Shown: one piece after another, positions 1 to 64,000 of the stretch | How positions within the stretch are numbered: position 1 is the first letter of the stretch | How the letters are laid out: the number at the start of each line of letters is the position of its first letter | NCBI RefSeq assembly: GCF_000299355.1 | Contig: NC_018664.1 | Span: forward strand, 1,844,380-1,908,379 | Direction: 5' to 3' | Length of the DNA stretch: 64,000 nt | From: Gottschalkia acidurici 9a | Lineage (GTDB): Bacteria; Bacillota; Clostridia; Tissierellales; Gottschalkiaceae | Notes under the pieces: generated by a model | The model's input: only the letters and a program-made list of their open reading frames with translations | What the model was told of the DNA's origin: nothing | The model's database searches: none | Program-made: the position numbers and the translations under genes

Positions 1-567
1 ATTAAGGCTATTTCAAAAAAATTAAGAGAATATAATCCTAGTAATATAGTGATAGATCCCGTTATGATTTCTAAAAGTGGATTTGACTTACTTAGTCCTG
101 AAGCTAAAAAAGCTTTAATAGAAAATCTTCTTCCTATTGCTACAGTAGTTACTCCTAATCTTCCAGAGGCTACGGCTATAACTGGTATGGAGATTAATAA
201 TATACAAGATATGAAAAAAGCAGCTAAAATAATGCATTCTTTTGGTTGTAAAAATGTGTTAATAAAGGGTGGTCATTTAGAAGACGATGCTACAGACATA
301 TTGTTTGATGGAAATGAGTTTTATTTGTTTCATGGTGAAAGAATAGATACTAAAAACACTCATGGAACTGGATGTACACTGTCGTCTTCTATAGCGTCTA
401 ACTTAGCTCTAGGGCACGATATAATATCTTCAGTTAGAAATGCGAAAAGCTATATAAGTTTAGCAATAGAGCATTCTTTAGATATAGGTAAAGGTGTTGG
501 CCCTACTAATCATTTTTATAGTCTATATAAGAAAGCTGGTATTTTAGATGAAGATAGAAGTCAGTAA
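1..567 (+). CDS. thiD: Phosphomethylpyrimidine kinase ThiD (5' end outside window)
   Basis: The reading frame is open from base 1, so the gene begins upstream of the window; about 188 C-terminal residues are present of a usual 265 or so. ThiD phosphorylates hydroxymethylpyrimidine (HMP) and HMP phosphate to HMP diphosphate in cytosolic thiamine synthesis and salvage. Visible signs are the ribokinase-fold core (VIDPVMISKSG near the start of the fragment), TPNLPEA, the LIKGGH strand and the phosphate-binding segment NTHGTGCTLSS near the C-terminus. The stop codon lies 20 bases inside thiM, so the two genes are translationally coupled. The HMP-type transporter and tenA at 17-20 kb would feed this enzyme. 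Identification is secure; the start cannot be seen. Confidence 0.93.
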   Translation: MKAISKKLREYNPSNIVIDPVMISKSGFDLLSPEAKKALIENLLPIATVVTPNLPEATAITGMEINNIQDMKKAAKIMHSFGCKNVLIKGGHLEDDATDILFDGNEFYLFHGERIDTKNTHGTGCTLSSSIASNLALGHDIISSVRNAKSYISLAIEHSLDIGKGVGPTNHFYSLYKKAGILDEDRSQ

Positions 568-1354
568 GCTCCTATTAGAAGTTAGAAATAACAATCCTCT
601 AGTTCACCATATTACAAATTATGTAACTGCAAATGATTGTGCAAATATAGTTTTAGCTATAGGCGGTTCTCCTGTAATGGCTGATGATGTGCATGAAGTA
701 GAAGAAATGGTTTCAGTAGCATCTTCATTAGTTATTAATATAGGTACATTAAATTCAAGATCTATAGAATCTATGATAATGGCAGGAAAAAGAGCAAACT
801 CTTTGAATATACCCGTTATATTAGATCCTGTAGGTATAAGAGCAACCGAATTAAGAACTAAGACTGTTAATAGACTATTAGAAGAAATTAAGTTTTCTGT
901 AATACGTGGAAATATGGCAGAAATAAAAGCTATAGGTGGTGAGTCTAGTAATATTAAAGGTGTTGATTCTATGGACGATACTATTATTGATGAGGGTATT
1001 ATTAAAAATATTGCGTCAAATTTAGATACAGTTATAGCAATGACAGGAGCTAAAGATATAGTAACTGATGGTAGTAAAGTCTGTATTATAGATAACGGTG
1101 TTCCACTTTTATCTAAAGTCACTGGTACAGGATGTATGTCTACATCTTTAGTTGGTACATTTTGTGGTATTACTAATAACTATTACTTATCGAGTATAGC
1201 TGGAATAGTCTCTATGGGGTTAGCTGGAGAAATGTCCTATAACTCACTAGAAAATAAAAGTGCTCTTGGAAGCTTTAAAGTCGGCATACTAGATAATGTA
1301 TCATCCTTAACTGCCAATGATATCATCAATAGCGGAAATTTTTATGAAATTTAA
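548..1354 (+). CDS. thiM: Hydroxyethylthiazole kinase ThiM
   Basis: ThiM phosphorylates 4-methyl-5-(2-hydroxyethyl)thiazole, the thiazole half of thiamine salvage. The 268-residue length is normal for the family. Visible motifs are NPLVHHITNYVT at the N-terminus (substrate site), DPVGIRATELR in the middle and TGTGCMSTS, the ATP/catalytic segment with its conserved cysteine. The ATG at 548 overlaps the end of thiD by 20 bases, which supports an operon with thiD. thiE, which commonly follows, is not present: after the stop there is a hairpin and then a decayed gene on the other strand. Confidence 0.95.
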   Translation: MKIEVSKLLLEVRNNNPLVHHITNYVTANDCANIVLAIGGSPVMADDVHEVEEMVSVASSLVINIGTLNSRSIESMIMAGKRANSLNIPVILDPVGIRATELRTKTVNRLLEEIKFSVIRGNMAEIKAIGGESSNIKGVDSMDDTIIDEGIIKNIASNLDTVIAMTGAKDIVTDGSKVCIIDNGVPLLSKVTGTGCMSTSLVGTFCGITNNYYLSSIAGIVSMGLAGEMSYNSLENKSALGSFKVGILDNVSSLTANDIINSGNFYEI

Positions 1355-1434
1355 AGTAACGAAAACTTTAAATATAAAATTATAAATAACATTCAAACTA
1401 TCGATAAAACTGAAATCATATTTTTCTTATATAT

Positions 1435-1471
1435 AAAGAGATAGGGTTCTATTAAGGAAAACTATCTCTTT
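1435..1471. terminator. Hairpin between convergent thiM and the fecB remnant
   Basis: A perfect 10-bp stem (1435-1444 with 1462-1471, arm AAAGAGATAG) encloses a 17-base loop. It sits just after thiM on the plus strand and just after the stop of the minus-strand remnant. Neither side has a good T-run, so terminator function is only likely from its position. Confidence 0.4.
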
Positions 1472-1823
1472 ACACCTCTTGTATATCTTTATTCTCTATA
1501 AATTTCTTTAAATCATCTAACATTAAATTAACTGCATTAACTCCACCTGCCGTATTCCAAATAACATCATCAACTTTAGAGGCTTTTTTTATTTTTAACA
1601 GCATTTAAGTTTTAAAATAAAGGATCATTAACCCAATCTTGCTCTCTTTGACTAGCTTGTTCATTCCCTTGTTCATAAATAAAATATTGTATCTGCATCA
1701 GCTTCTTTTAGCCTTTCCTTACCTATTTCTAAGGTAAAATTATCTTTGTCATCTTTTTGATGCTCTTGTTTTTAAAAACCGACTTCTTTCAATATTATTC
1801 CAGACAAACTATTTTCTAAAATA
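1470..1823 (-). pseudogene. Remnant of an iron-siderophore ABC substrate-binding protein (FecB/periplasmic-binding type), C-terminal part
   Basis: No single frame is open, but the minus strand translated across frames gives a continuous C-terminal sequence. In order the pieces are SLSGIILKEVGF, then DNFTLEIGKERLKEADADT, then YEQGNEQASQREQDWVNDPLF, then KKASKVDDVIWNTAGGVNA and LMLDDLKKFIENKD before a stop at 1470-1472. At least three frame changes are needed. The pattern (an ADADTIF-like strand, a W..DPLF segment, and a C-terminal LDDLKK helix) matches class III iron/siderophore binding proteins. The N-terminal half and any permease or ATPase genes are missing. The upstream border coincides with the terminator of the neighbouring DUF1284 gene, so a deletion probably removed the rest. 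Confidence 0.7.
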
Positions 1824-1869
1824 AGAGAGTCTCACTTCTGGATTCTATCTTTCAGGAATGAGACTCTCT
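1824..1869 (-). terminator. Terminator of the marR-DUF1284 operon
   Basis: An 11-bp perfect stem (1824-1834 with 1859-1869, arm AGAGAGTCTCA) is followed on the minus strand by a T-rich stretch. The upstream arm lies inside the last codons of the DUF1284 gene. Confidence 0.7.
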
Positions 1870-2288
1870 TTACAGTAACCTAAGCTGTACCATTGACAAC
1901 TTCCGCATATTTCGTCAAACTTTTTTTCTGTCAAACTTTCTTTTATTCTATTTAATAAGTCTTTATATAAATATTCTTTTCCGATTTCTATATTTAGCAC
2001 TTTAGCAACATAGTTATCCAATTCATATACATATTGTTCCTTCTCACAAAATCCCTTATCTTTATATATTTTATCTGATTCAAATTTTCTTGTGAGCTCT
2101 TGCCCTATGTTTTCTGGACACCCTAAACATATATGGTCAGGACTATTTATAATTTTAACCTTAACATTCTCATCACTTTTTAAATATTCTATTATTCTAC
2201 TCATGTTATGTATAAAATCCTCACTATAACCTTTTCCTCTAAATCCCTGGATACAAAATATATGATGTCCTCTTAAGATAAAATCCAT
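1845..2288 (-). CDS. DUF1284 family protein
   Basis: This 147-residue protein starts with the DUF1284 signature LRGHHIFCIQGFRGKGYSE. It carries several conserved cysteines: C12, a CLGC pair near 54-57, one near 81, and CGSCQWYSLGYC near the C-terminus. That spacing suggests a bound metal or iron-sulfur cluster, but the biochemical role of the family is not established. There is no signal peptide or membrane segment, so it is probably cytosolic. It lies 19 bases downstream of a MarR regulator in the same direction and is probably co-transcribed with it. Confidence 0.75.
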   Translation of the reverse strand: MDFILRGHHIFCIQGFRGKGYSEDFIHNMSRIIEYLKSDENVKVKIINSPDHICLGCPENIGQELTRKFESDKIYKDKGFCEKEQYVYELDNYVAKVLNIEIGKEYLYKDLLNRIKESLTEKKFDEICGSCQWYSLGYCKESLIPER

Positions 2289-2307
2289 TATATTCCTCCA
2301 TAAAATA

Positions 2308-2736
2308 CTATTTGCTTAAATTTTTATACATACGATTTAAGAAATTGCTCATAATCTCTTTTTCTTCTGAAGTAAATCCAAAAAAAGTTTTATCATTTAC
2401 ATCTTTAAGAACTTCTGCAGCATCATCTTTTAGTTTCTCACCTTTTTCACACAAGTAGATCTTTGATACACGCAAATCATTTTCATCTTGAATACGCTTT
2501 ACTAATCCACACTTTTCCATCCTATTTATCATTACTGTTACAGTTGATGGTTTTATATTTAATCTCTCTCCTAGCTCCTTTTGGCTCAGTCCATCTTTTG
2601 TCCATAATGCATGCAAAACTCTGGGTTGTCCAGGATAAAGACTTATCTTTTCTAATAACTCGTGAGTACGAATATAGTGTAGTCTAATTACATTATTAAG
2701 TAAAAAATCTAAAGAAGATTCTTCAAATGTTTTCAT
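2308..2736 (-). CDS. MarR family transcriptional regulator
   Basis: A 142-residue winged-helix regulator. The recognition helix region reads GLSQKELGERLNIKPSTVTVMINRMEKCGLV (residues about 50-80), followed by the DLRVSKIYL wing, both typical of MarR. Such proteins usually repress nearby genes and respond to small ligands or oxidation. The only co-directional partner is the DUF1284 gene directly downstream. The ATG at 2736 is preceded by a GGAGGGAC-type ribosome-binding site. The effector is unknown. Confidence 0.88.
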   Translation of the reverse strand: MKTFEESSLDFLLNNVIRLHYIRTHELLEKISLYPGQPRVLHALWTKDGLSQKELGERLNIKPSTVTVMINRMEKCGLVKRIQDENDLRVSKIYLCEKGEKLKDDAAEVLKDVNDKTFFGFTSEEKEIMSNFLNRMYKNLSK

Positions 2737-2790
2737 AAAAGTCCCTCCAATTACATCAGTATTTCTATATTATTAGTTATTAGAGTATGT

Positions 2791-2842
2791 ATATCAAAAA
2801 GATTATAGTAATTTTTTTATTCATCACTATAATCTTTGATAT
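2791..2842 (-). terminator. Hairpin downstream of the parvulin gene
   Basis: A long stem of 17 paired bases with a two-A bulge (2791-2809 with 2826-2842) has a T-rich loop. It lies 18 bases after the stop of the minus-strand parvulin gene. The run of Ts after the stem is weak on the minus strand, so termination is inferred from position. Confidence 0.5.
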
Positions 2843-2860
2843 ATATCGTGTTATTCTAGT

Positions 2861-3610
2861 CTATAAATTAATAGTTACACCATACTTTTGTTTAAGTTCG
2901 TTTGTTCTATTTAAGAATGATTCTTGTTGCTTTAGACTAATCACCGTCTGTTTTACTTGCTCCTTAACCTCTTCCAGTAGACTTATGCTCTCTTCATTTC
3001 TATCGATTACCTTGATTATATGATATCCAAATTGAGTTTGTATTGGTTTAGTTGTTTCTCCCACTTCTGCTTTAAATGCAGCCTCTTCAAATTCTGGTAC
3101 CATACTACCTCTTGAAAATTCTCCTAAATCTCCTCCTCTATCTTTTGAAGGGCACTCGGAATATTTTTCAGCTGCATCTTCAAAAGATAGGCCGTTATTT
3201 ATTTCTTCTAATATGTCGTTAGCTTGTTTTTCTTCTTTAACTAATATATGACTAGCTCTTAAGGTCTCTGACTTTTTAAACTTTTCTTTATTCTCATTAT
3301 AGTATTTAACAATTTCATCTTCTGTAGCAGATATATCAATTAGAAACTTATTAACTGAATATTGAATTAAAAGATTTTTTTTAGTTTTTTCTAATTCTTC
3401 TTTAAAAACCTCATCTTGTTCTAGTTCTTTATCTACAGCATCTAGATACATTAAGTTTTGATTTACTAATTCATTTACTACTCTAGATATGCCATCAGGT
3501 TGAGATTGTATTTGCATAGCTGCTTGCTGTCCTAGTGTTGCTAGAAACGCTTGAACGTCTTGCTCTGTTATCTCAATTCCATTAACTGTTGCTAGTACTT
3601 TATTTTCCAT
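2861..3610 (-). CDS. Parvulin-type peptidyl-prolyl isomerase, no signal peptide
   Basis: A 249-residue protein of the PpiC/SurA/PrsA superfamily. A SurA_N-like helical region (residues 1-110, beginning VLATVNGIEITEQDV) is followed by a parvulin domain at about 115-215. That domain shows the hallmarks LRASHILVKEE, GGDLGEFSRGSMVPEFEEAAF and QTQFGYHIIKV. PrsA foldases of Gram-positives are exported lipoproteins, but this protein starts directly with the chaperone region and has no hydrophobic leader or lipobox. It is therefore predicted to be cytosolic, with cis-trans prolyl isomerase and chaperone activity on unknown clients. It stands alone. Confidence 0.88.
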   Translation of the reverse strand: MENKVLATVNGIEITEQDVQAFLATLGQQAAMQIQSQPDGISRVVNELVNQNLMYLDAVDKELEQDEVFKEELEKTKKNLLIQYSVNKFLIDISATEDEIVKYYNENKEKFKKSETLRASHILVKEEKQANDILEEINNGLSFEDAAEKYSECPSKDRGGDLGEFSRGSMVPEFEEAAFKAEVGETTKPIQTQFGYHIIKVIDRNEESISLLEEVKEQVKQTVISLKQQESFLNRTNELKQKYGVTINL

Positions 3611-3750
3611 TATTATTTTACTCTCCTTTTTTTAAACATATTTTTTAGTCCTTATATTTATAGGTATGCACTTATTATGTATTTTATTTTGAAATAATCA
3701 TTAATATTGCACTAATAAATAGTAACATATATGAACTCAATTACAACCTA

Positions 3751-4119
3751 TTATATATCTATTCCTGTTTTTATTTTTATAGCCTTCTTCATAGCAACAA
3801 CATAAATATCATTAACACTTCTTTCATACTTGTCCATCAACTCTTTAACCCACATATCATCGTCCAACAGCTGATCAACTAATTTATTAGGAATTCTTTC
3901 TACCATTTCTTCTGCTTCCTCTTGAGTATAGAAAAGATATTCATAATCTTCTTTAGAAATAAATCTTAAGCTTTCAGAATTATCATTAATAGTTACTGCA
4001 AAGCTCCCGTATTCTTGTATGTCATCATCATACATTTCACATTTACTAACTCCTCTAATTTCTGCTTTATAAAAAACATCGCCTTGTTTTAACTTGTTAA
4101 TATCTATCAGTTGAATCAC
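3751..4119 (-). CDS. Conserved-looking hypothetical protein, 122 aa
   Basis: I do not recognise a family. The protein is acidic (many Asp/Glu, for example DDDIQEYG and LLDDDMW) and has no signal peptide, membrane segment or cysteine motif (one Cys only). The N-terminal half looks like beta strands (GDVFYKAEIRGVSKCEMY, then FAVTINDNSESLRF). The C-terminal half is helical and ends in a lysine-rich helix. The ATG at 4119 follows a GAGGAAGTG ribosome-binding site. It stands alone between the parvulin gene and pdxS; codon use matches the neighbours. Confidence 0.7.
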   Translation of the reverse strand: MIQLIDINKLKQGDVFYKAEIRGVSKCEMYDDDIQEYGSFAVTINDNSESLRFISKEDYEYLFYTQEEAEEMVERIPNKLVDQLLDDDMWVKELMDKYERSVNDIYVVAMKKAIKIKTGIDI

Positions 4120-4192
4120 TTCCTCTTTCTTAGCTATAATTAATTTCTTTATGTAAACTATTCTATATCATAAGTTATTCTCCTTCAATACT

Positions 4193-4234
4193 AATATAAA
4201 AACTGATATACTTAAGCATATCAGTTTTTATATT
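4193..4234 (-). terminator. pdxS terminator
   Basis: A 17-bp perfect stem (4193-4209 with 4218-4234) with an 8-base loop and an A/T-rich foot lies 31 bases after the pdxS stop. The TTTTTATATT end of the 3' arm acts as the U-rich tail. Confidence 0.75.
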
Positions 4235-4265
4235 GATATCAGATATATTAACACTAGTTAGTTTA

Positions 4266-5153
4266 TTACCAGCCTCTATTAGCCATTCTATCTTCTTCCG
4301 ACATAGTAGATACATTTATTCCAACCATTGCTTCTCCTAAGTTTTCGGAAACTTCAGCTAATACCTTAGGATTATTATAATTTTTCACTGCTTTTACTAT
4401 TGCTTCCGCTCTTTTAACTGGATCTCCTGATTTAAATATACCAGATCCAACAAAAACCCCATCACAACCCAATTGCATCATCATAGCAGCATCTGCTGGC
4501 GTAGCTACTCCACCTGCTGCAAAGTTTACTACTGGAAGCTTTTTATTCTCATGTACATACTGTACTAAATCATATGGTGCTGATATTTCTTTAGCGTAAT
4601 TCATTATTTCTTCTTTCTCCATAGATGAAAGTTTATTTATTTCTGAATTCATGGCTCTCATATGCTTAACAGCTTCTACTACATCTCCTGTTCCTGGTTC
4701 TCCCTTGGTTCTTATCATAGCAGCACCTTCTCCAATTCTTCTAAGTGCTTCTCCTAAATTTTTTGCTCCACATACAAATGGTACTTTAAATTCCTTTTTA
4801 TCTATATGCAGCTTATCGTCTGCTGGAGTTAGTACTTCACTCTCGTCAACAAAATCTACTTCAAGTGCCTCTATTATTTGAGCTTCAACAAAATGTCCTA
4901 TTCTTACTTTAGCCATTACTGGAATTGATACAGCATCTTGGATTTCTTTTATTAATTTCGGATCTGACATTCTAGCTATTCCACCTTCTGCTCTTATATC
5001 AGCTGGAACTCTTTCTAAAGCCATAACAGCACAAGCTCCTGCAGCTTCAGCAATTTTTGCCTGTTCTGCATTAGTAACATCCATTATAACTCCACCCTTT
5101 AATTTTTCAGCTAAATTCTTACCTTCTATATTGTATCTTTCTAATATGTTCAA
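4266..5153 (-). CDS. pdxS: Pyridoxal 5'-phosphate synthase lyase subunit PdxS
   Basis: PdxS is the synthase half of the ribose-5-phosphate-dependent vitamin B6 pathway. It forms PLP from ribose 5-phosphate, glyceraldehyde 3-phosphate and ammonia supplied by the glutaminase PdxT. At 295 residues it has normal length. Key segments are present: the [10 protein letters not shown] lysine (equivalent to B. subtilis Lys81), the [10 protein letters not shown] lysine (Lys149), and the phosphate-binding [17 protein letters not shown]. In most Firmicutes pdxT follows directly; here the next gene is unrelated and a terminator closes the transcript, so pdxT must lie elsewhere or be absent. Confidence 0.97.
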
Positions 5154-5196
5154 TTGTATTCCCCCTACTAATTATTTTATAAGTACATTTCTTTTA

Positions 5197-5236
5197 TTAT
5201 AGATACAATTATAATATGTATCTATAATAAAATCAA
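5197..5236 (-). promoter_or_regulatory. pdxS promoter with overlapping palindromic operator candidate
   Basis: On the minus strand TTGATT (5231-5236) and TATAAT (5208-5213) are separated by 17 bases, a good sigma-A promoter. A perfect inverted repeat with 11-base arms (5197-5207 and 5217-5227, arm TTATAGATACA) and a 9-base spacer straddles the -10 box, the position expected for a repressor site. A further copy of the core TGTATCTATA lies at 5323-5332. The regulator is not evident; no MocR/PdxR-type gene lies in the window. Confidence 0.65.
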
Positions 5237-5342
5237 CTGTTTTTTATAATAGTAATATATATTGTAGTTTTATAATGACACCGCTCTCTTCCAAAGCCTC
5301 ATTGTATCCGTATATTTCACTTTGTATCTATACAAAAAAGAA

Positions 5343-5377
5343 AAAAGAGAATCTCTACTTTTAAGAGATTCTCTTTT
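5343..5377 (-). terminator. Terminator of the chemoreceptor/STAS operon
   Basis: A 14-bp perfect stem (5343-5356 with 5364-5377) with a 7-base loop is followed on the minus strand by a strong T-run. It lies 8 bases after the stop of the 161-aa gene. Confidence 0.85.
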
Positions 5378-5384
5378 ACTTAAT

Positions 5385-5870
5385 TTAGTATTCTTCAATC
5401 AATTCAATCTGATTAAAATCATAAAAATTATTTTTACATTTTACTGATACTTTTCTTTTACCATCTGATAAAAATACTTTATCTTCTACAATACTTTCTA
5501 CCCTTATATTTGCTTTGCTTAAAAACTCTTTTAAGTTCTCATCGTTAGGTATTCCCATGCTATCAGATTTTACACCATTAGAAGATAGCTTCATAACATC
5601 ATCAATTGTAGCTATTAATTTAACTACATCCATACCTTCTTCTTTAGATAGAAGAAATGCTTTTAATGATACTAGCTTGCTTATAGTTAGGGTAGCTTTG
5701 CCTTCTTCTTCTGTTATATCTAGGTTAACAAGAACACTTTTTAATTCCTGATTTGAATAGCTAAGACTTTGACCACTATCTAATTTTAGTAATACATTAA
5801 ATTCATCCGCTAAAAATTTCTCTATACTTAATTTATTATCAAACACTACTTCTCTATATACTTTTCCCAT
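5385..5870 (-). CDS. Unknown 161-aa protein, last gene of the chemoreceptor/STAS operon
   Basis: I do not recognise a family. The protein has no signal peptide, membrane helix or cysteine motif. It starts with a strand-rich segment (VYREVVFDNKLSIEKF), has an acidic middle (DITEEEGKATLTISKLVSLKAF and a GMDVVKLIATIDDVMKL helix), and ends in short strands (VEDKVFLSDGKRKVSVKCK). It begins 11 bases after the STAS gene and is followed by the operon terminator, so its expression is tied to the receptor, STAS and kinase genes. A role as output or accessory factor of that pathway is inference only. ATG at 5870 has an AGAAAAAGAAATGGG-type upstream with a weak ribosome-binding site. Confidence 0.75.
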   Translation of the reverse strand: MGKVYREVVFDNKLSIEKFLADEFNVLLKLDSGQSLSYSNQELKSVLVNLDITEEEGKATLTISKLVSLKAFLLSKEEGMDVVKLIATIDDVMKLSSNGVKSDSMGIPNDENLKEFLSKANIRVESIVEDKVFLSDGKRKVSVKCKNNFYDFNQIELIEEY

Positions 5871-5881
5871 TTCTTTTTCTC

Positions 5882-6160
5882 CTATAATCCAAAGACTTTA
5901 TCTAGTCTTGTTAGTTCAAATATTTTCAACACATCTCTATTATAGACTGACTCTATCTTTACCCTTCCATTCATTTCACTGCATCTTTTATGGAGTGAAA
6001 CTAATACACCAAGTCCTGTACTATCCATAAAGTTACATTGACTAAAATCAAAAATAAATTCTCTATTTCCTTTCTCTAATAGCTCTTCTGTCTTTTGTCT
6101 TATTTCATCAGCTTCTTTTACTGCAAATGTTTCTGATACTAATATTTTTTCAAAACTCAA
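5882..6160 (-). CDS. STAS-domain protein, RsbV/SpoIIAA-like anti-sigma-factor antagonist
   Basis: A 92-residue single STAS domain. The family's phosphorylation loop is visible as FMDSTGLGVLVSLHKR (residues about 44-60), with the DSTG form seen in RsbV. Such proteins bind RsbW-type kinases when dephosphorylated and are released when phosphorylated. The start is TTG at 6160, directly after the receptor's TGA stop, with GAGAGGTGAAG upstream as ribosome-binding site; no in-frame ATG exists at this point. An RsbW-like kinase is encoded two genes upstream, so the two are probably partners. Confidence 0.9.
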   Translation of the reverse strand: MSFEKILVSETFAVKEADEIRQKTEELLEKGNREFIFDFSQCNFMDSTGLGVLVSLHKRCSEMNGRVKIESVYNRDVLKIFELTRLDKVFGL

Positions 6161-8206
6161 TCATTCTTCACCTCTCTCTATAAAGTTTTCTACAAGGCTT
6201 GTTAACTCATTAGCCATAGCTGTTGTTTCTTCAGCAACGCTAGCTACACTTTGTGAAACTGCGCTTTGTTCTTCTACAACTGCAGCTATATCCTGACTAT
6301 CTTTTGTTATTAATTCAGAGGTAGAAGCAATAGTATCTATAAGCTTTACTATTTTATCTGAACTTGCAACTTCATCTTTGGTAATGTCTACTATTTGTTC
6401 AATGTCATCTCCTATTTGTTCTACAGCTTCTAAAATACTTATAAAAGATTTATCTGTTTCATTAGCAACAATCACGCCATTTTCTACTGCTTTTTTACTA
6501 AGTTTCATTGACTCTACTGCTTTATTTATATCTATTAACATTTCATTTACTAATAAAGATATTTGACTTGATTCTGCTGTAGTTTGCTCTGAAAGTTTGC
6601 GCACTTCTTCTGCTACAACTGCAAATCCTCTACCATGTTCTCCTGCTCTTGCTGCTTCAATATTAGCATTTAATGCTAATAAATTTGTTTGATCTGATAT
6701 ATTGTTTATAGTTTCTATAATTCCACTTACTCTTTCAGAGATTTTACTTAGTGATATTAATATGCCTTCTGTTTCAGATGAAACGTTACTAATATTTTCT
6801 ATAGCACTTACGGTTTCTTCTAATTTAACTCTACCTTGACTTGCTACATCTATTGTGTTTTTAGAATTATCTTTCGCCATATATGCTCTTCTTTGTGCTA
6901 TTTGTATAAGGCTTGAAAGTTGTACTAGAACTTCAGATATATCTACTATAGAGTCATTTTGACTTATAGTTACGCCAGCTACATCCTGTATGTTAGAAGA
7001 TACTTGTTCATTAGATGCCGTCATTTCTTCTATAGAAGCTGCTAATTCCTCAGATGTTTGGGTTAGTTCATTAGAATTTCTCTTAATAGCACTTACTATA
7101 TTTGATTGTTGCTCAATCATATTATTAAAATCTTCACCTAACAATTGTATTTCATCTTTTGTACTTATATTCGACGTTACTGTTAAATCTCCCTTTCCAG
7201 CTCTATTCATAAGTTTTTGTAATTGGTTTATTGGATTTACTATATTTCTATTTATGAAAATATAAGCAACTACTGTAGCTATTATAATTGCTACTATAAT
7301 CGTGAATATCGTGTCATTTCTAATAGATTTTGCTGGAGCCATATATTCATCATAGTCAGCTTCAACTACTAGTATCCACTTGTCTACAGGAATAAATCTT
7401 GCGAATTTCTTCATTCCTTTATATGTATAGTATCCTTTTCCTTCTTGTCCTGACTGCATTTTATCTACTACTTCTTTACAGCTTTCATCCATTTCTCCCA
7501 TATCATCAATCATCTTAACTTTAGAGCGTTTTTCTTTTACAGGATGACCTATGAAAGTACCTTGTTTATCTAATATAAATGCAAATCCTTTTTCACCTAT
7601 CTTAATTTTTTCAGCGTGTTTAGATATGTTTTCAAATTTTAAAGCTGCAACCATGGTACCCACTACTTGTCCATCAGAAACTAAAGGATATCCAACCGAT
7701 ATGATTTGCTGATGGTTGTCTGCTTTAGCTATAATTACATCACTATGTGCTGGCTTACCTTCTTTTATTATGTATTTCATGTGCTCAAGATCCCCTAAGT
7801 ACATATCTGGTTGTATATCCTCACTAGTTACTAAAACATTTCCATTTACATCTGTTATAAGTAAGTTAAGTAATAAATCTTTATGATCTTTCTCTATGTT
7901 AAATAAATAATTAAAAGCGCCTTCTTTTGCACTTATATCTCCTTTAGCTAAATCTATTAGCTCCTGACGAGAACTCATAATTTCAACATTTCTATATACT
8001 GAATCTAGTTCCTGATTTATAGATGAGACTACTCCATCTGCAGTATTCATTAAATTCTCTTCTACGCTACTTTCCATAGATTTTGATGTACTCCTATAAG
8101 AGAATACTCCTAAAACACTTAACGATAGTGCAATGGCTATGAATATAGCTGAAATTAGTTTTATCTTTAGATTCATTTTTAGCTTTAGTTTTAATTTTGT
8201 TTTCAA
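6161..8206 (-). CDS. Methyl-accepting chemotaxis protein with extracellular dCache sensor
   Basis: A 681-residue transmembrane receptor. A first membrane helix lies at about residues 15-33. An extracellular double-Cache domain follows ([18 protein letters not shown] through [15 protein letters not shown] and [17 protein letters not shown]). The second helix is near 300-320, then HAMP, then a long cytoplasmic coiled coil with the conserved hairpin tip [20 protein letters not shown] and EVRKLSEQ. dCache domains usually bind amino acids, organic acids or similar small ligands. The gene sits between an RsbW-like kinase gene (27 bases upstream) and the STAS gene (no gap), an unusual setting for a chemoreceptor. 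It may send its signal to this partner-switch pair as well as, or instead of, CheA. Confidence 0.96.
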
Positions 8207-8233
8207 AATATCACCTTTCTTTTTCTTATGCTT

Positions 8234-8623
8234 TTAATTTTTTTGTATGACTATCGTATTTTCTTGAAAATACACCTCATCAGCAATACAGTTTATTAGA
8301 AATAATCCTCTACCACTATTATTTAAGATATTATCATCTGATAGCTCACGACTCATAACTATATTTCTTGCTATGTCCCCACTGTCTTCTATCTCAAATT
8401 TTACATATCTATCTTGACATTCATATTCATACCTTAGATATATAGGCTTTTCATCATCTTTTTTGTTCCCATGATTAAAAGCATTAGTTAGAGCTTCCGT
8501 AAGAATTAGTTTGACGTCAAAGTAATTGTCATGACATCTAATATCTTCAATTATTTTGTCAATAATGCTTTCATATTTAGATAAACCATACAATACAAAG
8601 CTATCTGTTCTCAATTCAATCAC
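8234..8623 (-). CDS. RsbW/SpoIIAB-like anti-sigma factor serine kinase (HATPase_c_2)
   Basis: A 129-residue GHKL ATPase. The N box is LTEALTNAFNHGNK (about residues 41-54), followed by the G1-like FEIEDSG and the G2-like NSGRGLFLINCIADE. This is the fold of RsbW and SpoIIAB, which phosphorylate STAS proteins and sequester sigma factors. It is the first gene of the operon kinase-receptor-STAS-unknown. No sigma factor gene is adjacent, so the kinase target may be only the STAS protein or a non-sigma partner. The ATG at 8623 follows AGGAGGTGATTG, a strong ribosome-binding site. Confidence 0.92.
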   Translation of the reverse strand: MIELRTDSFVLYGLSKYESIIDKIIEDIRCHDNYFDVKLILTEALTNAFNHGNKKDDEKPIYLRYEYECQDRYVKFEIEDSGDIARNIVMSRELSDDNILNNSGRGLFLINCIADEVYFQENTIVIQKN

Positions 8624-8761
8624 CTCCTTTTGACTGTTTTCACCTAAATAGATTATTTCTTAGTAATTATACTACAATAGAAGAAAATATTACATATATT
8701 ATGACAAAATATATTATTATTTTCTCTATAACAATATCTTCGACTTTTATTTTAAATTTTA

Positions 8762-8813
8762 AAGTAGCCTTTCTTATTTTTGTTAACTTATCACAAAATA
8801 AGAAAGGCTACTT
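8762..8813 (-). terminator. Terminator downstream of metY
   Basis: A 19-bp perfect stem (8762-8780 with 8795-8813) has a 14-base loop and lies 34 bases after the metY stop. It is followed by an A/T-rich stretch with no strong T-run on the minus strand. It may serve both strands. Confidence 0.7.
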
Positions 8814-8847
8814 CTATAAAAACTATCTTTTATTATATTTAATTTTA

Positions 8848-10152
<1,305 letters not shown>

Positions 10153-10199
10153 TTAATAAAGTTTTCATATCTGTTTAGTTGGTTTTAACTCACGAAATT

Positions 10200-10265
10200 A
10201 AATACTTAAATTTAAGTATTTTTATCTATTTAGTAGATATTACTACGTTCAGATTATATTGTCAA
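10200..10265 (-). promoter_or_regulatory. metY promoter and downstream palindrome
   Basis: On the minus strand TTGACA (10260-10265) and TAATAT (10237-10242) are separated by 17 bases, giving a start site near 10230. A perfect 22-base palindrome, AAATACTTAAA and its complement (10200-10221), lies just downstream of the start site. That place suits a repressor roadblock or a transcript hairpin. The binding protein is unknown. Confidence 0.6.
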
Positions 10266-10283
10266 TAGTATTTTAAATTTTTT

Positions 10284-10331
10284 ATAAAATAAAAAGCCCC
10301 TTATCGGTATAAAAGGGACTTTTTATTTTAT
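10284..10331 (-). terminator. Terminator of the flavoprotein gene
   Basis: A hairpin with an A/T-rich outer stem and a GCCCCTT/AAGGGAC inner stem with one mismatch. It overlaps the stop codon of the gene ending at 10328 and is followed on the minus strand by AAATT-rich sequence. It separates this gene from the metY promoter. Confidence 0.7.
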
Positions 10332-11533
10332 AAGCTTTCTAGAATTTCAGTAACACTCATTTTTTTCTCTAATTGTTTTGATATATCTGTTTCATTTTCT
10401 ATAGCTTTTTTAATTTTTGGTGTTTTATTTATATCGTTTAAAATTATTCCACCAGTAACTTTATTGTTAGTTACACATAGCTTATAATGAGCATTCTTAT
10501 CTGCATCTATTTCTTCACATATGTCATCGTATTCCTTAACATTTCCTGTAGAAAACAACGAGTTGCTTCCTATTCTTAATAATGTTGCTAATTCAGTTAG
10601 TGAATATTCTTTATTTCCACCAGTCATATTTTCTCCAGCTATTTTACCTTGCTCACTAGAAATTCCCCATAAGCCTATTACCATACCATTGATTTCTACT
10701 ACATCTCCTGCAGCATAAATGTCATTTACATTTGTACTCATATACCTATCTACTTGTATTCCTTTTTCATACTTAATATTAGTTTCTTTTACCACGTCTA
10801 TTCTAGGTCTAACCCCTGCAGAAATTAAAACAGCATCTGTTTTCAATTCAGTGCCATCGCTTAATTTAAGTGCACTTACAGAAGATTCTCCGATTATTTC
10901 TTCAGTTGAAACACCAAGATACAAGTTAAGTCCACTTTTTTTCAAAATATCACCAAACTCTTCAGACATTTTTTCATCTAATTGTCTTGGTAGTAATTGG
11001 GGAAAGAACTCAACTACATTTACTTCTTTTCCTAATGATTTAATAGCCCATGCTGCTTCTAACCCTAATAGTCCTCCTCCAAGCACAGTTATACTATTAC
11101 ATTTCTCAAAATACTTTTTTATTTTTTCTAAATCATCTATAGTTCTAAGAGAAAAAACTCCTTGTTTATCATTTCCTTTAATAGGAGGGATAAATGATTG
11201 ACTCCCAGTTGCTATTAGTAACTTATCATAATCTATAGTTTCCCCGTCCATAAGAGATATATTTTTATTTTCAGTGTCTATATTTTCAACTTTCTTTTCT
11301 AATAATACATCAATTTTTCTTTCCTTATACCAATTTTCGTCACGTACAAATAGCTCTTTATCTGTGAATGTTTTGCTTATACCTTCAGACAACCTTATTC
11401 TATAATACGTTAAATACTTCTCATCTGTAATAATAGTAATACTGCCGCCTTCATCCTTCTTTCTTATTACTTCAGCAGCAGATAGTCCTGCAACTCCGTT
11501 CCCTATGATTAAATACCTCTTCTTTATGGTCAT
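10328..11533 (-). CDS. FAD-dependent NAD(P)H oxidoreductase, NADH:rubredoxin reductase/NirB-N-terminal type
   Basis: A 401-residue flavoprotein of the pyridine nucleotide-disulfide family. The FAD-binding dinucleotide fold is at the N-terminus (YLIIGNGVAGLSAAEVIR). A second dinucleotide fold for NAD(P)H is at about 147-180 (ITVLGGGLLGLEAAWA), and the C-terminal FAD motif is NDIYAAGDVVE. It lacks the redox-active CxxC of thioredoxin reductases. In clostridia such enzymes pass electrons from NADH to rubredoxin in oxygen and peroxide detoxification. Related domains occur in assimilatory nitrite reductases. No rubredoxin gene is adjacent, so the acceptor is open. A CheV-type gene lies 45 bases upstream. 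Confidence 0.88.
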   Translation of the reverse strand: MTIKKRYLIIGNGVAGLSAAEVIRKKDEGGSITIITDEKYLTYYRIRLSEGISKTFTDKELFVRDENWYKERKIDVLLEKKVENIDTENKNISLMDGETIDYDKLLIATGSQSFIPPIKGNDKQGVFSLRTIDDLEKIKKYFEKCNSITVLGGGLLGLEAAWAIKSLGKEVNVVEFFPQLLPRQLDEKMSEEFGDILKKSGLNLYLGVSTEEIIGESSVSALKLSDGTELKTDAVLISAGVRPRIDVVKETNIKYEKGIQVDRYMSTNVNDIYAAGDVVEINGMVIGLWGISSEQGKIAGENMTGGNKEYSLTELATLLRIGSNSLFSTGNVKEYDDICEEIDADKNAHYKLCVTNNKVTGGIILNDINKTPKIKKAIENETDISKQLEKKMSVTEILESL

Positions 11534-11578
11534 TCTTCTATTCTCCTTATCTAAAACGTTTTTATAAAAACTTTGTTT

Positions 11579-12457
11579 TTATTCGAATTTTTTTAAAACG
11601 TCTATTAAGTGTTCAAACTCAGGCTTTGATATTTGTGCATCTGCCCCTACACTTTCACCCCTATGCTTTAGATCTTCACTAATAAGTGATGAAAACAATA
11701 TAACTGGTAACTTATTGTATATTTTATTTTCTTTAATCTTTTTAGTTAAAGTCAAGCCATCCATAGATGGCATCTCTATGTCTGTTATTAAGCAAAACAG
11801 TTCATCTATACTTCCCAAAGAGTTTATATACTCCCATGTATCTGCACCATTTTTAAATTTAACTATATCTTTTACACCTGAGTTTTCTAAAGCTTGTTCA
11901 AGTACATTTATAAGAAAAGGTGAGTCTTCTGCTATAACTACCTTTTTTCCTCTTAAGTCTAAGCTTTTATTAAATTTTGTATTATCTTCAATTACACTTG
12001 TATTATCTGATACTATTTTTTCAAAGTCTAATAGTAGTATTATATCTTCCTTTTTTACTATTCCAACTAAAGGTGAATTTGTCTTATTATTTATCATATC
12101 ACTAGGTTGTTCTATGTCTTCCCATGACAATCTATTTATTCCAACTACACTGCTAACTTCAAATGCATATGTATTATTATTAAAATGTGTTACTATAAAA
12201 AATCTATCTTTCTCTGGTATACCTGATGGAAAGTTTAATATCTCCTCAAGTCTTATAACATTTATAACTTGCCCTCTGTGATTTATAACTCCTTCTACTC
12301 CTTCAGGCATATTAGGCACTTGAGTTATTGGCTGATGTGTTATAATACTTTCAACTTTTGCTACATTTATTCCAAATATTCCTTTACCTACTTTGAAAAC
12401 TACTATTTCCAGTTCATTAGTACCCGTTTCTAATAATATCTTATTTTCCATATACAT
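11579..12457 (-). CDS. cheV: CheV-type chemotaxis adaptor (CheW + receiver domain)
   Basis: Residues about 15-155 form a CheW coupling domain (EIVVFKVGKGIFGINVAKV, then GVINHRGQVINVIRLEE). Residues about 172-290 form a response-regulator receiver (KKVVIAEDSPFL) with the phospho-acceptor in CLITDIEMPSMDG and the conserved lysine in AQISKPE. CheV couples receptors to CheA and tunes signalling by phosphorylation. I place the start at the ATG at 12457, four bases after an AAGGGG ribosome-binding site, rather than at the TTG one codon earlier. No cheA or cheY is in the window, so it works with a distant chemotaxis cluster. Confidence 0.92.
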   Translation of the reverse strand: MYMENKILLETGTNELEIVVFKVGKGIFGINVAKVESIITHQPITQVPNMPEGVEGVINHRGQVINVIRLEEILNFPSGIPEKDRFFIVTHFNNNTYAFEVSSVVGINRLSWEDIEQPSDMINNKTNSPLVGIVKKEDIILLLDFEKIVSDNTSVIEDNTKFNKSLDLRGKKVVIAEDSPFLINVLEQALENSGVKDIVKFKNGADTWEYINSLGSIDELFCLITDIEMPSMDGLTLTKKIKENKIYNKLPVILFSSLISEDLKHRGESVGADAQISKPEFEHLIDVLKKFE

Positions 12458-12663
12458 CAATCCCCTTACAAATTAATTTTTAGAGAAATTTAACAATATT
12501 TAATGATTCTATATTTTTATTTCTTGTATTTATATATGTACCCTAAAGTATGTACTTTAAAATATAAAAGTACTATTCTACTGCTAAATATTACATATTC
12601 TATAATAGTGCATATTTCTCCTTTATTTCCTATAATATTTCATCGTTTCAAGCATTAATAAAA

Positions 12664-12715
12664 AAAGGTAATGTCTTTTTTAAATTACCTAAATAATTTT
12701 CAAGACATTACCTTT
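12664..12715 (-). terminator. Terminator of the AEC transporter gene
   Basis: A 14-bp perfect stem (12664-12677 with 12702-12715, arm AAAGGTAATGTCTT) is followed on the minus strand by a T-run. It lies 28 bases after the stop of the transporter gene. Confidence 0.75.
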
Positions 12716-12743
12716 ATATTAAATTATTATTTTATTAATTATA

Positions 12744-13709
12744 TTATGCACCAAATAATTTTATAACCATAAACACTATCGCTGGAGTTGTTATTAAGTT
12801 AAATAGCGTAGTCATGAAAACTGCTAGTGAAGCTGTGTTATAGTCAGTCTCATATCTTCTAGCAAACATAGCCGCATCTGCTGCTGTTGGCATACCACTT
12901 AAAAGAGCTATAACCCCCGCAACTACAGCTGGTACTGATAGTAATTTACATACTCCAATAATAACTAATGGCATAAATACGATTCTAAATAACGTTATAA
13001 CCCATAGTCTTCCATTTTTAAATGCTGATCCTATGTTAGTTGTAGCTAATATCCCCCCAACAACTACCATAGCCAACGGTGTCGACATATGTCCTATTGT
13101 TCCTAGTGGTTCAGCTAAAACTGGTGGTATTTTCACTGGTGATATGAATAATAGAGCTCCTAAAATAGCTGCAGCCATTCCAGGGTTTAATAATATTTGT
13201 TTAACAGGATTTCCTTTTACTTTTGCCGCTTCTCTTATCTGAGGATCATCAGATGATTCTCCTAACATTTTAATTCCTATTGTCCAAGCGAATACATTAA
13301 ATAATATATTATATACAACAGCATAGAATAACCCGTCATCACCATATATAGCTTGTGCCATTGGGAATCCCATAAGTGCTGTATTTGGGAATATCATTAA
13401 AAATCTATATACACCTTGCTTATTCTTTTCTACATCAAATCTACTAGCAACTACTTTAGATAGAAGGATAGCTATTATATAAGCAATAAGTCCAACTCCT
13501 AATACTATACCACTCATAGTTAATTTATCCCATGAGAATTCCTTATTTAATGAAATGAATATTACAACAGGTAACGTGAACTTTAATACGAATTTAGATA
13601 GTCCAGATATCATCTCATCCGTTGTGATTTCTAACTTTCTAACAATATACCCCGCAATCAGCATTACAAATACCATACCTGTTTGCGTTAAAATGTTTGC
13701 AAAAGACAT
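12744..13709 (-). CDS. AEC family transporter (auxin efflux carrier/malate permease type)
   Basis: A 321-residue integral membrane protein with about ten hydrophobic segments in two halves separated by a hydrophilic stretch (MLGESSDDPQIREAAKVKGNPVK, residues about 149-171). The family signature of the second half is seen in PLAMVVVGGIL and SGMPTAADAAMFARRY. Bacterial AEC proteins move organic acids such as malate across the cytoplasmic membrane. The substrate cannot be told from sequence. It is a single gene with its own terminator. Confidence 0.9.
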   Translation of the reverse strand: MSFANILTQTGMVFVMLIAGYIVRKLEITTDEMISGLSKFVLKFTLPVVIFISLNKEFSWDKLTMSGIVLGVGLIAYIIAILLSKVVASRFDVEKNKQGVYRFLMIFPNTALMGFPMAQAIYGDDGLFYAVVYNILFNVFAWTIGIKMLGESSDDPQIREAAKVKGNPVKQILLNPGMAAAILGALLFISPVKIPPVLAEPLGTIGHMSTPLAMVVVGGILATTNIGSAFKNGRLWVITLFRIVFMPLVIIGVCKLLSVPAVVAGVIALLSGMPTAADAAMFARRYETDYNTASLAVFMTTLFNLITTPAIVFMVIKLFGA

Positions 13710-13958
13710 TAATCTTCCTCCTCTAATTTTAAGTAAGCTTTTTTATATCTCTTATTCTTTCCCATGGGTGTTCCTTTAATGTTTTTATTTTTAAAATAAA
13801 ACGTTTTCATAATTGACATTAATAATAGGTATATACTTATTATCTATAAAATAAAATGAATATTTTATACAATCACATTATATATCTTTAAGTCGAATCT
13901 TGTCAACGTTTTTTGAATTATTTTGTCGCTAAATGTCGTAAATGGTTGTAAATACAGA

Positions 13959-14003
13959 AAAACTCCCTTTAAAAGGCTTTATATTACTTTTAAAGGGAGT
14001 TTT
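13959..14003 (-). terminator. nrdDG terminator
   Basis: A 17-bp perfect stem (13959-13975 with 13987-14003, arm AAAACTCCCTTTAAAAG) has an 11-base loop. It starts 3 bases after the nrdG stop. Confidence 0.85.
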
Positions 14004-14006
14004 CGT

Positions 14007-14516
14007 TTATATATCCGCGAATACTATTTTATTATTTAATTTGGTTTCCTTTACATCTATTATTCTTTGATTTTCAGATCCTTTGAATCTTAACTTTAAA
14101 TTCTTTTTTTGAACATCGAACTTACCATCCACTAATATATCTGTATTCTCAAGTAGTTCTGACCACCCATATATATCAGAGGAACTTTTTACTATCTGCT
14201 CATAGGTATATCCTGTATATGTCATAACATTATACCCTAAATCTTTTACCTCTTTTGCTAGCTTAGAGAGAATCTTTGCTTGTTCAAAAGGCTCTCCACC
14301 ACTTAATGTAATTCCGTCTAACAATGGATTTTCTTTAATCTTATCTATTATATTTTTTACACTAATGATTTCTCCACCATCGAATGCGTGCGTGTGTACA
14401 TTATGACATCCGGGACATTTATGTTTACATCCTTGGACAAATACTACAAGACGTATTCCTGGCCCATCTACTATTGACTCTTCTACTATTCCTGCAATTC
14501 TTATGGTATTTGTCAT
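14007..14516 (-). CDS. nrdG: Anaerobic ribonucleotide reductase activating enzyme NrdG
   Basis: A radical-SAM enzyme that installs the glycyl radical on NrdD under anaerobic conditions. The cluster motif is CKHKCPGCHN (CxxxCxxC, about residues 29-38), followed by GITLSGGEPFEQA, the SAM-binding GGEP segment. The start is placed at the second ATG (14516), seven bases after AAGGAG; the first ATG at 14522 is only one base from it. It directly follows nrdD and shares its transcript. Length (169 aa) is normal. Confidence 0.95.
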   Translation of the reverse strand: MTNTIRIAGIVEESIVDGPGIRLVVFVQGCKHKCPGCHNVHTHAFDGGEIISVKNIIDKIKENPLLDGITLSGGEPFEQAKILSKLAKEVKDLGYNVMTYTGYTYEQIVKSSSDIYGWSELLENTDILVDGKFDVQKKNLKLRFKGSENQRIIDVKETKLNNKIVFADI

Positions 14517-14527
14517 ACACATTCTCC

Positions 14528-16849
14528 TTACTTATTGATTCCGTGCTTTACTCTATCACTTTCTTCAGCTTTCTTTGCATCATTAAATCTATCTAAAGTT
14601 CCTACTAAGTATCCTGTTATTCTACGGATTCTCTCAAACTTTATATCTCCTTCTTCTCTATCACATCCAGGGCATACATCTTCAATTATTCCAGAGTATC
14701 CACAAACTGGATCTCTATCTACTGGATGATTTATAGATCCATATCCTATTCCAGACTCCTTCATAGCTTTTATAATTTTCTCAAAAGCCTCTATATTTTG
14801 AGAAGGAGCTCCATCAAGCTCAACATAAGTTATATGTCCTCCGTTAGTAAGTTCATGATATGGCGCTTCTCTTCTTATCTTATCAAAAGCTGTAGTCTTA
14901 TGATAAACTGGCACATGGAAGCTATTAGTATAGTACTCTCTATCAGTAACTCCTTCAATTTCTCCAAACTCTTCTCTATCAATTTTAGTGAATCGTCCAG
15001 CAGTTCCTTCTGCAGGCGTAGCTATAAGAGAGAAGTTTAATTTATGTTGATTTGAAGCATCATCCATACGCTTTCTCATATGAGCTATTATCTCAATTCC
15101 AAGTTTTTGAGATTCATCTGACTCTCCATGATGTTCTCCTGTTAATGCCTTTAAGCATTCTGCTAATCCTATGAATCCAGCTGTTAGTGTTCCATGCTTC
15201 AATACTTCTCGGATTTCATCATCTCTATCAAGTTTATCAGAATCTATCCAAACACCTTGACCCATTAAAAATGGGAAATTCTTAACTTTCTTTCTCGCTT
15301 GTATTTCAAATCTATCTAATAACTGTTCTATTACAAGATCTACCTTCTCATCTAACTCTCTAAAAAACCCTTCTAAATTTCCATTATTATTTAAAGCAAT
15401 TCTTGGTAGATTTATAGTTGTAAAGCTTAAATTACCTCTTCCATAAACTATTTCTCTAGACTTATCATGAATGTTTTGCATTACTCTGGTTCTACATCCC
15501 ATATAAGCTATCTCAGTTTCTGGACGGCCTTCTCTATAGTTTGTTATATTAAAAGGAGCATCTATAAAAGAGAAGTTTGGGAATAGTCTTTTAGCACTAA
15601 CTCTACATGCAAGTTTGAATAAATCGTAGTTAACATCTTCACTATTATAGTTTACCCCTTCTTTTACCTTAAATATTTGTATAGGGAATATAGGAGTTTC
15701 TCCATTTCCTAGCCCAGCCTCTGTTGCTAAAAGAAGATTTTTAACTACCATTCTTCCTTCTAGAGACGTGTCCGTACCGTAATTTATTGAACTGAATGGC
15801 ACTTGTGCCCCTGCTCTACTATGCATAGTGTTCAAATTATGGATTAATGCTTCCATAGCTTGATAAGTGTTTCTATCTGTTTCTTTATATGCTTTCTCAC
15901 TTGCAAATTTTTGTGCTTTAATTATCATGTCTACATCATCAAAATATTTTGAAAGATATTCTCTCTCAATTTGCATATTACTCTCTTCTACTTTTAAATT
16001 AGGTACTATATTATGATCTTCTTTTATTTGAGAAAATACTTGCTTTACTATTTCCTCTGAGTCCATATTACCTGTAAGTAACTCTAAAGTATTAACAATA
16101 TACTTCATATAAAGTTTTGCATAAGTCTTTGATACACCAGGAGCTATACCATAATCAAAATTTGGAACACTTTGACCACCATGTTGATCATTCTGATTTG
16201 ATTGAATAGCTATACATGCAAGAGCTGAATAACTTTGAATATCATTTGGCTCTCTTAAATGTCCGTGACCTGTACTAAATCCACCCTTAAATAGTTGTTC
16301 TATATCAATTTGACAACATGTAGTTGTAAGTGCTAAAAAGTCTAGATCATGTATATGTATTTCACCCTTTTTATGAGCTTTCGAGTATTCTGGTTTTAAC
16401 ATAAACATATTATAGAACTGTTTTGCACCTTCAGAACCATACTTAAGCATTGTTCCCATAGCTGTGTTTCCATCTATATTAGCATTTTCACGTTTTACAT
16501 CAGTATCTTCTGCTTCTTTGAAAGTTAAGTCCTCATATATTCTCATAAGCTTAGTATTCATTTCTCTTAATCTAGTTCTTTCAGCTCTATAGATTATGTA
16601 CGCCTTTGCAGTTTCAGCCCAGTCATTCTCTATAAGTACTTTCTCAACTATATCTTGTACCTGCTCAACTGATGGTGTTTGATCAGTGATTTCTACTCTA
16701 ACACGCCCAGCTATATCTTCAGATAGTTTAAGAGCAGCATTGTAATCTGTAGCTCCCACCGAACTCGACGCTCTAAATATTGCATTTGCAATCTTCTCTA
16801 TGTTAAAAGCTACTTCTCTTCCGTCTCTTTTTTTAATTTTTGTTATCAT
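14528..16849 (-). CDS. nrdD: Anaerobic ribonucleoside-triphosphate reductase NrdD (class III)
   Basis: A 773-residue class III reductase that makes dNTPs without oxygen, using formate as reductant. An N-terminal ATP-cone (ITKIKKRDGREVAFNIEKIA, residues 1-90) provides allosteric control. The catalytic barrel follows, and the C-terminus has the zinc-binding cysteines of DPVCGYSGIIEDVCPGCDR. After that comes the radical-bearing glycine segment IRRITGYLVGT. It is the first gene of nrdD-nrdG. Tandem NrdR-like boxes overlap its promoter, which fits control by the ATP-cone repressor NrdR, encoded elsewhere. Confidence 0.97.
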   Translation of the reverse strand: MITKIKKRDGREVAFNIEKIANAIFRASSSVGATDYNAALKLSEDIAGRVRVEITDQTPSVEQVQDIVEKVLIENDWAETAKAYIIYRAERTRLREMNTKLMRIYEDLTFKEAEDTDVKRENANIDGNTAMGTMLKYGSEGAKQFYNMFMLKPEYSKAHKKGEIHIHDLDFLALTTTCCQIDIEQLFKGGFSTGHGHLREPNDIQSYSALACIAIQSNQNDQHGGQSVPNFDYGIAPGVSKTYAKLYMKYIVNTLELLTGNMDSEEIVKQVFSQIKEDHNIVPNLKVEESNMQIEREYLSKYFDDVDMIIKAQKFASEKAYKETDRNTYQAMEALIHNLNTMHSRAGAQVPFSSINYGTDTSLEGRMVVKNLLLATEAGLGNGETPIFPIQIFKVKEGVNYNSEDVNYDLFKLACRVSAKRLFPNFSFIDAPFNITNYREGRPETEIAYMGCRTRVMQNIHDKSREIVYGRGNLSFTTINLPRIALNNNGNLEGFFRELDEKVDLVIEQLLDRFEIQARKKVKNFPFLMGQGVWIDSDKLDRDDEIREVLKHGTLTAGFIGLAECLKALTGEHHGESDESQKLGIEIIAHMRKRMDDASNQHKLNFSLIATPAEGTAGRFTKIDREEFGEIEGVTDREYYTNSFHVPVYHKTTAFDKIRREAPYHELTNGGHITYVELDGAPSQNIEAFEKIIKAMKESGIGYGSINHPVDRDPVCGYSGIIEDVCPGCDREEGDIKFERIRRITGYLVGTLDRFNDAKKAEESDRVKHGINK

Positions 16850-16887
16850 TTAAATTCCTCCCTGTACCCTTAAGCATCCTAATACTC

Positions 16888-16937
16888 ATACCATATGTAG
16901 GTGTACTTAGTTTATCACTTACTATATGTAGGGTCAA
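16888..16937 (-). promoter_or_regulatory. nrdD promoter overlapped by two NrdR-like boxes
   Basis: On the minus strand TTGACC (16932-16937) and TAAACT (16909-16914) are 17 bases apart. Two similar 16-base elements, ACCCTACATATAGTAA (16919-16934) and CACCTACATATGGTAT (16888-16903), have starts 31 bases apart, three helical turns. Paired 16-base boxes at 31-32 base spacing over the promoter are the hallmark of NrdR regulation. The match to the published consensus is partial, so the call rests mainly on spacing and context. Confidence 0.6.
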
Positions 16938-17100
16938 TTATGATTTTTTGATATATTTCTTTATTAATTAGGTTTTTTAAGGTTTAAATATGAAATCATT
17001 GATTTTCTTATGTATATCTACGAAATAAAAATTTGAAAAATTAAAAATAGCGAGGATTGTGTATATATCCTCGCTCTGAAATTTTATACTCATATTAAAT

Positions 17101-18129
17101 TTATTTATTTAGTATGTTAATAAATAATTCATCTATATCTGGACTTTTATTTATCATACCTTTTTCTTTTAGCCACTTTGACTTATCCTCCCAAGATTTT
17201 TTTGTCTGTGATAGGAATGGCTCCTCCTCTGAATCCATCTTTGAAAGCAAGATATCTAGACTTTGCTTTTCTACAGATTTTGTTAGAGGAAAGCTGTCTT
17301 TTTGCTGATTCTTTAAAAGTATCTCTAGAGCCTCGTCTGGATTTTCCTTCATAAATTCAAATCCTTTTTTAGCCCCTCTTAAGAACTTTTCTAACTTATC
17401 TCTTTCATCATTAATAGTTTTATCATTTGCTACAAATACCATCTCATAATACTTTGGAACTCCATAATCTGAAGGGTCAAAGTAATTCACTTCAAGACCT
17501 TCATATTTCATTACTGGGACTTCATGATTTATAAGCCCACCTGTAGTTGCATCTACCTTCTTAGTTACCATAGATGATAATATTTCAAATCCAATATCTA
17601 TAATTTCTACCTTACTTGGATCTCCTCCATCCTTTTCTACCATGGTCTTTACATACTTTTCATTTAATAAGTTACCTGAATACCCTACAATTTTGCCCTC
17701 TAAGTCCTTAGGTCTCTCTATATTTTTTTCTTTTAAAGATATAACTACACTTAATGGTTCATGAACTACAGCTCCTATAGATTTTATAGGTATGTTCTCA
17801 TTCGCTCTGGCTATTATAACGTCTGGCTGATAATAGATTCCTACAGTTGCCTTTCCTGCTGCAGGTAAGGTCAATGGATCTGTAGCATTAGAAGGAAATT
17901 GAACATTTACCTTGATTCCTTCTTCTTCAAAATATCCTTTTTCAATTGCTGCGTATATAAAGCTATGAATAGCATTTGGATACCAATCTAATACTATATC
18001 AACTTCTTCTAATTTCTTATCTTGATTTCCATAAGAATTAGTACTTACATCTTTATCCTTGCTAGTTCCACAAGAAGTAATTAATAACAGTGTAACTAAT
18101 ATTATTGATAGAATTTTAATTTTTCTCAT
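17101..18129 (-). CDS. thiY: ABC transporter substrate-binding lipoprotein, NMT1/THI5-like (thiamine precursor)
   Basis: A 342-residue exported lipoprotein. A hydrophobic leader ends in the lipobox LITSC (lipid-modified Cys about residue 20). The mature part has the NMT1/THI5 fold of proteins that bind hydroxymethylpyrimidine-type thiamine precursors (VDIVLDWYPNAIHSFIYAAIEKGYF, GYSGNLLNEKY). It is the last gene of a TPP-riboswitch operon and its start overlaps the permease stop. The exact ligand, formylaminopyrimidine or HMP, is not determined by sequence; ThiY is the best match by context. Confidence 0.88.
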   Translation of the reverse strand: MRKIKILSIILVTLLLITSCGTSKDKDVSTNSYGNQDKKLEEVDIVLDWYPNAIHSFIYAAIEKGYFEEEGIKVNVQFPSNATDPLTLPAAGKATVGIYYQPDVIIARANENIPIKSIGAVVHEPLSVVISLKEKNIERPKDLEGKIVGYSGNLLNEKYVKTMVEKDGGDPSKVEIIDIGFEILSSMVTKKVDATTGGLINHEVPVMKYEGLEVNYFDPSDYGVPKYYEMVFVANDKTINDERDKLEKFLRGAKKGFEFMKENPDEALEILLKNQQKDSFPLTKSVEKQSLDILLSKMDSEEEPFLSQTKKSWEDKSKWLKEKGMINKSPDIDELFINILNK

Positions 18130-18869
18130 TATTCATCCCTCCAGGTTATTACTTTTCTTTCTATTGTAGTTATGATAACTACTAATATAATAGCTACTAG
18201 TGATAGAATTACTACAGGTGCAAATACACCTGCTCCATCTAACTGAGTCATCATTCTTTTACTAAAATACCCTAATCCTTTTTGTGCACCCAACCACTCT
18301 CCTATTGCAGCACCTATAACACTAAGTGGTACTGATATCTTCAGAGCAGAAAAAAAGTATGGTAAAGACGATGGAATCTTTAACTTTAAAAATATATCTC
18401 TTTTATTTGCACCATAGGTTATCAAAAGCTCTTCCATTTCTCTTTTAGTAGATGAAAATCCATCAAATACATTTATGGTTATTGGAAAAAATGTTAGTAG
18501 TATAGTAACTACAACTTTACTCCATATTGTATATCCAAACCATAATACGAACAGTGGAGCTAATGCAGTTACTGGTATAGTCTGTGTAGCAACTATAATT
18601 GGATAAATAGCATTTTCTACTCTTTCACTACTACTCATTAATATAGCTAGTCCAACTCCCAGGATTATAGAAATTAAGAGTCCTATAAATGTTACTAACA
18701 TAGTAGCTGGCAAATGAACTGTAAATAAAACTACTCTTAACTCCCAGGCTTTTTCTACTATTTTTGTTGGTGATGGCAATATGAACATAGCATTTATAAC
18801 TCTAGCTACTACTTCCCATATAATCAAAAGCATAGTGGATAATATTATTGACGGAATATATTTTTTCAT
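18129..18869 (-). CDS. thiX: ABC transporter permease, thiamine precursor uptake
   Basis: A 246-residue inner-membrane permease of the BPD_transp_1 family with six predicted helices. The EAA loop that docks the ATPase is visible as EELLITYGANKRDIFLKLKIPSSLPYFFSALKIS (about residues 141-174), with the conserved Gly. It overlaps the ATPase gene by four bases and the lipoprotein gene by one base, so the three are translationally coupled. The role in thiamine-precursor import follows from the riboswitch and tenA in the same transcript. Confidence 0.9.
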   Translation of the reverse strand: MKKYIPSIILSTMLLIIWEVVARVINAMFILPSPTKIVEKAWELRVVLFTVHLPATMLVTFIGLLISIILGVGLAILMSSSERVENAIYPIIVATQTIPVTALAPLFVLWFGYTIWSKVVVTILLTFFPITINVFDGFSSTKREMEELLITYGANKRDIFLKLKIPSSLPYFFSALKISVPLSVIGAAIGEWLGAQKGLGYFSKRMMTQLDGAGVFAPVVILSLVAIILVVIITTIERKVITWRDE

Positions 18870-19669
18870 ATCTCCACCTTCTGCTTTAGCTCATCTATAA
18901 GTTGTTCTTTTATCTTTACTAAATCTTCTCTTCCTAACATACTCCTATTTCTAGGATATTCTAATGGAATTTCCACCTCTTTTAACTGTGTTATGGGCTT
19001 GTCCGTTACTATGAGTATTCTACTTGACAAAAATATAGCTTCTTCAACATCATGAGTTATAAATAATATAGTATTTTTAAGTTTTATCCACTGTTCTTGT
19101 AACCATTCTTGAAGAGATATTTTAGTAATTGCATCTAGCGCACTAAATGGCTCATCTAATAATAGTAGATCTGCACCAGTTAGAATAGTTCTTAAAAATG
19201 AAACTCTTTGTTTCATTCCACCCGACAATTCCTTTGGATACCTATCTTCATATCCATTTAATCCGAATATTTCTAAGTATTCTCTTCCCTTTAATATTGC
19301 TTCATTCTTAGGTATCCCCTTAATCTCCAAAGGTAAGCATGCATTTTGCAATATAGTCCTCCATGGAACTAACAAATCCTTTTGAGGCATATAACCTACA
19401 GTTCCGCTTTTGCTCATTATGTTCTCGCCACTAATATAAATAGTTCCACCTATATTTTTCTCCAATCCTGTAATGAGTCTAAATAATGTACTCTTTCCAC
19501 ATCCTGAAGGCCCTATTATACTTACGAATTCTCCTTCTCTTATATTGAAATTTAAGTTTTGTAGTAGATCGTTTTCTTCACACTTATAATTAAATGTAAC
19601 ATCAGAAAATGTTAAAATGTTTGGACATTCTTCACTTTCCTCAAACTTATGCTTATAAAGTTCTGTCAT
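18866..19669 (-). CDS. thiZ: ABC transporter ATP-binding protein, thiamine precursor uptake
   Basis: A 267-residue importer ATPase. Walker A is GPSGCGKSTLF, the Q-loop lies in YMPQKDLLVPWRT, the signature is LSGGMKQRVSFLR, Walker B is LLLLDEPFSALD, and the switch histidine is in FITHDVEEA. The family is that of nitrate/taurine/thiamine-precursor importers (SsuB/ThiZ type). It follows tenA by six bases and precedes the permease. It powers import of a pyrimidine thiamine precursor. Confidence 0.9.
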   Translation of the reverse strand: MTELYKHKFEESEECPNILTFSDVTFNYKCEENDLLQNLNFNIREGEFVSIIGPSGCGKSTLFRLITGLEKNIGGTIYISGENIMSKSGTVGYMPQKDLLVPWRTILQNACLPLEIKGIPKNEAILKGREYLEIFGLNGYEDRYPKELSGGMKQRVSFLRTILTGADLLLLDEPFSALDAITKISLQEWLQEQWIKLKNTILFITHDVEEAIFLSSRILIVTDKPITQLKEVEIPLEYPRNRSMLGREDLVKIKEQLIDELKQKVEI

Positions 19670-19675
19670 ACTTAA

Positions 19676-20335
19676 CTACATCTCCTTGTTATATGCCATA
19701 TCCCAGAACATATATTCAAATTTACACGTATTTATAAATATTTCTTCTAACTTATTTAACTCTTCTTCTGATTTACTTTGTGCTAATTTATTTACTAAAT
19801 CTATATTCCATATAGCAGAATTTCCAAATTCTTCAGAACTATATCCTCTAACCCACTCACCATAAAATTCGTGCTCTGTTGAATTAGGTATTTGAGCTAA
19901 TTTCTTTCCAATCTCCCAGTAAGTCCATGCACAAGATAAAACAGCTATTGCTACCTCAGCTAAAGATCCATTATGGGATTCTGTTAACATATAGTGCGTA
20001 TATGACAGATTAGTTAAAGATCTTTTAGAGTTTTTCACTTCATCATCTGTTATACCTAGTCTTTTCATATAAGACTTATGTATTTTCATCTCCCCATCTA
20101 ATATTCCTTCTGCTGCTTTAGCAAATCCTCTCATTACCTCTTCATCGTCTGACTTTATTATTCCTAGTGCAAATATTTTTGCGTAGTCTAATAAATATAA
20201 ATAGTCCTGAACCATATAAAACTTAAATTTATCTACATCTAATGTCCCTTCACCTATTCCTTTTACGAATGGATGTTCATAATATGAGTTAAAGATTCCT
20301 TCTGCACTTTTGAACAGTCTTTCACTAAATTTCAT
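19676..20335 (-). CDS. tenA: Aminopyrimidine aminohydrolase / thiaminase II TenA
   Basis: A 219-residue TenA protein that hydrolyses aminopyrimidine breakdown products of thiamine to HMP, so that ThiD can reuse them. The catalytic cysteine lies in AVLSCAWTYWEIG (about residue 135), and the N-terminal substrate residues in FVKGIGEGTLDVDKFKFYMVQDYLYL. It is the first gene after the TPP riboswitch and is followed by the transporter genes. Together they import and process degraded thiamine. The ATG at 20335 has GAAGGAGGAAATTAGA upstream as ribosome-binding site. Confidence 0.96.
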   Translation of the reverse strand: MKFSERLFKSAEGIFNSYYEHPFVKGIGEGTLDVDKFKFYMVQDYLYLLDYAKIFALGIIKSDDEEVMRGFAKAAEGILDGEMKIHKSYMKRLGITDDEVKNSKRSLTNLSYTHYMLTESHNGSLAEVAIAVLSCAWTYWEIGKKLAQIPNSTEHEFYGEWVRGYSSEEFGNSAIWNIDLVNKLAQSKSEEELNKLEEIFINTCKFEYMFWDMAYNKEM

Positions 20336-20370
20336 TCTAATTTCCTCCTTCTTTTTTGTAGTATTAATTA

Positions 20371-20404
20371 AAATAAAAAACCACCTTCTTGTTAGAAAGT
20401 GGTT
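20371..20404 (-). terminator. Riboswitch expression-platform terminator
   Basis: The stem 20394-20404 (AGAAAGTGGTT) pairs with 20379-20389 (AACCACCTTCT) with one mismatch, and TTTTTTATTT follows on the minus strand. It lies between the TPP aptamer and tenA. TPP binding would favour this hairpin and stop transcription of tenA-thiZXY. Confidence 0.8.
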
Positions 20405-20473
20405 AAATAGACTTATAAATATATTTAATTAAATGCATAACTAAAACATATGCAAATTTATATAAGCTATATC

Positions 20474-20549
20474 GCCACTTCCCTTCGCTAGTATTATCTA
20501 GATCAGGTTCTAAGAGTAAGTCTCAGCTTTTTTAAGCACCCCTAGTAGC
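20474..20549 (-). ncRNA. TPP riboswitch (THI element)
   Basis: The minus strand shows the conserved THI-box blocks in order: GGGGTGC, GCTGAGA, the ACCTGATCTAGATAATAC pyrimidine-sensing arm, and GCGAAGGGAAGTGG. The P1 helix closes as GCTACT (20544-20549) with AGTGGC (20474-20479). It is followed by an intrinsic terminator ahead of tenA. This gives thiamine-diphosphate repression of the tenA and transporter operon. Confidence 0.96.
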
Positions 20550-20585
20550 ATTTATTTGTTATTTAATTTTTTATATCTTGTATTC

Positions 20586-20613
20586 AATATACCATATTTA
20601 TTTTTTATTGCAA
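20586..20613 (-). promoter_or_regulatory. Promoter of the tenA operon
   Basis: On the minus strand TTGCAA (20608-20613) and TATATT (20586-20591) are separated by 16 bases. The implied start lies about 30 bases before the TPP aptamer. Confidence 0.6.
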
Positions 20614-20752
20614 GTTTTTTATGAAAGCCATTATAATATTTATATAGACAAATAGTTAGATGTATTATGATATTACTTGCACAATAATTTGTATTACAGA
20701 ACAAAAAGGAATAAAATGTTATTATATATTAACTGAAGGAAGGTACTTACAA

Positions 20753-21535
20753 ATGAAAATAGAAAAAATAGTTTCTATTTATTTTTCTCCTAATGGTGGA
20801 ACAAAAAAAGTAGTTAATGAAATAGCAAAAAATATAAAAGATTTACCCATAGAAGAAATTGATTTAACTATAGAGAAAAATAGAAACATAGAGAGAGAAT
20901 TTTCTAAAAATGAGCTCGTCGTATTTGGAATGCCTGTTTATGCTGATAGACTTCCTAATATTTCAAAAGAAATTTTTAAGAAGATTAAGGGAAATGGTAA
21001 TTTAGCAGTATGTGTAGTGACATATGGGAATAGAGATTATGGCGATGCTCTTCTTGAGCTTAAGAATGAGCTTAATTTAATAAATATGAGTGTAATAGCT
21101 GCTGTAGCTGCAATAAGCCAGCACTGTCTTAACAAAAATGTTGCTACAAATAGACCTGATGAAAATGATTTCTCTAAGTTAATAAACTTCTCAAATTTAA
21201 TAAATGAAAAAATTGAAGATTTAAATAATATAAGCAATTTAAAAGATCTTTCTATTAAAGGAAATTTTCCATATAAGCCACTAAAAGAACATCATGTTCC
21301 TATAGGTGATTCTAGCTGTATAAAGTGTGGAGTCTGCGAAAAGAATTGTCCTGTAAATGCAATTGATAAAATTGATTTTAAAAGTACTAATAAAGATATA
21401 TGTATTTTCTGTGGAAAGTGTATTAATATTTGCCCAGTAAATTCAAGAGCTATTCAAAGTGAAGAATTTAAAGCCTTTATGAAAAAGTTAGAGTTAATAG
21501 CTAAAGATCGAAAAGAGATGTCTATTTTTATATAA
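20753..21535 (+). CDS. Flavodoxin-fold / 2[4Fe-4S] ferredoxin protein (EFR1-like)
   Basis: A 260-residue cytosolic electron-transfer protein. The N-terminal half is flavodoxin-like (VSIYFSPNGGTKKVV phosphate loop, then LVVFGMPVYADRLPN and VVTYGNRDYGDALLEL). The C-terminus has two [4Fe-4S] motifs, CIKCGVCEKNCPVNAI and CIFCGKCINICPVN. The fusion is common in anaerobes, but the partner enzymes are mostly unknown. The frame is open from 20660, but I choose the ATG at 20753, ten bases after GAAGGAAGG, because the residues before it do not resemble the family. It is the only plus-strand gene of this stretch and has its own terminator. Confidence 0.88.
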   Translation: MKIEKIVSIYFSPNGGTKKVVNEIAKNIKDLPIEEIDLTIEKNRNIEREFSKNELVVFGMPVYADRLPNISKEIFKKIKGNGNLAVCVVTYGNRDYGDALLELKNELNLINMSVIAAVAAISQHCLNKNVATNRPDENDFSKLINFSNLINEKIEDLNNISNLKDLSIKGNFPYKPLKEHHVPIGDSSCIKCGVCEKNCPVNAIDKIDFKSTNKDICIFCGKCINICPVNSRAIQSEEFKAFMKKLELIAKDRKEMSIFI

Positions 21536-21540
21536 TGCAT

Positions 21541-21597
21541 AAAATCTATAATTGATACTTATTCAAAAGTTCTAGATAAGTATCAATTATAGATTTT
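21541..21597 (+). terminator. Terminator of the flavodoxin/ferredoxin gene
   Basis: A 21-bp perfect stem (21541-21561 with 21577-21597) is followed by a T-rich tail. It begins 5 bases after the stop. Confidence 0.9.
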
Positions 21598-21656
21598 TTA
21601 ATTTTTTATATTCTCTTTTAATCAATAATATAGATCTAGTTATTAATTAAGAATTA

Positions 21657-23000
21657 TTATATTAGTTCTCTATTCCATTTCCCTGATTTTATATATATTA
21701 TTGATGCTACCATAGATACTATTGATGCTATTGGAGCTGCAGCTCCTAAACCAAATATACTTTTTGAAATATAAAGTCCTAATATATATGCTAGCGGTAC
21801 TCTAACTAAAATAGATGATATTATTCCATTTAACATTGTAAAAGTTGTACGTCCACATCCATTTAAAAATCCATTAAGATTAAATTTAAATGCTACTAGT
21901 ATGAAGTCAAAACTAAATGATCTAAGATATTCAATTCCTGCAATTACTACTAATTTATCTGCTTTAAATATATTCATTATTGATTCAGGAAAAACTTGTG
22001 CCCACGCAAAGAAAAACAGTGAACATATTACTGAAAATAATATACTTATATTCAGTGATTTTTTTGCACGCTCTGGCTGTTTTGCTCCTATATTTTGTGC
22101 TGTTAAGACCGCAGTAGCATATGAAAGTGCCATAGGAGGTAGCATAGTAAAAGTCTCTACCTTAGCTATAATTCCTACTGCTGCTGATTCTGATACTCCA
22201 ATACTATTTGCAATAGCAATTATAAATAAAAATGATCCCCAAAGTAATACTTCCTGTAGTGATAAAGGAAGTCCCACTATAAATAGCTTCTTTATTTTTT
22301 CTTTACTTATAGAGAAACTCTTAAGTTTAAACTCAATTATACTTTTCACTTTGGTAATGTATATCATTGCTAAAATCATACTTATTGCTTGTGATATAAT
22401 AGTCGCAAGTGCTGCACCAGAAGCTCTCATATCTAAAGTTCCTACAAATATTATATCTAAGATTATATTACACACACATGCTACTGCAATAAAATATACT
22501 GGTGTTTTAGAGTCTCCAAGACCCCTCAGTATGGCACTAATAGCATTATAGCCAAATATGAATACTATACCACTCGAAGCAATAAGCACATAGTTTCTCG
22601 CGTCGGTAAAAGCTTCTCTAGGTGTTTGTAATATGTTAAGTAATGGATCTGCAATTAGAAACATAAGTAGAGTTATTACTATTGATACAATCATGCCAAA
22701 TGTAAGTAGAGTTCCTATAACTTCTTTAGTATCTTTTTCTCTCTTAGCTCCATAGTATTGTCCTATTAATATAGTTCCTCCCATAGTTAATCCCGTTATC
22801 AGTCCCATCACAATTTGCATAACTTGTGTTCCTATAGAAACTGATGATAATCCAAAACTATCTGTAAAATATCCTATCATTATTAAATCTACTGCCCCAT
22901 AAAGTGCCTGAATAAAGTTAGCTATTATAAACGGTATAGAAAATTTAATAAGCGAAGTATATATATTACCTTGTGTTAAATCTTGATTGTTTTCTGGCAA
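21657..23000 (-). CDS. MATE family multidrug/Na+ antiporter
   Basis: A 447-residue exporter with about twelve membrane helices in two homologous halves. The NorM-like N-terminus reads YTSLIKFSIPFIIANFIQALYGAVDLIMIGYF, and the second half starts near FIVGLPLSLQEVLLWGS. MATE proteins export cationic drugs or metabolites driven by Na+ or H+. The substrate is unknown. An 8-base inverted repeat, TTAAGGAA at 23024 and TTCCTTAA at 23059, lies upstream and might be an operator. No regulator gene is adjacent. Confidence 0.93.
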   Translation of the reverse strand: MPENNQDLTQGNIYTSLIKFSIPFIIANFIQALYGAVDLIMIGYFTDSFGLSSVSIGTQVMQIVMGLITGLTMGGTILIGQYYGAKREKDTKEVIGTLLTFGMIVSIVITLLMFLIADPLLNILQTPREAFTDARNYVLIASSGIVFIFGYNAISAILRGLGDSKTPVYFIAVACVCNIILDIIFVGTLDMRASGAALATIISQAISMILAMIYITKVKSIIEFKLKSFSISKEKIKKLFIVGLPLSLQEVLLWGSFLFIIAIANSIGVSESAAVGIIAKVETFTMLPPMALSYATAVLTAQNIGAKQPERAKKSLNISILFSVICSLFFFAWAQVFPESIMNIFKADKLVVIAGIEYLRSFSFDFILVAFKFNLNGFLNGCGRTTFTMLNGIISSILVRVPLAYILGLYISKSIFGLGAAAPIASIVSMVASIIYIKSGKWNRELI

Positions 23001-23100
23001 TTCTTTTTCCTCCTTTTACTCGATTAAGGAATTATATATTATTTTTCATCTTTAAAATTTCCTTAATTACTTCAGTTTTATATATTATAAACTATTCATA

Positions 23101-23331
23101 CTAGTCTTCAATTTCCTTAAATCTACTAACGATTTCTCCATTTACCTCTACTTGTTCTGTAAACATCGATAAAGGTCTTACCCATATTCCTTTTTCCCCA
23201 TAAAGAGCTTGATATACAACAAGATCTTCTTCTGTCTCAGAATGTTTTGCTAAATGTAGAACTAGATATTCATTTCCCTTGAAATGTTTATATTTTTTAT
23301 TTATATTGATTTTATGTTTGTCCTTAGTCAT
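23101..23331 (-). CDS. DUF1653 domain protein
   Basis: A 76-residue protein that is almost entirely one DUF1653 domain: KYKHFKGNEYLVLHLAKHSETEEDLVVYQALYG, then IWVRPLSMF, then RFKEI. The function of the family is unknown. The domain is a small beta-rich module found in many bacteria, alone or fused. It lies 43 bases downstream of the YcxB-like gene and may be co-transcribed with it. There is no signal peptide or membrane segment. Confidence 0.85.
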   Translation of the reverse strand: MTKDKHKININKKYKHFKGNEYLVLHLAKHSETEEDLVVYQALYGEKGIWVRPLSMFTEQVEVNGEIVSRFKEIED

Positions 23332-23374
23332 AGTATGAATCTCCTTATTATTTATTTTATGTAAGTAAATCTAT

Positions 23375-23911
23375 TTATTTATCTTTATCTATTCTTATCA
23401 TTCTATTATTTACGTATTCATTTAGTAATTTAAGAACTTCTTCTTTTTCTTCTGCTAGTTCCCTAATAGGAAGTATATATGCTGATACTGGTGAATTGTA
23501 TATAAGTATATAATTTTTATCAACCAGTACTTTTTCTATTCCATTCCACCTTGTTATACTCTCATCATTTGTATTTATTGTCTTTACTCCAGTTTCATCT
23601 ATGATAATTTTACGCTCTCCTAATATAGATCCTTTTTTGTCCTCTGAAATCATTTTTCTAGCTAATTTTCTTATAGATCTTTCTTCACTTTTAGGATAAT
23701 AGAATACATAAAATATAGATGCAATAATAAACCATATATAACGATACCAAAGAGGAATATGATTTGAAAGAAATAATGGCAATATCATAAAGAAAATTAT
23801 TGGAAGGAATCTCATTAATCTTGACCTTTTTATTAATTCTTTAGAGTTTCTATAGTTAATTATATTAAAGTTTACATAATCATCTTCAGTTATATTTATA
23901 TTTAACTCCAT
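23375..23911 (-). CDS. YcxB-like membrane protein
   Basis: A 178-residue protein. Two adjacent hydrophobic segments lie at residues about 34-70 (FLPIIFFMILPLFL, then YIWFIIASIFYVFYY). A cytoplasmic C-terminal domain has the YcxB-like pattern GERKIIIDETGVKTINTNDES, TRWNGIEKVLVDKNYILIY and AYILPIREL. The function of the family is not known. The start ATG at 23911 follows AAGGAGAAGATGA. It is the last chromosomal gene before the element-bearing region on its right. Confidence 0.8.
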   Translation of the reverse strand: MELNINITEDDYVNFNIINYRNSKELIKRSRLMRFLPIIFFMILPLFLSNHIPLWYRYIWFIIASIFYVFYYPKSEERSIRKLARKMISEDKKGSILGERKIIIDETGVKTINTNDESITRWNGIEKVLVDKNYILIYNSPVSAYILPIRELAEEKEEVLKLLNEYVNNRMIRIDKDK

Positions 23912-24103
23912 TCATCTTCTCCTTTCTACCATTTATTAAATTCATTATATATTTCCTATAGTTCGTAGTCAACACAGCCCAATATAAGATAACGCTAGCT
24001 TATACCTTAATTTCTATAGTAAACGAGTGGATGGTATAAATGCTTTTATTCAAAATGAAAAATTTAGACCTAAAAACCTAGAAGAATATTAAAGAAATAT
24101 AAA

Positions 24104-24128
24104 AAACATCACATTAATTGTGATGTTT
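24104..24128 (-). terminator. Stranded terminator, probably the original rnpB terminator
   Basis: A 10-bp stem AAACATCACA/TGTGATGTTT with a 5-base loop is followed on the minus strand by a T-run. It lies 8 bases beyond the distal copy of the rnpB 3' end (24136-24168). No complete minus-strand gene ends here. The functional rnpB copy at 26903 has no comparable hairpin behind it. The simplest reading is that this terminated rnpB before an element split the two. Confidence 0.7.
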
Positions 24129-24135
24129 GAAAATT

Positions 24136-24168
24136 TAAGTGAGCAAATCTATAAGCCGAGTTTTGTAT
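24136..24168. repeat. Distal att copy: duplicate of the rnpB 3' end
   Basis: A 33-base direct repeat matching 26903-26935 (the last bases of rnpB) at 31 of 33 positions; the differences are C/T at position 9 and A/G at position 23. It marks the far end of the integrated element. Confidence 0.85.
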
Positions 24169-24296
24169 TCCTATCAGATTGTTTTTAGGATTAAACATTT
24201 TATTTTAGAATAACATTTAATGTTGATACTCTAACGTTTGACGTATATATAGTTAAATATAGACTTTCTATAAATTTTATTATAAGTAGATCTATT

Positions 24297-24314
24297 GGTG
24301 GCAAAACGGTGACA
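24297..24314. repeat. GGTGGCA-type repeat, left end of the element
   Basis: GGTGGCAAAACGGTGACA, 16 of 18 identical to 26847-26864. Each copy holds a tandem GGTGRCA unit at 11-base spacing, about one helical turn, as in arm-type binding sites of tyrosine recombinases. The rest of 24169-24405 is A/T-rich with no frame I can support. Confidence 0.55.
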
Positions 24315-24405
24315 TATTTATTTCGCGACCATTTACTTAAAAATTATTAAATGTTTTCATTTCTTTATCTTCCACATACTATAATTTTTATATTAGATAA
24401 ATTAC

Positions 24406-24546
24406 TTATTTAATTATTCCTTTCTTCTTTATATCATTATAGAAGATTTCTACTAAAGGTTTATAATACTCCTCTTCACCTACTTCTTTACTTATTACTT
24501 CTCCTGTTTTTCTATCTATAGTAGTTTTTACTACTGCTACCTTTAT
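24406..24546 (-). CDS. Small 46-codon frame with ATA at the start position
   Basis: The minus strand encodes KVAVVKTTIDRKTGEVISK, then a glutamate-rich EEEYYKPL, then VEIFYNDIKKKGIIK. That is an ordinary coding composition with a plausible beta-then-helix layout, and it ends in TAA at 24406. A good AAGGAG ribosome-binding site is placed eight bases before an ATA codon (24544-24546). The in-frame stretch up to the preceding TAA has no ATG, GTG or TTG. Either ATA is used, or an ATG has mutated and the gene is dead. I recognise no family. It lies inside the decayed element. Confidence 0.4.
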   Translation of the reverse strand: MKVAVVKTTIDRKTGEVISKEVGEEEYYKPLVEIFYNDIKKKGIIK

Positions 24547-25039
24547 GTTTTCACTCCTTATTTCTGAATTTTATTACCTACATATCTATTTTACGTTTCT
24601 ATATAATCAATTAAACATACTAAGACAGGATATATTATAGAATTAATTATATTCTATCCTACTACATAAAAAATCTTATATAAAATGAAAACCCTAGAAG
24701 ATCATCTAGACTTATGTATCTAAAGTACTTGTATTTGATGACACAATAGATATATCGGATTATAGAAATGCTACATAGATGTACTTTCAATAGGGTATGA
24801 AAAAATCAGCAAACTTTTACTATTCTGCCGCCTTTCATTATTTGTATTATCTATATTTAATAGCATCTTTGTTTGCTAGTTTAATAGTCCAAAGATTAAA
24901 CTTAAAATCCAAATGACCTAACCTATAAGTGAGATATAGTAACTCATATTTTCATAACTTTGGGTGAATTTAATTCCTTTATTTTAAAAGATTATCGTGT
25001 AAGATTCCAAAGATACACATTCTTATAACTTTTTTAATT
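24547..25039. other. Gene-free stretch with a decayed coding fragment
   Basis: No intact gene. On the plus strand, 24685-24790 contains ATG-initiated MKTLEDHLDLCI, then in the next frame KVLVFDDTIDISDYRNAT followed by TAG and MYFQ. This reads like a gene with a frameshift and a nonsense change. The middle part faintly recalls the DxDIDxSD stretch of UbiD-type decarboxylases, but this is too short to assign. The remainder is A/T-rich sequence leading to the SDR gene. Confidence 0.3.
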
Positions 25040-25978
25040 TTAAGTAGACATTACTTGCCCACCATTTACGTGGAGTGTTTGCCCTGTTACAAATCGTGAA
25101 TCATTAGATGCAAGATAGACGTAGGTAGGGGCTAATTCAAATGGCTGACCTTGACGATTCATTGGGTTACCAGCCTGTGTAACTACATCGGCGGAGAAAC
25201 TTGACGGAATTAATGGGGTCCATATACGACCAGGTGCAACAGCATTTACCCTAATACCTTTGCTTACTAAATTTTTTGCTAATGCACGTGTAAAACCAAC
25301 TATGGCAGCTTTAGTAGCTGTATAATCTATTAGTTGTTCATTTCCATCATATGCTACCACAGAAGCTGTATTAATTATGGAGCTTCCTGCTTTTAAACAA
25401 GGTAATGCCGCCCTTGTTGTGTAAAAGTGAGAATAGATATTAACCTTAAAAGTATCATCAAACTGTTCATCTGTTATATCAAGTAAGCTTAATTGCTGAA
25501 ATTGTATGCCAACATTATTACAAAGAATATCCAACCGTCCAAATTCTTCTATAGTTTTCTCTACAATATATATACATTGTTGTTTGATTCTTAAATCACC
25601 AGGTAATAATAAACAACGTTGTCCTAGTTCTTCAATTCTTATCTTAGTACGATTAGCATCCTCATGCTCGTCTAAGTAAGAAATAGCTATATTTGCCCCT
25701 TCCTTGGCAAAGGCAATTGCTACTGCTGCACCTATTCCACTGTCTCCACCTGTAATTAGTGCAACTCTTCCCTCTAGTTTTCCACTTCCTATATAATTAG
25801 GATTTTCAATAATTGGTCTTGGAATCATCAATCTCTCTACTCCAGGTTGGCGATATTGACGTTGTTCTGGTACTGTAATAGGAACATCTTGGTATTGGGT
25901 TATCTTCCCGTAATTAGGATGAATCGGGTAATCTTGATTAATTAGTTTATTTTTATTGATTCGACTATACTTAGACAT
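25040..25978 (-). CDS. SDR family oxidoreductase (general-stress dehydrogenase type, YdaD/YhxC-like)
   Basis: A 312-residue short-chain dehydrogenase. An N-terminal extension of about 65 residues ([32 protein letters not shown]) is typical of the Bacillus general-stress group. The NAD(P)-binding motif is TGGDSGIG (about residue 77). The catalytic triad is Ser in [11 protein letters not shown] and Tyr/Lys in YTATK, followed by [13 protein letters not shown]. The natural substrate is unknown. The gene lies within the decayed element, with no partner on its strand. Its wording and codon choice look less A/T-biased than the neighbours, which suggests it was acquired. Confidence 0.92.
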
Positions 25979-26129
25979 AATTTCCCCTCCTATAATAATT
26001 ACTTCAAAGATACTTTATGTTATATAGACATATAAAGTGCACGTACAAAAGGAAGCTTTCTCTAGTACATGCACTTTATTTATAGAATCGAATAAAATAT
26101 TAACCAATAACTTAAAGGAGGGTATCATT

Positions 26130-26303
26130 ATGCAAAATCATGAATCTTATTATTGTGCAGAGTTACTACTAGTGAGCTTTTCTGATGAAAAAGTACCAGT
26201 ACTATATGACTCAAATCCTCAACCATTTTTACTACCGAAAATAGGACCAAGACCACCCTATTATTGCAATCCCCATTGTGAGCCATATTACCCTATTATC
26301 TAA
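26130..26303 (+). CDS. Small Tyr/Pro/Cys-rich protein, 57 aa
   Basis: The start is the ATG at 26130, seven bases after the strong ribosome-binding site AAAGGAGGG; an earlier in-frame ATG at 26037 lacks one. The protein begins MQNHESYYCAELLLVSFSD and ends GPRPPYYCNPHCEPYYPII. Such Tyr/Pro/Cys-rich tails are seen in small spore-coat and surface peptides, but no family can be named. It is divergent from the SDR gene (gap about 150 bases) and has its own terminator. Both may be cargo of the element. Confidence 0.65.
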   Translation: MQNHESYYCAELLLVSFSDEKVPVLYDSNPQPFLLPKIGPRPPYYCNPHCEPYYPII

Positions 26304-26366
26304 TTATATCTAATATATAAAGTGAATCTTATCTACACTATTTATGCTGATAGTACCAGTAGCTAG

Positions 26367-26394
26367 AAAATAGGACAATTAGTCCTATTTTTTT
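26367..26394 (+). terminator. Terminator of the 57-aa gene
   Basis: A 10-bp stem AAAATAGGAC/GTCCTATTTT with loop AATTA, followed by a T-run. Confidence 0.85.
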
Positions 26395-26397
26395 GCA

Positions 26398-26824
26398 TCA
26401 GATCTTACTACTTTACAGCACGTTTATGGGGTTTTAAATTCAGCCTTAAATAGAGCTATTAAGTTGTAGATATTAAAAGATAATCCTTGCAATTATGTAG
26501 ATCGACCTAAGCGTGTAAAGTTTAAAGGGAATGCTTTAGAGTTAGAAGTTATAAGTTCATTATTCAATTCATTAGATCTGAATAAGTATAATGACTATAT
26601 AATGTATTTAGCGTTAAAGTTAACACTTGAACTAGGTTTAAGACGTGGAGAACTTGCGGGAATTGAGTGGAATAACATAAACTATAATGAAAAAATTCTA
26701 AGTATAAAAAATAATCTAACATATACTAAATGATGTAAAATTAGATACACCAAAGACAGAAGAAAGTGAAAGAGATATTTATTTATCTGATGATTTAATT
26801 AATCTTTTTAAATCTATAAAATAA
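26398..26824 (+). pseudogene. Tyrosine recombinase (phage-type integrase) remnant
   Basis: In frame from 26398 the plus strand gives LQHVYGVLNSALNRAIKL, a TAG, then NPCNYVDRPKRVKFKG, YIMYLALKLTLELGLRRGE and LAGIEWNNINYNEKILSI, then a TGA. A frame change continues as VKLDTPKTEESERDIYLSDDLINLF and a stop at 26824. LGLRRGELAGIEW holds the first catalytic Arg of tyrosine recombinases. The N-terminal arm-binding domain and the C-terminal HxxR...Y half are missing. It lies 78 bases from the rnpB 3' end, the normal place for an integrase beside its att site. Confidence 0.85.
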
Positions 26825-26846
26825 ATTACCACCTAAATTTACCGTC

Positions 26847-26864
26847 GGTGGCAAAATGGTGGCA
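26847..26864. repeat. GGTGGCA-type repeat, right end of the element
   Basis: GGTGGCAAAATGGTGGCA contains two identical GGTGGCA units 11 bases apart and matches 24297-24314 at 16 of 18 positions. It lies 38 bases from the att copy at 26903. Probable arm-type integrase sites. Confidence 0.55.
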
Positions 26865-26902
26865 ATAATGAAATATGTATTATGTAAATATGCTGTTTTC
26901 AA

Positions 26903-26935
26903 TAAGTGAGTAAATCTATAAGCCGGGTTTTGTAT
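26903..26935. repeat. rnpB-proximal att copy
   Basis: The 33-base repeat unit that forms the 3' end of the functional rnpB, matching 24136-24168 at 31 of 33 positions. If integration copied the usual way, this end was supplied by the element and restores the RNA. Confidence 0.85.
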
Positions 26936-27251
26936 CTGACGATCATCTATCTAGACCCATTGTTGCCAATGGGTTCAAGCAACCTACCAATCGGGAAGGT
27001 GACGGGTAACCACCTCCAAACTCCCTAGCTTGGTCTTGCTCCGGATGGGGTTTACATAGCCAACTAGTCACCTAGTTGCTGGTGGGCTCTTACCCCACCT
27101 TTCCACCCTTACCTAAACTTAAAAGTTTAGGCGGTATATCTCTGTTGCACTAGCCTTGAGGTCACCCTCACTGGACGTTATCCAGCATCCTACCCTATGG
27201 AGCCCGGACTTTCCTCATGCCTAAGCATGCGATCATCTGACTTACTCACGT
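26905..27251 (-). ncRNA. rnpB: RNase P RNA, bacterial class A
   Basis: The catalytic RNA of RNase P, which matures tRNA 5' ends. On the minus strand the conserved blocks appear in order: GAGGAAAGTCCGGGCTCC (P4 5' side), GTGCAACAGAGATATACCG, GGTAAGGGTGGAAAGGTG, GTAAGAGCCCACC, GGAGCAAGACC and, near the 3' end, ACAAAACCCGGCTTATAG. The terminal helix P1 pairs GTGAGTAA with TTACTCAC. The length (about 345 bases) is normal. The ends are set by P1 and are good to a few bases. The 3' end carries the att site of the adjoining element. Confidence 0.97.
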
Positions 27252-27282
27252 TATTAACTTTTTAAATTTAATCACCTTTATT

Positions 27283-27312
27283 AATATAACATAGATAAAT
27301 AATCAATGTCAA
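27283..27312 (-). promoter_or_regulatory. rnpB promoter
   Basis: On the minus strand TTGACA (27307-27312) is followed after 17 bases by TTATAT (27284-27289), or after 18 by TATATT. It lies just beyond the end of the HD-domain gene and about 30 bases before the mature RNA 5' end. Confidence 0.7.
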
Positions 27313-27318
27313 TTGAAT

Positions 27319-27906
27319 TTATTGTAAAATTTCTATATCTTCAACTATGCTGGGAAGTATTTCATCTATAAAATATTTTACACTTATCAAGTTACTTTCC
27401 TTCAACTTATTTACTAGCATAGAGTACTTCTCATTAAAAGTTTGTGTATTTCCTAACTGAATTTCATATATACACTCTAGTAGAGCATCTATACTATCTG
27501 CATAACTTAATATTTGTCCTTCAATTGTATCATCTTTAAAGTTAGTTAAAATTTCTCTATATTTTTCTTTATAGGGATTTTCTAATTCTTCTATTAATAC
27601 TTCTTCTACTAGTTCATCTTCTATTTTATCTACTAGTGCCTTTAATTTAGAATCTCTATATTTCATAGTATTTATTATATCCCCTGTCATAGCTTCTGGA
27701 ACATCATGGTTTATGAGTTTAGTAAGTAATTTTTTCCAGTCTATGGTATTCCCGTTTTCTTCTTCTATTACAGCTAGCATCTGTCCTATTTGAGTTACAA
27801 AAAATAAGTGTTCGCTCACTGTAGCTCTCATATGCATATATTCATTAGACCATCTACCCATATTATTTAGTTTTCTTACTATCTTTAAATAGTTACCAAA
27901 TCCCAT
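27319..27906 (-). CDS. HD-domain phosphohydrolase, YfbR-like
   Basis: A 195-residue soluble HD protein. Metal ligands are visible in SEHLFF (His, about 32), INHDVPEAMTGDI (His-Asp, about 68) and YADSIDALLE (Asp, about 136). This order fits the YfbR-like 5'-deoxynucleotidase group, which removes phosphate from nucleoside monophosphates. The true substrate is not proven. It is the last gene after nif3 (29-base gap) in the trmK-nif3-HD run, directly before rnpB. Confidence 0.85.
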   Translation of the reverse strand: MGFGNYLKIVRKLNNMGRWSNEYMHMRATVSEHLFFVTQIGQMLAVIEEENGNTIDWKKLLTKLINHDVPEAMTGDIINTMKYRDSKLKALVDKIEDELVEEVLIEELENPYKEKYREILTNFKDDTIEGQILSYADSIDALLECIYEIQLGNTQTFNEKYSMLVNKLKESNLISVKYFIDEILPSIVEDIEILQ

Positions 27907-27935
27907 TTTTATCCCTCCTGACTTACCAGGTTATT

Positions 27936-29036
27936 TTATATAGTTATAAATGGAGCTATACTTTCATTATAGGTAATTATTTTAACTTGATTTGTATTTT
28001 CTTGTATATATTCTTTTAGGAAATCTATTGAATGTTTTTCTGTTTCAAAATGTCCAGCATCTATAATACTTATACCCAATTCTGAAGCTAACTGTGCATC
28101 ATGATACTTTATATCTCCTGTTATATATACATCTGCATTACTTCTATGGGCATCTTTTATAAAGCTTCCTCCACTTCCTCCACAAAGAGCAACTTTTTTT
28201 ATCTCTCTATTTAGGTCACCATATACTCTAACTGTTTCACAATCTAATTTCTCTTTTACTATTCTTCCGAAATCATTTAAAGCTATGTTTTTGTCTAGTT
28301 TTCCTACTCTTCCATATCCATAAGATTTTCCTTTATTGTAGAGTGGATATATGTCATAAGCTACTTCCTCGTAGGGGTGAGCTTTTACCATAGAAGATAT
28401 TACTTTTTGAAGTATATGCTCATCTACTATAGTTTCTATTTTCTCTTCTTCTACACTTTCTATTCTTCCTAACTCTCCTATATATGGATTCGTTCCTTCT
28501 CTTGGTAAGAAAGTTCCTACGCCCTTCGTATTAAATGTACAATGACTATAGTTACCTATAAATCCTGCTCCACTATCTCCTAATGCTTTTCTCACTATTT
28601 CTGTATGAGATACCGGAACAAATACACATATCTTATATAGCTTGTCTGCACGAAACTTAGACATTGGTCTCGTATCTTTTAAATTTAGCTTATCAGCCAA
28701 AATATCATTTACTCCACCATTACACATATCTAAATTAGTATGTGCACTAAATACTGTTATATCGTTTTTTATAATTTCTGATATTATATCTCCATTTGGA
28801 TTGTCTAAAGAAATGTGCTTAATACCCCCAAAAAAGAGAGGATGATGTGTTATTATCATATCTACTTTATTTTCTATTGCTTTATTTAATGCTTTTTCAC
28901 CTAAATCTAAAGTTATTAGTATATTCTTTACATCCTTTTTTAAACTTCCTACCTGTAGTCCTGAATTATCCCATGTATCAATAAGGTATGACGGCGCTAA
29001 CTTATTTAAAATACTTACAATTTCACTTGCTTTCAT
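27936..29036 (-). CDS. yqfO: Nif3-like dinuclear metal centre protein (YqfO)
   Basis: A 366-residue Nif3/DUF34 protein with the Firmicute insertion domain (LYKICVFVPVSHTEIV through VAYDIYPL, about residues 130-230). Metal ligands are in ITHHPLFFGGI, in the HTNLD segment and in the C-terminal DAGHFETE. The family forms toroidal hexamers; proposed roles include GTP cyclohydrolase-like or metal-insertion functions, none firmly settled. The start overlaps trmK by 14 bases, matching the yqfN-yqfO order of Bacillus. Confidence 0.93.
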   Translation of the reverse strand: MKASEIVSILNKLAPSYLIDTWDNSGLQVGSLKKDVKNILITLDLGEKALNKAIENKVDMIITHHPLFFGGIKHISLDNPNGDIISEIIKNDITVFSAHTNLDMCNGGVNDILADKLNLKDTRPMSKFRADKLYKICVFVPVSHTEIVRKALGDSGAGFIGNYSHCTFNTKGVGTFLPREGTNPYIGELGRIESVEEEKIETIVDEHILQKVISSMVKAHPYEEVAYDIYPLYNKGKSYGYGRVGKLDKNIALNDFGRIVKEKLDCETVRVYGDLNREIKKVALCGGSGGSFIKDAHRSNADVYITGDIKYHDAQLASELGISIIDAGHFETEKHSIDFLKEYIQENTNQVKIITYNESIAPFITI

Positions 29037-29721
29037 TTAATTTTAACACCTCCATTAATTCATCATATTTGTTTTTGAATTCAATATATTTCTCTTTATT
29101 GACATCTGATTTTTGATTTCTAAGGTTTTCTAAGACCTTTGATATTTTTTCTATCTTTGCTTCTAGAAATTCATTTAATAGTGGATCTTTATTTTCTATT
29201 AATTTCTTCCCTATTTCTAGATATATTTCTTTGTCCAACTTATCTTTTCCATGTACTACACTTAATATCTGATATAGTTTTTCTCCTTCTTTTGCTAACT
29301 TTTCATCTATGATAGTATAGTCATTATCATATAAATATTTTCTAAGTTCATCTATCGCTGTCATAGGTTGAAGTATAAAACTTTTTATATCTTTAGTTAT
29401 TATCTTTGAATCTTCTAATATTTCAGATATTAAAACACCACCCATACCGGCTATTACAACTGTATCTATTTCACCTTCATTTATAGTGTTCAATCCACTT
29501 CCAAGTCTAGTCTCTATTTTTTCTTCAAGGTTCTTTTTAGCAATATATTCTTGAGCATTTTTAAGTGGCCCCTCATTTATATCACTTGCTATTACTTTTT
29601 CTGAAATATTATTTTCTACTAGATATACTGGTATATACCCATGATCTGTTCCTATATCCGCAACTTTAGTATCTTTTTCTATAAATTCTGCTATTGTTTG
29701 TAACCTTGGTGATAATTTCAT
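29023..29721 (-). CDS. trmK: tRNA (adenine(22)-N1)-methyltransferase TrmK
   Basis: Methylates N1 of A22 in the D-arm of tRNAs with S-adenosylmethionine. The SAM motif is VADIGTDHGYIPVYLVE, followed by ASDINEGPLKNA and VVIAGMGGVLISEIL (catalytic region). A C-terminal coiled-coil extension (EIGKKLIENKDPLLNEFL and on) fits the family. The frame is open to 29748, but I choose the ATG at 29721, seven bases after AAAGGAG. The earlier ATG would overlap the previous gene without a ribosome-binding site. Same position as yqfN beside sigA in Bacillus. Confidence 0.95.
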   Translation of the reverse strand: MKLSPRLQTIAEFIEKDTKVADIGTDHGYIPVYLVENNISEKVIASDINEGPLKNAQEYIAKKNLEEKIETRLGSGLNTINEGEIDTVVIAGMGGVLISEILEDSKIITKDIKSFILQPMTAIDELRKYLYDNDYTIIDEKLAKEGEKLYQILSVVHGKDKLDKEIYLEIGKKLIENKDPLLNEFLEAKIEKISKVLENLRNQKSDVNKEKYIEFKNKYDELMEVLKLNESK

Positions 29722-29740
29722 ACTGTTTTCTCCTTTACTA

Positions 29741-30448
29741 TTAAACATTAGGGAGTTTTTCTATTAGTTTATATAAATCTTCAAAATTTCCTACATAATC
29801 TGGTGTATAGCTAGGTTCTTTTCTATCTATAGTATAGTCATTTAACAGGAATGTCTTTATTCCTAGTTTACCTGATACTATATCTTCTTGAACATCATTG
29901 CCTACCATCATAGTTTCTTCTGGATTTCCACCTATGTGTTCTAATATCTCTTCATAGTATTCTAAGTGTGGTTTGCAATAATGCATATTTTCATAACTAG
30001 TAATAAATTCAAAATCATCGGGACATAAATCTGCCCATTTTATTCTCTCTATTATCGCTTCTTTGGGAAATAAAGGATTTGTAGCTACAACTAATGTGTA
30101 ACCTTTTTGCTTTAATAACTCTATACTTTTTTTAGCTATTTCATTAGATTTGGCTAATATCTTTAACTCAGTGAATTCGTTTCTATAAAAATCTTCTAAC
30201 ATTTCCATTGCTTCATCTACATTATCTATTTTTTCTCTAAAAGCTTCTAAGAAACATTGTTCATTAGTCTTTTCTTTATCCTTATTTTCTACCACAGAGG
30301 TTGTTGCGTCCCATATTGACTTAGTTAAATGCTTACCTTTTTCGGCACATTTAGTCTTTTCGCTAATTTTATTAAAGTATTCCCTAGTAAATTCTTCTGC
30401 ATCTAATGCAAGAAGTGTTCCATCTAAATCAAAAAATATATTTTTCAT
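29741..30448 (-). CDS. HAD family hydrolase
   Basis: A 235-residue haloacid-dehalogenase-type phosphatase. Motif I is FFDLDGTLLALD (nucleophile Asp), motif II is VVATNPLFPK, the motif III lysine is near YCKPHLEYY, and motif IV is MVGNDVQEDIV. A helical C1 cap follows motif I. The substrate is unknown. It lies between sigA's terminator and trmK and may begin the trmK-nif3-HD transcript. Confidence 0.9.
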   Translation of the reverse strand: MKNIFFDLDGTLLALDAEEFTREYFNKISEKTKCAEKGKHLTKSIWDATTSVVENKDKEKTNEQCFLEAFREKIDNVDEAMEMLEDFYRNEFTELKILAKSNEIAKKSIELLKQKGYTLVVATNPLFPKEAIIERIKWADLCPDDFEFITSYENMHYCKPHLEYYEEILEHIGGNPEETMMVGNDVQEDIVSGKLGIKTFLLNDYTIDRKEPSYTPDYVGNFEDLYKLIEKLPNV

Positions 30449-30494
30449 TTTATAACCTCCCTGTTGCTTATCCTAATTTTAGGTAAATAATAAA

Positions 30495-30518
30495 GAGGCC
30501 TCCTTTTGAGACAGCCTC
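30495..30518 (-). terminator. sigA terminator
   Basis: The minus strand folds GAGGC (30514-30518) against GCCTC (30495-30499), followed by TTTATTATTT. It lies 7 bases after the sigA stop. The stem is short, though G/C-rich for this genome. Confidence 0.6.
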
Positions 30519-30525
30519 CTATAAT

Positions 30526-31641
30526 TTATTCTAAAAAGTCTTTCAGTTTTTTACTTCTACTTGGATGTCTCAATTTTCTTAATGCTTTAGCCTCTATCTG
30601 TCTAATTCTCTCTCTAGTTACATCGAACTCTTTTCCTACTTCCTCTAGTGTTCTAGCTCTGCCATCATCTAGACCAAATCTTAATCTTAATACTTTTTGC
30701 TCTCTAGGTGTTAATGTATCTAGAACATCTATTAGTTGTTCTTTAAGCATTGTAAATGTAGCTGCTTCTGCTGGGGCTTGTGCATCATCATCTGGTATAA
30801 AATCTCCTAAGTGACTATCTTCTTCCTCACCTATAGGTGTTTCTAAAGATACTGGCTCTTGAGCTATTTTTTGAATTTCTCTAACCTTATCTACATCTAA
30901 GTTCATTTCTTTTGCTATTTCTTCTGGTGTTGGTTCTCTACCTAAGTCTTGTAATAATTGTCTTGAAACTCTAATTAATTTATTTATAGTTTCTACCATG
31001 TGAACTGGTATTCTTATAGTTCTAGCTTGGTCTGCTATAGCTCTAGTTATTGCTTGACGAATCCACCATGTTGCATACGTACTAAACTTGAACCCTTTTT
31101 CGTAGTCGAATTTTTCAACTGCTTTTATTAGTCCGAGATTTCCTTCTTGTATTAAATCTAGAAATAACATTCCTCTACCCACGTATCTTTTAGCTATACT
31201 AACTACTAGTCTTAGATTTGCCTCTGCTAACTTTCTTTTAGCTTCTTCATCACCTTGTTCCATTCTCTTAGCTAGCTCTGTTTCTTCCTCAGCTTTTAAT
31301 AAAGCAACCTTACCTATTTCTTTAAGGTACATTCTAACAGGGTCATCTACGCTTATACCTTTAGGTACTGATAAGTCTTCTTTCTCTAAATCTATTTCAT
31401 CAGAATCATCATTTTTATGTGCATCTTCTTTTTCTATTAATATGTCTTCGTCTTTATCTCCTACTATATCTATTCCCATATCTTCTAAACTCTGATATAC
31501 TTCATCTATTTGGTCTGTATCTAAATCTAATTCTTCAAGGGAATCTATAATTTCTTTATATGAAAGAACTCCTCGTTTTTTTCCTTTTTCTATTAAATCT
31601 CTCACTATATTAAGTTCTTTCGACTTATCTTTGTTTGCCAT
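30526..31641 (-). CDS. sigA: RNA polymerase primary sigma factor SigA (RpoD)
   Basis: A 371-residue housekeeping sigma factor. Region 1.1 is at residues 1-80. Region 1.2 is [16 protein letters not shown]. Region 2 (about 135-205) includes the -10 recognition segment [22 protein letters not shown]. Region 3 follows with [11 protein letters not shown]. Region 4 is near the C-terminus with the -35-reading helix [20 protein letters not shown]. It directs transcription from TTGACA/TATAAT promoters such as those marked in this window. It follows dnaG by 24 bases, the classic macromolecular-synthesis operon. Confidence 0.98.
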
Positions 31642-31665
31642 ATTATTTCCCTCCTTCCATAGAAT

Positions 31666-33483
31666 TTACTGGTTTATCTTCAATTGTTTGTCTATATGAA
31701 TTAACTCTAAGCATAGTTGATTAATTTTCTCCATATCTTCCTCAGTCTTTCCTTCTTTATTATCTAACATGTTTATTTGTTTTTTTATTTGTTCTTTTTT
31801 CATACTTATCTTATAGTAATTAATATTTTTTATATAGTCCTCAATGGCCTTAATTTTACTGGCTTCATTTATTTTAATTTGTAAACTTAAAACATCTTTT
31901 ACTTTAGCTTTATCATTTTCATCAAATTTATTTAAAATTTTAATTGAATCTATATTTTCATCATTTTCATAGAGTTCATATGTTATATTTGCTAATTTAC
32001 TGTATATATTATCTGAGAAATCTTCTGATTTAAATTTTTCTTTTATATTTAGATATATGCTTTTATTATTTATAATAAGATTTAACAACTCTTTTTCTGC
32101 TGTTAAATGTCCTGGTTGTAGCATATATTGGACTGGAACTATATTATCTTTATTATTATACCTATAATTATTATTTATATACTTGTCCTTTGGTTTTAAG
32201 TCTTTATATACTTCTCTTTTTATTACTTCTGGTAATATTCTAACTTCCATAGATAATTTGTTTATATATACTTCTAGTTCTACGGGACTTTTAATTTCTT
32301 TCAATATTAGAGATGCTTCTTTTATAAAGTTAATTTTACCTTCATGATTATTTATATCATATAGCTTTTTCTTTTGATTTATTCTGAAGTCTATTGCAGT
32401 TAAAGATTCGCTTATTAGATACTTAAATTTTTCTATACCATTTATTTTTATATAATCATCTGGATCCATTCCATCTGGTAGAGATATTATTTTAGGACCT
32501 ATACCTATTTCTTTCATAACATCTAGCCCTTTATTAGCTGCATTTATACCAGCCTGATCTGAATCATAGCAAATATATATTTCTTTACTATATCTTTTTA
32601 ATAACTGTCCTTGATTTGGCGTTAATGCAGTTCCTAATGATGCTACAGCATAATTTATGCCATGTTTATATAGCGAAATTACATCCATATATCCTTCCAC
32701 TAATATTATTTTTTCATTCTTATTATATTTTTTGGCTATATTGAGCGCATAAAGATTATTTCCTTTTAAAAATATATTAGTGTCAGGCGAATTTAGGTAC
32801 TTTGGCTGATTTTTACTGTCTATAGATCTTCCACCAAATCCTATAACTTTACCTCTAGTATTTATTATAGGAAATATTATTCTGTCACGAAATCTATCAT
32901 AATATCTACCTGATTCTCTATGCTTTATTATTAATCCTGCTTTTTCTATGTCTTCTTCTTTATAATTTTTATTTTTTAGATAGTTTAATAAGCTATTCCA
33001 ACTATTTAAAGAGTAGCCTAATCCAAACGTTTTTATAGTTTTCTGATCTATGCCTCTATTGATTAAATAATGATAAGCTCTTCTTTCTTTAAAAAGATTC
33101 CGATAGAAGTATATTCCTGCTTCTCTATTTATTTCGTACAGGGTATCCTTAGTTTTGTCCAATTCGACATTTTCAGTCTTTCGTTTTCCCTCTAGTCGAA
33201 TATTTACTCTATCCGCTAATGATTCTAAGGCTTCTATAAACTCTATATTCTCTTGTTTCATAATAAAAGATATTACATCTCCTCCTTCTCCACACCCAAA
33301 ACAATGATACATCTGTTTTTGGTCAGATACTACAAATGAAGGGGTTCTTTCTGAATGAAAAGGACAAATCCCTTTATAATTAGACCCTACTTTTTTTAAA
33401 TCTACATACTGTGATATTATATCGACAATATTATTACTTTCTCTTACTTCACTTATTACATCTTCATCGTAAAGATATGTCAT
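31666..33483 (-). CDS. dnaG: DNA primase DnaG
   Basis: Makes RNA primers at the replication fork. The N-terminal zinc-binding domain is CPFHSERTPSF with CFGCGEGGDV (residues about 40-67). The RNA-polymerase core has YDRFRDRIIFPI, and the TOPRIM domain has ILVEGYMDVISLYKHG and YICYDSDQAG. The C-terminal helicase-binding domain is lysine-rich and helical. At 605 residues it is normal. It is first in dnaG-sigA. The 184-base gap upstream holds a possible TTGAC-type promoter that I could not fit well. Confidence 0.97.
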   Translation of the reverse strand: MTYLYDEDVISEVRESNNIVDIISQYVDLKKVGSNYKGICPFHSERTPSFVVSDQKQMYHCFGCGEGGDVISFIMKQENIEFIEALESLADRVNIRLEGKRKTENVELDKTKDTLYEINREAGIYFYRNLFKERRAYHYLINRGIDQKTIKTFGLGYSLNSWNSLLNYLKNKNYKEEDIEKAGLIIKHRESGRYYDRFRDRIIFPIINTRGKVIGFGGRSIDSKNQPKYLNSPDTNIFLKGNNLYALNIAKKYNKNEKIILVEGYMDVISLYKHGINYAVASLGTALTPNQGQLLKRYSKEIYICYDSDQAGINAANKGLDVMKEIGIGPKIISLPDGMDPDDYIKINGIEKFKYLISESLTAIDFRINQKKKLYDINNHEGKINFIKEASLILKEIKSPVELEVYINKLSMEVRILPEVIKREVYKDLKPKDKYINNNYRYNNKDNIVPVQYMLQPGHLTAEKELLNLIINNKSIYLNIKEKFKSEDFSDNIYSKLANITYELYENDENIDSIKILNKFDENDKAKVKDVLSLQIKINEASKIKAIEDYIKNINYYKISMKKEQIKKQINMLDNKEGKTEEDMEKINQLCLELIHIDKQLKINQ

Positions 33484-33667
33484 AAATTATCACCTTTTAT
33501 CTATATAATAATATAATTCGTCAAAAATCATCTTTTTCCTTCTAAATTATTTTTTATATACAGAAAATTTATTTTTTAGCTATATCTATGATATACTACA
33601 AATATTTTGAGTTTCCTTCTATATTGTAAAGTATACATACTTTTATCTAAAAAGAGCGTTGAATATA

Positions 33668-34504
33668 TCAACACCCTGTTTCATCAATCCAGCTATAGTT
33701 ATTATGCTTAGTTATCTCTAATATAATTCCTGCTGTTTCTTCAACTGCTTTGTTTGAAACATCTATAACTGGACAACCTAACCTCTTCATAAGATTCTCT
33801 GAGTATTCAAGCTCTTTTAATATCCTCTCCATACTTGCATAATTTGCAGTATTGTTTAAACCCAGTGCTTTTAATCTCTCTTGTCTTATTTCATTAAGCT
33901 TTATAGGGTTAGTTGTAAGTCCAATTATTTTCTTTACATCTACTTCAAATAGTTCGTCTGGTATAGGAACTTCTGGGACTAATGGTACATTCGCAACTTT
34001 TAAGTTTTTATGTGCTAAATACATACTTAATGGAGTTTTAGAAGTTCTAGATACTCCCACCAGTACTATATCTGCTTTTTTTATTCCTCTATTATCTTTT
34101 CCATCATCATATTTCACAGCAAACTCTACTGCTTCTATTTTTTTAAAATATTTTTCGTCAAGCTTTCTAATAATCCCAGCCTCTTTTTTAGGTTCGATTC
34201 CAACTAGTTTTTTTATTGCATCTAATATTGGAGACATAAGATCTACTGTGCTTATATTTAGTTTATGTGCTTTATCCTCTAGAAATGTTTTTAATTCATC
34301 TACAACTATAGTGTATACTATTATACAACTTTCATTTTTCGCTTCTTCTAATATTTCCTCTATCTGTTCTTTTTCCGTTATATATGGAAATCTTCTTGTT
34401 TCATATCTACCAGCCTTAAACTGACCAATTGCTGCTCTAACAACTTGTTCGCCTGTCTCACCCACTGAGTCTGAAAGTATATATACGATATTATTCTTTT
34501 CCAT
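33668..34504 (-). CDS. ppsR: Pyruvate, phosphate dikinase regulatory protein (PpsR/YqfL)
   Basis: A bifunctional serine/threonine kinase and phosphotransferase (DUF299) that inactivates and reactivates pyruvate phosphate dikinase or PEP synthase. Features are VYILSDSVGETGEQVV at the N-terminus, GVSRTSKTPLSMYLA (P-loop-like, about residue 148) and the C-terminal PVIDVSNKAVEETAG. The start is set at the ATG at 34504, after GGGGGTATTTT; the longer frame from 34537 would run into the previous gene. It follows ccpN by ten bases, as in Bacillus, where yqzB-yqfL control gluconeogenesis and PEP metabolism. Confidence 0.94.
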   Translation of the reverse strand: MEKNNIVYILSDSVGETGEQVVRAAIGQFKAGRYETRRFPYITEKEQIEEILEEAKNESCIIVYTIVVDELKTFLEDKAHKLNISTVDLMSPILDAIKKLVGIEPKKEAGIIRKLDEKYFKKIEAVEFAVKYDDGKDNRGIKKADIVLVGVSRTSKTPLSMYLAHKNLKVANVPLVPEVPIPDELFEVDVKKIIGLTTNPIKLNEIRQERLKALGLNNTANYASMERILKELEYSENLMKRLGCPVIDVSNKAVEETAGIILEITKHNNYSWIDETGC

Positions 34505-34514
34505 AAAATACCCC

Positions 34515-35156
34515 CTATGCATTTTGGCATAAATCAACTAGCACTCTAACTATATTGGTCTTAGATATTTTTCCTACTACTTTATATTTCTTTTTATTTT
34601 CTTCGCTTATTTCTTCCACTACTGGTAGACTATCTACTTCATGCTCTATTATTTTTATAGCAGCATCTAATACATTTTCCTCCAAGGTAATAGTTACTAT
34701 ATTTGGCATCCTTGTCATTATTACTCCTACAGGGATCTTATTAATATCTATACCCCCTATGGCATTTTTTAAGAAATCTTTTCTAGAAACTATACCACTT
34801 AGATATCCTTCATTTGTTACATAAATAGAGCCTACATCTTCTAAAAACATGGTTACCATAGCATCATAAGTAGTTGTCTGCTCATCCACTATTATAGGCA
34901 GTGATTTTACATCCTTAGCTTTTAAGTTTTTAACTTGTTGTAAAAATATACTGGATATTTCTTTTCCACTATAAAAATATCCTACCTTTGGTCTTGCTTC
35001 TAGGATTCCAACCATAGTTAATATTGAAAAGTCCGGTCTTAATGTAGCCCTAGTTAGTTTTAACTGTTTTGCTATTTCTTCCCCTGTTATAGGTTCGTTA
35101 TCTTTTACTATATCTATTATTTTTTGTTGCCTTTCTGATAACTGAATTTTAATCAC
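34515..35156 (-). CDS. ccpN: CcpN-like transcriptional regulator (HTH + two CBS domains)
   Basis: A 213-residue regulator. The N-terminal winged helix is QQKIIDIVKDNEPITGEEIAKQL with LTRATLRPDFSILTM (residues 8-55). Two CBS domains follow (about 85-135 and 145-210), which bind adenine nucleotides. In Bacillus subtilis CcpN represses gluconeogenic genes during glycolytic growth. The start codon is GTG at 35156 and overlaps its own ribosome-binding site, so the exact start is less sure. Genomic order glyS-ccpN-ppsR-dnaG is conserved. Confidence 0.93.
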   Translation of the reverse strand: MIKIQLSERQQKIIDIVKDNEPITGEEIAKQLKLTRATLRPDFSILTMVGILEARPKVGYFYSGKEISSIFLQQVKNLKAKDVKSLPIIVDEQTTTYDAMVTMFLEDVGSIYVTNEGYLSGIVSRKDFLKNAIGGIDINKIPVGVIMTRMPNIVTITLEENVLDAAIKIIEHEVDSLPVVEEISEENKKKYKVVGKISKTNIVRVLVDLCQNA

Positions 35157-35180
35157 CCCTTTTGGGTCATTATTTTAAAG

Positions 35181-36551
35181 TTAAAACTCTAATTTCTCTT
35201 CTATAATATTTACTAAATCATCTATTTTTACTCTTTGTTGTTCCATAGTATCTCTATCTCTAATAGTTACACAATTGTCTTCTAATGAATCATAGTCAAA
35301 AGTTATACAAATAGGAGTACCTATCTCATCATGTCTTCTATATCTCTTTCCTATACTTCCTGCTTCATCATAGTCAACCATAAATTTTTTAGTTAGTTTT
35401 TTATATAACTCTGTTGCTGGTTCACTTAGTTTTTTAGTTAGTGGAAATACCGCAGCTTTAAACGGTGCTAATGCTGGATGAAATTTAAGAACTATTCTTT
35501 CTGTACCATCTTCTAGTTGTTCCTCTGTATATGCTTCTGATAAGAAGGCTAATGTTACTCTATCGGCTCCTAACGATGGCTCTATACAGTAAGGTACATA
35601 TTTTTCATTCGTAACTGGATCTTGATAGCTTAAGTCTTCACCCGAAACTTCCATATGTCTTTTTAAGTCGAAGTCTGTTCTATCTGCTATACCCCAAAGC
35701 TCTCCCCATCCAAATGGGAACTTATATTCTATATCTGTAGTAGCTTTACTATAGTGAGATAATTCTTCTTCTTCATGATCTCTTAATTTTATATTATCTT
35801 CAGATATATTTAAATTAAGTAGCCAATTTTTGCAAAAATCTTTCCAGTAGTTAAACCATTCTAAGTCTTCTCCAGGCTTACAGAAAAACTCTAGTTCCAT
35901 TTGTTCAAATTCTCTAGTTCTAAATGTAAAATTACCTGGTGTAATTTCATTTCTAAATGACTTTCCTACTTGTCCTATTCCGAACGGGATTTTTTTTCTT
36001 GAAGTTCTTGCAATATGCTTAAAGTTTACAAATATACCTTGTGCTGTTTCTGGTCTTAAATATATTTCTGCCTGTGTATCTTCCGTAACCCCTTGAAAAG
36101 TTTTAAACATAAGATTAAACTGTCTTATATTTGTATAATCAAGTTGTCCACATTCCGGACATTTTATCTCATTCTCTTTTATAAATTCTTCCATCTTTTC
36201 ATTAGACCAACCCTCTACCGACAAGTCTTTTCCATTTTCATTTAAGTACTCTTCTATTAATTGGTCTGCTCTAAATCTTGATTTACATTTTTTACAATCC
36301 ATAAGAGGATCACTAAAACCACCTATATGTCCTGAAGCTTCCCAAGTTTTAGGATTCATTAGTATTGCAGAATCTAATCCTACATTATATATCGACTCTT
36401 GTATAAACTTTTTCCACCATGCATTTTTTACATTATTCTTAAGCTCTACTCCTAGTGGACCATAATCCCACGTGTTTGCAAGTCCTCCGTATATTTCCGA
36501 ACCCGAAAAAACAAATCCTCTTGACTTACATAATGATACTATCTTCTCCAT
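35181..36551 (-). CDS. glyS: Glycyl-tRNA synthetase, single-chain class II type
   Basis: A 456-residue eukaryote/archaeal-like homodimeric glycyl-tRNA synthetase, as in Clostridia and Mycoplasma, not the alpha2beta2 form. Segments are [21 protein letters not shown] (motif 1 region), a zinc-like [12 protein letters not shown]...CPECG insert, motif 2 ([14 protein letters not shown]) and motif 3 ([10 protein letters not shown]). The anticodon-binding domain is C-terminal from about residue 355. A T-box leader with terminator precedes it, so it is induced when uncharged tRNA-Gly builds up. Confidence 0.97.
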
Positions 36552-36582
36552 ATTGTTATTCCTCCTTGCAATTTATAAACAT

Positions 36583-36640
36583 AAAAAAGCAACCTGATGT
36601 TCCTATGTAGTTATATGTACATAGGGACGAAAGGTTACTT
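36583..36640 (-). terminator. T-box terminator of the glyS leader
   Basis: The inner stem GTCCCTATGTA/TACATAGGAAC (36618-36628 with 36599-36609) is extended by AAGTAACCT/AGGTTGCTT with one mismatch. TTTTTT follows at 36583-36588 on the minus strand. The alternative antiterminator uses the adjoining T-box sequence. Confidence 0.85.
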
Positions 36641-36795
36641 CCGCGGTTCCACCCTACTTGATATCTATATGATACCCATCTTTATACTATACGCTCAGAA
36701 ATTCCGTTCACTAAAAGCTTATATTAGGCTTTCACTATCCCTAATTCGCTTTGATAGTTCTTTTAGTTACTCTTTTTCTTCATAGCAAATATTTT
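36583..36795 (-). ncRNA. Glycine T-box leader
   Basis: The minus strand holds the T-box consensus AGGGTGGAACCGCGG at 36641-36655, which pairs with the tRNA acceptor end. The stem I elements upstream include AGCGAATTAGGGATAGTG and the helix ACTAAAAG/CTTTTAGT. A GGA triplet at 36703-36705 is a possible glycine specifier codon in the loop after that helix. The terminator lies at the 3' end, before glyS. The 5' boundary is approximate. Confidence 0.9.
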
Positions 36796-36846
36796 TTACC
36801 ATAGTAATTAATCTAACAAAATAATTTTAAACTGTCAATATTAATA

Positions 36847-37365
36847 CTATATTTTATTAAAATCATCTTCGTCTTCTTCTTTTTGATCTTCCTCTTTTTG
36901 AGAGCTACTACTTTCATTTTTATTAATAGTACTCTTTACCTTGCTTACTGCTTTTTCATAAGCTTCTCCTAACTTTATTACTTCTCCATCTTTTTTATTA
37001 ATTTCGATAGTACATTTAGTTAGTACAGCAGCTGTTAATCCTACTGTAGCTAGAAAAGGTCCTGCTAAAATTCCTATAACTCCTACATTTATTGGAATAT
37101 TCATTATAACTTCTCCGTCTTTTTTCACTACAATTTTGTTTACATTTCCTTCTTTTAAGATTTCCTTTAGCTTTTCTAGTAATTCGTCACCTTTACTATT
37201 TATATTTTGTGTCCAATTACTTCCCCAAGAGCTGCCTTTTTCTTCTAAGTATATTATTGCATCTACAATACTTCCGTCATTTTCTATTAATGCTTCTTTA
37301 GCTTCTTTATAACTTGCTCCAGTTCTTTCTCTTACAGCATCAATTTTTTCTAAATCAACACTCAT
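36847..37365 (-). CDS. DUF4342 protein with N-terminal UBA-like domain
   Basis: A 172-residue protein. Residues 1-43 form a UBA/TS-N-like three-helix module (IDAVRERTGASYKEAKEALIENDGSIVDAIIYLEE), similar to the N-terminus of elongation factor Ts. The middle is DUF4342 (LKEGNVNKIVVKKDGEVIMNIPINVGV) with one long hydrophobic stretch (GILAGPFLATVGLTAAVLT, about 95-115). The C-terminal tail is very acidic. The function is unknown. It lies 16 bases after recO in the era-yqzL-recO run and is probably co-transcribed. Confidence 0.8.
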   Translation of the reverse strand: MSVDLEKIDAVRERTGASYKEAKEALIENDGSIVDAIIYLEEKGSSWGSNWTQNINSKGDELLEKLKEILKEGNVNKIVVKKDGEVIMNIPINVGVIGILAGPFLATVGLTAAVLTKCTIEINKKDGEVIKLGEAYEKAVSKVKSTINKNESSSSQKEEDQKEEDEDDFNKI

Positions 37366-37381
37366 TAATTTCTCCTCCTTC

Positions 37382-38128
37382 TCAACATTCTAAGGTCTTT
37401 ATAAATTCTAATGATTTAAAACGTTTCTTTTCTATATGAGACGTTATATACATCATAATTACTTCTTCTATTTTTTGCTCTTCATTTTTATCTATATCTA
37501 TATCTTTTAGCTCATCTAATTTTGAGTACATAAGCTTTCTCATATTATTTACAGTAGTATGCTTTACATCTTTTTCATAAGTGCTATTACTGAAGCAGTT
37601 TTCACATACAGTTCCACCCTGAATAATATTAAATCTTATATTATTTGTGAGATCATTTCCACAGTTTACGCATTGATTAAGCTGTGGCTTATAACCTATA
37701 AAGCTTATATATTTTATTTGAAATGCTAGTAACAGTTTTTTATAATTGCCTTTTGCTTCACTAAGGATTTTCAATGTCTTAACAAGCAATTCAAATAAAA
37801 TATCATTTGGCTCTTCATCTAATAACGAAGAATCTACAAGTTCTAATATATAAGTTGCGTAGGACAATTTATATATATCTTCTCTTAATGAATAAAAACT
37901 ATCTATTACATCTCCTTGATTTATATTATAAAGACTTTTTCCTTTATATAATATAAATTCACTATAGCAAAAAGTTTCTGTACTACTTATTAACTTACTC
38001 TTAGGTTTTCTAGCTCCTTTAGCTATAGCTTGAATTTTACCTTTGTCTTTAGTAAATATAGTTAAGATTCTATCTGATTCACTATATTTAGTCTGACGAA
38101 TAACTACCCCTTTAGATTCAATAAACAT
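37382..38128 (-). CDS. recO: DNA repair protein RecO
   Basis: A 248-residue RecO. An N-terminal OB fold (GVVIRQTKYSESDRILTIFTKDKGKI) is followed by a helical domain and a zinc finger (CVNCG near residue 150, CENCF near 180). RecO loads RecA with RecR on SSB-coated single-stranded DNA and anneals strands. It lies 14 bases after yqzL and downstream of era, the usual Firmicute order. Confidence 0.95.
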   Translation of the reverse strand: MFIESKGVVIRQTKYSESDRILTIFTKDKGKIQAIAKGARKPKSKLISSTETFCYSEFILYKGKSLYNINQGDVIDSFYSLREDIYKLSYATYILELVDSSLLDEEPNDILFELLVKTLKILSEAKGNYKKLLLAFQIKYISFIGYKPQLNQCVNCGNDLTNNIRFNIIQGGTVCENCFSNSTYEKDVKHTTVNNMRKLMYSKLDELKDIDIDKNEEQKIEEVIMMYITSHIEKKRFKSLEFIKTLEC

Positions 38129-38142
38129 TTCTTCACCTCAAA

Positions 38143-38307
38143 TTATCCGATATCCTCCTGTTCGGTTTGAGTAGTAAGTTCCTCACTTTCCTCAGTCATA
38201 TAGCTCTTAATATTATCAATGTTTCCACCATCTACACTTGATTTATAATAAAGGTAAGTATCTATATTTCCTGTTAATTCAAACATTTTCCACAACTCAT
38301 TCTTCAT
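38143..38307 (-). CDS. yqzL: YqzL family small protein
   Basis: A 54-residue frame between era and recO. The N-terminal half matches the YqzL pattern: MKNELWKMFELTGNIDTYLY, then YKSS. An acidic tail (EESEELTTQTEQEDIG) makes it slightly longer than the Bacillus protein. The ATG at 38307 lies 11 bases after AAGGAG. The function is unknown; its fixed place beside recO in Firmicutes is the main support. It is easily missed because of its size. Confidence 0.88.
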   Translation of the reverse strand: MKNELWKMFELTGNIDTYLYYKSSVDGGNIDNIKSYMTEESEELTTQTEQEDIG

Positions 38308-38420
38308 CGCTAAATCACTCCTTAGATAGTACTTATTTACTATCTATTGTTGTAATATATTTAGCATTTAATACGTTGTAAATAATGCTAATTTTGTAAT
38401 TAAAGTTAGACTCCTGTATT

Positions 38421-39305
38421 TTACACGTATCCAAAGTATTTAATAGTTTTTTCCTTATCTCTCCAATTTTTTTCAACTTTTACCCATATCTCAAGATACA
38501 CTTTACTTCCTAATAGTCTTTCTATATCTTCTCTTGCACTTTTGCCTATACCTTTTAATTTTTTTCCGCCTTTTCCGATTATAATTCCCTTATGAGAACT
38601 TCTTTCACAGTATATAATTGCATTTATATCTATAATATCTTTGTTCTCTCTTTTTCTCATAAGTTCTATACCAACTGCTACCCCATGTGGAACTTCTTCT
38701 TCTAAGTAGTGTAACGCTTTTTCCCTTATTATCTCAGATACTATTAATCTTTCTGGTTGATCTGTTATCATATCATCAGGGAAATATTGAGGCCCTTCAG
38801 GAATAATTTCTTTTATAGTTTTTAAAAGATAATTTACTCCTTGACCGTCTTGTGCTGATATAGGAATTATATGATCAAATACATTAAGATTTTCATAATT
38901 ACTTATTATTTCTTTTACTTCATCTTGATTTATTTTATCAATTTTATTTATTACTAATATTTTCGTAGTATTTATTTCTTTTATTTCTTCAAGAATATAT
39001 TCATCCCCAGGTCCTATCTTAGTGCTTTCATCTACAAGCCAAAGTATAACATCTACTTCTTTTAATGTATCCTTTGAAGCACTTACCATATATTCTCCTA
39101 GCTTATTTTTAGGTTTGTGTATTCCTGGTGTATCTATAAAAACTATTTGTGCTTCTTCCTCTGTATATACACATTGTATTTTATTTCTTGTCGTCTGAGG
39201 TTTATTTGATATTATTGCTATTTTTTCTCCTATTACACGATTTAATAGTGTTGATTTTCCAACATTAGGTCTACCTATTATTGTTACAAATCCTGATTTA
39301 TACAT
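38421..39305 (-). CDS. era: GTPase Era
   Basis: A 294-residue ribosome-assembly GTPase. Switch and P-loop motifs are GRPNVGKSTLLNRV (G1), DTPGIHKPKNKLGE (G3) and VINKIDKI (G4). The C-terminal KH domain (RSSHKGIIIGKGGKKLKGIG) binds the 3' end of 16S rRNA. It acts with YbeY, encoded nearby, in 30S maturation. It follows cdd by 21 bases. Confidence 0.98.
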   Translation of the reverse strand: MYKSGFVTIIGRPNVGKSTLLNRVIGEKIAIISNKPQTTRNKIQCVYTEEEAQIVFIDTPGIHKPKNKLGEYMVSASKDTLKEVDVILWLVDESTKIGPGDEYILEEIKEINTTKILVINKIDKINQDEVKEIISNYENLNVFDHIIPISAQDGQGVNYLLKTIKEIIPEGPQYFPDDMITDQPERLIVSEIIREKALHYLEEEVPHGVAVGIELMRKRENKDIIDINAIIYCERSSHKGIIIGKGGKKLKGIGKSAREDIERLLGSKVYLEIWVKVEKNWRDKEKTIKYFGYV

Positions 39306-39326
39306 TTAATTAACCACTCCTATATT

Positions 39327-39716
39327 CTATTTTAAATCATCTGGTCCAAAGCTATTAGGTAGTAACTCCTCTAATTCAAATATTTTATATTCATCTGTAT
39401 TATTAGCTACTATAACTTTTATATCTTTTGAAAATTCTCTTATAACTTGTCTACATACTCCACATGGAAAAGTGTAATCTGAGCTTCCTACTATTGCTAT
39501 AGCTTCAAATTCTCTATCACCTTCTGAAACTGCCTTAGATATTGCTGTTCTCTCAGCACATATTGTCGGAGTATATGACGCAGACTCTATATTGCATCCT
39601 GTGTATATCTTACCGTCTTTAGTTAAAACAGCTGATCCTACTTTAAATTTTGAGTATGGTGCATAAGCTTTTTCTTTTGCTTCTATTGCCTTATTTATTA
39701 AGTTTTTAATATCCAC
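39327..39716 (-). CDS. cdd: Cytidine deaminase
   Basis: A 129-residue homotetrameric-type deaminase converting cytidine and deoxycytidine to uridine forms in pyrimidine salvage. The zinc site is CAERTAI (Cys and catalytic Glu) and PCGVCRQV (two Cys). PYSKFKVGSAVL and the GCNIESASY substrate loop are normal. It lies in the usual dgk-cdd-era order. Confidence 0.96.
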   Translation of the reverse strand: MDIKNLINKAIEAKEKAYAPYSKFKVGSAVLTKDGKIYTGCNIESASYTPTICAERTAISKAVSEGDREFEAIAIVGSSDYTFPCGVCRQVIREFSKDIKVIVANNTDEYKIFELEELLPNSFGPDDLK

Positions 39717-39729
39717 TTTTTTTCACTCC

Positions 39730-40776
39730 TTACCCTATTTCTATATGAGTACCAGTTGGAACTACTTGTATCCAAGTAACTCCTGGATTAAATGTTAATT
39801 CAACCCCAAGTTCATCATAATAAGTGGTTTTATCATTTGCTGATCGTTTCCTCCAAGTTATATCTTTTGCTTTTCCATCAGTTATATATGTTGCTTTTCC
39901 TGAACCTACTACATTTATTTTTTTTCTTCCTTCATTATCTATGATTTTAGACGTAACTTCTTGAATTATTATATTCTTAGCTTTTATAGTAGTGTTATCA
40001 GCTTCATCTATGTGAAGTTTTCCATCTTTATATCTTTCATACACTTTTTGGCCAGAGTCATATATATATTTGGTACTATTACTTTTATTGTAATTTATTA
40101 TTATATTTTCTCCATTTTGACCTTCTATATCTGTATCCTTTTCGTTAAAATTATAGCCGTAGTAGTTTCCATTTTTACTATAGTTTAATTTTGTTTGCTC
40201 TTTTCTTATGTTTTCCATACTTATATATAAATTATGCGGCGCTTTTTTATTTTTACTCCTCCAAAACGCACTACTTGTAAGTCCGTCTATATCAGCTATA
40301 CCATACCTTCTTACATATTCTTTTCCATCTTCACTTCCTCCACATCTTACATATAGAGGATCATATTGAACTATAGTTTCCACAAAGTAAGGCCTTGTAC
40401 TTCTTACAGGCCCTATAACTTCAGGATCATTTATTAAGTATATTCCTATATATCTTGTATAAGGCTCTTCAGCTGGAAGTTCATAAACTATCTCTGCTTT
40501 GCTTAAACCAGCCTGCCATCTTGCTCTTGGATGATTATCAAACATTACTGCAACTGGTCTTTTTTCTAATATTTCTTTTTCAATTTCTACCCCACTAAAC
40601 GGAGATTGTATAATTTCTTTTTTATTTTCTTCAATGTCTTTTATCTCCTCATCTGGCATTATTAAAGTCAGATCTCCTTCACTGCTTTTATCTTTTATTT
40701 TTAGAATACCATAAGTAACTACGCTTGATAAGATAAATAGAATAATTAATAGTAATGCTAATTTACTCTTTTTCAT
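39730..40776 (-). CDS. DUF3048 domain membrane-anchored protein (YerB-like)
   Basis: A 348-residue protein with one N-terminal hydrophobic helix (LALLLIILFILSSVVTYGIL, residues 6-25) and no lipobox, so it is probably an extracellular domain anchored in the membrane. The DUF3048 region begins KRPVAVMFDNHPRARWQAGL and EIVYELPAEEPYTRYIGIY; the C-terminal part has LTFNPGVTWIQVVP. The function of the family is unknown; cell-envelope roles have been suggested. Insertion between the CNNM gene and cdd is not the standard Bacillus order. It is co-directional with both neighbours at short gaps. Confidence 0.85.
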   Translation of the reverse strand: MKKSKLALLLIILFILSSVVTYGILKIKDKSSEGDLTLIMPDEEIKDIEENKKEIIQSPFSGVEIEKEILEKRPVAVMFDNHPRARWQAGLSKAEIVYELPAEEPYTRYIGIYLINDPEVIGPVRSTRPYFVETIVQYDPLYVRCGGSEDGKEYVRRYGIADIDGLTSSAFWRSKNKKAPHNLYISMENIRKEQTKLNYSKNGNYYGYNFNEKDTDIEGQNGENIIINYNKSNSTKYIYDSGQKVYERYKDGKLHIDEADNTTIKAKNIIIQEVTSKIIDNEGRKKINVVGSGKATYITDGKAKDITWRKRSANDKTTYYDELGVELTFNPGVTWIQVVPTGTHIEIG

Positions 40777-40801
40777 AATTTCCCCCTGATTATCAATCTT
40801 T

Positions 40802-42085
40802 TTATTCTTTATCTTCTACCCCTTCTATTGTTAATCTTATAGTTATTACTCTTCTATTATCTAATTTAACTACTTCCATTGTTATATTTCGATAATTAAC
40901 CTTATCCCCATTAACAGGAACTCTTCCTAATGTATTAAACACATATCCACCTAGTGAATCAAATTCTTCTTCAGGTAAGTCTAAGTGAAATTGATCATTT
41001 ATTTCCTCAAGAGATATATCTGCTTGTATTAAGTAAGTACTATCATCTACTTTTCTTATAAGATCAACTTCATTATCATATTCATCAAATATATCTCCTA
41101 CTATCTCTTCTAATATATCTTCTATAGTTACAAGACCTTCTGTTCCACCATATTCATCCAATACTATTGCCATATGTATTTGTTTTTGTTGTAATTCTTT
41201 TAATAAAAGATTTGCTTTTTTCGTCTCTGGAACATAGTAAGCTGGTCTCATTAATTTAGTTATAGTTTTTTCTTTTAATATATCTTCCTTTAAAAGAGAA
41301 TATTGTAGTAAATCCTTTGCATAAAGTATTCCTACTATATTATCTATGGTTTCTCTATATACTGGTATTCTTGAATGACCACATTTAATAATTAAATCTA
41401 ACGCTTCTTTTATATTTGAGTCTTCTGCTATAGCTATTATATCTATCCTTGGAAGCATGACTTCTCCAACGTCTATATCATCAATCTCGAATATGTTTTG
41501 GATCATTTCCTTCTCTTGATGCTTAAGTATTCCTTCTTCTTCCCCTACATCTACCAGTGATCTTATTTCTTCTTCTGTTACAAATGGACTATTTGCAGAT
41601 ACCTCTCCACCTAAAATTTTTATTATAACATTTGTAACTTTTGTTAAAACTATTAATATTGGTTTAAATATAAAAGATAATAATTCCATAGGTCTTGCTA
41701 TTATTGCTCCCACTTTTAGTACATTTTGAGTAGCATAAGTTTTAGGAGTAATTTCTCCAAACACTAATATCAGTATAGTCATAATAACTGTAGTAGCTAC
41801 TGTAGAATTCTTTCCTTGAAAGCGATTTGCAGTCAGTTCAGATATTATAGCAGTCGCCGCTATATTTACAATATTGTTTCCAATAAGTATAGTTGACAAT
41901 ATGTCACTTATTTTAAATTTTACTCTCTTTAAAATTTCAGCCTTTTTTTCATTCTCCTCTTTTAACTGTCTTATCTTTGCTAATGATATAGACGTTAAAG
42001 CAGTTTCAGCACTTGAAAATATTGCTGATAATGAAAGTAATATAAGTACGAATATTACTCGTGAATATATGTCTACGTTTGACAA
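40802..42085 (-). CDS. CNNM/HlyC-CorC family membrane protein with CBS pair
   Basis: A 427-residue protein. An N-terminal CNNM domain has about four helices (residues 1-185, SAIFSSAETALTSISL, IVNIAATAIISEL, ILVFGEITPKT). A CBS pair follows (about 205-330, VMLPRIDIIAI and HMAIVLDEYGGTEGLVTIEDILEEIVG), then a C-terminal CorC_HlyC domain. Homologues export Mg2+ or tune Mg2+ and Co2+ levels; hemolysin names are historical. It resembles yhdP/yrkA-type proteins. It is probably transcribed with dgk upstream (55-base gap). Confidence 0.9.
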   Translation of the reverse strand: MSNVDIYSRVIFVLILLSLSAIFSSAETALTSISLAKIRQLKEENEKKAEILKRVKFKISDILSTILIGNNIVNIAATAIISELTANRFQGKNSTVATTVIMTILILVFGEITPKTYATQNVLKVGAIIARPMELLSFIFKPILIVLTKVTNVIIKILGGEVSANSPFVTEEEIRSLVDVGEEEGILKHQEKEMIQNIFEIDDIDVGEVMLPRIDIIAIAEDSNIKEALDLIIKCGHSRIPVYRETIDNIVGILYAKDLLQYSLLKEDILKEKTITKLMRPAYYVPETKKANLLLKELQQKQIHMAIVLDEYGGTEGLVTIEDILEEIVGDIFDEYDNEVDLIRKVDDSTYLIQADISLEEINDQFHLDLPEEEFDSLGGYVFNTLGRVPVNGDKVNYRNITMEVVKLDNRRVITIRLTIEGVEDKE

Positions 42086-42140
42086 AATAATCCCTCCGCT
42101 ATTAAATCTTATTTATCCTATAGTTTATTTATATTTTATA

Positions 42141-42839
42141 TCATCCTATCATTTGAAATATTAGTATTGTCATAAGCATTCCTAATATCCCACCAAATAC
42201 AACTTCTTTAAACGAGTGTATTTTTAACTCAACACGACTTTCAGCGACTAATAATGCTATTAAATAGCTTAATGTAGTAACTAAAGCATCTTTTGTTATA
42301 AAAGTTATTGAAGTAGCTATAGAAAATCCTATTGCTGAATGTCCACTAATTATTCCTCCCATAAATGGAGTTCCTGAATGATTTTTAGTTTTTATATATA
42401 TAGTTATAAGTATAACCAATATTATGCTTATAAATGTCAAGTGAATGTGAGAATTTTTTATTTTATTTATTATAATAGAGGTAAGAGGGTTTACTCTATC
42501 AAAGAATAGTAGATATGCAACAACAATAGCATTTATAGAAGCTATAAGTACAGCTCCAGCAGCTACATCTTTGGCTATCTTAGCCAAAGGATTATATTTA
42601 TCTGTATACATATCTACAACTTTTTCTATAGCAGTATTTATCATTTCCGTTATTATTACCAGGGAAATTGTAAAAAATAATATTAAAAATTCTAATCTAC
42701 TAAAATTAAAAACAAACTTAATATTAGTACAAGAAAAGCTGTAAAAAAAATGAATTTTCATGTTCTTTTCTTTTCTTAAAGCATATATTATTCCTTCTAC
42801 AGCATAATTAAAGCTTTTTATAGTTCTACTTATCTTCAT
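42141..42839 (-). CDS. dgkA: Undecaprenol/diacylglycerol kinase fused to PAP2-like phosphatase, with a garbled segment
   Basis: Residues 1-115 are the DgkA trimeric membrane kinase (SFNYAVEGIIYALRKEKNMKIH, then the catalytic EMINTAIEKVVD). Residues about 130-232 are a PAP2-like membrane phosphatase (SGTPFMGGIISGHSAIGFS, AESRVELKIHSFKEVVFGGILG). Together they could interconvert undecaprenol and its phosphate in cell-wall lipid cycling. Residues about 31-45 read YSFSCTNIKFVF, unlike the family. Shifting the frame over 42706-42750 restores TAFLVLILSLFLNFSRLE, a normal DgkA helix. An extra base in the A8/T8 tract at 42743-42750 and a missing base near 42706-42712 explain it. The start overlaps ybeY by 14 bases. 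Confidence 0.85.
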   Translation of the reverse strand: MKISRTIKSFNYAVEGIIYALRKEKNMKIHFFYSFSCTNIKFVFNFSRLEFLILFFTISLVIITEMINTAIEKVVDMYTDKYNPLAKIAKDVAAGAVLIASINAIVVAYLLFFDRVNPLTSIIINKIKNSHIHLTFISIILVILITIYIKTKNHSGTPFMGGIISGHSAIGFSIATSITFITKDALVTTLSYLIALLVAESRVELKIHSFKEVVFGGILGMLMTILIFQMIG

Positions 42840-43290
42840 TTTTAAAGATTCCTAGGTTTTTCATAATCTGCTTTTCTTTATCCCTCATCAATTTTTTATC
42901 GCTGTCTTCCATATGATCATACCCAAGTAAATGAAACATACTGTGAGCAGTCAAGTATGCAATTTCTCTGTCTACAGTATGTCCAAACTCTTCTGCTTGT
43001 CGCTTAGCTGTTTCAGCTGAAATAATTATATCTCCTAAAAGAGGAATATACGGTGTATCTTCCTCTTCTTCATACATCGGAAACGATAGAACATCTGTAG
43101 ATTTATCTATATTTCTATATTGACTATTTAACTCTTTTATCTCATCATCATCTACAAAAGTTATGCTAACTTCATAGTTACTATTTTTTTGTTCTAATTT
43201 TAGACATTCTAATACTACATCTTCTAGAATATCATTTATATTTTCCTCTATATTTACTCTATCTTGTTCATTACTTATCAATATCTCCAA
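42826..43290 (-). CDS. ybeY: Endoribonuclease YbeY (16S rRNA maturation)
   Basis: A 154-residue zinc-dependent RNase. The metal motif is HSMFHLLGYDHMED (HxxxHxxxxxH), preceded by the DVLSFPM and GDIIIS strands. It takes part in 3' processing of 16S rRNA and ribosome quality control, with Era. The start is TTG at 43290, after AGGAGGGAATTAATA. Normal length; order phoH-yqfF-ybeY-dgk is conserved. Confidence 0.95.
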   Translation of the reverse strand: MEILISNEQDRVNIEENINDILEDVVLECLKLEQKNSNYEVSITFVDDDEIKELNSQYRNIDKSTDVLSFPMYEEEEDTPYIPLLGDIIISAETAKRQAEEFGHTVDREIAYLTAHSMFHLLGYDHMEDSDKKLMRDKEKQIMKNLGIFKNEDK

Positions 43291-43292
43291 TA

Positions 43293-45389
43293 TTAATTCC
43301 CTCCTTTTAGTTCGTTTAGATCTAAATTAGGATATTCTATTCTCTGATGATATATTCCCATTAATACATTCATAAACGAAGTTGCTATATTGTCTAAATC
43401 TTTCAATGTAAGTGCACATTCATCCAGTTGACCATCATTTAATTTTCCTTTTATTATATTTCTAACTAATCCTTCTATTTTCCCTTTATTAGGTTCTCTC
43501 ATAGATCTAACTGCAGCTTCTACAGAATCTGCTAACATAACTATAGCAGCTTCTTTAGTTTGTGGCTTTGGACCTTCATATCTAAATCTTTCCTCTAGTA
43601 GCTGCTTAGAATCTTCCCCGTTTAGTGCTTTGTGGTAGAAAAATGCCACTAATGTAGTTCCGTGATGTTCTTTTATTATATCTGTTATTTCTTGTGGTAT
43701 TTTATAACTCTTGGCAAGAGCAACACCATCTTTAGTGTGATTAGTTAATATTAACGCACTCAAATTAGGATTTATTTTGTCATGTGGATTTTCACCACTT
43801 ATTTGATTTTCTTTAAAAAAGTAAGGTCTCTTTATCTTTCCAACATCATGATAATAAGCTCCTACTCTCGTAAGCAATGGATTCGCTCCTACTTCTTCGG
43901 CAGCAGCTTCACTTAAATTTCCTACTAAAACACTATGATGATAAGTCCCTGGCGCTTCTAAAAGTAGTCTTTTAAGTAGAGGTTGATTAGGGTTTGATAG
44001 CTCTAAAAGTTTTAAAGGTGTTAATATTCCAAATATACTTTCCCAAAGCGGTAGTGATCCTATTGCTAATATTGAGCTAAATATACCATTAGTAAATCCA
44101 TATATAACTCTATGGAGTAATTCATTTATTTCAAAGTTATATACTAATCCAAACGCTATTATTGTAAGAACATTTATACCACTTACTATAAGTCCTGTAA
44201 GTATTATATTGTATCTCTGTTGAGTATTCACAGAAGCAAATGCTCCTCCTATACCTCCTAGTAGAGACATTATAATAATACTTAGCTCACTTGATGTAGT
44301 TGTTCCTATTACTATTGAAAGAATTACATTTACTACAATAGCGAACTTAGGGTTTATTAGGATAGAAATAAGCATTGTAGCTATTGATATTGGCATCAAA
44401 TATCCTGATATACCACTCGTTATTTTTGATATAATTACCACACTTAATATTATTATAGATAGTATGGTTAATAGATTTGTATTATAGAATACTTTTCTAT
44501 CAAAAATATAAAGATATCCTACTATGATAGTTTCAAGTAGTATAACTATTATCAATGCTCCTAGCATAACACTATAGTCTACTCCATCTTCTTCTTTTAG
44601 TAATCCGGTTTTCTTTATAAGATCATATGCTTTTTGGTCTACTATTTGACTTCTTCCTACTATAATTTGTCCTTCTTTTATTACTACAGGTTCTACTTGC
44701 TCTGCTGCTTCTTCTCTTTTCTGTTGCGTCGTTTCCATATCTAAGAATCTATTTGGCTTTACTGAATTGTTTACTATATTAGCTCCTACCTTTTTAGCAT
44801 CCTCAGGTAAATTCACAAAGTTTTGAAAGGTCTTAGCTATATTAGACTTTTCATAATCTATTTCTTCTGCTTTTATACCTATACCCATAACTTGATTAAT
44901 AGTTTCATATATATTGTTTTCTAGTAATAAAATTGTTTGTGGAGATTGTTTAAGTATAGTATTGTAATCCCCTTTACTTAATTTTACATAGTTTTGATTT
45001 AATAATATTTTTTCTTTTTCTTCTAAAGTTAAGTCATTCTTTTCGAAATCTTTTATTATATTAAAAAACTGCCTTATGTCATCTTTTATTTTTACCTGTA
45101 CAGAAGTATCAACTCTATGTCTTAGTTCTACTCTTGATATCGCTTCTTGCTTTAATTTCTCGGTTAGTTCCTCATCTATAATATCTTTGGTTGCCCTTAT
45201 ATCTTCCTGAGCTATGTCTCCAACTTTTACAATTATTTTTTCTGGTGCTATACTTTCTACTACTATGACAAAAAGTAAAACAGTAAACATTATGAGTAAT
45301 GTTAACCGTTTTACTTTTTCCTCATGTAATGAATTATATATTGACGTTTTTTTAATTTTAGATATCTTTTCTTTAAATAAAGAAGGCAT
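43293..45389 (-). CDS. pgpH: 7TM-HD cyclic-di-AMP phosphodiesterase PgpH (YqfF)
   Basis: A 698-residue membrane protein. One N-terminal helix is followed by an extracellular 7TMR-HDED domain (about residues 50-260), seven helices (about 270-460), and a cytosolic HD domain at the C-terminus. The HD motif is TYHHSVLVGNL...YYHDVGKIKRP with NHTKDGV and IKEHHGTTLVAFFYHKA. PgpH cleaves c-di-AMP to pApA. The start is the ATG at 45389, eight bases after GGAGGG; the ATG at 45404 lies on the ribosome-binding site itself. Order phoH-pgpH-ybeY is conserved. Confidence 0.95.
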   Translation of the reverse strand: MPSLFKEKISKIKKTSIYNSLHEEKVKRLTLLIMFTVLLFVIVVESIAPEKIIVKVGDIAQEDIRATKDIIDEELTEKLKQEAISRVELRHRVDTSVQVKIKDDIRQFFNIIKDFEKNDLTLEEKEKILLNQNYVKLSKGDYNTILKQSPQTILLLENNIYETINQVMGIGIKAEEIDYEKSNIAKTFQNFVNLPEDAKKVGANIVNNSVKPNRFLDMETTQQKREEAAEQVEPVVIKEGQIIVGRSQIVDQKAYDLIKKTGLLKEEDGVDYSVMLGALIIVILLETIIVGYLYIFDRKVFYNTNLLTILSIIILSVVIISKITSGISGYLMPISIATMLISILINPKFAIVVNVILSIVIGTTTSSELSIIIMSLLGGIGGAFASVNTQQRYNIILTGLIVSGINVLTIIAFGLVYNFEINELLHRVIYGFTNGIFSSILAIGSLPLWESIFGILTPLKLLELSNPNQPLLKRLLLEAPGTYHHSVLVGNLSEAAAEEVGANPLLTRVGAYYHDVGKIKRPYFFKENQISGENPHDKINPNLSALILTNHTKDGVALAKSYKIPQEITDIIKEHHGTTLVAFFYHKALNGEDSKQLLEERFRYEGPKPQTKEAAIVMLADSVEAAVRSMREPNKGKIEGLVRNIIKGKLNDGQLDECALTLKDLDNIATSFMNVLMGIYHQRIEYPNLDLNELKGGN

Positions 45390-45406
45390 ATATTTTCCCT
45401 CCATAA

Positions 45407-46390
45407 CTACTTCTTGTTTTTTGTTTCTCTCTTTTCATGTTTTTCATAAGCTTCAATTATTCTTTGTACTAACTGGTGTCTTACTACGTCTCTTTTATCT
45501 AAATGTATAAACTCTATTCCGTCTACATTACCAAGTATATTTTGAATATTTTTAAGTCCAGATGTTTTTCCTCTTGGAAGATCTATCTGTGTAATATCTC
45601 CTGTTACTATAGCCTTAGATCCAAATCCTAGCCTAGTTAAGAACATCTTCATTTGCTCATTAGTAGTATTTTGTGCTTCATCTAGTATTATAAATGATGA
45701 GTCAAGTGTTCTTCCTCTCATATACGCTAATGGTGCAACCTCTATAAGTCCTCTCTCTATATATTTAGAATATGTTTCAGTACCTAGTATATCAAAAAGT
45801 GCATCATATAGTGGTCTTAGGTAAGGATCAACTTTTTCTTTTAGGTCGCCTGGTAAGAAACCTAAACTTTCTCCTGCTTCTACTGCTGGTCTCGTTAGTA
45901 TTATCCTATCAACTTTTTTATTTTTAAAAGCTGTTACAGCCATTGCCATAGCTAAATAGGTTTTACCTGTACCTGCTGGACCTATACCAAAAACAATGTC
46001 ATTTTGTCTTATAGCATTTACATATCTTTTTTGCCCAAGCGTTTTAGGCTTCAATGTTTTTCCAGTTGCTGTTATGCATATAGTATCATCTAACAATTCT
46101 AATACTTTTTCTTCTTGCCCTTCTGTCACAAGCTGTATAGTATATAGTACTTCCTGTTTAGTAAGTTTTCCTTGTTTTTTTATTATCTGAATTAGTCTTT
46201 TTATAAGCTTTTCTACTATTACCGCTGAACTTTTGTCCCCTATTACTTGAACTTCATCTTCTCTAGAAACTATATTAACATTAAAAGTTTTTTCTATTAA
46301 CTTTACATTTTCATCAAAGTCACCAAACAATTCTCTAGAGTAGTCTCTATCAATAAATGGTATAGATATTTTTTCTGTCTCTCTCTCCAA
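45407..46390 (-). CDS. phoH: PhoH family ATPase (PhoH-like, ybeZ)
   Basis: A 327-residue P-loop protein. A KH-like N-terminal region (residues 1-100) is followed by the PhoH ATPase. Walker A is GIGPAGTGKTYLAMA, and Walker B is SSFIILDEAQNTTNEQMKMFLTR, followed by TGDITQIDLP. It is linked to RNA metabolism with YbeY, its neighbour. The start is TTG at 46390, after AGGAGGACTAAATA. It lies between yqfD and pgpH as in Bacillus. Confidence 0.95.
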   Translation of the reverse strand: MERETEKISIPFIDRDYSRELFGDFDENVKLIEKTFNVNIVSREDEVQVIGDKSSAVIVEKLIKRLIQIIKKQGKLTKQEVLYTIQLVTEGQEEKVLELLDDTICITATGKTLKPKTLGQKRYVNAIRQNDIVFGIGPAGTGKTYLAMAMAVTAFKNKKVDRIILTRPAVEAGESLGFLPGDLKEKVDPYLRPLYDALFDILGTETYSKYIERGLIEVAPLAYMRGRTLDSSFIILDEAQNTTNEQMKMFLTRLGFGSKAIVTGDITQIDLPRGKTSGLKNIQNILGNVDGIEFIHLDKRDVVRHQLVQRIIEAYEKHEKRETKNKK

Positions 46391-46393
46391 TAT

Positions 46394-47608
46394 TTAGTCC
46401 TCCTGTTTTTGTAAGTTATTTATACTGTTAATTTTAGACTTTACACCTATTTCTTCTCTAACATCAATTGTAACTTTCGTTGTAACTATATTATTATCTA
46501 TATTATGATTTGTATTCTTTGATATTACCTCAGCATCTTTAGGAAGCTTAGACATAAGCTTTTGTACTGCTTTAACTTCATTTGATTTCTTTAAAGCATC
46601 TATATTTTGTTCTGCTTCTCTTATATTAACTTCTCTATATTCATGTATTACTATTTCCAAAGGTAAATCAAACAGTTCATTTTTTAAAGGTCTTTTTATC
46701 TCTTTTTTTTCTACATAGTTTTTAAAAGGTATGTCTCCATTCATAAATTCTAAACTTTTACCATTTATTTTTACTTCTCTACTTATATGAATTTTTCCTG
46801 TTTCTTCTTTTATATTTTTCATTAAAGGCTCTTTTACAATTTCACTTCTAGTTGTTAATCCTATTACTTTACCATCTGCATGAACCAGTAAAGGACTATC
46901 CATACCTTCATCTTGTATTACTCCAGTTACTATTAATTGACCCTTTTTTACTATATCCCCTTTTTCTACTACACTCTTACCATTTTTAGCAACTACCTTC
47001 TCTATAACAGCCTTTTTACCCGCAATTATATTACATGGTGACTCATCTTCTACTATTTTAGATTCTGTATCTCTTTCTTTAACTTCTACTGTTAATTTTA
47101 CTCCTTTTATATTTAAACTTAAATACGAAAGCTCATCAACATTAATTAGTATTTTACTTTTTATATCTTCTATATCTAAATCCTTTTTTCTTATACCTTG
47201 TTTTACGTTTATAGACTCGAGATTCTTTCTTATTACTTCATCCTTTATATTTTCATTTCCTACTATATCTATGGTCCATATAAACGATGTTAAATATCCT
47301 ATAATAAATATAGAAAAAACTAGACCTAAGAGCAACATTTTTCTATATTTAAATTTATAAATAAAAAAAGGAAATCCTCTTTTTCCTTCTATAGATACCC
47401 TACAGTCAACTGCTTTAACCACATCTTTCAGTTCTCTAAATCCTGCTGTACTTACTTTTGCTTCTAAAGTAGTATAATCTATTCTCTCTATATCCCAAAG
47501 AAATATATTCTTAGATATAGATAAGTTTATGAACTTTTCTAAGGTCAAACCTTCAACTTTAATAATAACATATCCTTTTAAATAATTCCATAATCTTATA
47601 ACAAACAT
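46394..47608 (-). CDS. yqfD: Sporulation protein YqfD
   Basis: A 404-residue protein of the YqfD/SpoIV family. The N-terminal cytosolic part (FVIRLWNYLKGYVIIKVEG) is followed by one membrane helix (MLLLGLVFSIFIIGYLTSFIWTI, about residues 91-113) and a large outer domain with an RNENIK-like hinge (VGNENIKDEVIRKNLESINVKQG). YqfC and YqfD are sporulation proteins of Bacillus and Clostridia of poorly known mechanism. It follows yqfC by 13 bases. This pair is good evidence for a spore former. Confidence 0.92.
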   Translation of the reverse strand: MFVIRLWNYLKGYVIIKVEGLTLEKFINLSISKNIFLWDIERIDYTTLEAKVSTAGFRELKDVVKAVDCRVSIEGKRGFPFFIYKFKYRKMLLLGLVFSIFIIGYLTSFIWTIDIVGNENIKDEVIRKNLESINVKQGIRKKDLDIEDIKSKILINVDELSYLSLNIKGVKLTVEVKERDTESKIVEDESPCNIIAGKKAVIEKVVAKNGKSVVEKGDIVKKGQLIVTGVIQDEGMDSPLLVHADGKVIGLTTRSEIVKEPLMKNIKEETGKIHISREVKINGKSLEFMNGDIPFKNYVEKKEIKRPLKNELFDLPLEIVIHEYREVNIREAEQNIDALKKSNEVKAVQKLMSKLPKDAEVISKNTNHNIDNNIVTTKVTIDVREEIGVKSKINSINNLQKQED

Positions 47609-47621
47609 CAGTTCACTCCCT

Positions 47622-47897
47622 CTAAGAAAATTCTACTATCTCTATGTCTCCGGATATTACCATCTCTTCTGTAACTATATTTTTTATGATCATGTTCTTT
47701 CCCGTTATCTTTAATATTCCTTCGCTGGTATTTACTCTTATTCTCTCGGTACTATATTCTATTATTCCTTTATGATTTTCTATGTATAATTGAATTCTAC
47801 CGACCATAGTTATCTTAGGTAAATTAAGCATTATATCTTTTGGTAACTCCAACACTTCTGATACTGTATTTTTTATGCTGTCTGCTTTATTTTTCAT
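47622..47897 (-). CDS. yqfC: Sporulation protein YqfC
   Basis: A 91-residue protein matching the YqfC/YabP family: a short N-terminal helix, then DIMLNLPKITMVGRIQLYIENHKGIIEYS and a C-terminal IKITGKNMIIKNIVTEEMVISGDI-type repeat of strands. It is expressed in the mother cell in Bacillus. It stands first in yqfC-yqfD-phoH-pgpH-ybeY-dgk. The ATG at 47897 has AGGAGGGCTACTG upstream. Confidence 0.9.
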   Translation of the reverse strand: MKNKADSIKNTVSEVLELPKDIMLNLPKITMVGRIQLYIENHKGIIEYSTERIRVNTSEGILKITGKNMIIKNIVTEEMVISGDIEIVEFS

Positions 47898-47959
47898 CAG
47901 TAGCCCTCCTCTATATATAAATATTATGCTATCTTAATATTTTGTATTACAAAAATAAA

Positions 47960-47993
47960 AAAACCCGAATACAATCAACTGTATTCGGGTTTT
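47960..47993. terminator. yqeY terminator
   Basis: A 14-bp perfect stem AAAACCCGAATACA/TGTATTCGGGTTTT with loop ATCAAC and T- or A-rich flanks on both sides. It lies 2 bases after the minus-strand yqeY stop and separates it from yqfC. Confidence 0.92.
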
Positions 47994-47995
47994 AT

Positions 47996-48439
47996 TTATT
48001 TTAAGTATTGTCTAACTAATTTATTTACTGAACTTCCATCTGCCTTACCTTTTATTTTAGGTAAGATGTTTCCCATTACTTTTCCCATATCTTTTATTGT
48101 TTCAGCTTTTACTTCTTCAATGGCAGTTTTAACTATTTCTTCTAGTTCATCTTCTGTTAACTGCTCCGGTAAATATTCAAGTAGAATTTCTATTTCTTTC
48201 TCTGTGAGTTCTACTAAATCTTGTCTATTTCCTTTTTTAAACTCATCTATTACATCTCTTTTTTGTTTTACCTGCTTAGATATTATCTCTATAACATCAT
48301 CATCAGTTAGCTCTACTCTTTCATCTACTTCCTTTTGCTTAACAGATGCTCTTACCATTGTTATGACATCTTTTCTAAGTTTATCCTTAGCTTTCATAGA
48401 CGTCTTTAAATCATCCATTAATTTTTCTTTTATGGACAC
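47996..48439 (-). CDS. yqeY: GatB/YqeY domain protein
   Basis: A 147-residue YqeY protein: SIKEKLMDDLKTSMKAKDKLR, then TDDDVIEIISKQVKQKRDVIDEF, and the C-terminal helical GatB/YqeY fold (MGKVMGNILPKIKGKADGSSVNKLVRQYL). The family resembles the tRNA-binding tail of the GatB amidotransferase, but its own role is not settled. It follows rpsU by 13 bases, the standard order, and is closed by a strong terminator. Confidence 0.94.
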   Translation of the reverse strand: MSIKEKLMDDLKTSMKAKDKLRKDVITMVRASVKQKEVDERVELTDDDVIEIISKQVKQKRDVIDEFKKGNRQDLVELTEKEIEILLEYLPEQLTEDELEEIVKTAIEEVKAETIKDMGKVMGNILPKIKGKADGSSVNKLVRQYLK

Positions 48440-48452
48440 TTTTATTCACCTC

Positions 48453-48635
48453 TTATCTGGTTCTGCTGTTTTTTCTTCTCGCAGCTTCAGATTTTTTCTT
48501 ACGTCTTACGCTTGGCTTCTCATAGTGCTCTCTTTTTCTAACTTCAGACATTACGCCTGCTCTTGAACACTGTCTTTTGAATCTTTTTAGGGCGCTTTCT
48601 AGAGTTTCATTTTCCCCAACTTTAATTTCTGACAT
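48453..48635 (-). CDS. rpsU: 30S ribosomal protein bS21
   Basis: The frame is open to 48686, but S21 proteins are 57-60 residues, and the ATG at 48635 gives 60 residues starting [29 protein letters not shown] lies seven bases before it. The basic C-terminus [18 protein letters not shown] is typical. S21 lies near the 16S rRNA 3' end and aids initiation. It is followed by yqeY. Confidence 0.97.
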
Positions 48636-48751
48636 TCGATTCTCCCTCCCCTCAACCACTACAACAGGGTTTAATACTTGTACCATTTCAGTAATCGGAA
48701 TTCGACACTAGACCATTATACATTAAATATTAGTTTTATGCAACTCTTATT

Positions 48752-49096
48752 TTAGCCTGGTGGCCACTGTAATTGTCTTCCCGCTAACAGATGAAAGTGT
48801 ATATGTCCTACAGTTTGCCCACCGTCATTTCCGCAATTGTTTACAACTCTATATCCAGCTTCAGCAAAACCTTTTTCTTTAGATATTTTACTTATTACTG
48901 AAAATATATGTCCTATTAGATCCTTATTACTATCATCTACTGCATTTAAAGACGATATATGTTCCTTGGGTATCACTAATATGTGTGTAGGAGATTGTGG
49001 ACTTACATCATTAAACGCTAAAACCAAATCATCTTCGTATACTTTCTGAGAAGGAATTTCACCTTTTATAATCTTACAAAAAATACAATCTGACAC
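48752..49096 (-). CDS. hinT: HIT family nucleotide-binding protein (HinT)
   Basis: A purine-nucleoside phosphoramidase of about 114 residues. The catalytic histidine triad is HIHFHLLAGRQ near the C-terminus; CIFCKIIKGEIPSQKVYEDD at the N-terminus is typical of the Hint branch. GTG is used as start; two neighbouring GTG codons (49099, 49096) both fit the AAGGAGG site, whereas the earliest GTG (49105) overlaps that site. It follows mtaB by about 70 bases. Confidence 0.93.
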   Translation of the reverse strand: MSDCIFCKIIKGEIPSQKVYEDDLVLAFNDVSPQSPTHILVIPKEHISSLNAVDDSNKDLIGHIFSVISKISKEKGFAEAGYRVVNNCGNDGGQTVGHIHFHLLAGRQLQWPPG

Positions 49097-49167
49097 CACA
49101 TTCACCTCCTTATAAGGAATCTATTCTACATTTACGTTGTATTTCCTTTTTTTTATCGAATTAAGTC

Positions 49168-50472
49168 TTATCTCATATTTCCTATTAAGCTATCCTCATG
49201 CAAACATTCTATATTTACACTTTGTATTTGACCTTCTAGATTATCATCTCCCGGTGCTAATACTCTAATGTAATTAGTTGTATATCCTTCAATATAGCCT
49301 TTCTTAAGCTTAGACTTTTCTTCGAATAAAACATCCATATCCTTACCTATGAACATCTTATTAAATTCTTTTGTAAGATATTCTGATAACTCTATAAGTT
49401 TTTTACTTCTATCATGCTTTATATTTCCATTTATTTGTTCCTTCATCTTTGCTGCAGGTGTTCCTTTTCTTGGTGAGTATTGAAATACATGCACTTTAGA
49501 AAATCCTATTTCTTTTATAAAGTCAAAAGTTTCTTTAAATTCTTCTTCTGTTTCACCAGGAAATCCTACTATTATATCAGTAGTAAAAGCTACATTATCC
49601 ATATGACCTCTAATAATTTTAACTATTTCTCTATATTCACTAGAAGTATATTTCCTATTCATTCTTTTTAGAACTGTATCACTTCCACTTTGCAATGATA
49701 AATGAAAGTGGTTACACAGTTTATCAAGTTTTGAAAGTCTCTCCATAAAATTATCTGTAACTAATGTAGGCTCTAGTGATCCAAGTCTTATACGCTCTAT
49801 TCCATTAACTCGATTTATTCTTTCTATAACCTCTATTAGTCCCTCTGTCCCTAAGTCTTTACCATATGATGAGATATGAATTCCTGTTAGAACCACTTCT
49901 TTAAATCCATTTTTAGCTAATCTTTCTACTTCCATTACTATATTGTCTAGTTCACGACTTCTAATTGATCCTCTTGCATATGGAATAATACAGTATGAAC
50001 AATATTGATTACATCCATCTTGTATCTTTAAAAATGCTCTTGTTTTTCCTTCTACTTCTTCTATTCCTATTTCCTCAAAATTTCTTATTTTCATTATATC
50101 TGAAACTAAATTAACTCTATTTTTATTCTGTATAAATTCTTCACATATCTCTACTATCTTACTTCTATTATCTGTACCCAAAATTACATCTACTTCTTCT
50201 ATTTTGGCAACTTCCTCTGGCGAAACTTGTGAGTAGCATCCTACTACTGCTATTACTGCGTTTTCATTTTTACCTCTACATCTTCTTATAAATTGTCTGG
50301 ATTTTTTGTCGCTAAGATTAGTGACCGTACAAGTATTTATAACATATACATCTGCAAAATCTTCTTCACTTACTATCTCATAATTATTCTTTAAAAATAA
50401 TTCTATCATTGCTTCAGTCTCATACTGATTAACTTTACATCCTAGAGTATAAAAAGCTACTCTTTTTTCCAT
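49168..50472 (-). CDS. mtaB: tRNA (N6-threonylcarbamoyladenosine(37)-C2)-methylthiotransferase MtaB
   Basis: A 434-residue radical-SAM methylthiotransferase that converts t6A37 to ms2t6A37 in tRNAs. The N-terminal UPF0004 domain has FYTLGCKVNQYETEAM and two more cluster cysteines (NTCTVTN, VVGCYSQ). The radical-SAM motif is CNQYCSYCIIPYARG, and a C-terminal TRAM domain starts near residue 370. The ATG at 50472 shares one base with the rsmE stop; the TTG before it is less likely. Conserved order prmA-rsmE-mtaB. Confidence 0.96.
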   Translation of the reverse strand: MEKRVAFYTLGCKVNQYETEAMIELFLKNNYEIVSEEDFADVYVINTCTVTNLSDKKSRQFIRRCRGKNENAVIAVVGCYSQVSPEEVAKIEEVDVILGTDNRSKIVEICEEFIQNKNRVNLVSDIMKIRNFEEIGIEEVEGKTRAFLKIQDGCNQYCSYCIIPYARGSIRSRELDNIVMEVERLAKNGFKEVVLTGIHISSYGKDLGTEGLIEVIERINRVNGIERIRLGSLEPTLVTDNFMERLSKLDKLCNHFHLSLQSGSDTVLKRMNRKYTSSEYREIVKIIRGHMDNVAFTTDIIVGFPGETEEEFKETFDFIKEIGFSKVHVFQYSPRKGTPAAKMKEQINGNIKHDRSKKLIELSEYLTKEFNKMFIGKDMDVLFEEKSKLKKGYIEGYTTNYIRVLAPGDDNLEGQIQSVNIECLHEDSLIGNMR

Positions 50473-51218
50473 CAAATCACTCCTAAATCTCCAAGCTCAT
50501 ATAAAACTATTGCTGAAGTGGTAAATCCTGCTGTCTCAGTTCTAAGTATCCTTGGCCCAAGGGTAACTATATTACAATTAATACTTTTTAAACTTTCTAT
50601 TTCTTCATCCTCAAATCCGCCCTCAGGTCCAATTAATATATTTATTTTTTTACTATTACAGTTCTTTAATACTTGCTTTATCCCTATATTTTCTTCACTT
50701 TCATAAGGAACTATAACAGTTTCTTCCCCTTTAAATATATCTAACATTTCTTTGAAAGTAACTATATTACTTATTTCTGGTATCATGCCTCTTTTACTTT
50801 GCTTAGAAGCTTCTTCTGCTATTCTAGTCCATCGTTCTAGTTTTTTATCTTCTTTTTTTCTATCTTGTATCTTAACTATAGTTCTATTAGTCATAACTGG
50901 AACTATTTTTTTTACTCCTAGTTCGGTACTCTTTTGTACAATAAGTTCCATTTTATCTGATTTAGGCAACCCTTGATATAGAACTATATCTATAGGAGGC
51001 TCTCCTTTAGACTTAAATTTATCTATTACCATACATGTTATATTATTTTTATTTATTTCAGATATATTACATATATAGTCTGTTTCCTGCTTGTCACAAA
51101 TGGATATAGTGTCTCCAACTTCAAGTCTCAATACATTTTTTATATGCTTAACATCTTCATCATTTATTTCAATATAATCTTCTTTTATATTCTCAATTTC
51201 TACAAAGAACCTATGCAT
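50472..51218 (-). CDS. rsmE: 16S rRNA (uracil(1498)-N3)-methyltransferase RsmE
   Basis: A 248-residue SPOUT methyltransferase. An N-terminal PUA-like domain (HRFFVEIENIKEDYIEINDEDVKHIKNVLRL) is followed by the knotted catalytic domain with ILIGPEGGFEDEEI and LGPRILRTETA near the C-terminus. It methylates U1498 of 16S rRNA. It overlaps prmA by eight bases. Confidence 0.95.
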   Translation of the reverse strand: MHRFFVEIENIKEDYIEINDEDVKHIKNVLRLEVGDTISICDKQETDYICNISEINKNNITCMVIDKFKSKGEPPIDIVLYQGLPKSDKMELIVQKSTELGVKKIVPVMTNRTIVKIQDRKKEDKKLERWTRIAEEASKQSKRGMIPEISNIVTFKEMLDIFKGEETVIVPYESEENIGIKQVLKNCNSKKINILIGPEGGFEDEEIESLKSINCNIVTLGPRILRTETAGFTTSAIVLYELGDLGVI

Positions 51219-52173
51219 TTTTGTTACCTTCTTTTAATTTTGAAACTATACAAGCCCATTCACCCATAGTTACAACTTCCATTACATCTAGTCCTTCTTC
51301 ATCTAATCCCTGTTTTACTCTTTCTATTTTATCTAGTATTATACCCGAAGATATAAAGACACCATCATCTAGTAAACATTTCTTAATATCCTTAGCTAGT
51401 ATAACTACTATCTCAGCTATAATATTTGCAACAACAACATCTGCTTTTTCACTTACAACGTCTAGTAAGTTTCCGTGTCTTATATCTACTATGTCTTGTA
51501 CATTATTTATAGTCTTATTTTCGTTAGATACCTTTACTGCTAGTTCATCTAGATCCACACCTATTGCCTTTTTTGCTCCTAATTTAGCTGCTGCTACAGA
51601 AAGTATTCCACTTCCACATCCTATGTCTAAAACTAAATCCCCTTCTTTTACGTGCTTTTCTAATGCTTGTATGCACATTGTTGTAGTTTCATGCGTTCCT
51701 GTTCCAAATGCCATACCTGGATCTAACTCTAGAACTATTTCACCATCTTGCTCCTCATATTCTTCCCATGATGGTTTAACTACTATTTTCTCACCTATTT
51801 TTGTAGGCTTGTAATATTTCTTCCAAGCATGTGCCCAATCTTTTTCATGTACTTCAGATATAGTAACTTCTCCTAGTCCTTTATCTAAATTGTATTCTGG
51901 TATCATTGCTATATTTTGTTTTATAAGCTCTACTTTTTCTATTAAGTTTTCGTTTTCTGGGAAATAAGCTTTAACTATAGCTCCATCAAATTTGTTTTCA
52001 AATAAACTTGAGTCTATAAAGTTCCAATCTTCTTCAGTTTTAGATTGAACAAATACTTCTATGTCGTTTGGATCTTCTATTGCAAGTCCTCCTGCTCCAA
52101 CCTCATATAAAATATTTGAAACAACTTCCACAGCTTCTGATGTAGTTTTTACTTGTACCTCAATCCATTTCAT
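51211..52173 (-). CDS. prmA: Ribosomal protein L11 methyltransferase PrmA
   Basis: A 320-residue enzyme. The N-terminal substrate-recognition domain (MKWIEVQVKTTSEAVEVVSNILYE) is linked to a SAM domain with VLDIGCGSGILSVAAAKLGA and VVANIIAEIVV. It trimethylates L11. It is normally near dnaJ; here a two-gene ABC exporter operon lies between dnaJ and prmA. First of prmA-rsmE-mtaB. Confidence 0.95.
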   Translation of the reverse strand: MKWIEVQVKTTSEAVEVVSNILYEVGAGGLAIEDPNDIEVFVQSKTEEDWNFIDSSLFENKFDGAIVKAYFPENENLIEKVELIKQNIAMIPEYNLDKGLGEVTISEVHEKDWAHAWKKYYKPTKIGEKIVVKPSWEEYEEQDGEIVLELDPGMAFGTGTHETTTMCIQALEKHVKEGDLVLDIGCGSGILSVAAAKLGAKKAIGVDLDELAVKVSNENKTINNVQDIVDIRHGNLLDVVSEKADVVVANIIAEIVVILAKDIKKCLLDDGVFISSGIILDKIERVKQGLDEEGLDVMEVVTMGEWACIVSKLKEGNKNA

Positions 52174-52346
52174 AATCTTTTCACTTCCTTCAGATGTTTT
52201 TAATAGCTAAATTTGCTTACCTATAAGCCGCTTTTAACTTTTCCAATAATTATTTATTATATCCTATATATTTATAAAAAACCAGTATAACATCTACTTC
52301 TAATATGATCTCAATCTATAATGATAGCTATTCATAAAGCATTCAA

Positions 52347-52385
52347 AAAGTGATGAATTGACTTAAAAGTCATGTTCATCACTTT
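52347..52385 (-). terminator. Terminator of the ABC exporter operon
   Basis: An 11-bp stem AAAGTGATGAA/TTCATCACTTT (52347-52357 with 52375-52385), with an inner helix TGACT/AGTCA, is followed on the minus strand by TTTTT-rich sequence. It lies 68 bases after the second ABC gene. Confidence 0.75.
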
Positions 52386-52452
52386 AGTTTAATATATTTC
52401 AAGATTTATGCTTTCTGAAATAAAAAATTTAAATATGTGTTTAAACTTTCCT

Positions 52453-54225
52453 TTAGCTATTTGCAAATTGGCTGTTATATAGCTTTTCATAAAATCCTTT
52501 TTTTGCAATTAATTCATCATGATTTCCATGTTCTATTATACTTCCCTTATCCATAACTAAGATTATATCTGCATCTCTAATTGTTGAAAGTCTATGCGCA
52601 ATAATAAAGCTTGTTCTTCCTTTCATTATACTATTCATTGCTTTTTGTATCAAAAGCTCTAAACGAGTATCTACTGAACTAGTTGCTTCATCTAAGATCA
52701 AAATTTTAGGGTCAGATATAACTGCACGAGCTATTGTTAACAGTTGTTTTTGTCCTAATGATATATTTGAAGTGTCCTCATTTAATTCCATATTATATCC
52801 ATTTGGAAGTGTTCTTATAAAATGATCTACATTTGCTATTTTAGCTGCATTTACTACTTCATCTTCTGTAGCATCTAATTTACCAAACTTAATATTCTCC
52901 TTAATACTTGCGCTATAAAGCCATGCATCTTGTAGTACCATTCCAAAAATTGATCTTACATCTGAACGCTTCATATTTTTAGTATCTATACCATCGATCT
53001 TAATAGTTCCACTATCCACATCATAAAATCTCATTAATAAGTTAATTAATGTACTTTTTCCTGCACCAGTAGGGCCTACGATAGCAACTTTTTCTCCTTT
53101 TTTTACGCTAAAACTTAAATTTTTAATTAAAGTCTTATCTTTGCTATATCCAAAACATACATTTTCAAATGTAACATAGCCTTCTACCTTGTTCGGTAAT
53201 TCTAAAGTATTTATTTCTTCTGGTTCTTCTTCTTCATCTAAAATACTAAATATTCTCATTGTAGCCGCACTTGCTGTTTGTAGTATATTAGATAGTTGTG
53301 TTATTTGAGAAATAGGCTGATTTACTTGCCATATATATTGAATAAATGCTTGCATATTTCCCACAGTCAATACACCTATTATAGCATAATAACCACCAAG
53401 AACCGCCATACTTATATATGCAAAATAAGAGATAGCTCCAACTAAAGGCATCATTAATCCTGATACAAATGAAGCTTTAAATCCATTTTGTGTTAGGCGA
53501 TTATTTATAGCTTCAAATTCTTTTATTGTATCCTCTTCTTTTCCATATAACTTTATAACGTTAAAACCATTGTAAGCTTCCCCAATATATCCATTAAGAT
53601 CTCCTAGTGCATTTTGTTGATTCATAAAATATTTTTGTGATTTTTTAACAATTGTCTTAGATACAATAATGGATAATGGTATGATAAGCATTGTAATTAA
53701 TGCCATCGGAATAGATATATATATCATCATTCCCACTGCAAATATAATACCAAGTATTGCTGTAACCACTTGAATAACACTTTGCTGAAGTGCATTAACA
53801 ATAGCATCTATATCATTAGTAACAATACTTAAAATATTTCCTTGTTTTTTGCTATCAAAATAAGATATTGGCAATCTATTTATCTTGTTAGTTATATCTC
53901 TACGTAAATCCTTCATTGAATTTTGTACAACATTCGTCATAAATGCAATAGATAGGTATTGACTTATCTGAGTTATAATACCTATACCTAAAAAGGCACC
54001 TATAATTCCTCCAATATATTTATAGTTAATTGTAGCTCCTTCGACTCCTTTTACAATATCAGCTACATTACTAGACATCTCTGTAATTCCAAGTCCAATT
54101 ATAAGTGGAATAACTCCATTAGCTATAGAGGCAATTAAGGTCATTAGTAAAGCTATGATAAAGTGTATTTTATAAGGTTTAATATAAATATACAATCGCT
54201 TTAAGTTTTTAATATTATTCTTCAT
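52453..54225 (-). CDS. Heterodimeric ABC exporter, subunit with catalytic Walker B glutamate (BmrD-like)
   Basis: A 590-residue half-transporter: six helices (about residues 1-330), then an ATPase. Walker A is GPTGAGKSTLINL, Walker B is ILILDEATSSVD (catalytic Glu present), and the H-loop is IAHRLSTIRDA. The ABC signature is altered to ISLGQKQ instead of LSGGQ. The upstream subunit has the complementary pattern, so the pair forms one consensus and one degenerate ATP site, as in BmrCD and TM287/288. Such pairs export drugs or lipids. The start overlaps the upstream gene by 11 bases. Confidence 0.94.
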   Translation of the reverse strand: MKNNIKNLKRLYIYIKPYKIHFIIALLMTLIASIANGVIPLIIGLGITEMSSNVADIVKGVEGATINYKYIGGIIGAFLGIGIITQISQYLSIAFMTNVVQNSMKDLRRDITNKINRLPISYFDSKKQGNILSIVTNDIDAIVNALQQSVIQVVTAILGIIFAVGMMIYISIPMALITMLIIPLSIIVSKTIVKKSQKYFMNQQNALGDLNGYIGEAYNGFNVIKLYGKEEDTIKEFEAINNRLTQNGFKASFVSGLMMPLVGAISYFAYISMAVLGGYYAIIGVLTVGNMQAFIQYIWQVNQPISQITQLSNILQTASAATMRIFSILDEEEEPEEINTLELPNKVEGYVTFENVCFGYSKDKTLIKNLSFSVKKGEKVAIVGPTGAGKSTLINLLMRFYDVDSGTIKIDGIDTKNMKRSDVRSIFGMVLQDAWLYSASIKENIKFGKLDATEDEVVNAAKIANVDHFIRTLPNGYNMELNEDTSNISLGQKQLLTIARAVISDPKILILDEATSSVDTRLELLIQKAMNSIMKGRTSFIIAHRLSTIRDADIILVMDKGSIIEHGNHDELIAKKGFYEKLYNSQFANS

Positions 54226-55957
54226 CCTTCATCAACTCCTCCTTAGAAAGCTGAGAAGAAGCAATATCATAATAAATATCACTTGTTTTCAACAATTCCT
54301 TATGAGTTCCCATAGCTACAACTTCTCCTTTATTTAAAACAACAATCTTATCTGCATTTCTAATTGTTCCAACCCTTTGAGCAACAATCAATACTGTTGA
54401 ATTTTTTGTCTCATCTTTTAAAGCGGTACGTAACTTTAGATCTGTTTGATAATCAAGTGCTGAAAAAGAATCATCAAATATATATATATCTGGTCTCCTT
54501 ATAATAGCTCTAGCTATAGCTAACCTCTGTTTTTGTCCACCTGATAAGTTACTTCCACCCTCAGATAAAAACGTTTCAAATCCATCTGGTTTTTGATTGA
54601 TAAAGTCTTCTGCTTGTGCAATCTTAGCAGCATATCGTAGTTCTTGAATAGTTGCATCATGTTTTCCGTAGCGGAGATTATCCGCAATAGTGCCTGTAAA
54701 AAGTAAAGCTTTTTGTGGTACATATCCTATTTTTTGTCTTAGTACTTCAATATCATAATCCTCAACATCAACTCCATCAACTAGTACTTTACCCTTAGTC
54801 ACATCATAAAAACGAGGAATTAATTGAATAAGAGTTGATTTTCCACTACCTGTGCTACCAATAAAAGCTACGGTTTCCCCAGGTTTTGCAGTAAATGATA
54901 TGTTTTTAATTATAGGTTCTTCAGTTTCTCCTGGGTAAGCGAATGTAACGTTTTGAAACTCAACGACCCCTTTTGTTTCTTTCTTTAATACTTCATTTTC
55001 TTTGTAGTTCATTTCTGACTCAGAGTCTAGAATTTCCTGAACACGATTTGCAGAAACGGCAGCAAGTGGATACATAATAAATACATTTGCAAATAGCATA
55101 GTAGAAAACATAGCATGGAATATATACTCGATAAATGCTACTAAATTACCTACTTTTAAATCACCTGAACCTATTAGCTTGGCGCCAAACCATATTACAA
55201 AGGCAAAAACTATATTGAAAATAAATGAAGATGCTGGTTGTGCAATACCCATTAACTTAAAGAGTTTTTTAGAAATTTTGGCATAGTTGCCATTGACATT
55301 ATTAAAACGATCTTTTTGAAATGACTCATTGTCAAATGCACGGATAACACGTAGTCCCGTTAAATTTTCTTTAATCGTCATATTTATACTATCTAGTCCT
55401 AGCTGTTGACCAGTAGATAAAGGCTCTGCCTTTTTACCAACTAAAATAACTCCTAAAACGATGATTGGGACAACGATGAATAATCCTAATGATAAGAATG
55501 GACTTGTGTTAATAATCATAATAAAACTACTAATAAACATCAATGGGGCTATAATCCCTATTCTTAAAGTGGTTTGTAAAAATGCCATTATTTTATAAAC
55601 GTCATTAATTGTACGAGTATTTAAAGATGCAGCTCCGAATTTCTCATACTCTGAATGAGAGTATCCTTGAATTTTTCTAAAGATATCATTTCTAATATCT
55701 CTCATTATGAATGTTGTCATTTTACTTACAGAGTATGCAAGACCCGCCAGTGCTACAAGACCAATACAGCATATTGCCACCATCCAAATGCCTAGCCTCT
55801 TTATTATTTCAAAGTCTTTTACCGATACTCCCTCGTCTATCATCTTAGCCAATAAAGTAGGAAGTCCAAGCTCTATTAGTGCAAATCCAGAAGCACAAAA
55901 AATACTTAATATAAGGTATATTTTATACCGCTTAATATAGTTCCACATTAATTTCAT
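54215..55957 (-). CDS. Heterodimeric ABC exporter, subunit with degenerate ATP site (BmrC-like)
   Basis: A 580-residue half-transporter with six helices and an ATPase domain. Walker A is GSTGSGKSTLIQ, and the signature is the canonical LSGGQKQRLAIARA. Walker B is IYIFDDSFSALD, in which Asp replaces the catalytic Glu. That is the known mark of the non-hydrolytic site in heterodimeric exporters. It is the first gene of a two-gene operon with a perfect palindrome over its promoter. The substrate is unknown. No regulator gene is next to it, unlike many such pairs that are preceded by marR. Confidence 0.94.
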   Translation of the reverse strand: MKLMWNYIKRYKIYLILSIFCASGFALIELGLPTLLAKMIDEGVSVKDFEIIKRLGIWMVAICCIGLVALAGLAYSVSKMTTFIMRDIRNDIFRKIQGYSHSEYEKFGAASLNTRTINDVYKIMAFLQTTLRIGIIAPLMFISSFIMIINTSPFLSLGLFIVVPIIVLGVILVGKKAEPLSTGQQLGLDSINMTIKENLTGLRVIRAFDNESFQKDRFNNVNGNYAKISKKLFKLMGIAQPASSFIFNIVFAFVIWFGAKLIGSGDLKVGNLVAFIEYIFHAMFSTMLFANVFIMYPLAAVSANRVQEILDSESEMNYKENEVLKKETKGVVEFQNVTFAYPGETEEPIIKNISFTAKPGETVAFIGSTGSGKSTLIQLIPRFYDVTKGKVLVDGVDVEDYDIEVLRQKIGYVPQKALLFTGTIADNLRYGKHDATIQELRYAAKIAQAEDFINQKPDGFETFLSEGGSNLSGGQKQRLAIARAIIRRPDIYIFDDSFSALDYQTDLKLRTALKDETKNSTVLIVAQRVGTIRNADKIVVLNKGEVVAMGTHKELLKTSDIYYDIASSQLSKEELMKDEE

Positions 55958-56024
55958 AAATCATCCTCCGTTTCTTACTACCACAATAACGGTTATCATT
56001 ACTTTGTAAATTGTCTACTTGTTC

Positions 56025-56066
56025 AGTTTAATAGTTTAATTGTCCTATGTCAATTAAACTATTAAA
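56025..56066 (-). promoter_or_regulatory. ABC exporter promoter within a perfect palindrome
   Basis: On the minus strand TTGACA (56048-56053) and TAAACT (56025-56030) are 17 bases apart. A perfect inverted repeat with 16-base arms (56027-56042 and 56051-56066, arm TTTAATAGTTTAATTG) and an 8-base spacer covers the promoter from before the -35 to within the -10. It is a strong operator candidate for a dimeric repressor such as MarR or TetR type. A cruciform or RNA hairpin role is less likely, since transcription starts downstream of it. Confidence 0.7.
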
Positions 56067-56074
56067 GTTAATAA

Positions 56075-56116
56075 AAAAGTAGCTATTGATAATCAAAATT
56101 ATCAATAGCTGACTTT
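56075..56116 (-). terminator. dnaJ operon terminator
   Basis: A 13-bp stem AGCTATTGATAAT/ATTATCAATAGCT (56081-56093 with 56098-56110), extended by AAAAGT/ACTTTT across a one-base bulge, is followed on the minus strand by T-rich sequence. It ends the hrcA-grpE-dnaK-dnaJ transcript. Confidence 0.88.
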
Positions 56117-56118
56117 TT

Positions 56119-57258
56119 CTAGTCATTAAAAGCATCTTTAAATTTATCTATAATTCCTTTTTTACGCTTAGACTTACCGACATCTTCTCCACTTTCTTTT
56201 GCAAACTCTTTCAATAATTCTTTTTGCTTCTCAGTTAATTTAGTTGGCACTTTTACTTTAACTTTTACGTAAAGGTCTCCTTTTCTTCCGCCTCTTAAGC
56301 TTACTATACCTTTACCTTTTAGTCTAAATGTAGTTCCAGTTTGAGTTCCTGGCTCTATAGTATATCTTAATTTTCCTTCTAACGAAGGTACTTCTATATC
56401 TGCACCTAAGCTTGCTTGCGTAAAGCTAATAGGTATTTCACATATTATATCATTACCTTGTCTTTCAAATGTCTTATGAGGTTCTACCTCTATATAAATA
56501 TATAAATCTCCCCTCGGACCACCTTTTTCCCCTGGTTCACCTTCTCCTTTTAGAGATATAACCGACCCAGTATCTACTCCTGCAGGTATTTTAACATTTA
56601 TTGTTTTAGCTTTTCTTTCTTTTCCTACTCCACCACATTTACCACAAGGTGTTTCTATTTTTTCACCCGTTCCTCTACACTCATCACAAGTTGAAGTTCT
56701 AACTATTTGACCAAATGGAGTATTTTGGGCAAATCTGATTTGACCTGAACCGCTACACTTTGAACAAGTTTTCTTATTAGTTCCTGGTTTTGCTCCAGTA
56801 CCACTACATTCCGAACAGTCCTCAGTTCTCTCTATTTTTATTTCTTTCTCTAATCCAAAAGCAGCTTCTTCAAATGTTATTCTTACTCCATACTTTAGAT
56901 CCGCTCCTCTAGTAGGGCCTTGTCGTCTTGAAGATGATCCTCCACCACCAAACATGTCGAATATATCTTCAAATATATCTCCAAATCCGCCTCCGCTAAA
57001 ACCACCGAAGCCTCCTCCAAAGCCACCTTGTCCACTCATTCCTTCATGACCAAATTGATCGTATTGTGCTTTTTTCTGAGAGTCACTTAGTACTTCATAA
57101 GCTTCACTTACTTCTTTAAAGTTTTGCTCTGCTTCTTTATTGTCTGGATTTAAGTCTGGATGATATTTTTTAGCTAATTTTCTATATGCACTTTTAATTT
57201 CTTGTTCGCTTGCGCCTTTAGAGATACCTAAGACTTCATAATAATCTCTTTTACTCAT
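56119..57258 (-). CDS. dnaJ: Chaperone protein DnaJ
   Basis: A 379-residue type I DnaJ. The J domain has the HPD motif in YHPDLNPDN (residues about 5-70). A Gly/Phe-rich linker ([13 protein letters not shown]) follows, then four CxxCxGxG zinc repeats ([32 protein letters not shown]) and the C-terminal peptide-binding domain. It stimulates DnaK ATPase. The ATG at 57258 is chosen over the one at 57270, as it lies eight bases after AGAGGTG and gives the usual [11 protein letters not shown]. Last gene of the heat-shock operon. Confidence 0.97.
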
Positions 57259-57285
57259 ATTTATCATCACCTCTTACATAGGAAA

Positions 57286-57319
57286 AGTCAAAGTCAAATC
57301 TTTAGATTCAACTTTGACT
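57286..57319 (-). other. Hairpin between dnaK and dnaJ
   Basis: A 9-bp perfect outer stem AGTCAAAGT/ACTTTGACT (57286-57294 with 57311-57319) with an inner AATCT/AGATT helix lies in the 70-base gap. TTTTCC follows on the minus strand. It could be a partial terminator or an mRNA-stability element that sets dnaK above dnaJ. Confidence 0.55.
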
Positions 57320-57328
57320 AGAACCTTA

Positions 57329-59176
57329 TTATTTATTGTCTTCGTCATCCACTACTTCATAATCTGCATCTACAACATTATCATCCTTAACTCCACCTTC
57401 ACTAGCACCTTCTGCGCCTTGTTCTTGACCTTGTGCAGCTGCTTGTTCGTATAACTTTTGTGATATAGCATGGAATTCAGTAGTTAATTCATCTGTTTTA
57501 GCTTTTATATCATCTGTATCTGTTCCTTCTAAAGCTTTTTTAAGTGCTTCTACTTTTTCATTTACTTTAGACTTCTCGTCTTCACTTACTTTATCACCTA
57601 AGTCATTTAGTGTCTTTTCAGTTTGATATACTAGTGAGTCTGCATTATTTCTAATTTCTACTGACTCTTTATTTTTCTTATCTTCTTCTGCAAATTGCTC
57701 AGCTTCTCTTACTTTTTTCTCTATTTCTTCATCTGACATATTTGTTGAAGCTGTGATAGTTATTTTTTGCTCTTTTCCAGTTCCTAAATCTTTAGCAGAA
57801 ACATTTACTATACCATTAGCATCTATATCGAATGTAACTTCTATTTGTGGAACTCCTCTTGGTGCCGATGGTATTCCTGTTAATTGGAATCTTCCTAGAG
57901 TAACATTTCCACTTGCCATTTCACGCTCACCTTGTAGTACGTGTATATCAACTGCTGTTTGATTATCCGCCGCTGTTGAGAATACTTGGCTTTTTTTAGT
58001 TGGTATTGTAGTATTTCTTTCTATTAGTTTAGTAGATACTCCCCCTAGTGTTTCTATACCTAAAGATAATGGAGTAACGTCTAATAGTAATACATCTTTA
58101 ACTTCTCCACTTAAAACTCCAGCTTGAATAGCAGCACCTAATGCAACTACCTCATCTGGATTAACTCCTCTGTGTGGGTCTTTACCAGTTAACTTTTTAA
58201 CTTCATTTTGAACTGCAGGTATTCTAGTTGAACCTCCTACTAATATCACTTTATCTATATCCGATGGACTTAATCCTGAGTCACTTAGTGCTTTTCTAAC
58301 TGGTGTTAAAGTTCTTTCAACTAAGTCACTAGTTAATTCATCGAATTTAGCTCTTGATATATCTATGTTTAAATGTTTTGGTCCTTCCTGAGTAGCTGTA
58401 ATGAATGGTAAGTTTACATTTGTACTAGCTACACTTGAAAGTTCTTTTTTAGCTTTTTCTGCTGCTTCTTTTAATCTTTGAAGTGACATATTGTCATTTC
58501 TTAAGTCTACTCCATTTTCTTTCTTAAACTCTTCTGCTAAGTAATCTACAACAGCTTGGTCAAAGTCGTCTCCACCAAGATTGTTATCTCCATTTGTAGC
58601 TATAACTTCAAATACTCCATCTCCAAGTTCTAGGATAGATACGTCAAATGTACCTCCTCCTAAGTCAAACACCATTATTTTATGATTGTGATCTTCATCT
58701 TTATCTAATCCATAAGCTAATGCTGCCGCTGTTGGTTCATTTATTATTCTTTTTACATCAAGTCCTGCTATTCTTCCAGCATCTTTAGTTGCTTGTCTTT
58801 GACTGTCTGAGAAATATGCTGGTACTGTAATAACTGCTTCTGTTATAGTCTCTCCTAAGTAAGCCTCTGCATCAGCTTTAAGTTTTTGTAGTGTCATTGC
58901 TGATATCTCTTGAGGTGTATAATCTTTTCCATCTATATTTGTTTTATGGTCTGAACCCATGTATCTTTTTATAGAAGCTATTGTTCTGTCTGGGTTTGTT
59001 ACTGCTTGTCTTTTTGCTGTTTCTCCTACTAATCTTTCACCATCTTTTGTAAATGCAACTACAGACGGTGTAGTTCTATTTCCTTCACTGTTTGCTATAA
59101 TTACAGGCTCTCCACCCTCCATAACTGCAACACAAGAGTTTGTAGTTCCTAAGTCAATTCCAATAATTTTACTCAT
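57329..59176 (-). CDS. dnaK: Chaperone protein DnaK (Hsp70)
   Basis: A 615-residue Hsp70. The ATPase domain has [54 protein letters not shown] and [14 protein letters not shown]. The linker [15 protein letters not shown] leads to the substrate-binding domain and a helical lid ending in a Gly/acidic tail. The deletion near residue 80 relative to Gram-negative DnaK is typical of Firmicutes. It works with DnaJ and GrpE in the same operon, under CIRCE/HrcA. Confidence 0.99.
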
Positions 59177-59203
59177 TTAATATTCCTCCTTCATCAAATG
59201 TCT

Positions 59204-59758
59204 TTATTTAGATACTATTACCATACTTGGTCTAATAACTTTATCTTTAAGTTTGTATCCTTTACTTAATATCTGAATTACAGTATCCTCATCATGCTCA
59301 TTACTTTCTTGTTGTGATACTGCATAGTGGTAGTTATGATCAAACTTTTGATTTAATGATTCAATTTCTTCTAATCCATTGTTACTTAGTATTTCTAAAA
59401 GCTGCTTATGAACCATTTCTACACCTTCATAAAAAGCTTTTGAATTTTCTTCATACTCTACTTCTAGTGCTCTATCAAAATTATCTAATGCATTTAATAA
59501 TTCTGTTACAAGCCCTTCAACAGCATAAGATACTATAGCTTCTTTTTCTTTCTCAACTCTCTTTTTATAGTTGTTGAAGTCAGCTTGTAATCTTAGTAAT
59601 CTATTGTTTAACTCTTCTATTTCTTTCTTACTTGATTCATCTTCTACGTTATCTTTAGAGTTATTTATATCTTCTTTTGCTTCCTCTACTGTAGCTTCTA
59701 TATTATCGTTAGCTTCTTCCTTAACCTCGTCTTTGTTTTCTAGATCTTCATTTTGCAA
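59204..59758 (-). CDS. grpE: Nucleotide exchange factor GrpE
   Basis: A GrpE of about 184 residues: an acidic, disordered N-terminus (EVKEEANDNIEATVEEAKED), a long coiled coil (EIEELNNRLLRLQADFNNYKKRVEKEKE), and a beta domain ending in GYKLKDKVIRPSMVIVSK. It releases ADP from DnaK. No ATG is available: GTG at 59767 sits on the ribosome-binding site AAGAGGTG, so TTG at 59758 is preferred. It overlaps the hrcA end region directly. Confidence 0.93.
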   Translation of the reverse strand: MQNEDLENKDEVKEEANDNIEATVEEAKEDINNSKDNVEDESSKKEIEELNNRLLRLQADFNNYKKRVEKEKEAIVSYAVEGLVTELLNALDNFDRALEVEYEENSKAFYEGVEMVHKQLLEILSNNGLEEIESLNQKFDHNYHYAVSQQESNEHDEDTVIQILSKGYKLKDKVIRPSMVIVSK

Positions 59759-59759
59759 T

Positions 59760-60799
59760 TTATTCACCTCTTAAAAAGTATTTATCAATTAAATCATTTA
59801 AGTCTAATGATATTGATTTAACTGCGTTTATTACCTTCTCATAATCCATTCTTGTAGGTCCTATAACACCTATTTTCCCTATTGTTTTACCATTTACACT
59901 ATATGTGGTAGTTATGACGCTACAACTTTTTATTTCTTCATAGTCATTTTCAGAACCTATAGTAATACCTATATCGCTTGATTTTCTATTTAGTAGCATT
60001 TCTAATACTATATCTTTATTTTCTACAAAGGATATAAATTGTTTAGCCTTAGATAAATCATGATACTCTGGAAAGTTAAATATATTTGTTACTCCATCTA
60101 AATACACACTAGGTTCTTCAGTATTTTGCAAGGAATTAATTACTATCGGCATTATGCTTATAATTGGTGAACTTATGTCGTATATTTCTTTCACTAACTT
60201 CTTTTCAAAGTCTTTACCAATTTCATCTATTGTATACCCCTTAAGCTCATTGTTTAAAAAATTAGTTATCTTATTTAATTTATCATAAGGTATCTCTTCA
60301 TCCAACTCTAGCATCTTGTTTTTAACGATCCCAGAAGTGGTTACTAGCACTATCATTATTCTTGACTCATCTATAGGTACTATTTGAATACGCTTAATTG
60401 AACTTCTACTTATTTGTGGAGATATTGCTACTGCAGTGTAATTTGTAATTTTAGAAAGTAACTTTGAAACTTTTTTTATTACATGGTCTATTTGTCTTTT
60501 TTCTTCCACTAAATCATCTTTTTCTGTTTTAGAAAGTAATGGTTGTATTTCTAACATCGGCATGATTTTATAACATATAGCCTATACCCTTTATCTGATG
60601 GTATTCTCCCCGCTGAAGTATGAGGTTGAACTAAATAACCTAATTCCTCTAAGTCTGACATTTCATTTCTTATAGTGGCAGAACTTACCCCTAGGTCAAA
60701 TTTTTTAGATATAGTTCTAGAGCCAATTGGCTCGGCACTAGTTATATAACTCTGTATAATAGCGTGTAAGACCTGTAATTTTCTATCGTCAAGCGTCAT
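59760..60799 (-). pseudogene. hrcA: Heat-inducible transcription repressor HrcA, split by a one-base frameshift
   Basis: HrcA represses the operon by binding CIRCE. Two frames are seen. 60551-60799 gives the winged-helix N-terminus ([56 protein letters not shown]) and then runs off to IKSCRC and a stop. 59760-60563 continues as [18 protein letters not shown] through the GAF-like domain to IGVIGPTRMDYEKV. Inserting one C on the plus strand near 60571 joins them as [16 protein letters not shown], giving about 346 residues, the normal length. As written, a repressor that dimerises and responds to GroEL cannot be made. A sequencing error is possible. Confidence 0.88.
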
Positions 60800-60857
60800 A
60801 CTACTATCACATCCTATAAGTTAGAATTAAATTCTACTTTAATAATTTTTCATCTTA

Positions 60858-60884
60858 TTAGCACTCTTGTTTATGGAGTGCTAA
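60858..60884 (-). promoter_or_regulatory. CIRCE operator
   Basis: A perfect match to the CIRCE inverted repeat: TTAGCACTC, nine bases, GAGTGCTAA. It lies about 60 bases before the hrcA start and just downstream of the promoter. Confidence 0.98.
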
Positions 60885-60897
60885 TACTTATGTTTTT

Positions 60898-60926
60898 AAC
60901 ATATCACTGTTATTGTAATTTGTCAA
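60898..60926 (-). promoter_or_regulatory. Promoter of the hrcA-grpE-dnaK-dnaJ operon
   Basis: On the minus strand TTGACA (60921-60926) is followed after 17 bases by TATGTT (60898-60903), a vegetative sigma-A promoter. The start site would fall just before the CIRCE element. Confidence 0.8.
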
Positions 60927-60951
60927 TATATTTTTTTGAAAATCAATAATC

Positions 60952-62100
60952 TTAATCTGGTAATAATTCCATAAAAACTAAGTTGCATAAATCTAGTCCT
61001 CTTTTAGTTAACCTTATTACTTTATCGTCCTGGCATATAAGGCCTTGATTTATGAATTTATCCAGATTTTCTTTAAATACTTCCTCTATACCTTTATTAT
61101 ATTTTAGCTTAAATTCTTGTTTATCTATTCCTTTAGTAAGTCTAAGCCCTAAAATAATATATTCAGCAATTTCCATATCTATATCAATAAACTCTTTTTC
61201 ATCCTTAATTATAGGTAACTTTTTTTCATCTATAAGGCTAAAGTAATCACTAAACGACTCTACATTTCCATATCTATATGAACCTATATTAGAATGTGCA
61301 GATAGTCCTAGGCCTATATATGGTTTAAGCTTCCAGTAAATTAAATTATGCTTACATTCATAGTCCTTTTTTGAAAAGTTTGATATTTCATATTGTTTAT
61401 AACCTCTATCCTCTAAAAAACGTATAGATCTATGATACATTTCTCTTTCTATGTCTTCATCAGGTAAAGTTATTTCTCCGCTTTCATACATATTGTAGAA
61501 TGGGGTTCCTTCCTCAACCTTTAGGCTATATAATGATATATGTTCTATATCTAGTTCTACCACTTTCTCTAAAGTATCTAAAACATCTGTAACGCTTTGA
61601 TTCGGTAAATTAAACATTATATCTACATTAATATTTTTAAATCCATTTTTTCTTATTAGATTATACGTATCATAAAAATCTTGTACACTATGAATCCTAC
61701 CTATATTTTTAAGTAAGTTATCATTTAAAGTTTGAAGCCCTAAACTTATTCTATTTACGCCTGCATCTCTGTAAGCACTTAACTTTGCTTCATTTAAAGT
61801 TTTAGGGTTTGCTTCTATAGTTATCTCTTCTAAATACTGTGTGTTCATTTTTTTATAGATATATTCTATTATTTCACATATATATTTTTGGTCTATTAAA
61901 GAAGGTGTTCCTCCTCCAAAGAATATTGTTTTTAATTTATATTCTTTTATAGAGTTTTCGTATAAATCTATTTCTTTTTTTAAATACTCTATATATTTTT
62001 CAATGTAACTATATTGATCTATATGTGAATTGAAATCACAATAGTAGCACTTACTATAACAAAAAGGTATGTGTATATATATCCCTAATTCTCTCTTCAT
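60952..62100 (-). CDS. hemW: Radical SAM heme chaperone HemW (oxygen-independent coproporphyrinogen oxidase-like)
   Basis: A 382-residue radical-SAM protein. The cluster motif is CYSKCYYCDF (CxxxCxxC, residues about 14-21), with FFGGGTPSL and the C-terminal HemN domain (KPYIGLGLSAHSNIGSYR). The residue after the third cysteine and the short N-terminus place it in the HemW group, which inserts heme into proteins, rather than the true HemN oxidase. It lies between lepA and hrcA, the normal order. Confidence 0.93.
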   Translation of the reverse strand: MKRELGIYIHIPFCYSKCYYCDFNSHIDQYSYIEKYIEYLKKEIDLYENSIKEYKLKTIFFGGGTPSLIDQKYICEIIEYIYKKMNTQYLEEITIEANPKTLNEAKLSAYRDAGVNRISLGLQTLNDNLLKNIGRIHSVQDFYDTYNLIRKNGFKNINVDIMFNLPNQSVTDVLDTLEKVVELDIEHISLYSLKVEEGTPFYNMYESGEITLPDEDIEREMYHRSIRFLEDRGYKQYEISNFSKKDYECKHNLIYWKLKPYIGLGLSAHSNIGSYRYGNVESFSDYFSLIDEKKLPIIKDEKEFIDIDMEIAEYIILGLRLTKGIDKQEFKLKYNKGIEEVFKENLDKFINQGLICQDDKVIRLTKRGLDLCNLVFMELLPD

Positions 62101-62127
62101 ATTTTCTCCTTTTAGTAAACTAAGTTA

Positions 62128-62164
62128 AAAGTCGCTATCAATGTTACTTCTCGACAGCGACTTT
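62128..62164 (-). terminator. Hairpin downstream of lepA
   Basis: A 9-bp perfect stem AAAGTCGCT/AGCGACTTT (62128-62136 with 62156-62164) with a 19-base loop lies 64 bases after the lepA stop, just before hemW. The T-run is short, so read-through into hemW is likely. Confidence 0.6.
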
Positions 62165-62227
62165 CATAGAAAAAATTTTATCTTATAATCTACATTTATA
62201 TAATTCTACAACAAAGATAACAAAACC

Positions 62228-64000
62228 CTAGTTCTCATCGTATTTAAGTACTGTTAAGAACGCCTCCTGTGGTACTTCAACATTACCAACTTGTCTCATT
62301 CTCTTTTTACCTTCTTTTTGTTTCTCTAATAATTTTTTCTTTCTACTGATATCTCCACCGTAACATTTTGCAAGTACGTCTTTTCTAAGAGCTCTAACAG
62401 TCTCTCTAGCTATTATTTTAGATCCTATTGCAGCTTGTATAGGAACAGCGAACTGATGTCTAGGTATTACTTCTCTAAGTTTTTCAACTATCATTTTTCC
62501 TCTTTCATATGCCTTTTCTTCATGAACTATAATAGAGAATGCATCTACTAACTCTCCATTTATAAGTATGTCCATTTTAACTAATTTAGACTGTCTATAT
62601 CCTTTTAACTCATAGTCTAGTGATGCATATCCTTTTGTCTTTGATTTTAATGCATCAAAAAAATCATATATTACTTCATTTAAAGGTAGTTCATAGTGCA
62701 TATTAACTCTTGTTTGATCTATATATTCCATGTTTTTAAATGTGCCCCTTCTATTCTGACATAAATCCATAATAGGACCTACATAATCTTTTGGAGCCAT
62801 TACATTCACATCTACTATAGGTTCTTCCATATAGTCTATTTCTGTAAGAGGAGGTAAATTAGTAGGATTTTGTAATATCATTATTTCTCCATCATTTTTT
62901 ATAACCTTGTATATAACACTTGGTGCTGTAGTTATAATATTTAAGTCAAACTCTCTTTCTAGTCTCTCCTGTATAATTTCCATATGAAGTAAACCTAAGA
63001 ATCCACATCTAAACCCAAATCCTAAAGCTACTGAGTTCTCTGCATCAAATACCAACGATGCATCATTAACTTGTAGTTTTTCTAATGAATCTCTTATATT
63101 GTTATAATCTTCGCCTTCTGCTGGGTATATTCCACAGTAAACCATTGGAGTTACCTTTTTATAGCCTGACAATGGCTCTTCTGCCGGATTTGCAGCACTT
63201 GTTATTGTATCCCCAACAGTCGCATCTTTTACATTTTTAATACTAGCTGAAATGTATCCAACCTCTCCTGCACTTAACCCTTTTACTTGAGTTTGTTTTG
63301 GTAAGAATACTCCTACTTCCGTGATTTCAAACTTTTTGCCTGTTGCCATCATTTTAACTTCCATACCAGGCTTTATATTTCCCTCAACCACTCTTATCAT
63401 AGTTATAACACCTCTATAGCTATCATAATATGAGTCAAATATAAGAGCTTTTAATGGTGCTTCACTGTCTCCACTTGGAGCTGGTACTTTTTCTACTATG
63501 CTTTCTAAAACATCTTCTATATTTAATCCTTCTTTAGCTGAAATAAGAGGTGCTTCTGAAGCATCTAATCCTATTACATCTTCTATCTCTTGCTTTATTT
63601 CGTCTGGTCTAGCACTTGGTAAGTCTATTTTATTTATAACTGGAACTATTTCTAAGTCCTGGTCTATTGCTAAGTAAACATTAGCCAACGTCTGAGCCTC
63701 TATACCTTGAGCGGCATCTACTACTAGTAATGCCCCTTCGCATGCAGCTAAACTTCTTGATACTTCATAGTTAAAGTCTACATGTCCAGGAGTATCTATT
63801 AAATTTAAGTAATATTCTTTACCGTCTTTTGCTTTGTATGTTAATCTAGTTGTTTGTAACTTTATTGTTATTCCTCTTTCTCTTTCCAAATCCATATTAT
63901 CTAATAATTGCGCTTGCATTTCTCTTTTAGTTAATAAGCCTGTTGATTCAATAAGTCTATCTGCTAGTGTAGACTTTCCATGATCTATATGAGCTATTAT
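62228..64000 (-). CDS. lepA: Elongation factor 4 (LepA), 5' end outside window
   Basis: The frame is open to the last base of the window. The visible first residues are [18 protein letters not shown], the G1 loop, so only about a dozen N-terminal codons are missing. LepA is a translational GTPase that back-translocates or remodels stalled ribosomes. Further signs are [17 protein letters not shown] (switch I), DTPGHVDF (G3), INKIDLPSA (G4) and the LepA-specific C-terminus [24 protein letters not shown]. The internal ATG at 63919 is not the true start. Confidence 0.98.

Follow-up and report, generated by a model that had tools for sequence, protein, structure and literature searches.

The rnpB Locus

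The window, meaning the entire 64-kb stretch analyzed here, contains an intact rnpB gene that is the only RF00010 match in the genome (Table 1). The 3' end of this gene is present twice, as a 33-nt direct repeat (24136-24168 and 26903-26935) with 31 identical positions and a start-to-start distance of 2,767 nt. At up to three mismatches, the rnpB-end 33-mer occurs in the window at these two places only, and it does not occur in 100 dinucleotide shuffles. The repeat described in the initial annotation (31 of 33 bases) was thus recovered, and copies of the rnpB 3' end bound the segment on both sides, as they do at ten other loci.

Table 1. Coordinates of the features at the rnpB locus (positions within the window).
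Feature	Position	Strand	Evidence or remark
rnpB, RNase P RNA class A, intact; 3' end within the attachment core	26903..27248	-	RF00010, 307.6 bits, full length
Attachment core, rnpB side (functional rnpB 3' end)	26903..26935	-	Direct repeat; homologous cores at ten other loci
Displaced attachment core, 2 mismatches	24136..24168	-	Direct repeat
Probable original host terminator of rnpB, now 2.8 kb off	24104..24128	-	Hairpin and T tail; resembles terminators of G001, G002 and G016
Terminator-like hairpin holding arm repeats, putatively supplied by the element	26825..26866	-	-17.3 kcal/mol; T-rich tail 26818-26824
Arm-type repeat pair, rnpB side (TGCCACC twice, 11-bp spacing)	26847..26864	-	Equal position in intact relatives
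Arm-type repeat pair, far side	24297..24314	-	Core distance within 1 nt of G016 and G259
Tyrosine integrase remnant, residues about 126-264 of 388; one stop, one frame change	26407..26821	+	Protein matches
Short-chain dehydrogenase, 312 aa, intact; probable passenger	25040..25978	-	PF13561, E 9.8e-60; nearest relatives not at rnpB
57-aa open frame	26130..26303	+	No Pfam family
39-residue open stretch, possible gene remnant	24430..24546	-	No PHROG

Inside each copy of the attachment site lies a pair of arm-type repeats with 11-bp spacing. These are the only two such sites in the 64 kb, where 0.06 would be expected by chance, and they place the GGTGGCA region highlighted in the initial annotation at both segment ends. 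The same layout is found in G002, G016, G032, G233, G259, G260, and G257, and was read by eye in G503 and G586. On sequence evidence, both ends of the element in the window survive.

The terminator proposed earlier at 24104-24128 is the sole one returned by a scan of 23900-27400. The hairpin on the rnpB side has a weak tail (TTATTTT) and is absent from the list of this simple scan; its folding energy is -17.3 kcal/mol, against -7.6 for the lowest of 12 shuffles. A hairpin with a T-rich tail follows the rnpB-side core at all nine loci compared and falls below the lowest of 12 shuffles in eight, the exception being G032 (-8.6 versus -12.1).

Integrase Remnant and Segment Contents

The integrase pieces align to the middle of the 388-aa integrase of Anaerosalibacter bizertensis (L073), and the main piece shares 46-59% identity over 86-87 residues with six intact or nearly intact integrases. 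The reading frame is interrupted by a stop (26467-26469) and shifts between about 26720 and 26735, which bears out the earlier description of a broken tyrosine recombinase beside rnpB. Neither the first 125 residues nor the C-terminal region, which bears the last catalytic residues, has a match in the segment. An integrase gene is present at one end, though broken, and only the middle portion of a complete tyrosine recombinase (PF00589, SAM-like, and arm-binding domains) is found. Among the integrases of three intact relatives, PF00589 and the SAM-like domain were detected in all three and the arm-binding domain in two.

The dehydrogenase is presumably a passenger. In 13 other genomes, its best match is in no case located at rnpB, and the segment does not behave as ordinary conserved chromosome, the outcome that would have spoken against an insertion. 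The left 0.9 kb of the segment resembles eroded DNA. Structural phage genes are absent from the segment, and only the integrase pieces match intact elements. Because head, packaging, and tail genes are lacking, the segment was not filed as a tailed temperate phage, and the kind of element it derives from is deduced from its relatives alone.

Related Elements at rnpB in Other Genomes

The rnpB attachment site was found in 94 of 100 relatives. When these relatives were searched with the remnant, its three best matches besides itself (52-59% identity) all lay at rnpB. Each of the three genomes has a second rnpB-end copy, with a further terminator-like hairpin past the displaced one, and the elements include a 29-kb tailed prophage and a 9-kb Zot-bearing element. 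The full-length integrases that the initial annotation proposed to look for next to rnpB therefore exist; open frames of at least 366 aa are present in G002, G016, G032, G259, G257, G503, and G586. The two rnpB-end copies at the ten other loci are spaced by 29.2 kb (G002), 9.3 kb (G032), 20.5 kb (G026), 31.7 kb (G233), 39.5 kb (G257), 79.2 kb (G503), and 38.1 kb (G586), or reside on separate contigs (G016, G259, and G260). G002 encodes a terminase, a portal, and minor and major head proteins, and G259 encodes terminases. G233 is counted as two att copies; its 31.7 kb are crowded with ordinary metabolic genes and perhaps do not form a single element. A prediction made for two new genomes came out right in both.

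Across the 11 att pairs compared, identical runs within a pair measure 14-63 nt, and each contains CGGCTTATAG or its counterpart. No differences occur in this 10-nt run inside any pair. A 21-base rnpB-end pattern matched at least twice in 15 of 249 genomes, a figure that is no census because the pattern missed G002 and G016; of the five genomes inspected among the 15, four (G000, G032, G026, and G233) were real and G188, with matches on opposite strands, was set aside. In an integrase tree, the remnant falls in a single rnpB-site group of nine, separate from 35 rows with other sites. Attachment-site labels change three times, versus a shuffled mean of 23.2; given the tiny actinobacterial sample of other sites and the long branches L187 and L197, this count does not fix the number of origins.

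G001, a genome of the same family, offers a candidate empty site. It has a single rnpB-end copy genome-wide at up to three mismatches, and its rnpB is directly followed by a GAAAACATCAC-type terminator like the one beyond the displaced copy in the window. The terminators that follow the displaced copies of G002 and G016 are likewise similar to that at 24104-24128. The empty site had been predicted to run from rnpB through the terminator to a YcxB-like gene. The gene itself is confirmed in the window (PF14317, E 3.7e-11), and a terminator of this type stands directly after rnpB in G001 as foreseen, but the downstream gene order of G001 differs. At the two same-family sites, L349 and L077, tblastn detected no YcxB-like gene after rnpB, the latter hardly testing this because only 43 nt follow rnpB. 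Consequently, the case for an empty site rests on the terminator and not on gene order. The number of hairpins after rnpB, intended as an empty-site test, does not separate empty from occupied sites, since occupied loci have such hairpins too.

Origin of the Segment

The segment at 24136-26935 almost certainly represents the remains of a prophage-like element whose own tyrosine integrase placed it in the rnpB 3' end. The features behind this reading are the repeat, the arm sites at both ends, the integrase remnant, the further terminator past the displaced copy, and homologues with intact integrases at the same site. On the attP of the element, a copy of the rnpB 3' end with the 3' strands of helices P4 and P1 would have preceded a terminator containing the integrase arm sites. 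Strand exchange presumably took place within the core, most likely in or beside CGGCTTATAG. Upon integration, rnpB would have gained the element-borne 3' end and terminator, and the host end and terminator would have been displaced to the far side. The target gene is full-length after insertion, the P1 pairing is preserved, and rnpB is probably still functional. The ancestor was presumably a tailed phage, whose interior would later have shrunk to 2.7 kb and whose integrase would have been broken while both ends remained. With its interior lost and its integrase broken, the element can presumably no longer move itself; by its sequence, it appears dead.

A segmental duplication that copied the rnpB 3' end with neighboring DNA, leaving the integrase piece as a bystander, is highly improbable. 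The interior does carry an ordinary dehydrogenase gene today, and rnpB ends can repeat in tandem, as in E. coli K-12, where they do so with a 113-bp period. However, the repeat in the window does not extend past the 33-nt core, each end has internal arm repeats whose distances match those of intact elements, and the layout is common to ten other loci with different contents. Two successive insertions, in which the far core and arm pair date from an old element, the rnpB-side end from a newer one, and the 2.7 kb joins both, have precedents among tandem or scar cases: the far copy of G503 continues into the arm and terminator pattern of another element, and that of G032 extends through the terminator and one arm repeat. 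In the window, by contrast, a host-type terminator comes directly after the far copy, and the two ends of the segment have mutually matching arm motifs, making such a history unlikely.

It is also conceivable, if rather doubtful, that the segment was never a full prophage but a small non-autonomous element, such as a satellite or island, mobilized by a helper integrase and carrying the dehydrogenase as true cargo. The rnpB site does host cargo islands; G026 carries BREX and a two-gene candidate defense pair there, with no integrase found within 4 kb of rnpB. Against this stand the integrase piece in its usual place in the window and the erosion-like left 0.9 kb.

rnpB Sites in Phages and Viral Contigs

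Copies of the rnpB 3' end also adjoin distantly related integrases in GC-rich viral contigs. Host contamination was considered for these blocks and is true for many, which have a full rnpB upstream. In all eight tested stretches where the block adjoins a convergent integrase and the 5' motif is absent (L291, L292, L296, L298, L317, L322, L333, and L315), cmscan detected no rnpB. Viral contigs that have a complete rnpB with an integrase 1.4 kb away on the 5' side (L175, L177, and others) were left out, and L248 and L238 were excluded from the convergent count, integrase and rnpB having the same direction. A viral scan with the L212 integrase yielded 13 loci. Of these, L266 (the query itself), L269 (one mismatch), and L274 (the contig of L185) have an rnpB block where the integrase ends, and L273 has a weak one (four mismatches). 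The other 9 of the 13 have no block, but two of these nine, L267 and L268, have fewer than 10 nt after the integrase. The L179 integrase found nothing but itself in the viral scan, and plasmids yielded nothing close.

In the phage collection, a clostridial integrase matched 2,929 records; among the 12 matches listed, identity is at most 38.8%, and two places of 60-80% identity lie outside these 12. In corynephage 304L, for which an attP core is annotated, no exact rnpB motif was present, and the phage was therefore grouped with "other."

rnpB as an Attachment Site

Related and distantly related elements evidently land at rnpB in several bacterial groups, including E. coli. We judge the segment in the window to be the decayed representative of a widespread class of integrative elements that target rnpB and have apparently not been described. 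The initial annotation had called this target much less familiar; the insertion at rnpB is supported, and that wording understates the case, the target being recurrent. Searches confined to open-access papers, without subscription journals or database tables, turned up no account in which rnpB serves as an attachment site; the tables of the TIGER/Islander resource (PMC12424338) may include such targets. According to PMC12884075, which cites Williams 2002 and Islander, attB typically lies in tRNA, tmRNA, or intergenic sequence.

We consider it likely that rnpB, beside tRNA and tmRNA, constitutes a third general class of attachment site in small RNA genes, that mutually distant integrase lineages have probably taken it up on several occasions (a clostridial one, at least one of GC-rich, probably actinobacterial, phages, one of E. 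coli, and two very divergent metagenomic), that integration swaps part of the host RNase P RNA, and that the swapped end is selected for P1 pairing. Because the element would carry the 3' strands of ribozyme helices and its own terminator, each integration would exchange part of the host RNA, and in lysogens part of an essential ribozyme would be encoded by the element. Among small RNA genes, tRNA and tmRNA are the well-known attachment sites. Recurrent targeting of an essential catalytic RNA would be a stricter test of harmless insertion, since the inserted end must rebuild a folded ribozyme. The site is also a new place to search, as tools limited to tRNA and tmRNA ends would miss rnpB boundaries. 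It may assign the E. coli alternative flagellin islands to a defined site, hosts a BREX defense island in one relative of the window's genome, and, with a conserved core and element-specific arm sites, would provide a natural set for studies of integrase specificity.

Comparison With Known Elements

The E. coli alternative flagellin islands, which we take to be of the flk/fll type, are likewise joined to rnpB, in 19 of 5,426 genomes. In one such island (L358), a 12-nt core, CTTATCGGTCAG, lies at both junctions, and the native downstream sequence is 8.5 kb away. The island end would change a G-U pair of P1 to G-C. In contrast to the clostridial integrases, that of the islands has 465-486 aa, is only distantly related (weak blastp matches), and reads away from rnpB. 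The integrases of the Clostridioides phages phiCD418 and phiC2 can be aligned in one family with the rnpB-site integrases, and in phiCD418 TTTGCCACC-type repeats follow the integrase as in rnpB elements (read by eye). However, the identity in this comparison is 38%, and the best match to the rnpB pattern in 4.2 kb around the phiCD418 integrase has four mismatches. The Arthrobacter phages TripleJ (NC_049470.1) and Kukla (PQ362669.1), both isolated phages, carry a block resembling the rnpB 3' end, a candidate attP, which begins 11-14 nt past the stop codon of the integrase; their integrase is 41% identical to that of L212, and their core is inverted with respect to int when compared with the other loci.

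A close parallel is provided by tyrosine-integrase prophages and islands at tRNA and tmRNA 3' ends. As in rnpB elements, attB is the 3' end of a gene for a small, stable RNA, an identity block restores the gene, the integrase lies next to att, and arm-type sites are present. The rnpB elements differ in that their target is the catalytic RNA of RNase P and in that they also seem to bring their own terminator.

The decayed element in the window

The initial annotation had proposed that a decayed integrative element with a broken tyrosine recombinase occupies 24136-26935 and uses the 3' end of rnpB as its attachment site. This element is real and had been read correctly. With up to three mismatches allowed, the 33-mer of the rnpB end occurs at no third place in the window and in none of 100 shuffled sequences. 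The integrase pieces correspond to approximately residues 126-264 of 388, and one stop and one frame change interrupt them. Besides these pieces, the interior of the element has no match in eight stretches of intact elements. The best relative of the dehydrogenase (63%) resides in the genome G002 on a contig other than that of rnpB, and a 52% paralogue is encoded elsewhere in the window's own genome; by descent, the gene is therefore not a neighbour of rnpB.

Features of the element remnant at rnpB and, outside it, a T-box leader and a TPP riboswitch
Feature	Position in window	Strand	Remark
rnpB	26903-27248	minus	complete gene
Arm-type repeat pair, rnpB side	26847-26864
Tyrosine integrase pieces	about 26407-26821		between rnpB-side arm repeats and 57-aa open frame
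57-aa open frame			between integrase pieces and dehydrogenase gene
Short-chain dehydrogenase gene	25040-25978
Eroded DNA			between dehydrogenase gene and far arm-type repeat pair
Arm-type repeat pair, far side	24297-24314
Displaced repeat of last 33 nt of rnpB	24136-24168		two differences from rnpB end
Terminator	24104-24128		beyond far rnpB-end copy
T-box leader	36620-36792	minus
TPP riboswitch	20463-20553	minus

Related elements in clostridial genomes

Self aside, the integrase remnant has its three best matches among 100 relatives in G002 (59%), Anaerosalibacter bizertensis (G016, 54%) and Clostridiaceae bacterium M8S5 (G032, CP118523.1, 52%). All three lie at rnpB, and each is accompanied by a second rnpB-end copy, which in G016 is located on a different contig. 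The G002 element, a prophage of 29.2 kb, encodes terminase and portal proteins together with minor and major head proteins. The G032 element spans 9.3 kb, with its integrase 2 kb from rnpB and two other genes between, and encodes a Zot-family protein (E 2.6e-9) that is read as a filamentous-phage assembly protein.

In an integrase scan of one genome per species, the rnpB-sited integrases are exactly the top four among the best 80 of 330 matched relatives (54% identity or more). Searches by blastn with four rnpB sequences found no rnpB at the other 76, six of which, having less than 300 nt after the integrase, were hardly tested. The initial annotation had also called for full-length integrases next to rnpB, and these exist. 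In a prediction test on new genomes, a search of 391 genomes of the class with the G002 integrase (E values up to 1e-80) yielded two new matches, G503 (62%) and G586 (57%), and the prediction came true in both. Each has rnpB, whose end motif lies 93-110 nt away from the matched integrase. The second rnpB-end copy lies 79.2 kb away in G503 and 38.1 kb away in G586. The far copy in G503 (L351) is followed by the arm and terminator pattern of another element, and this insertion may be a tandem pair. In G032 (L072), the far copy likewise runs into an arm or terminator pattern that belongs to another element; such arrangements could represent tandem elements or scars.

As cargo, the 20.5 kb between two rnpB-end copies in G026 (L256, L257) carry a complete-looking BREX set (BrxA, BrxB, BrxC, PglX, PglZ and BrxL). 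They also carry PDC-M62A/B, a candidate defence pair of two genes, and a search up to 4 kb from rnpB detected no integrase. In G233 (L258/L259), the 31.7 kb between rnpB-end copies contain many ordinary metabolic genes and a 100-aa integrase remnant.

Attachment cores and arm repeats

The attachment core includes the 3' strand of P4 and that of P1 of RNase P RNA. In 11 pairs of rnpB-side and far copies, the unbroken identical run measures 14-63 nt (14 in the window, within the 33-nt block, and 63 in G032). All 11 pairs keep one 10-nt stretch, CGGCTTATAG or its counterpart, free of within-pair differences, and this bounds the likely place of strand exchange. Predicted duplexes of the rnpB 5' strand with the 3' end are strong with either copy in the eight loci tested. 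On the rnpB side versus the far side, they reach -20.1 versus -16.4 kcal/mol in the window, -14.1 versus -17.2 kcal/mol in G259 and -11.7 versus -15.0 kcal/mol in G260, and the two sides lie within 4.3 kcal/mol of each other in the remaining loci.

On the rnpB side, a terminator-like hairpin follows the core in 9/9 loci, falling below the lowest of 12 shuffles in all except G032. The hairpin after the far copy does so in 8/9 (not G233); in G032 it is nearly identical to the rnpB-side hairpin. In the window, a simple terminator scan of 23900-27400 reports the far hairpin only. Arm-type repeats of 9 bp, spaced 11 bp apart, are present at both ends in eight of the nine loci (not G026), the second far repeat of G032 having been read by eye. 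Their sequence varies among elements (TTTGCCACC, CTTCCGACAT, TTTGCCAAC and others), but within a single element the repeats at both ends agree apart from a few mismatches. They form part of the hairpin in G002, G259, G260 and the window.

Candidate empty rnpB sites

Thirty rnpB loci were fetched, 28 of which have the motif; setting aside the window and four occupied loci left 23. No second rnpB-end copy was detected in these 23 within 1.5 kb (74 nt for L009). A terminator-like hairpin follows rnpB within about 75 nt in 19 of them, a non-discriminating feature, since occupied loci have hairpins too. The clearest candidate for an empty site is that of G001, where the rnpB end occurs once in the whole genome and is followed by a terminator similar to that found past the displaced copy in the window. 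An integrase-like piece (E 8.7e-14) lies on the opposite strand within 1.5 kb after rnpB in L005, from the genome G019, which has the same genus code as G032, and is possibly a further relic; the other 22 loci have none. The G004 assembly holds two different rnpB genes on contigs 12 and 175 (L074, L075), possibly through contamination.

Viral contigs and probably actinobacterial phages

Scanning 2.9 million viral contigs for two forms of the rnpB end gave 80 loci out of 86 matching stretches for the GGCTTA form and 46 for the GGCGTA form; together with the locus of Kukla, 127 places were examined. A convergent integrase frame lies within 400 nt in 30 loci (8/80 GGCTTA and 22/46 GGCGTA), a count in which L291 and L295 are the same contig and some others resemble repeat assemblies; none was found within that distance at the other 96 viral places. 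A full rnpB beside the integrase was identified by cmscan in L179, L185, L187, L200, L299 and L300. All eight tested stretches with the block and without the 5' motif lack rnpB by cmscan, as expected of attP. Eight further viral contigs (L175, L177, L195, L196, L202, L211, L222 and L227) carry a full rnpB, with nearly the same end in all of them, and have an integrase some 1.4 kb away on the 5' side of rnpB.

L290, L299, L300, L305 and L313 demonstrate that the GGCGTA form represents a genuine rnpB end; the L299 and L300 records each have a single att copy. The GGCGTA integrase loci are taken as actinobacterial because their G+C content is 66-70% (21 of 22 computed) and the phage integrases nearest to that of L212 come from phages of Arthrobacter, Gordonia, Rhodococcus and similar hosts. 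The isolated Arthrobacter phages TripleJ (NC_049470.1) and Kukla (PQ362669.1) carry an rnpB-end-type block just past the integrase gene. Three other contigs share 22 nt of this block, and cmscan detected no rnpB in their stretches.

The E. coli flagellin island

Relatives of the integrase of strain EH10-18-47 occur in 19 of 5,426 E. coli genomes (three with at least 97.6% identity and 16 with about 75%), and the rnpB-island junction is present in those same 19. Island genes were taken from the annotations of four genomes (NZ_CP063499.1, NZ_CP128963.1, NZ_CP010344.1 and NZ_LR536431.1) and, for TUM1887, from Pfam. All four annotations list rnpB, an integrase in the same direction as rnpB, a recombinase-family gene and an alternative flagellin. 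Three name a phase-1 flagellin repressor; in ECC-1470, a gene of equal length is labelled FliC instead. The far junction of TUM1887 has CTTATCGGTCAG in common with rnpB. Beyond it, the K-12 sequence downstream of rnpB resumes at 40/40 nt, likewise in VREC0864, and the best match in ECC-1470 is 30/40; no far copy was seen in the stretch read from EH10-18-47. The island turns the rnpB end from GGTCAGTTTC into GGTCAGCTTC, with full pairing to the 5' GAAGCTGACC (-20.0 versus -17.6 kcal/mol). In K-12 itself (NC_000913.3 3269500-3271500, L356), rnpB is followed by a tandem repeat of 113 bp that extends into the rnpB end and may derive from earlier insertions there.

Origins of rnpB-sited integrases

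Full-text searches of open papers, a scope outside which subscription journals and database tables fall, turned up no report of this class of rnpB-sited elements. An integrase tree of 71 rows, obtained by a quick search without bootstrap, drew on 34 of 70 'other' loci and 17 of 22 GGCGTA-type loci. The nine clostridial rnpB integrases, including that of the window, form a single cluster (SH-aLRT 94), separate from the 35 rows that have other sites, and 16 of the GC-rich integrases fall into one group (support 100). L185, L212/L315 and TripleJ/Kukla fall near that region among phage integrases of other sites, and L187 and L197 are placed far off. By blastp, the E. coli island integrase matches these others only weakly (E about 1e-4). 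Counting it, rnpB has likely been adopted several times, in a number that the sampling leaves unfixed. Taken alone, the window's copy is an ordinary fossil; the interest lies in the class to which it belongs.
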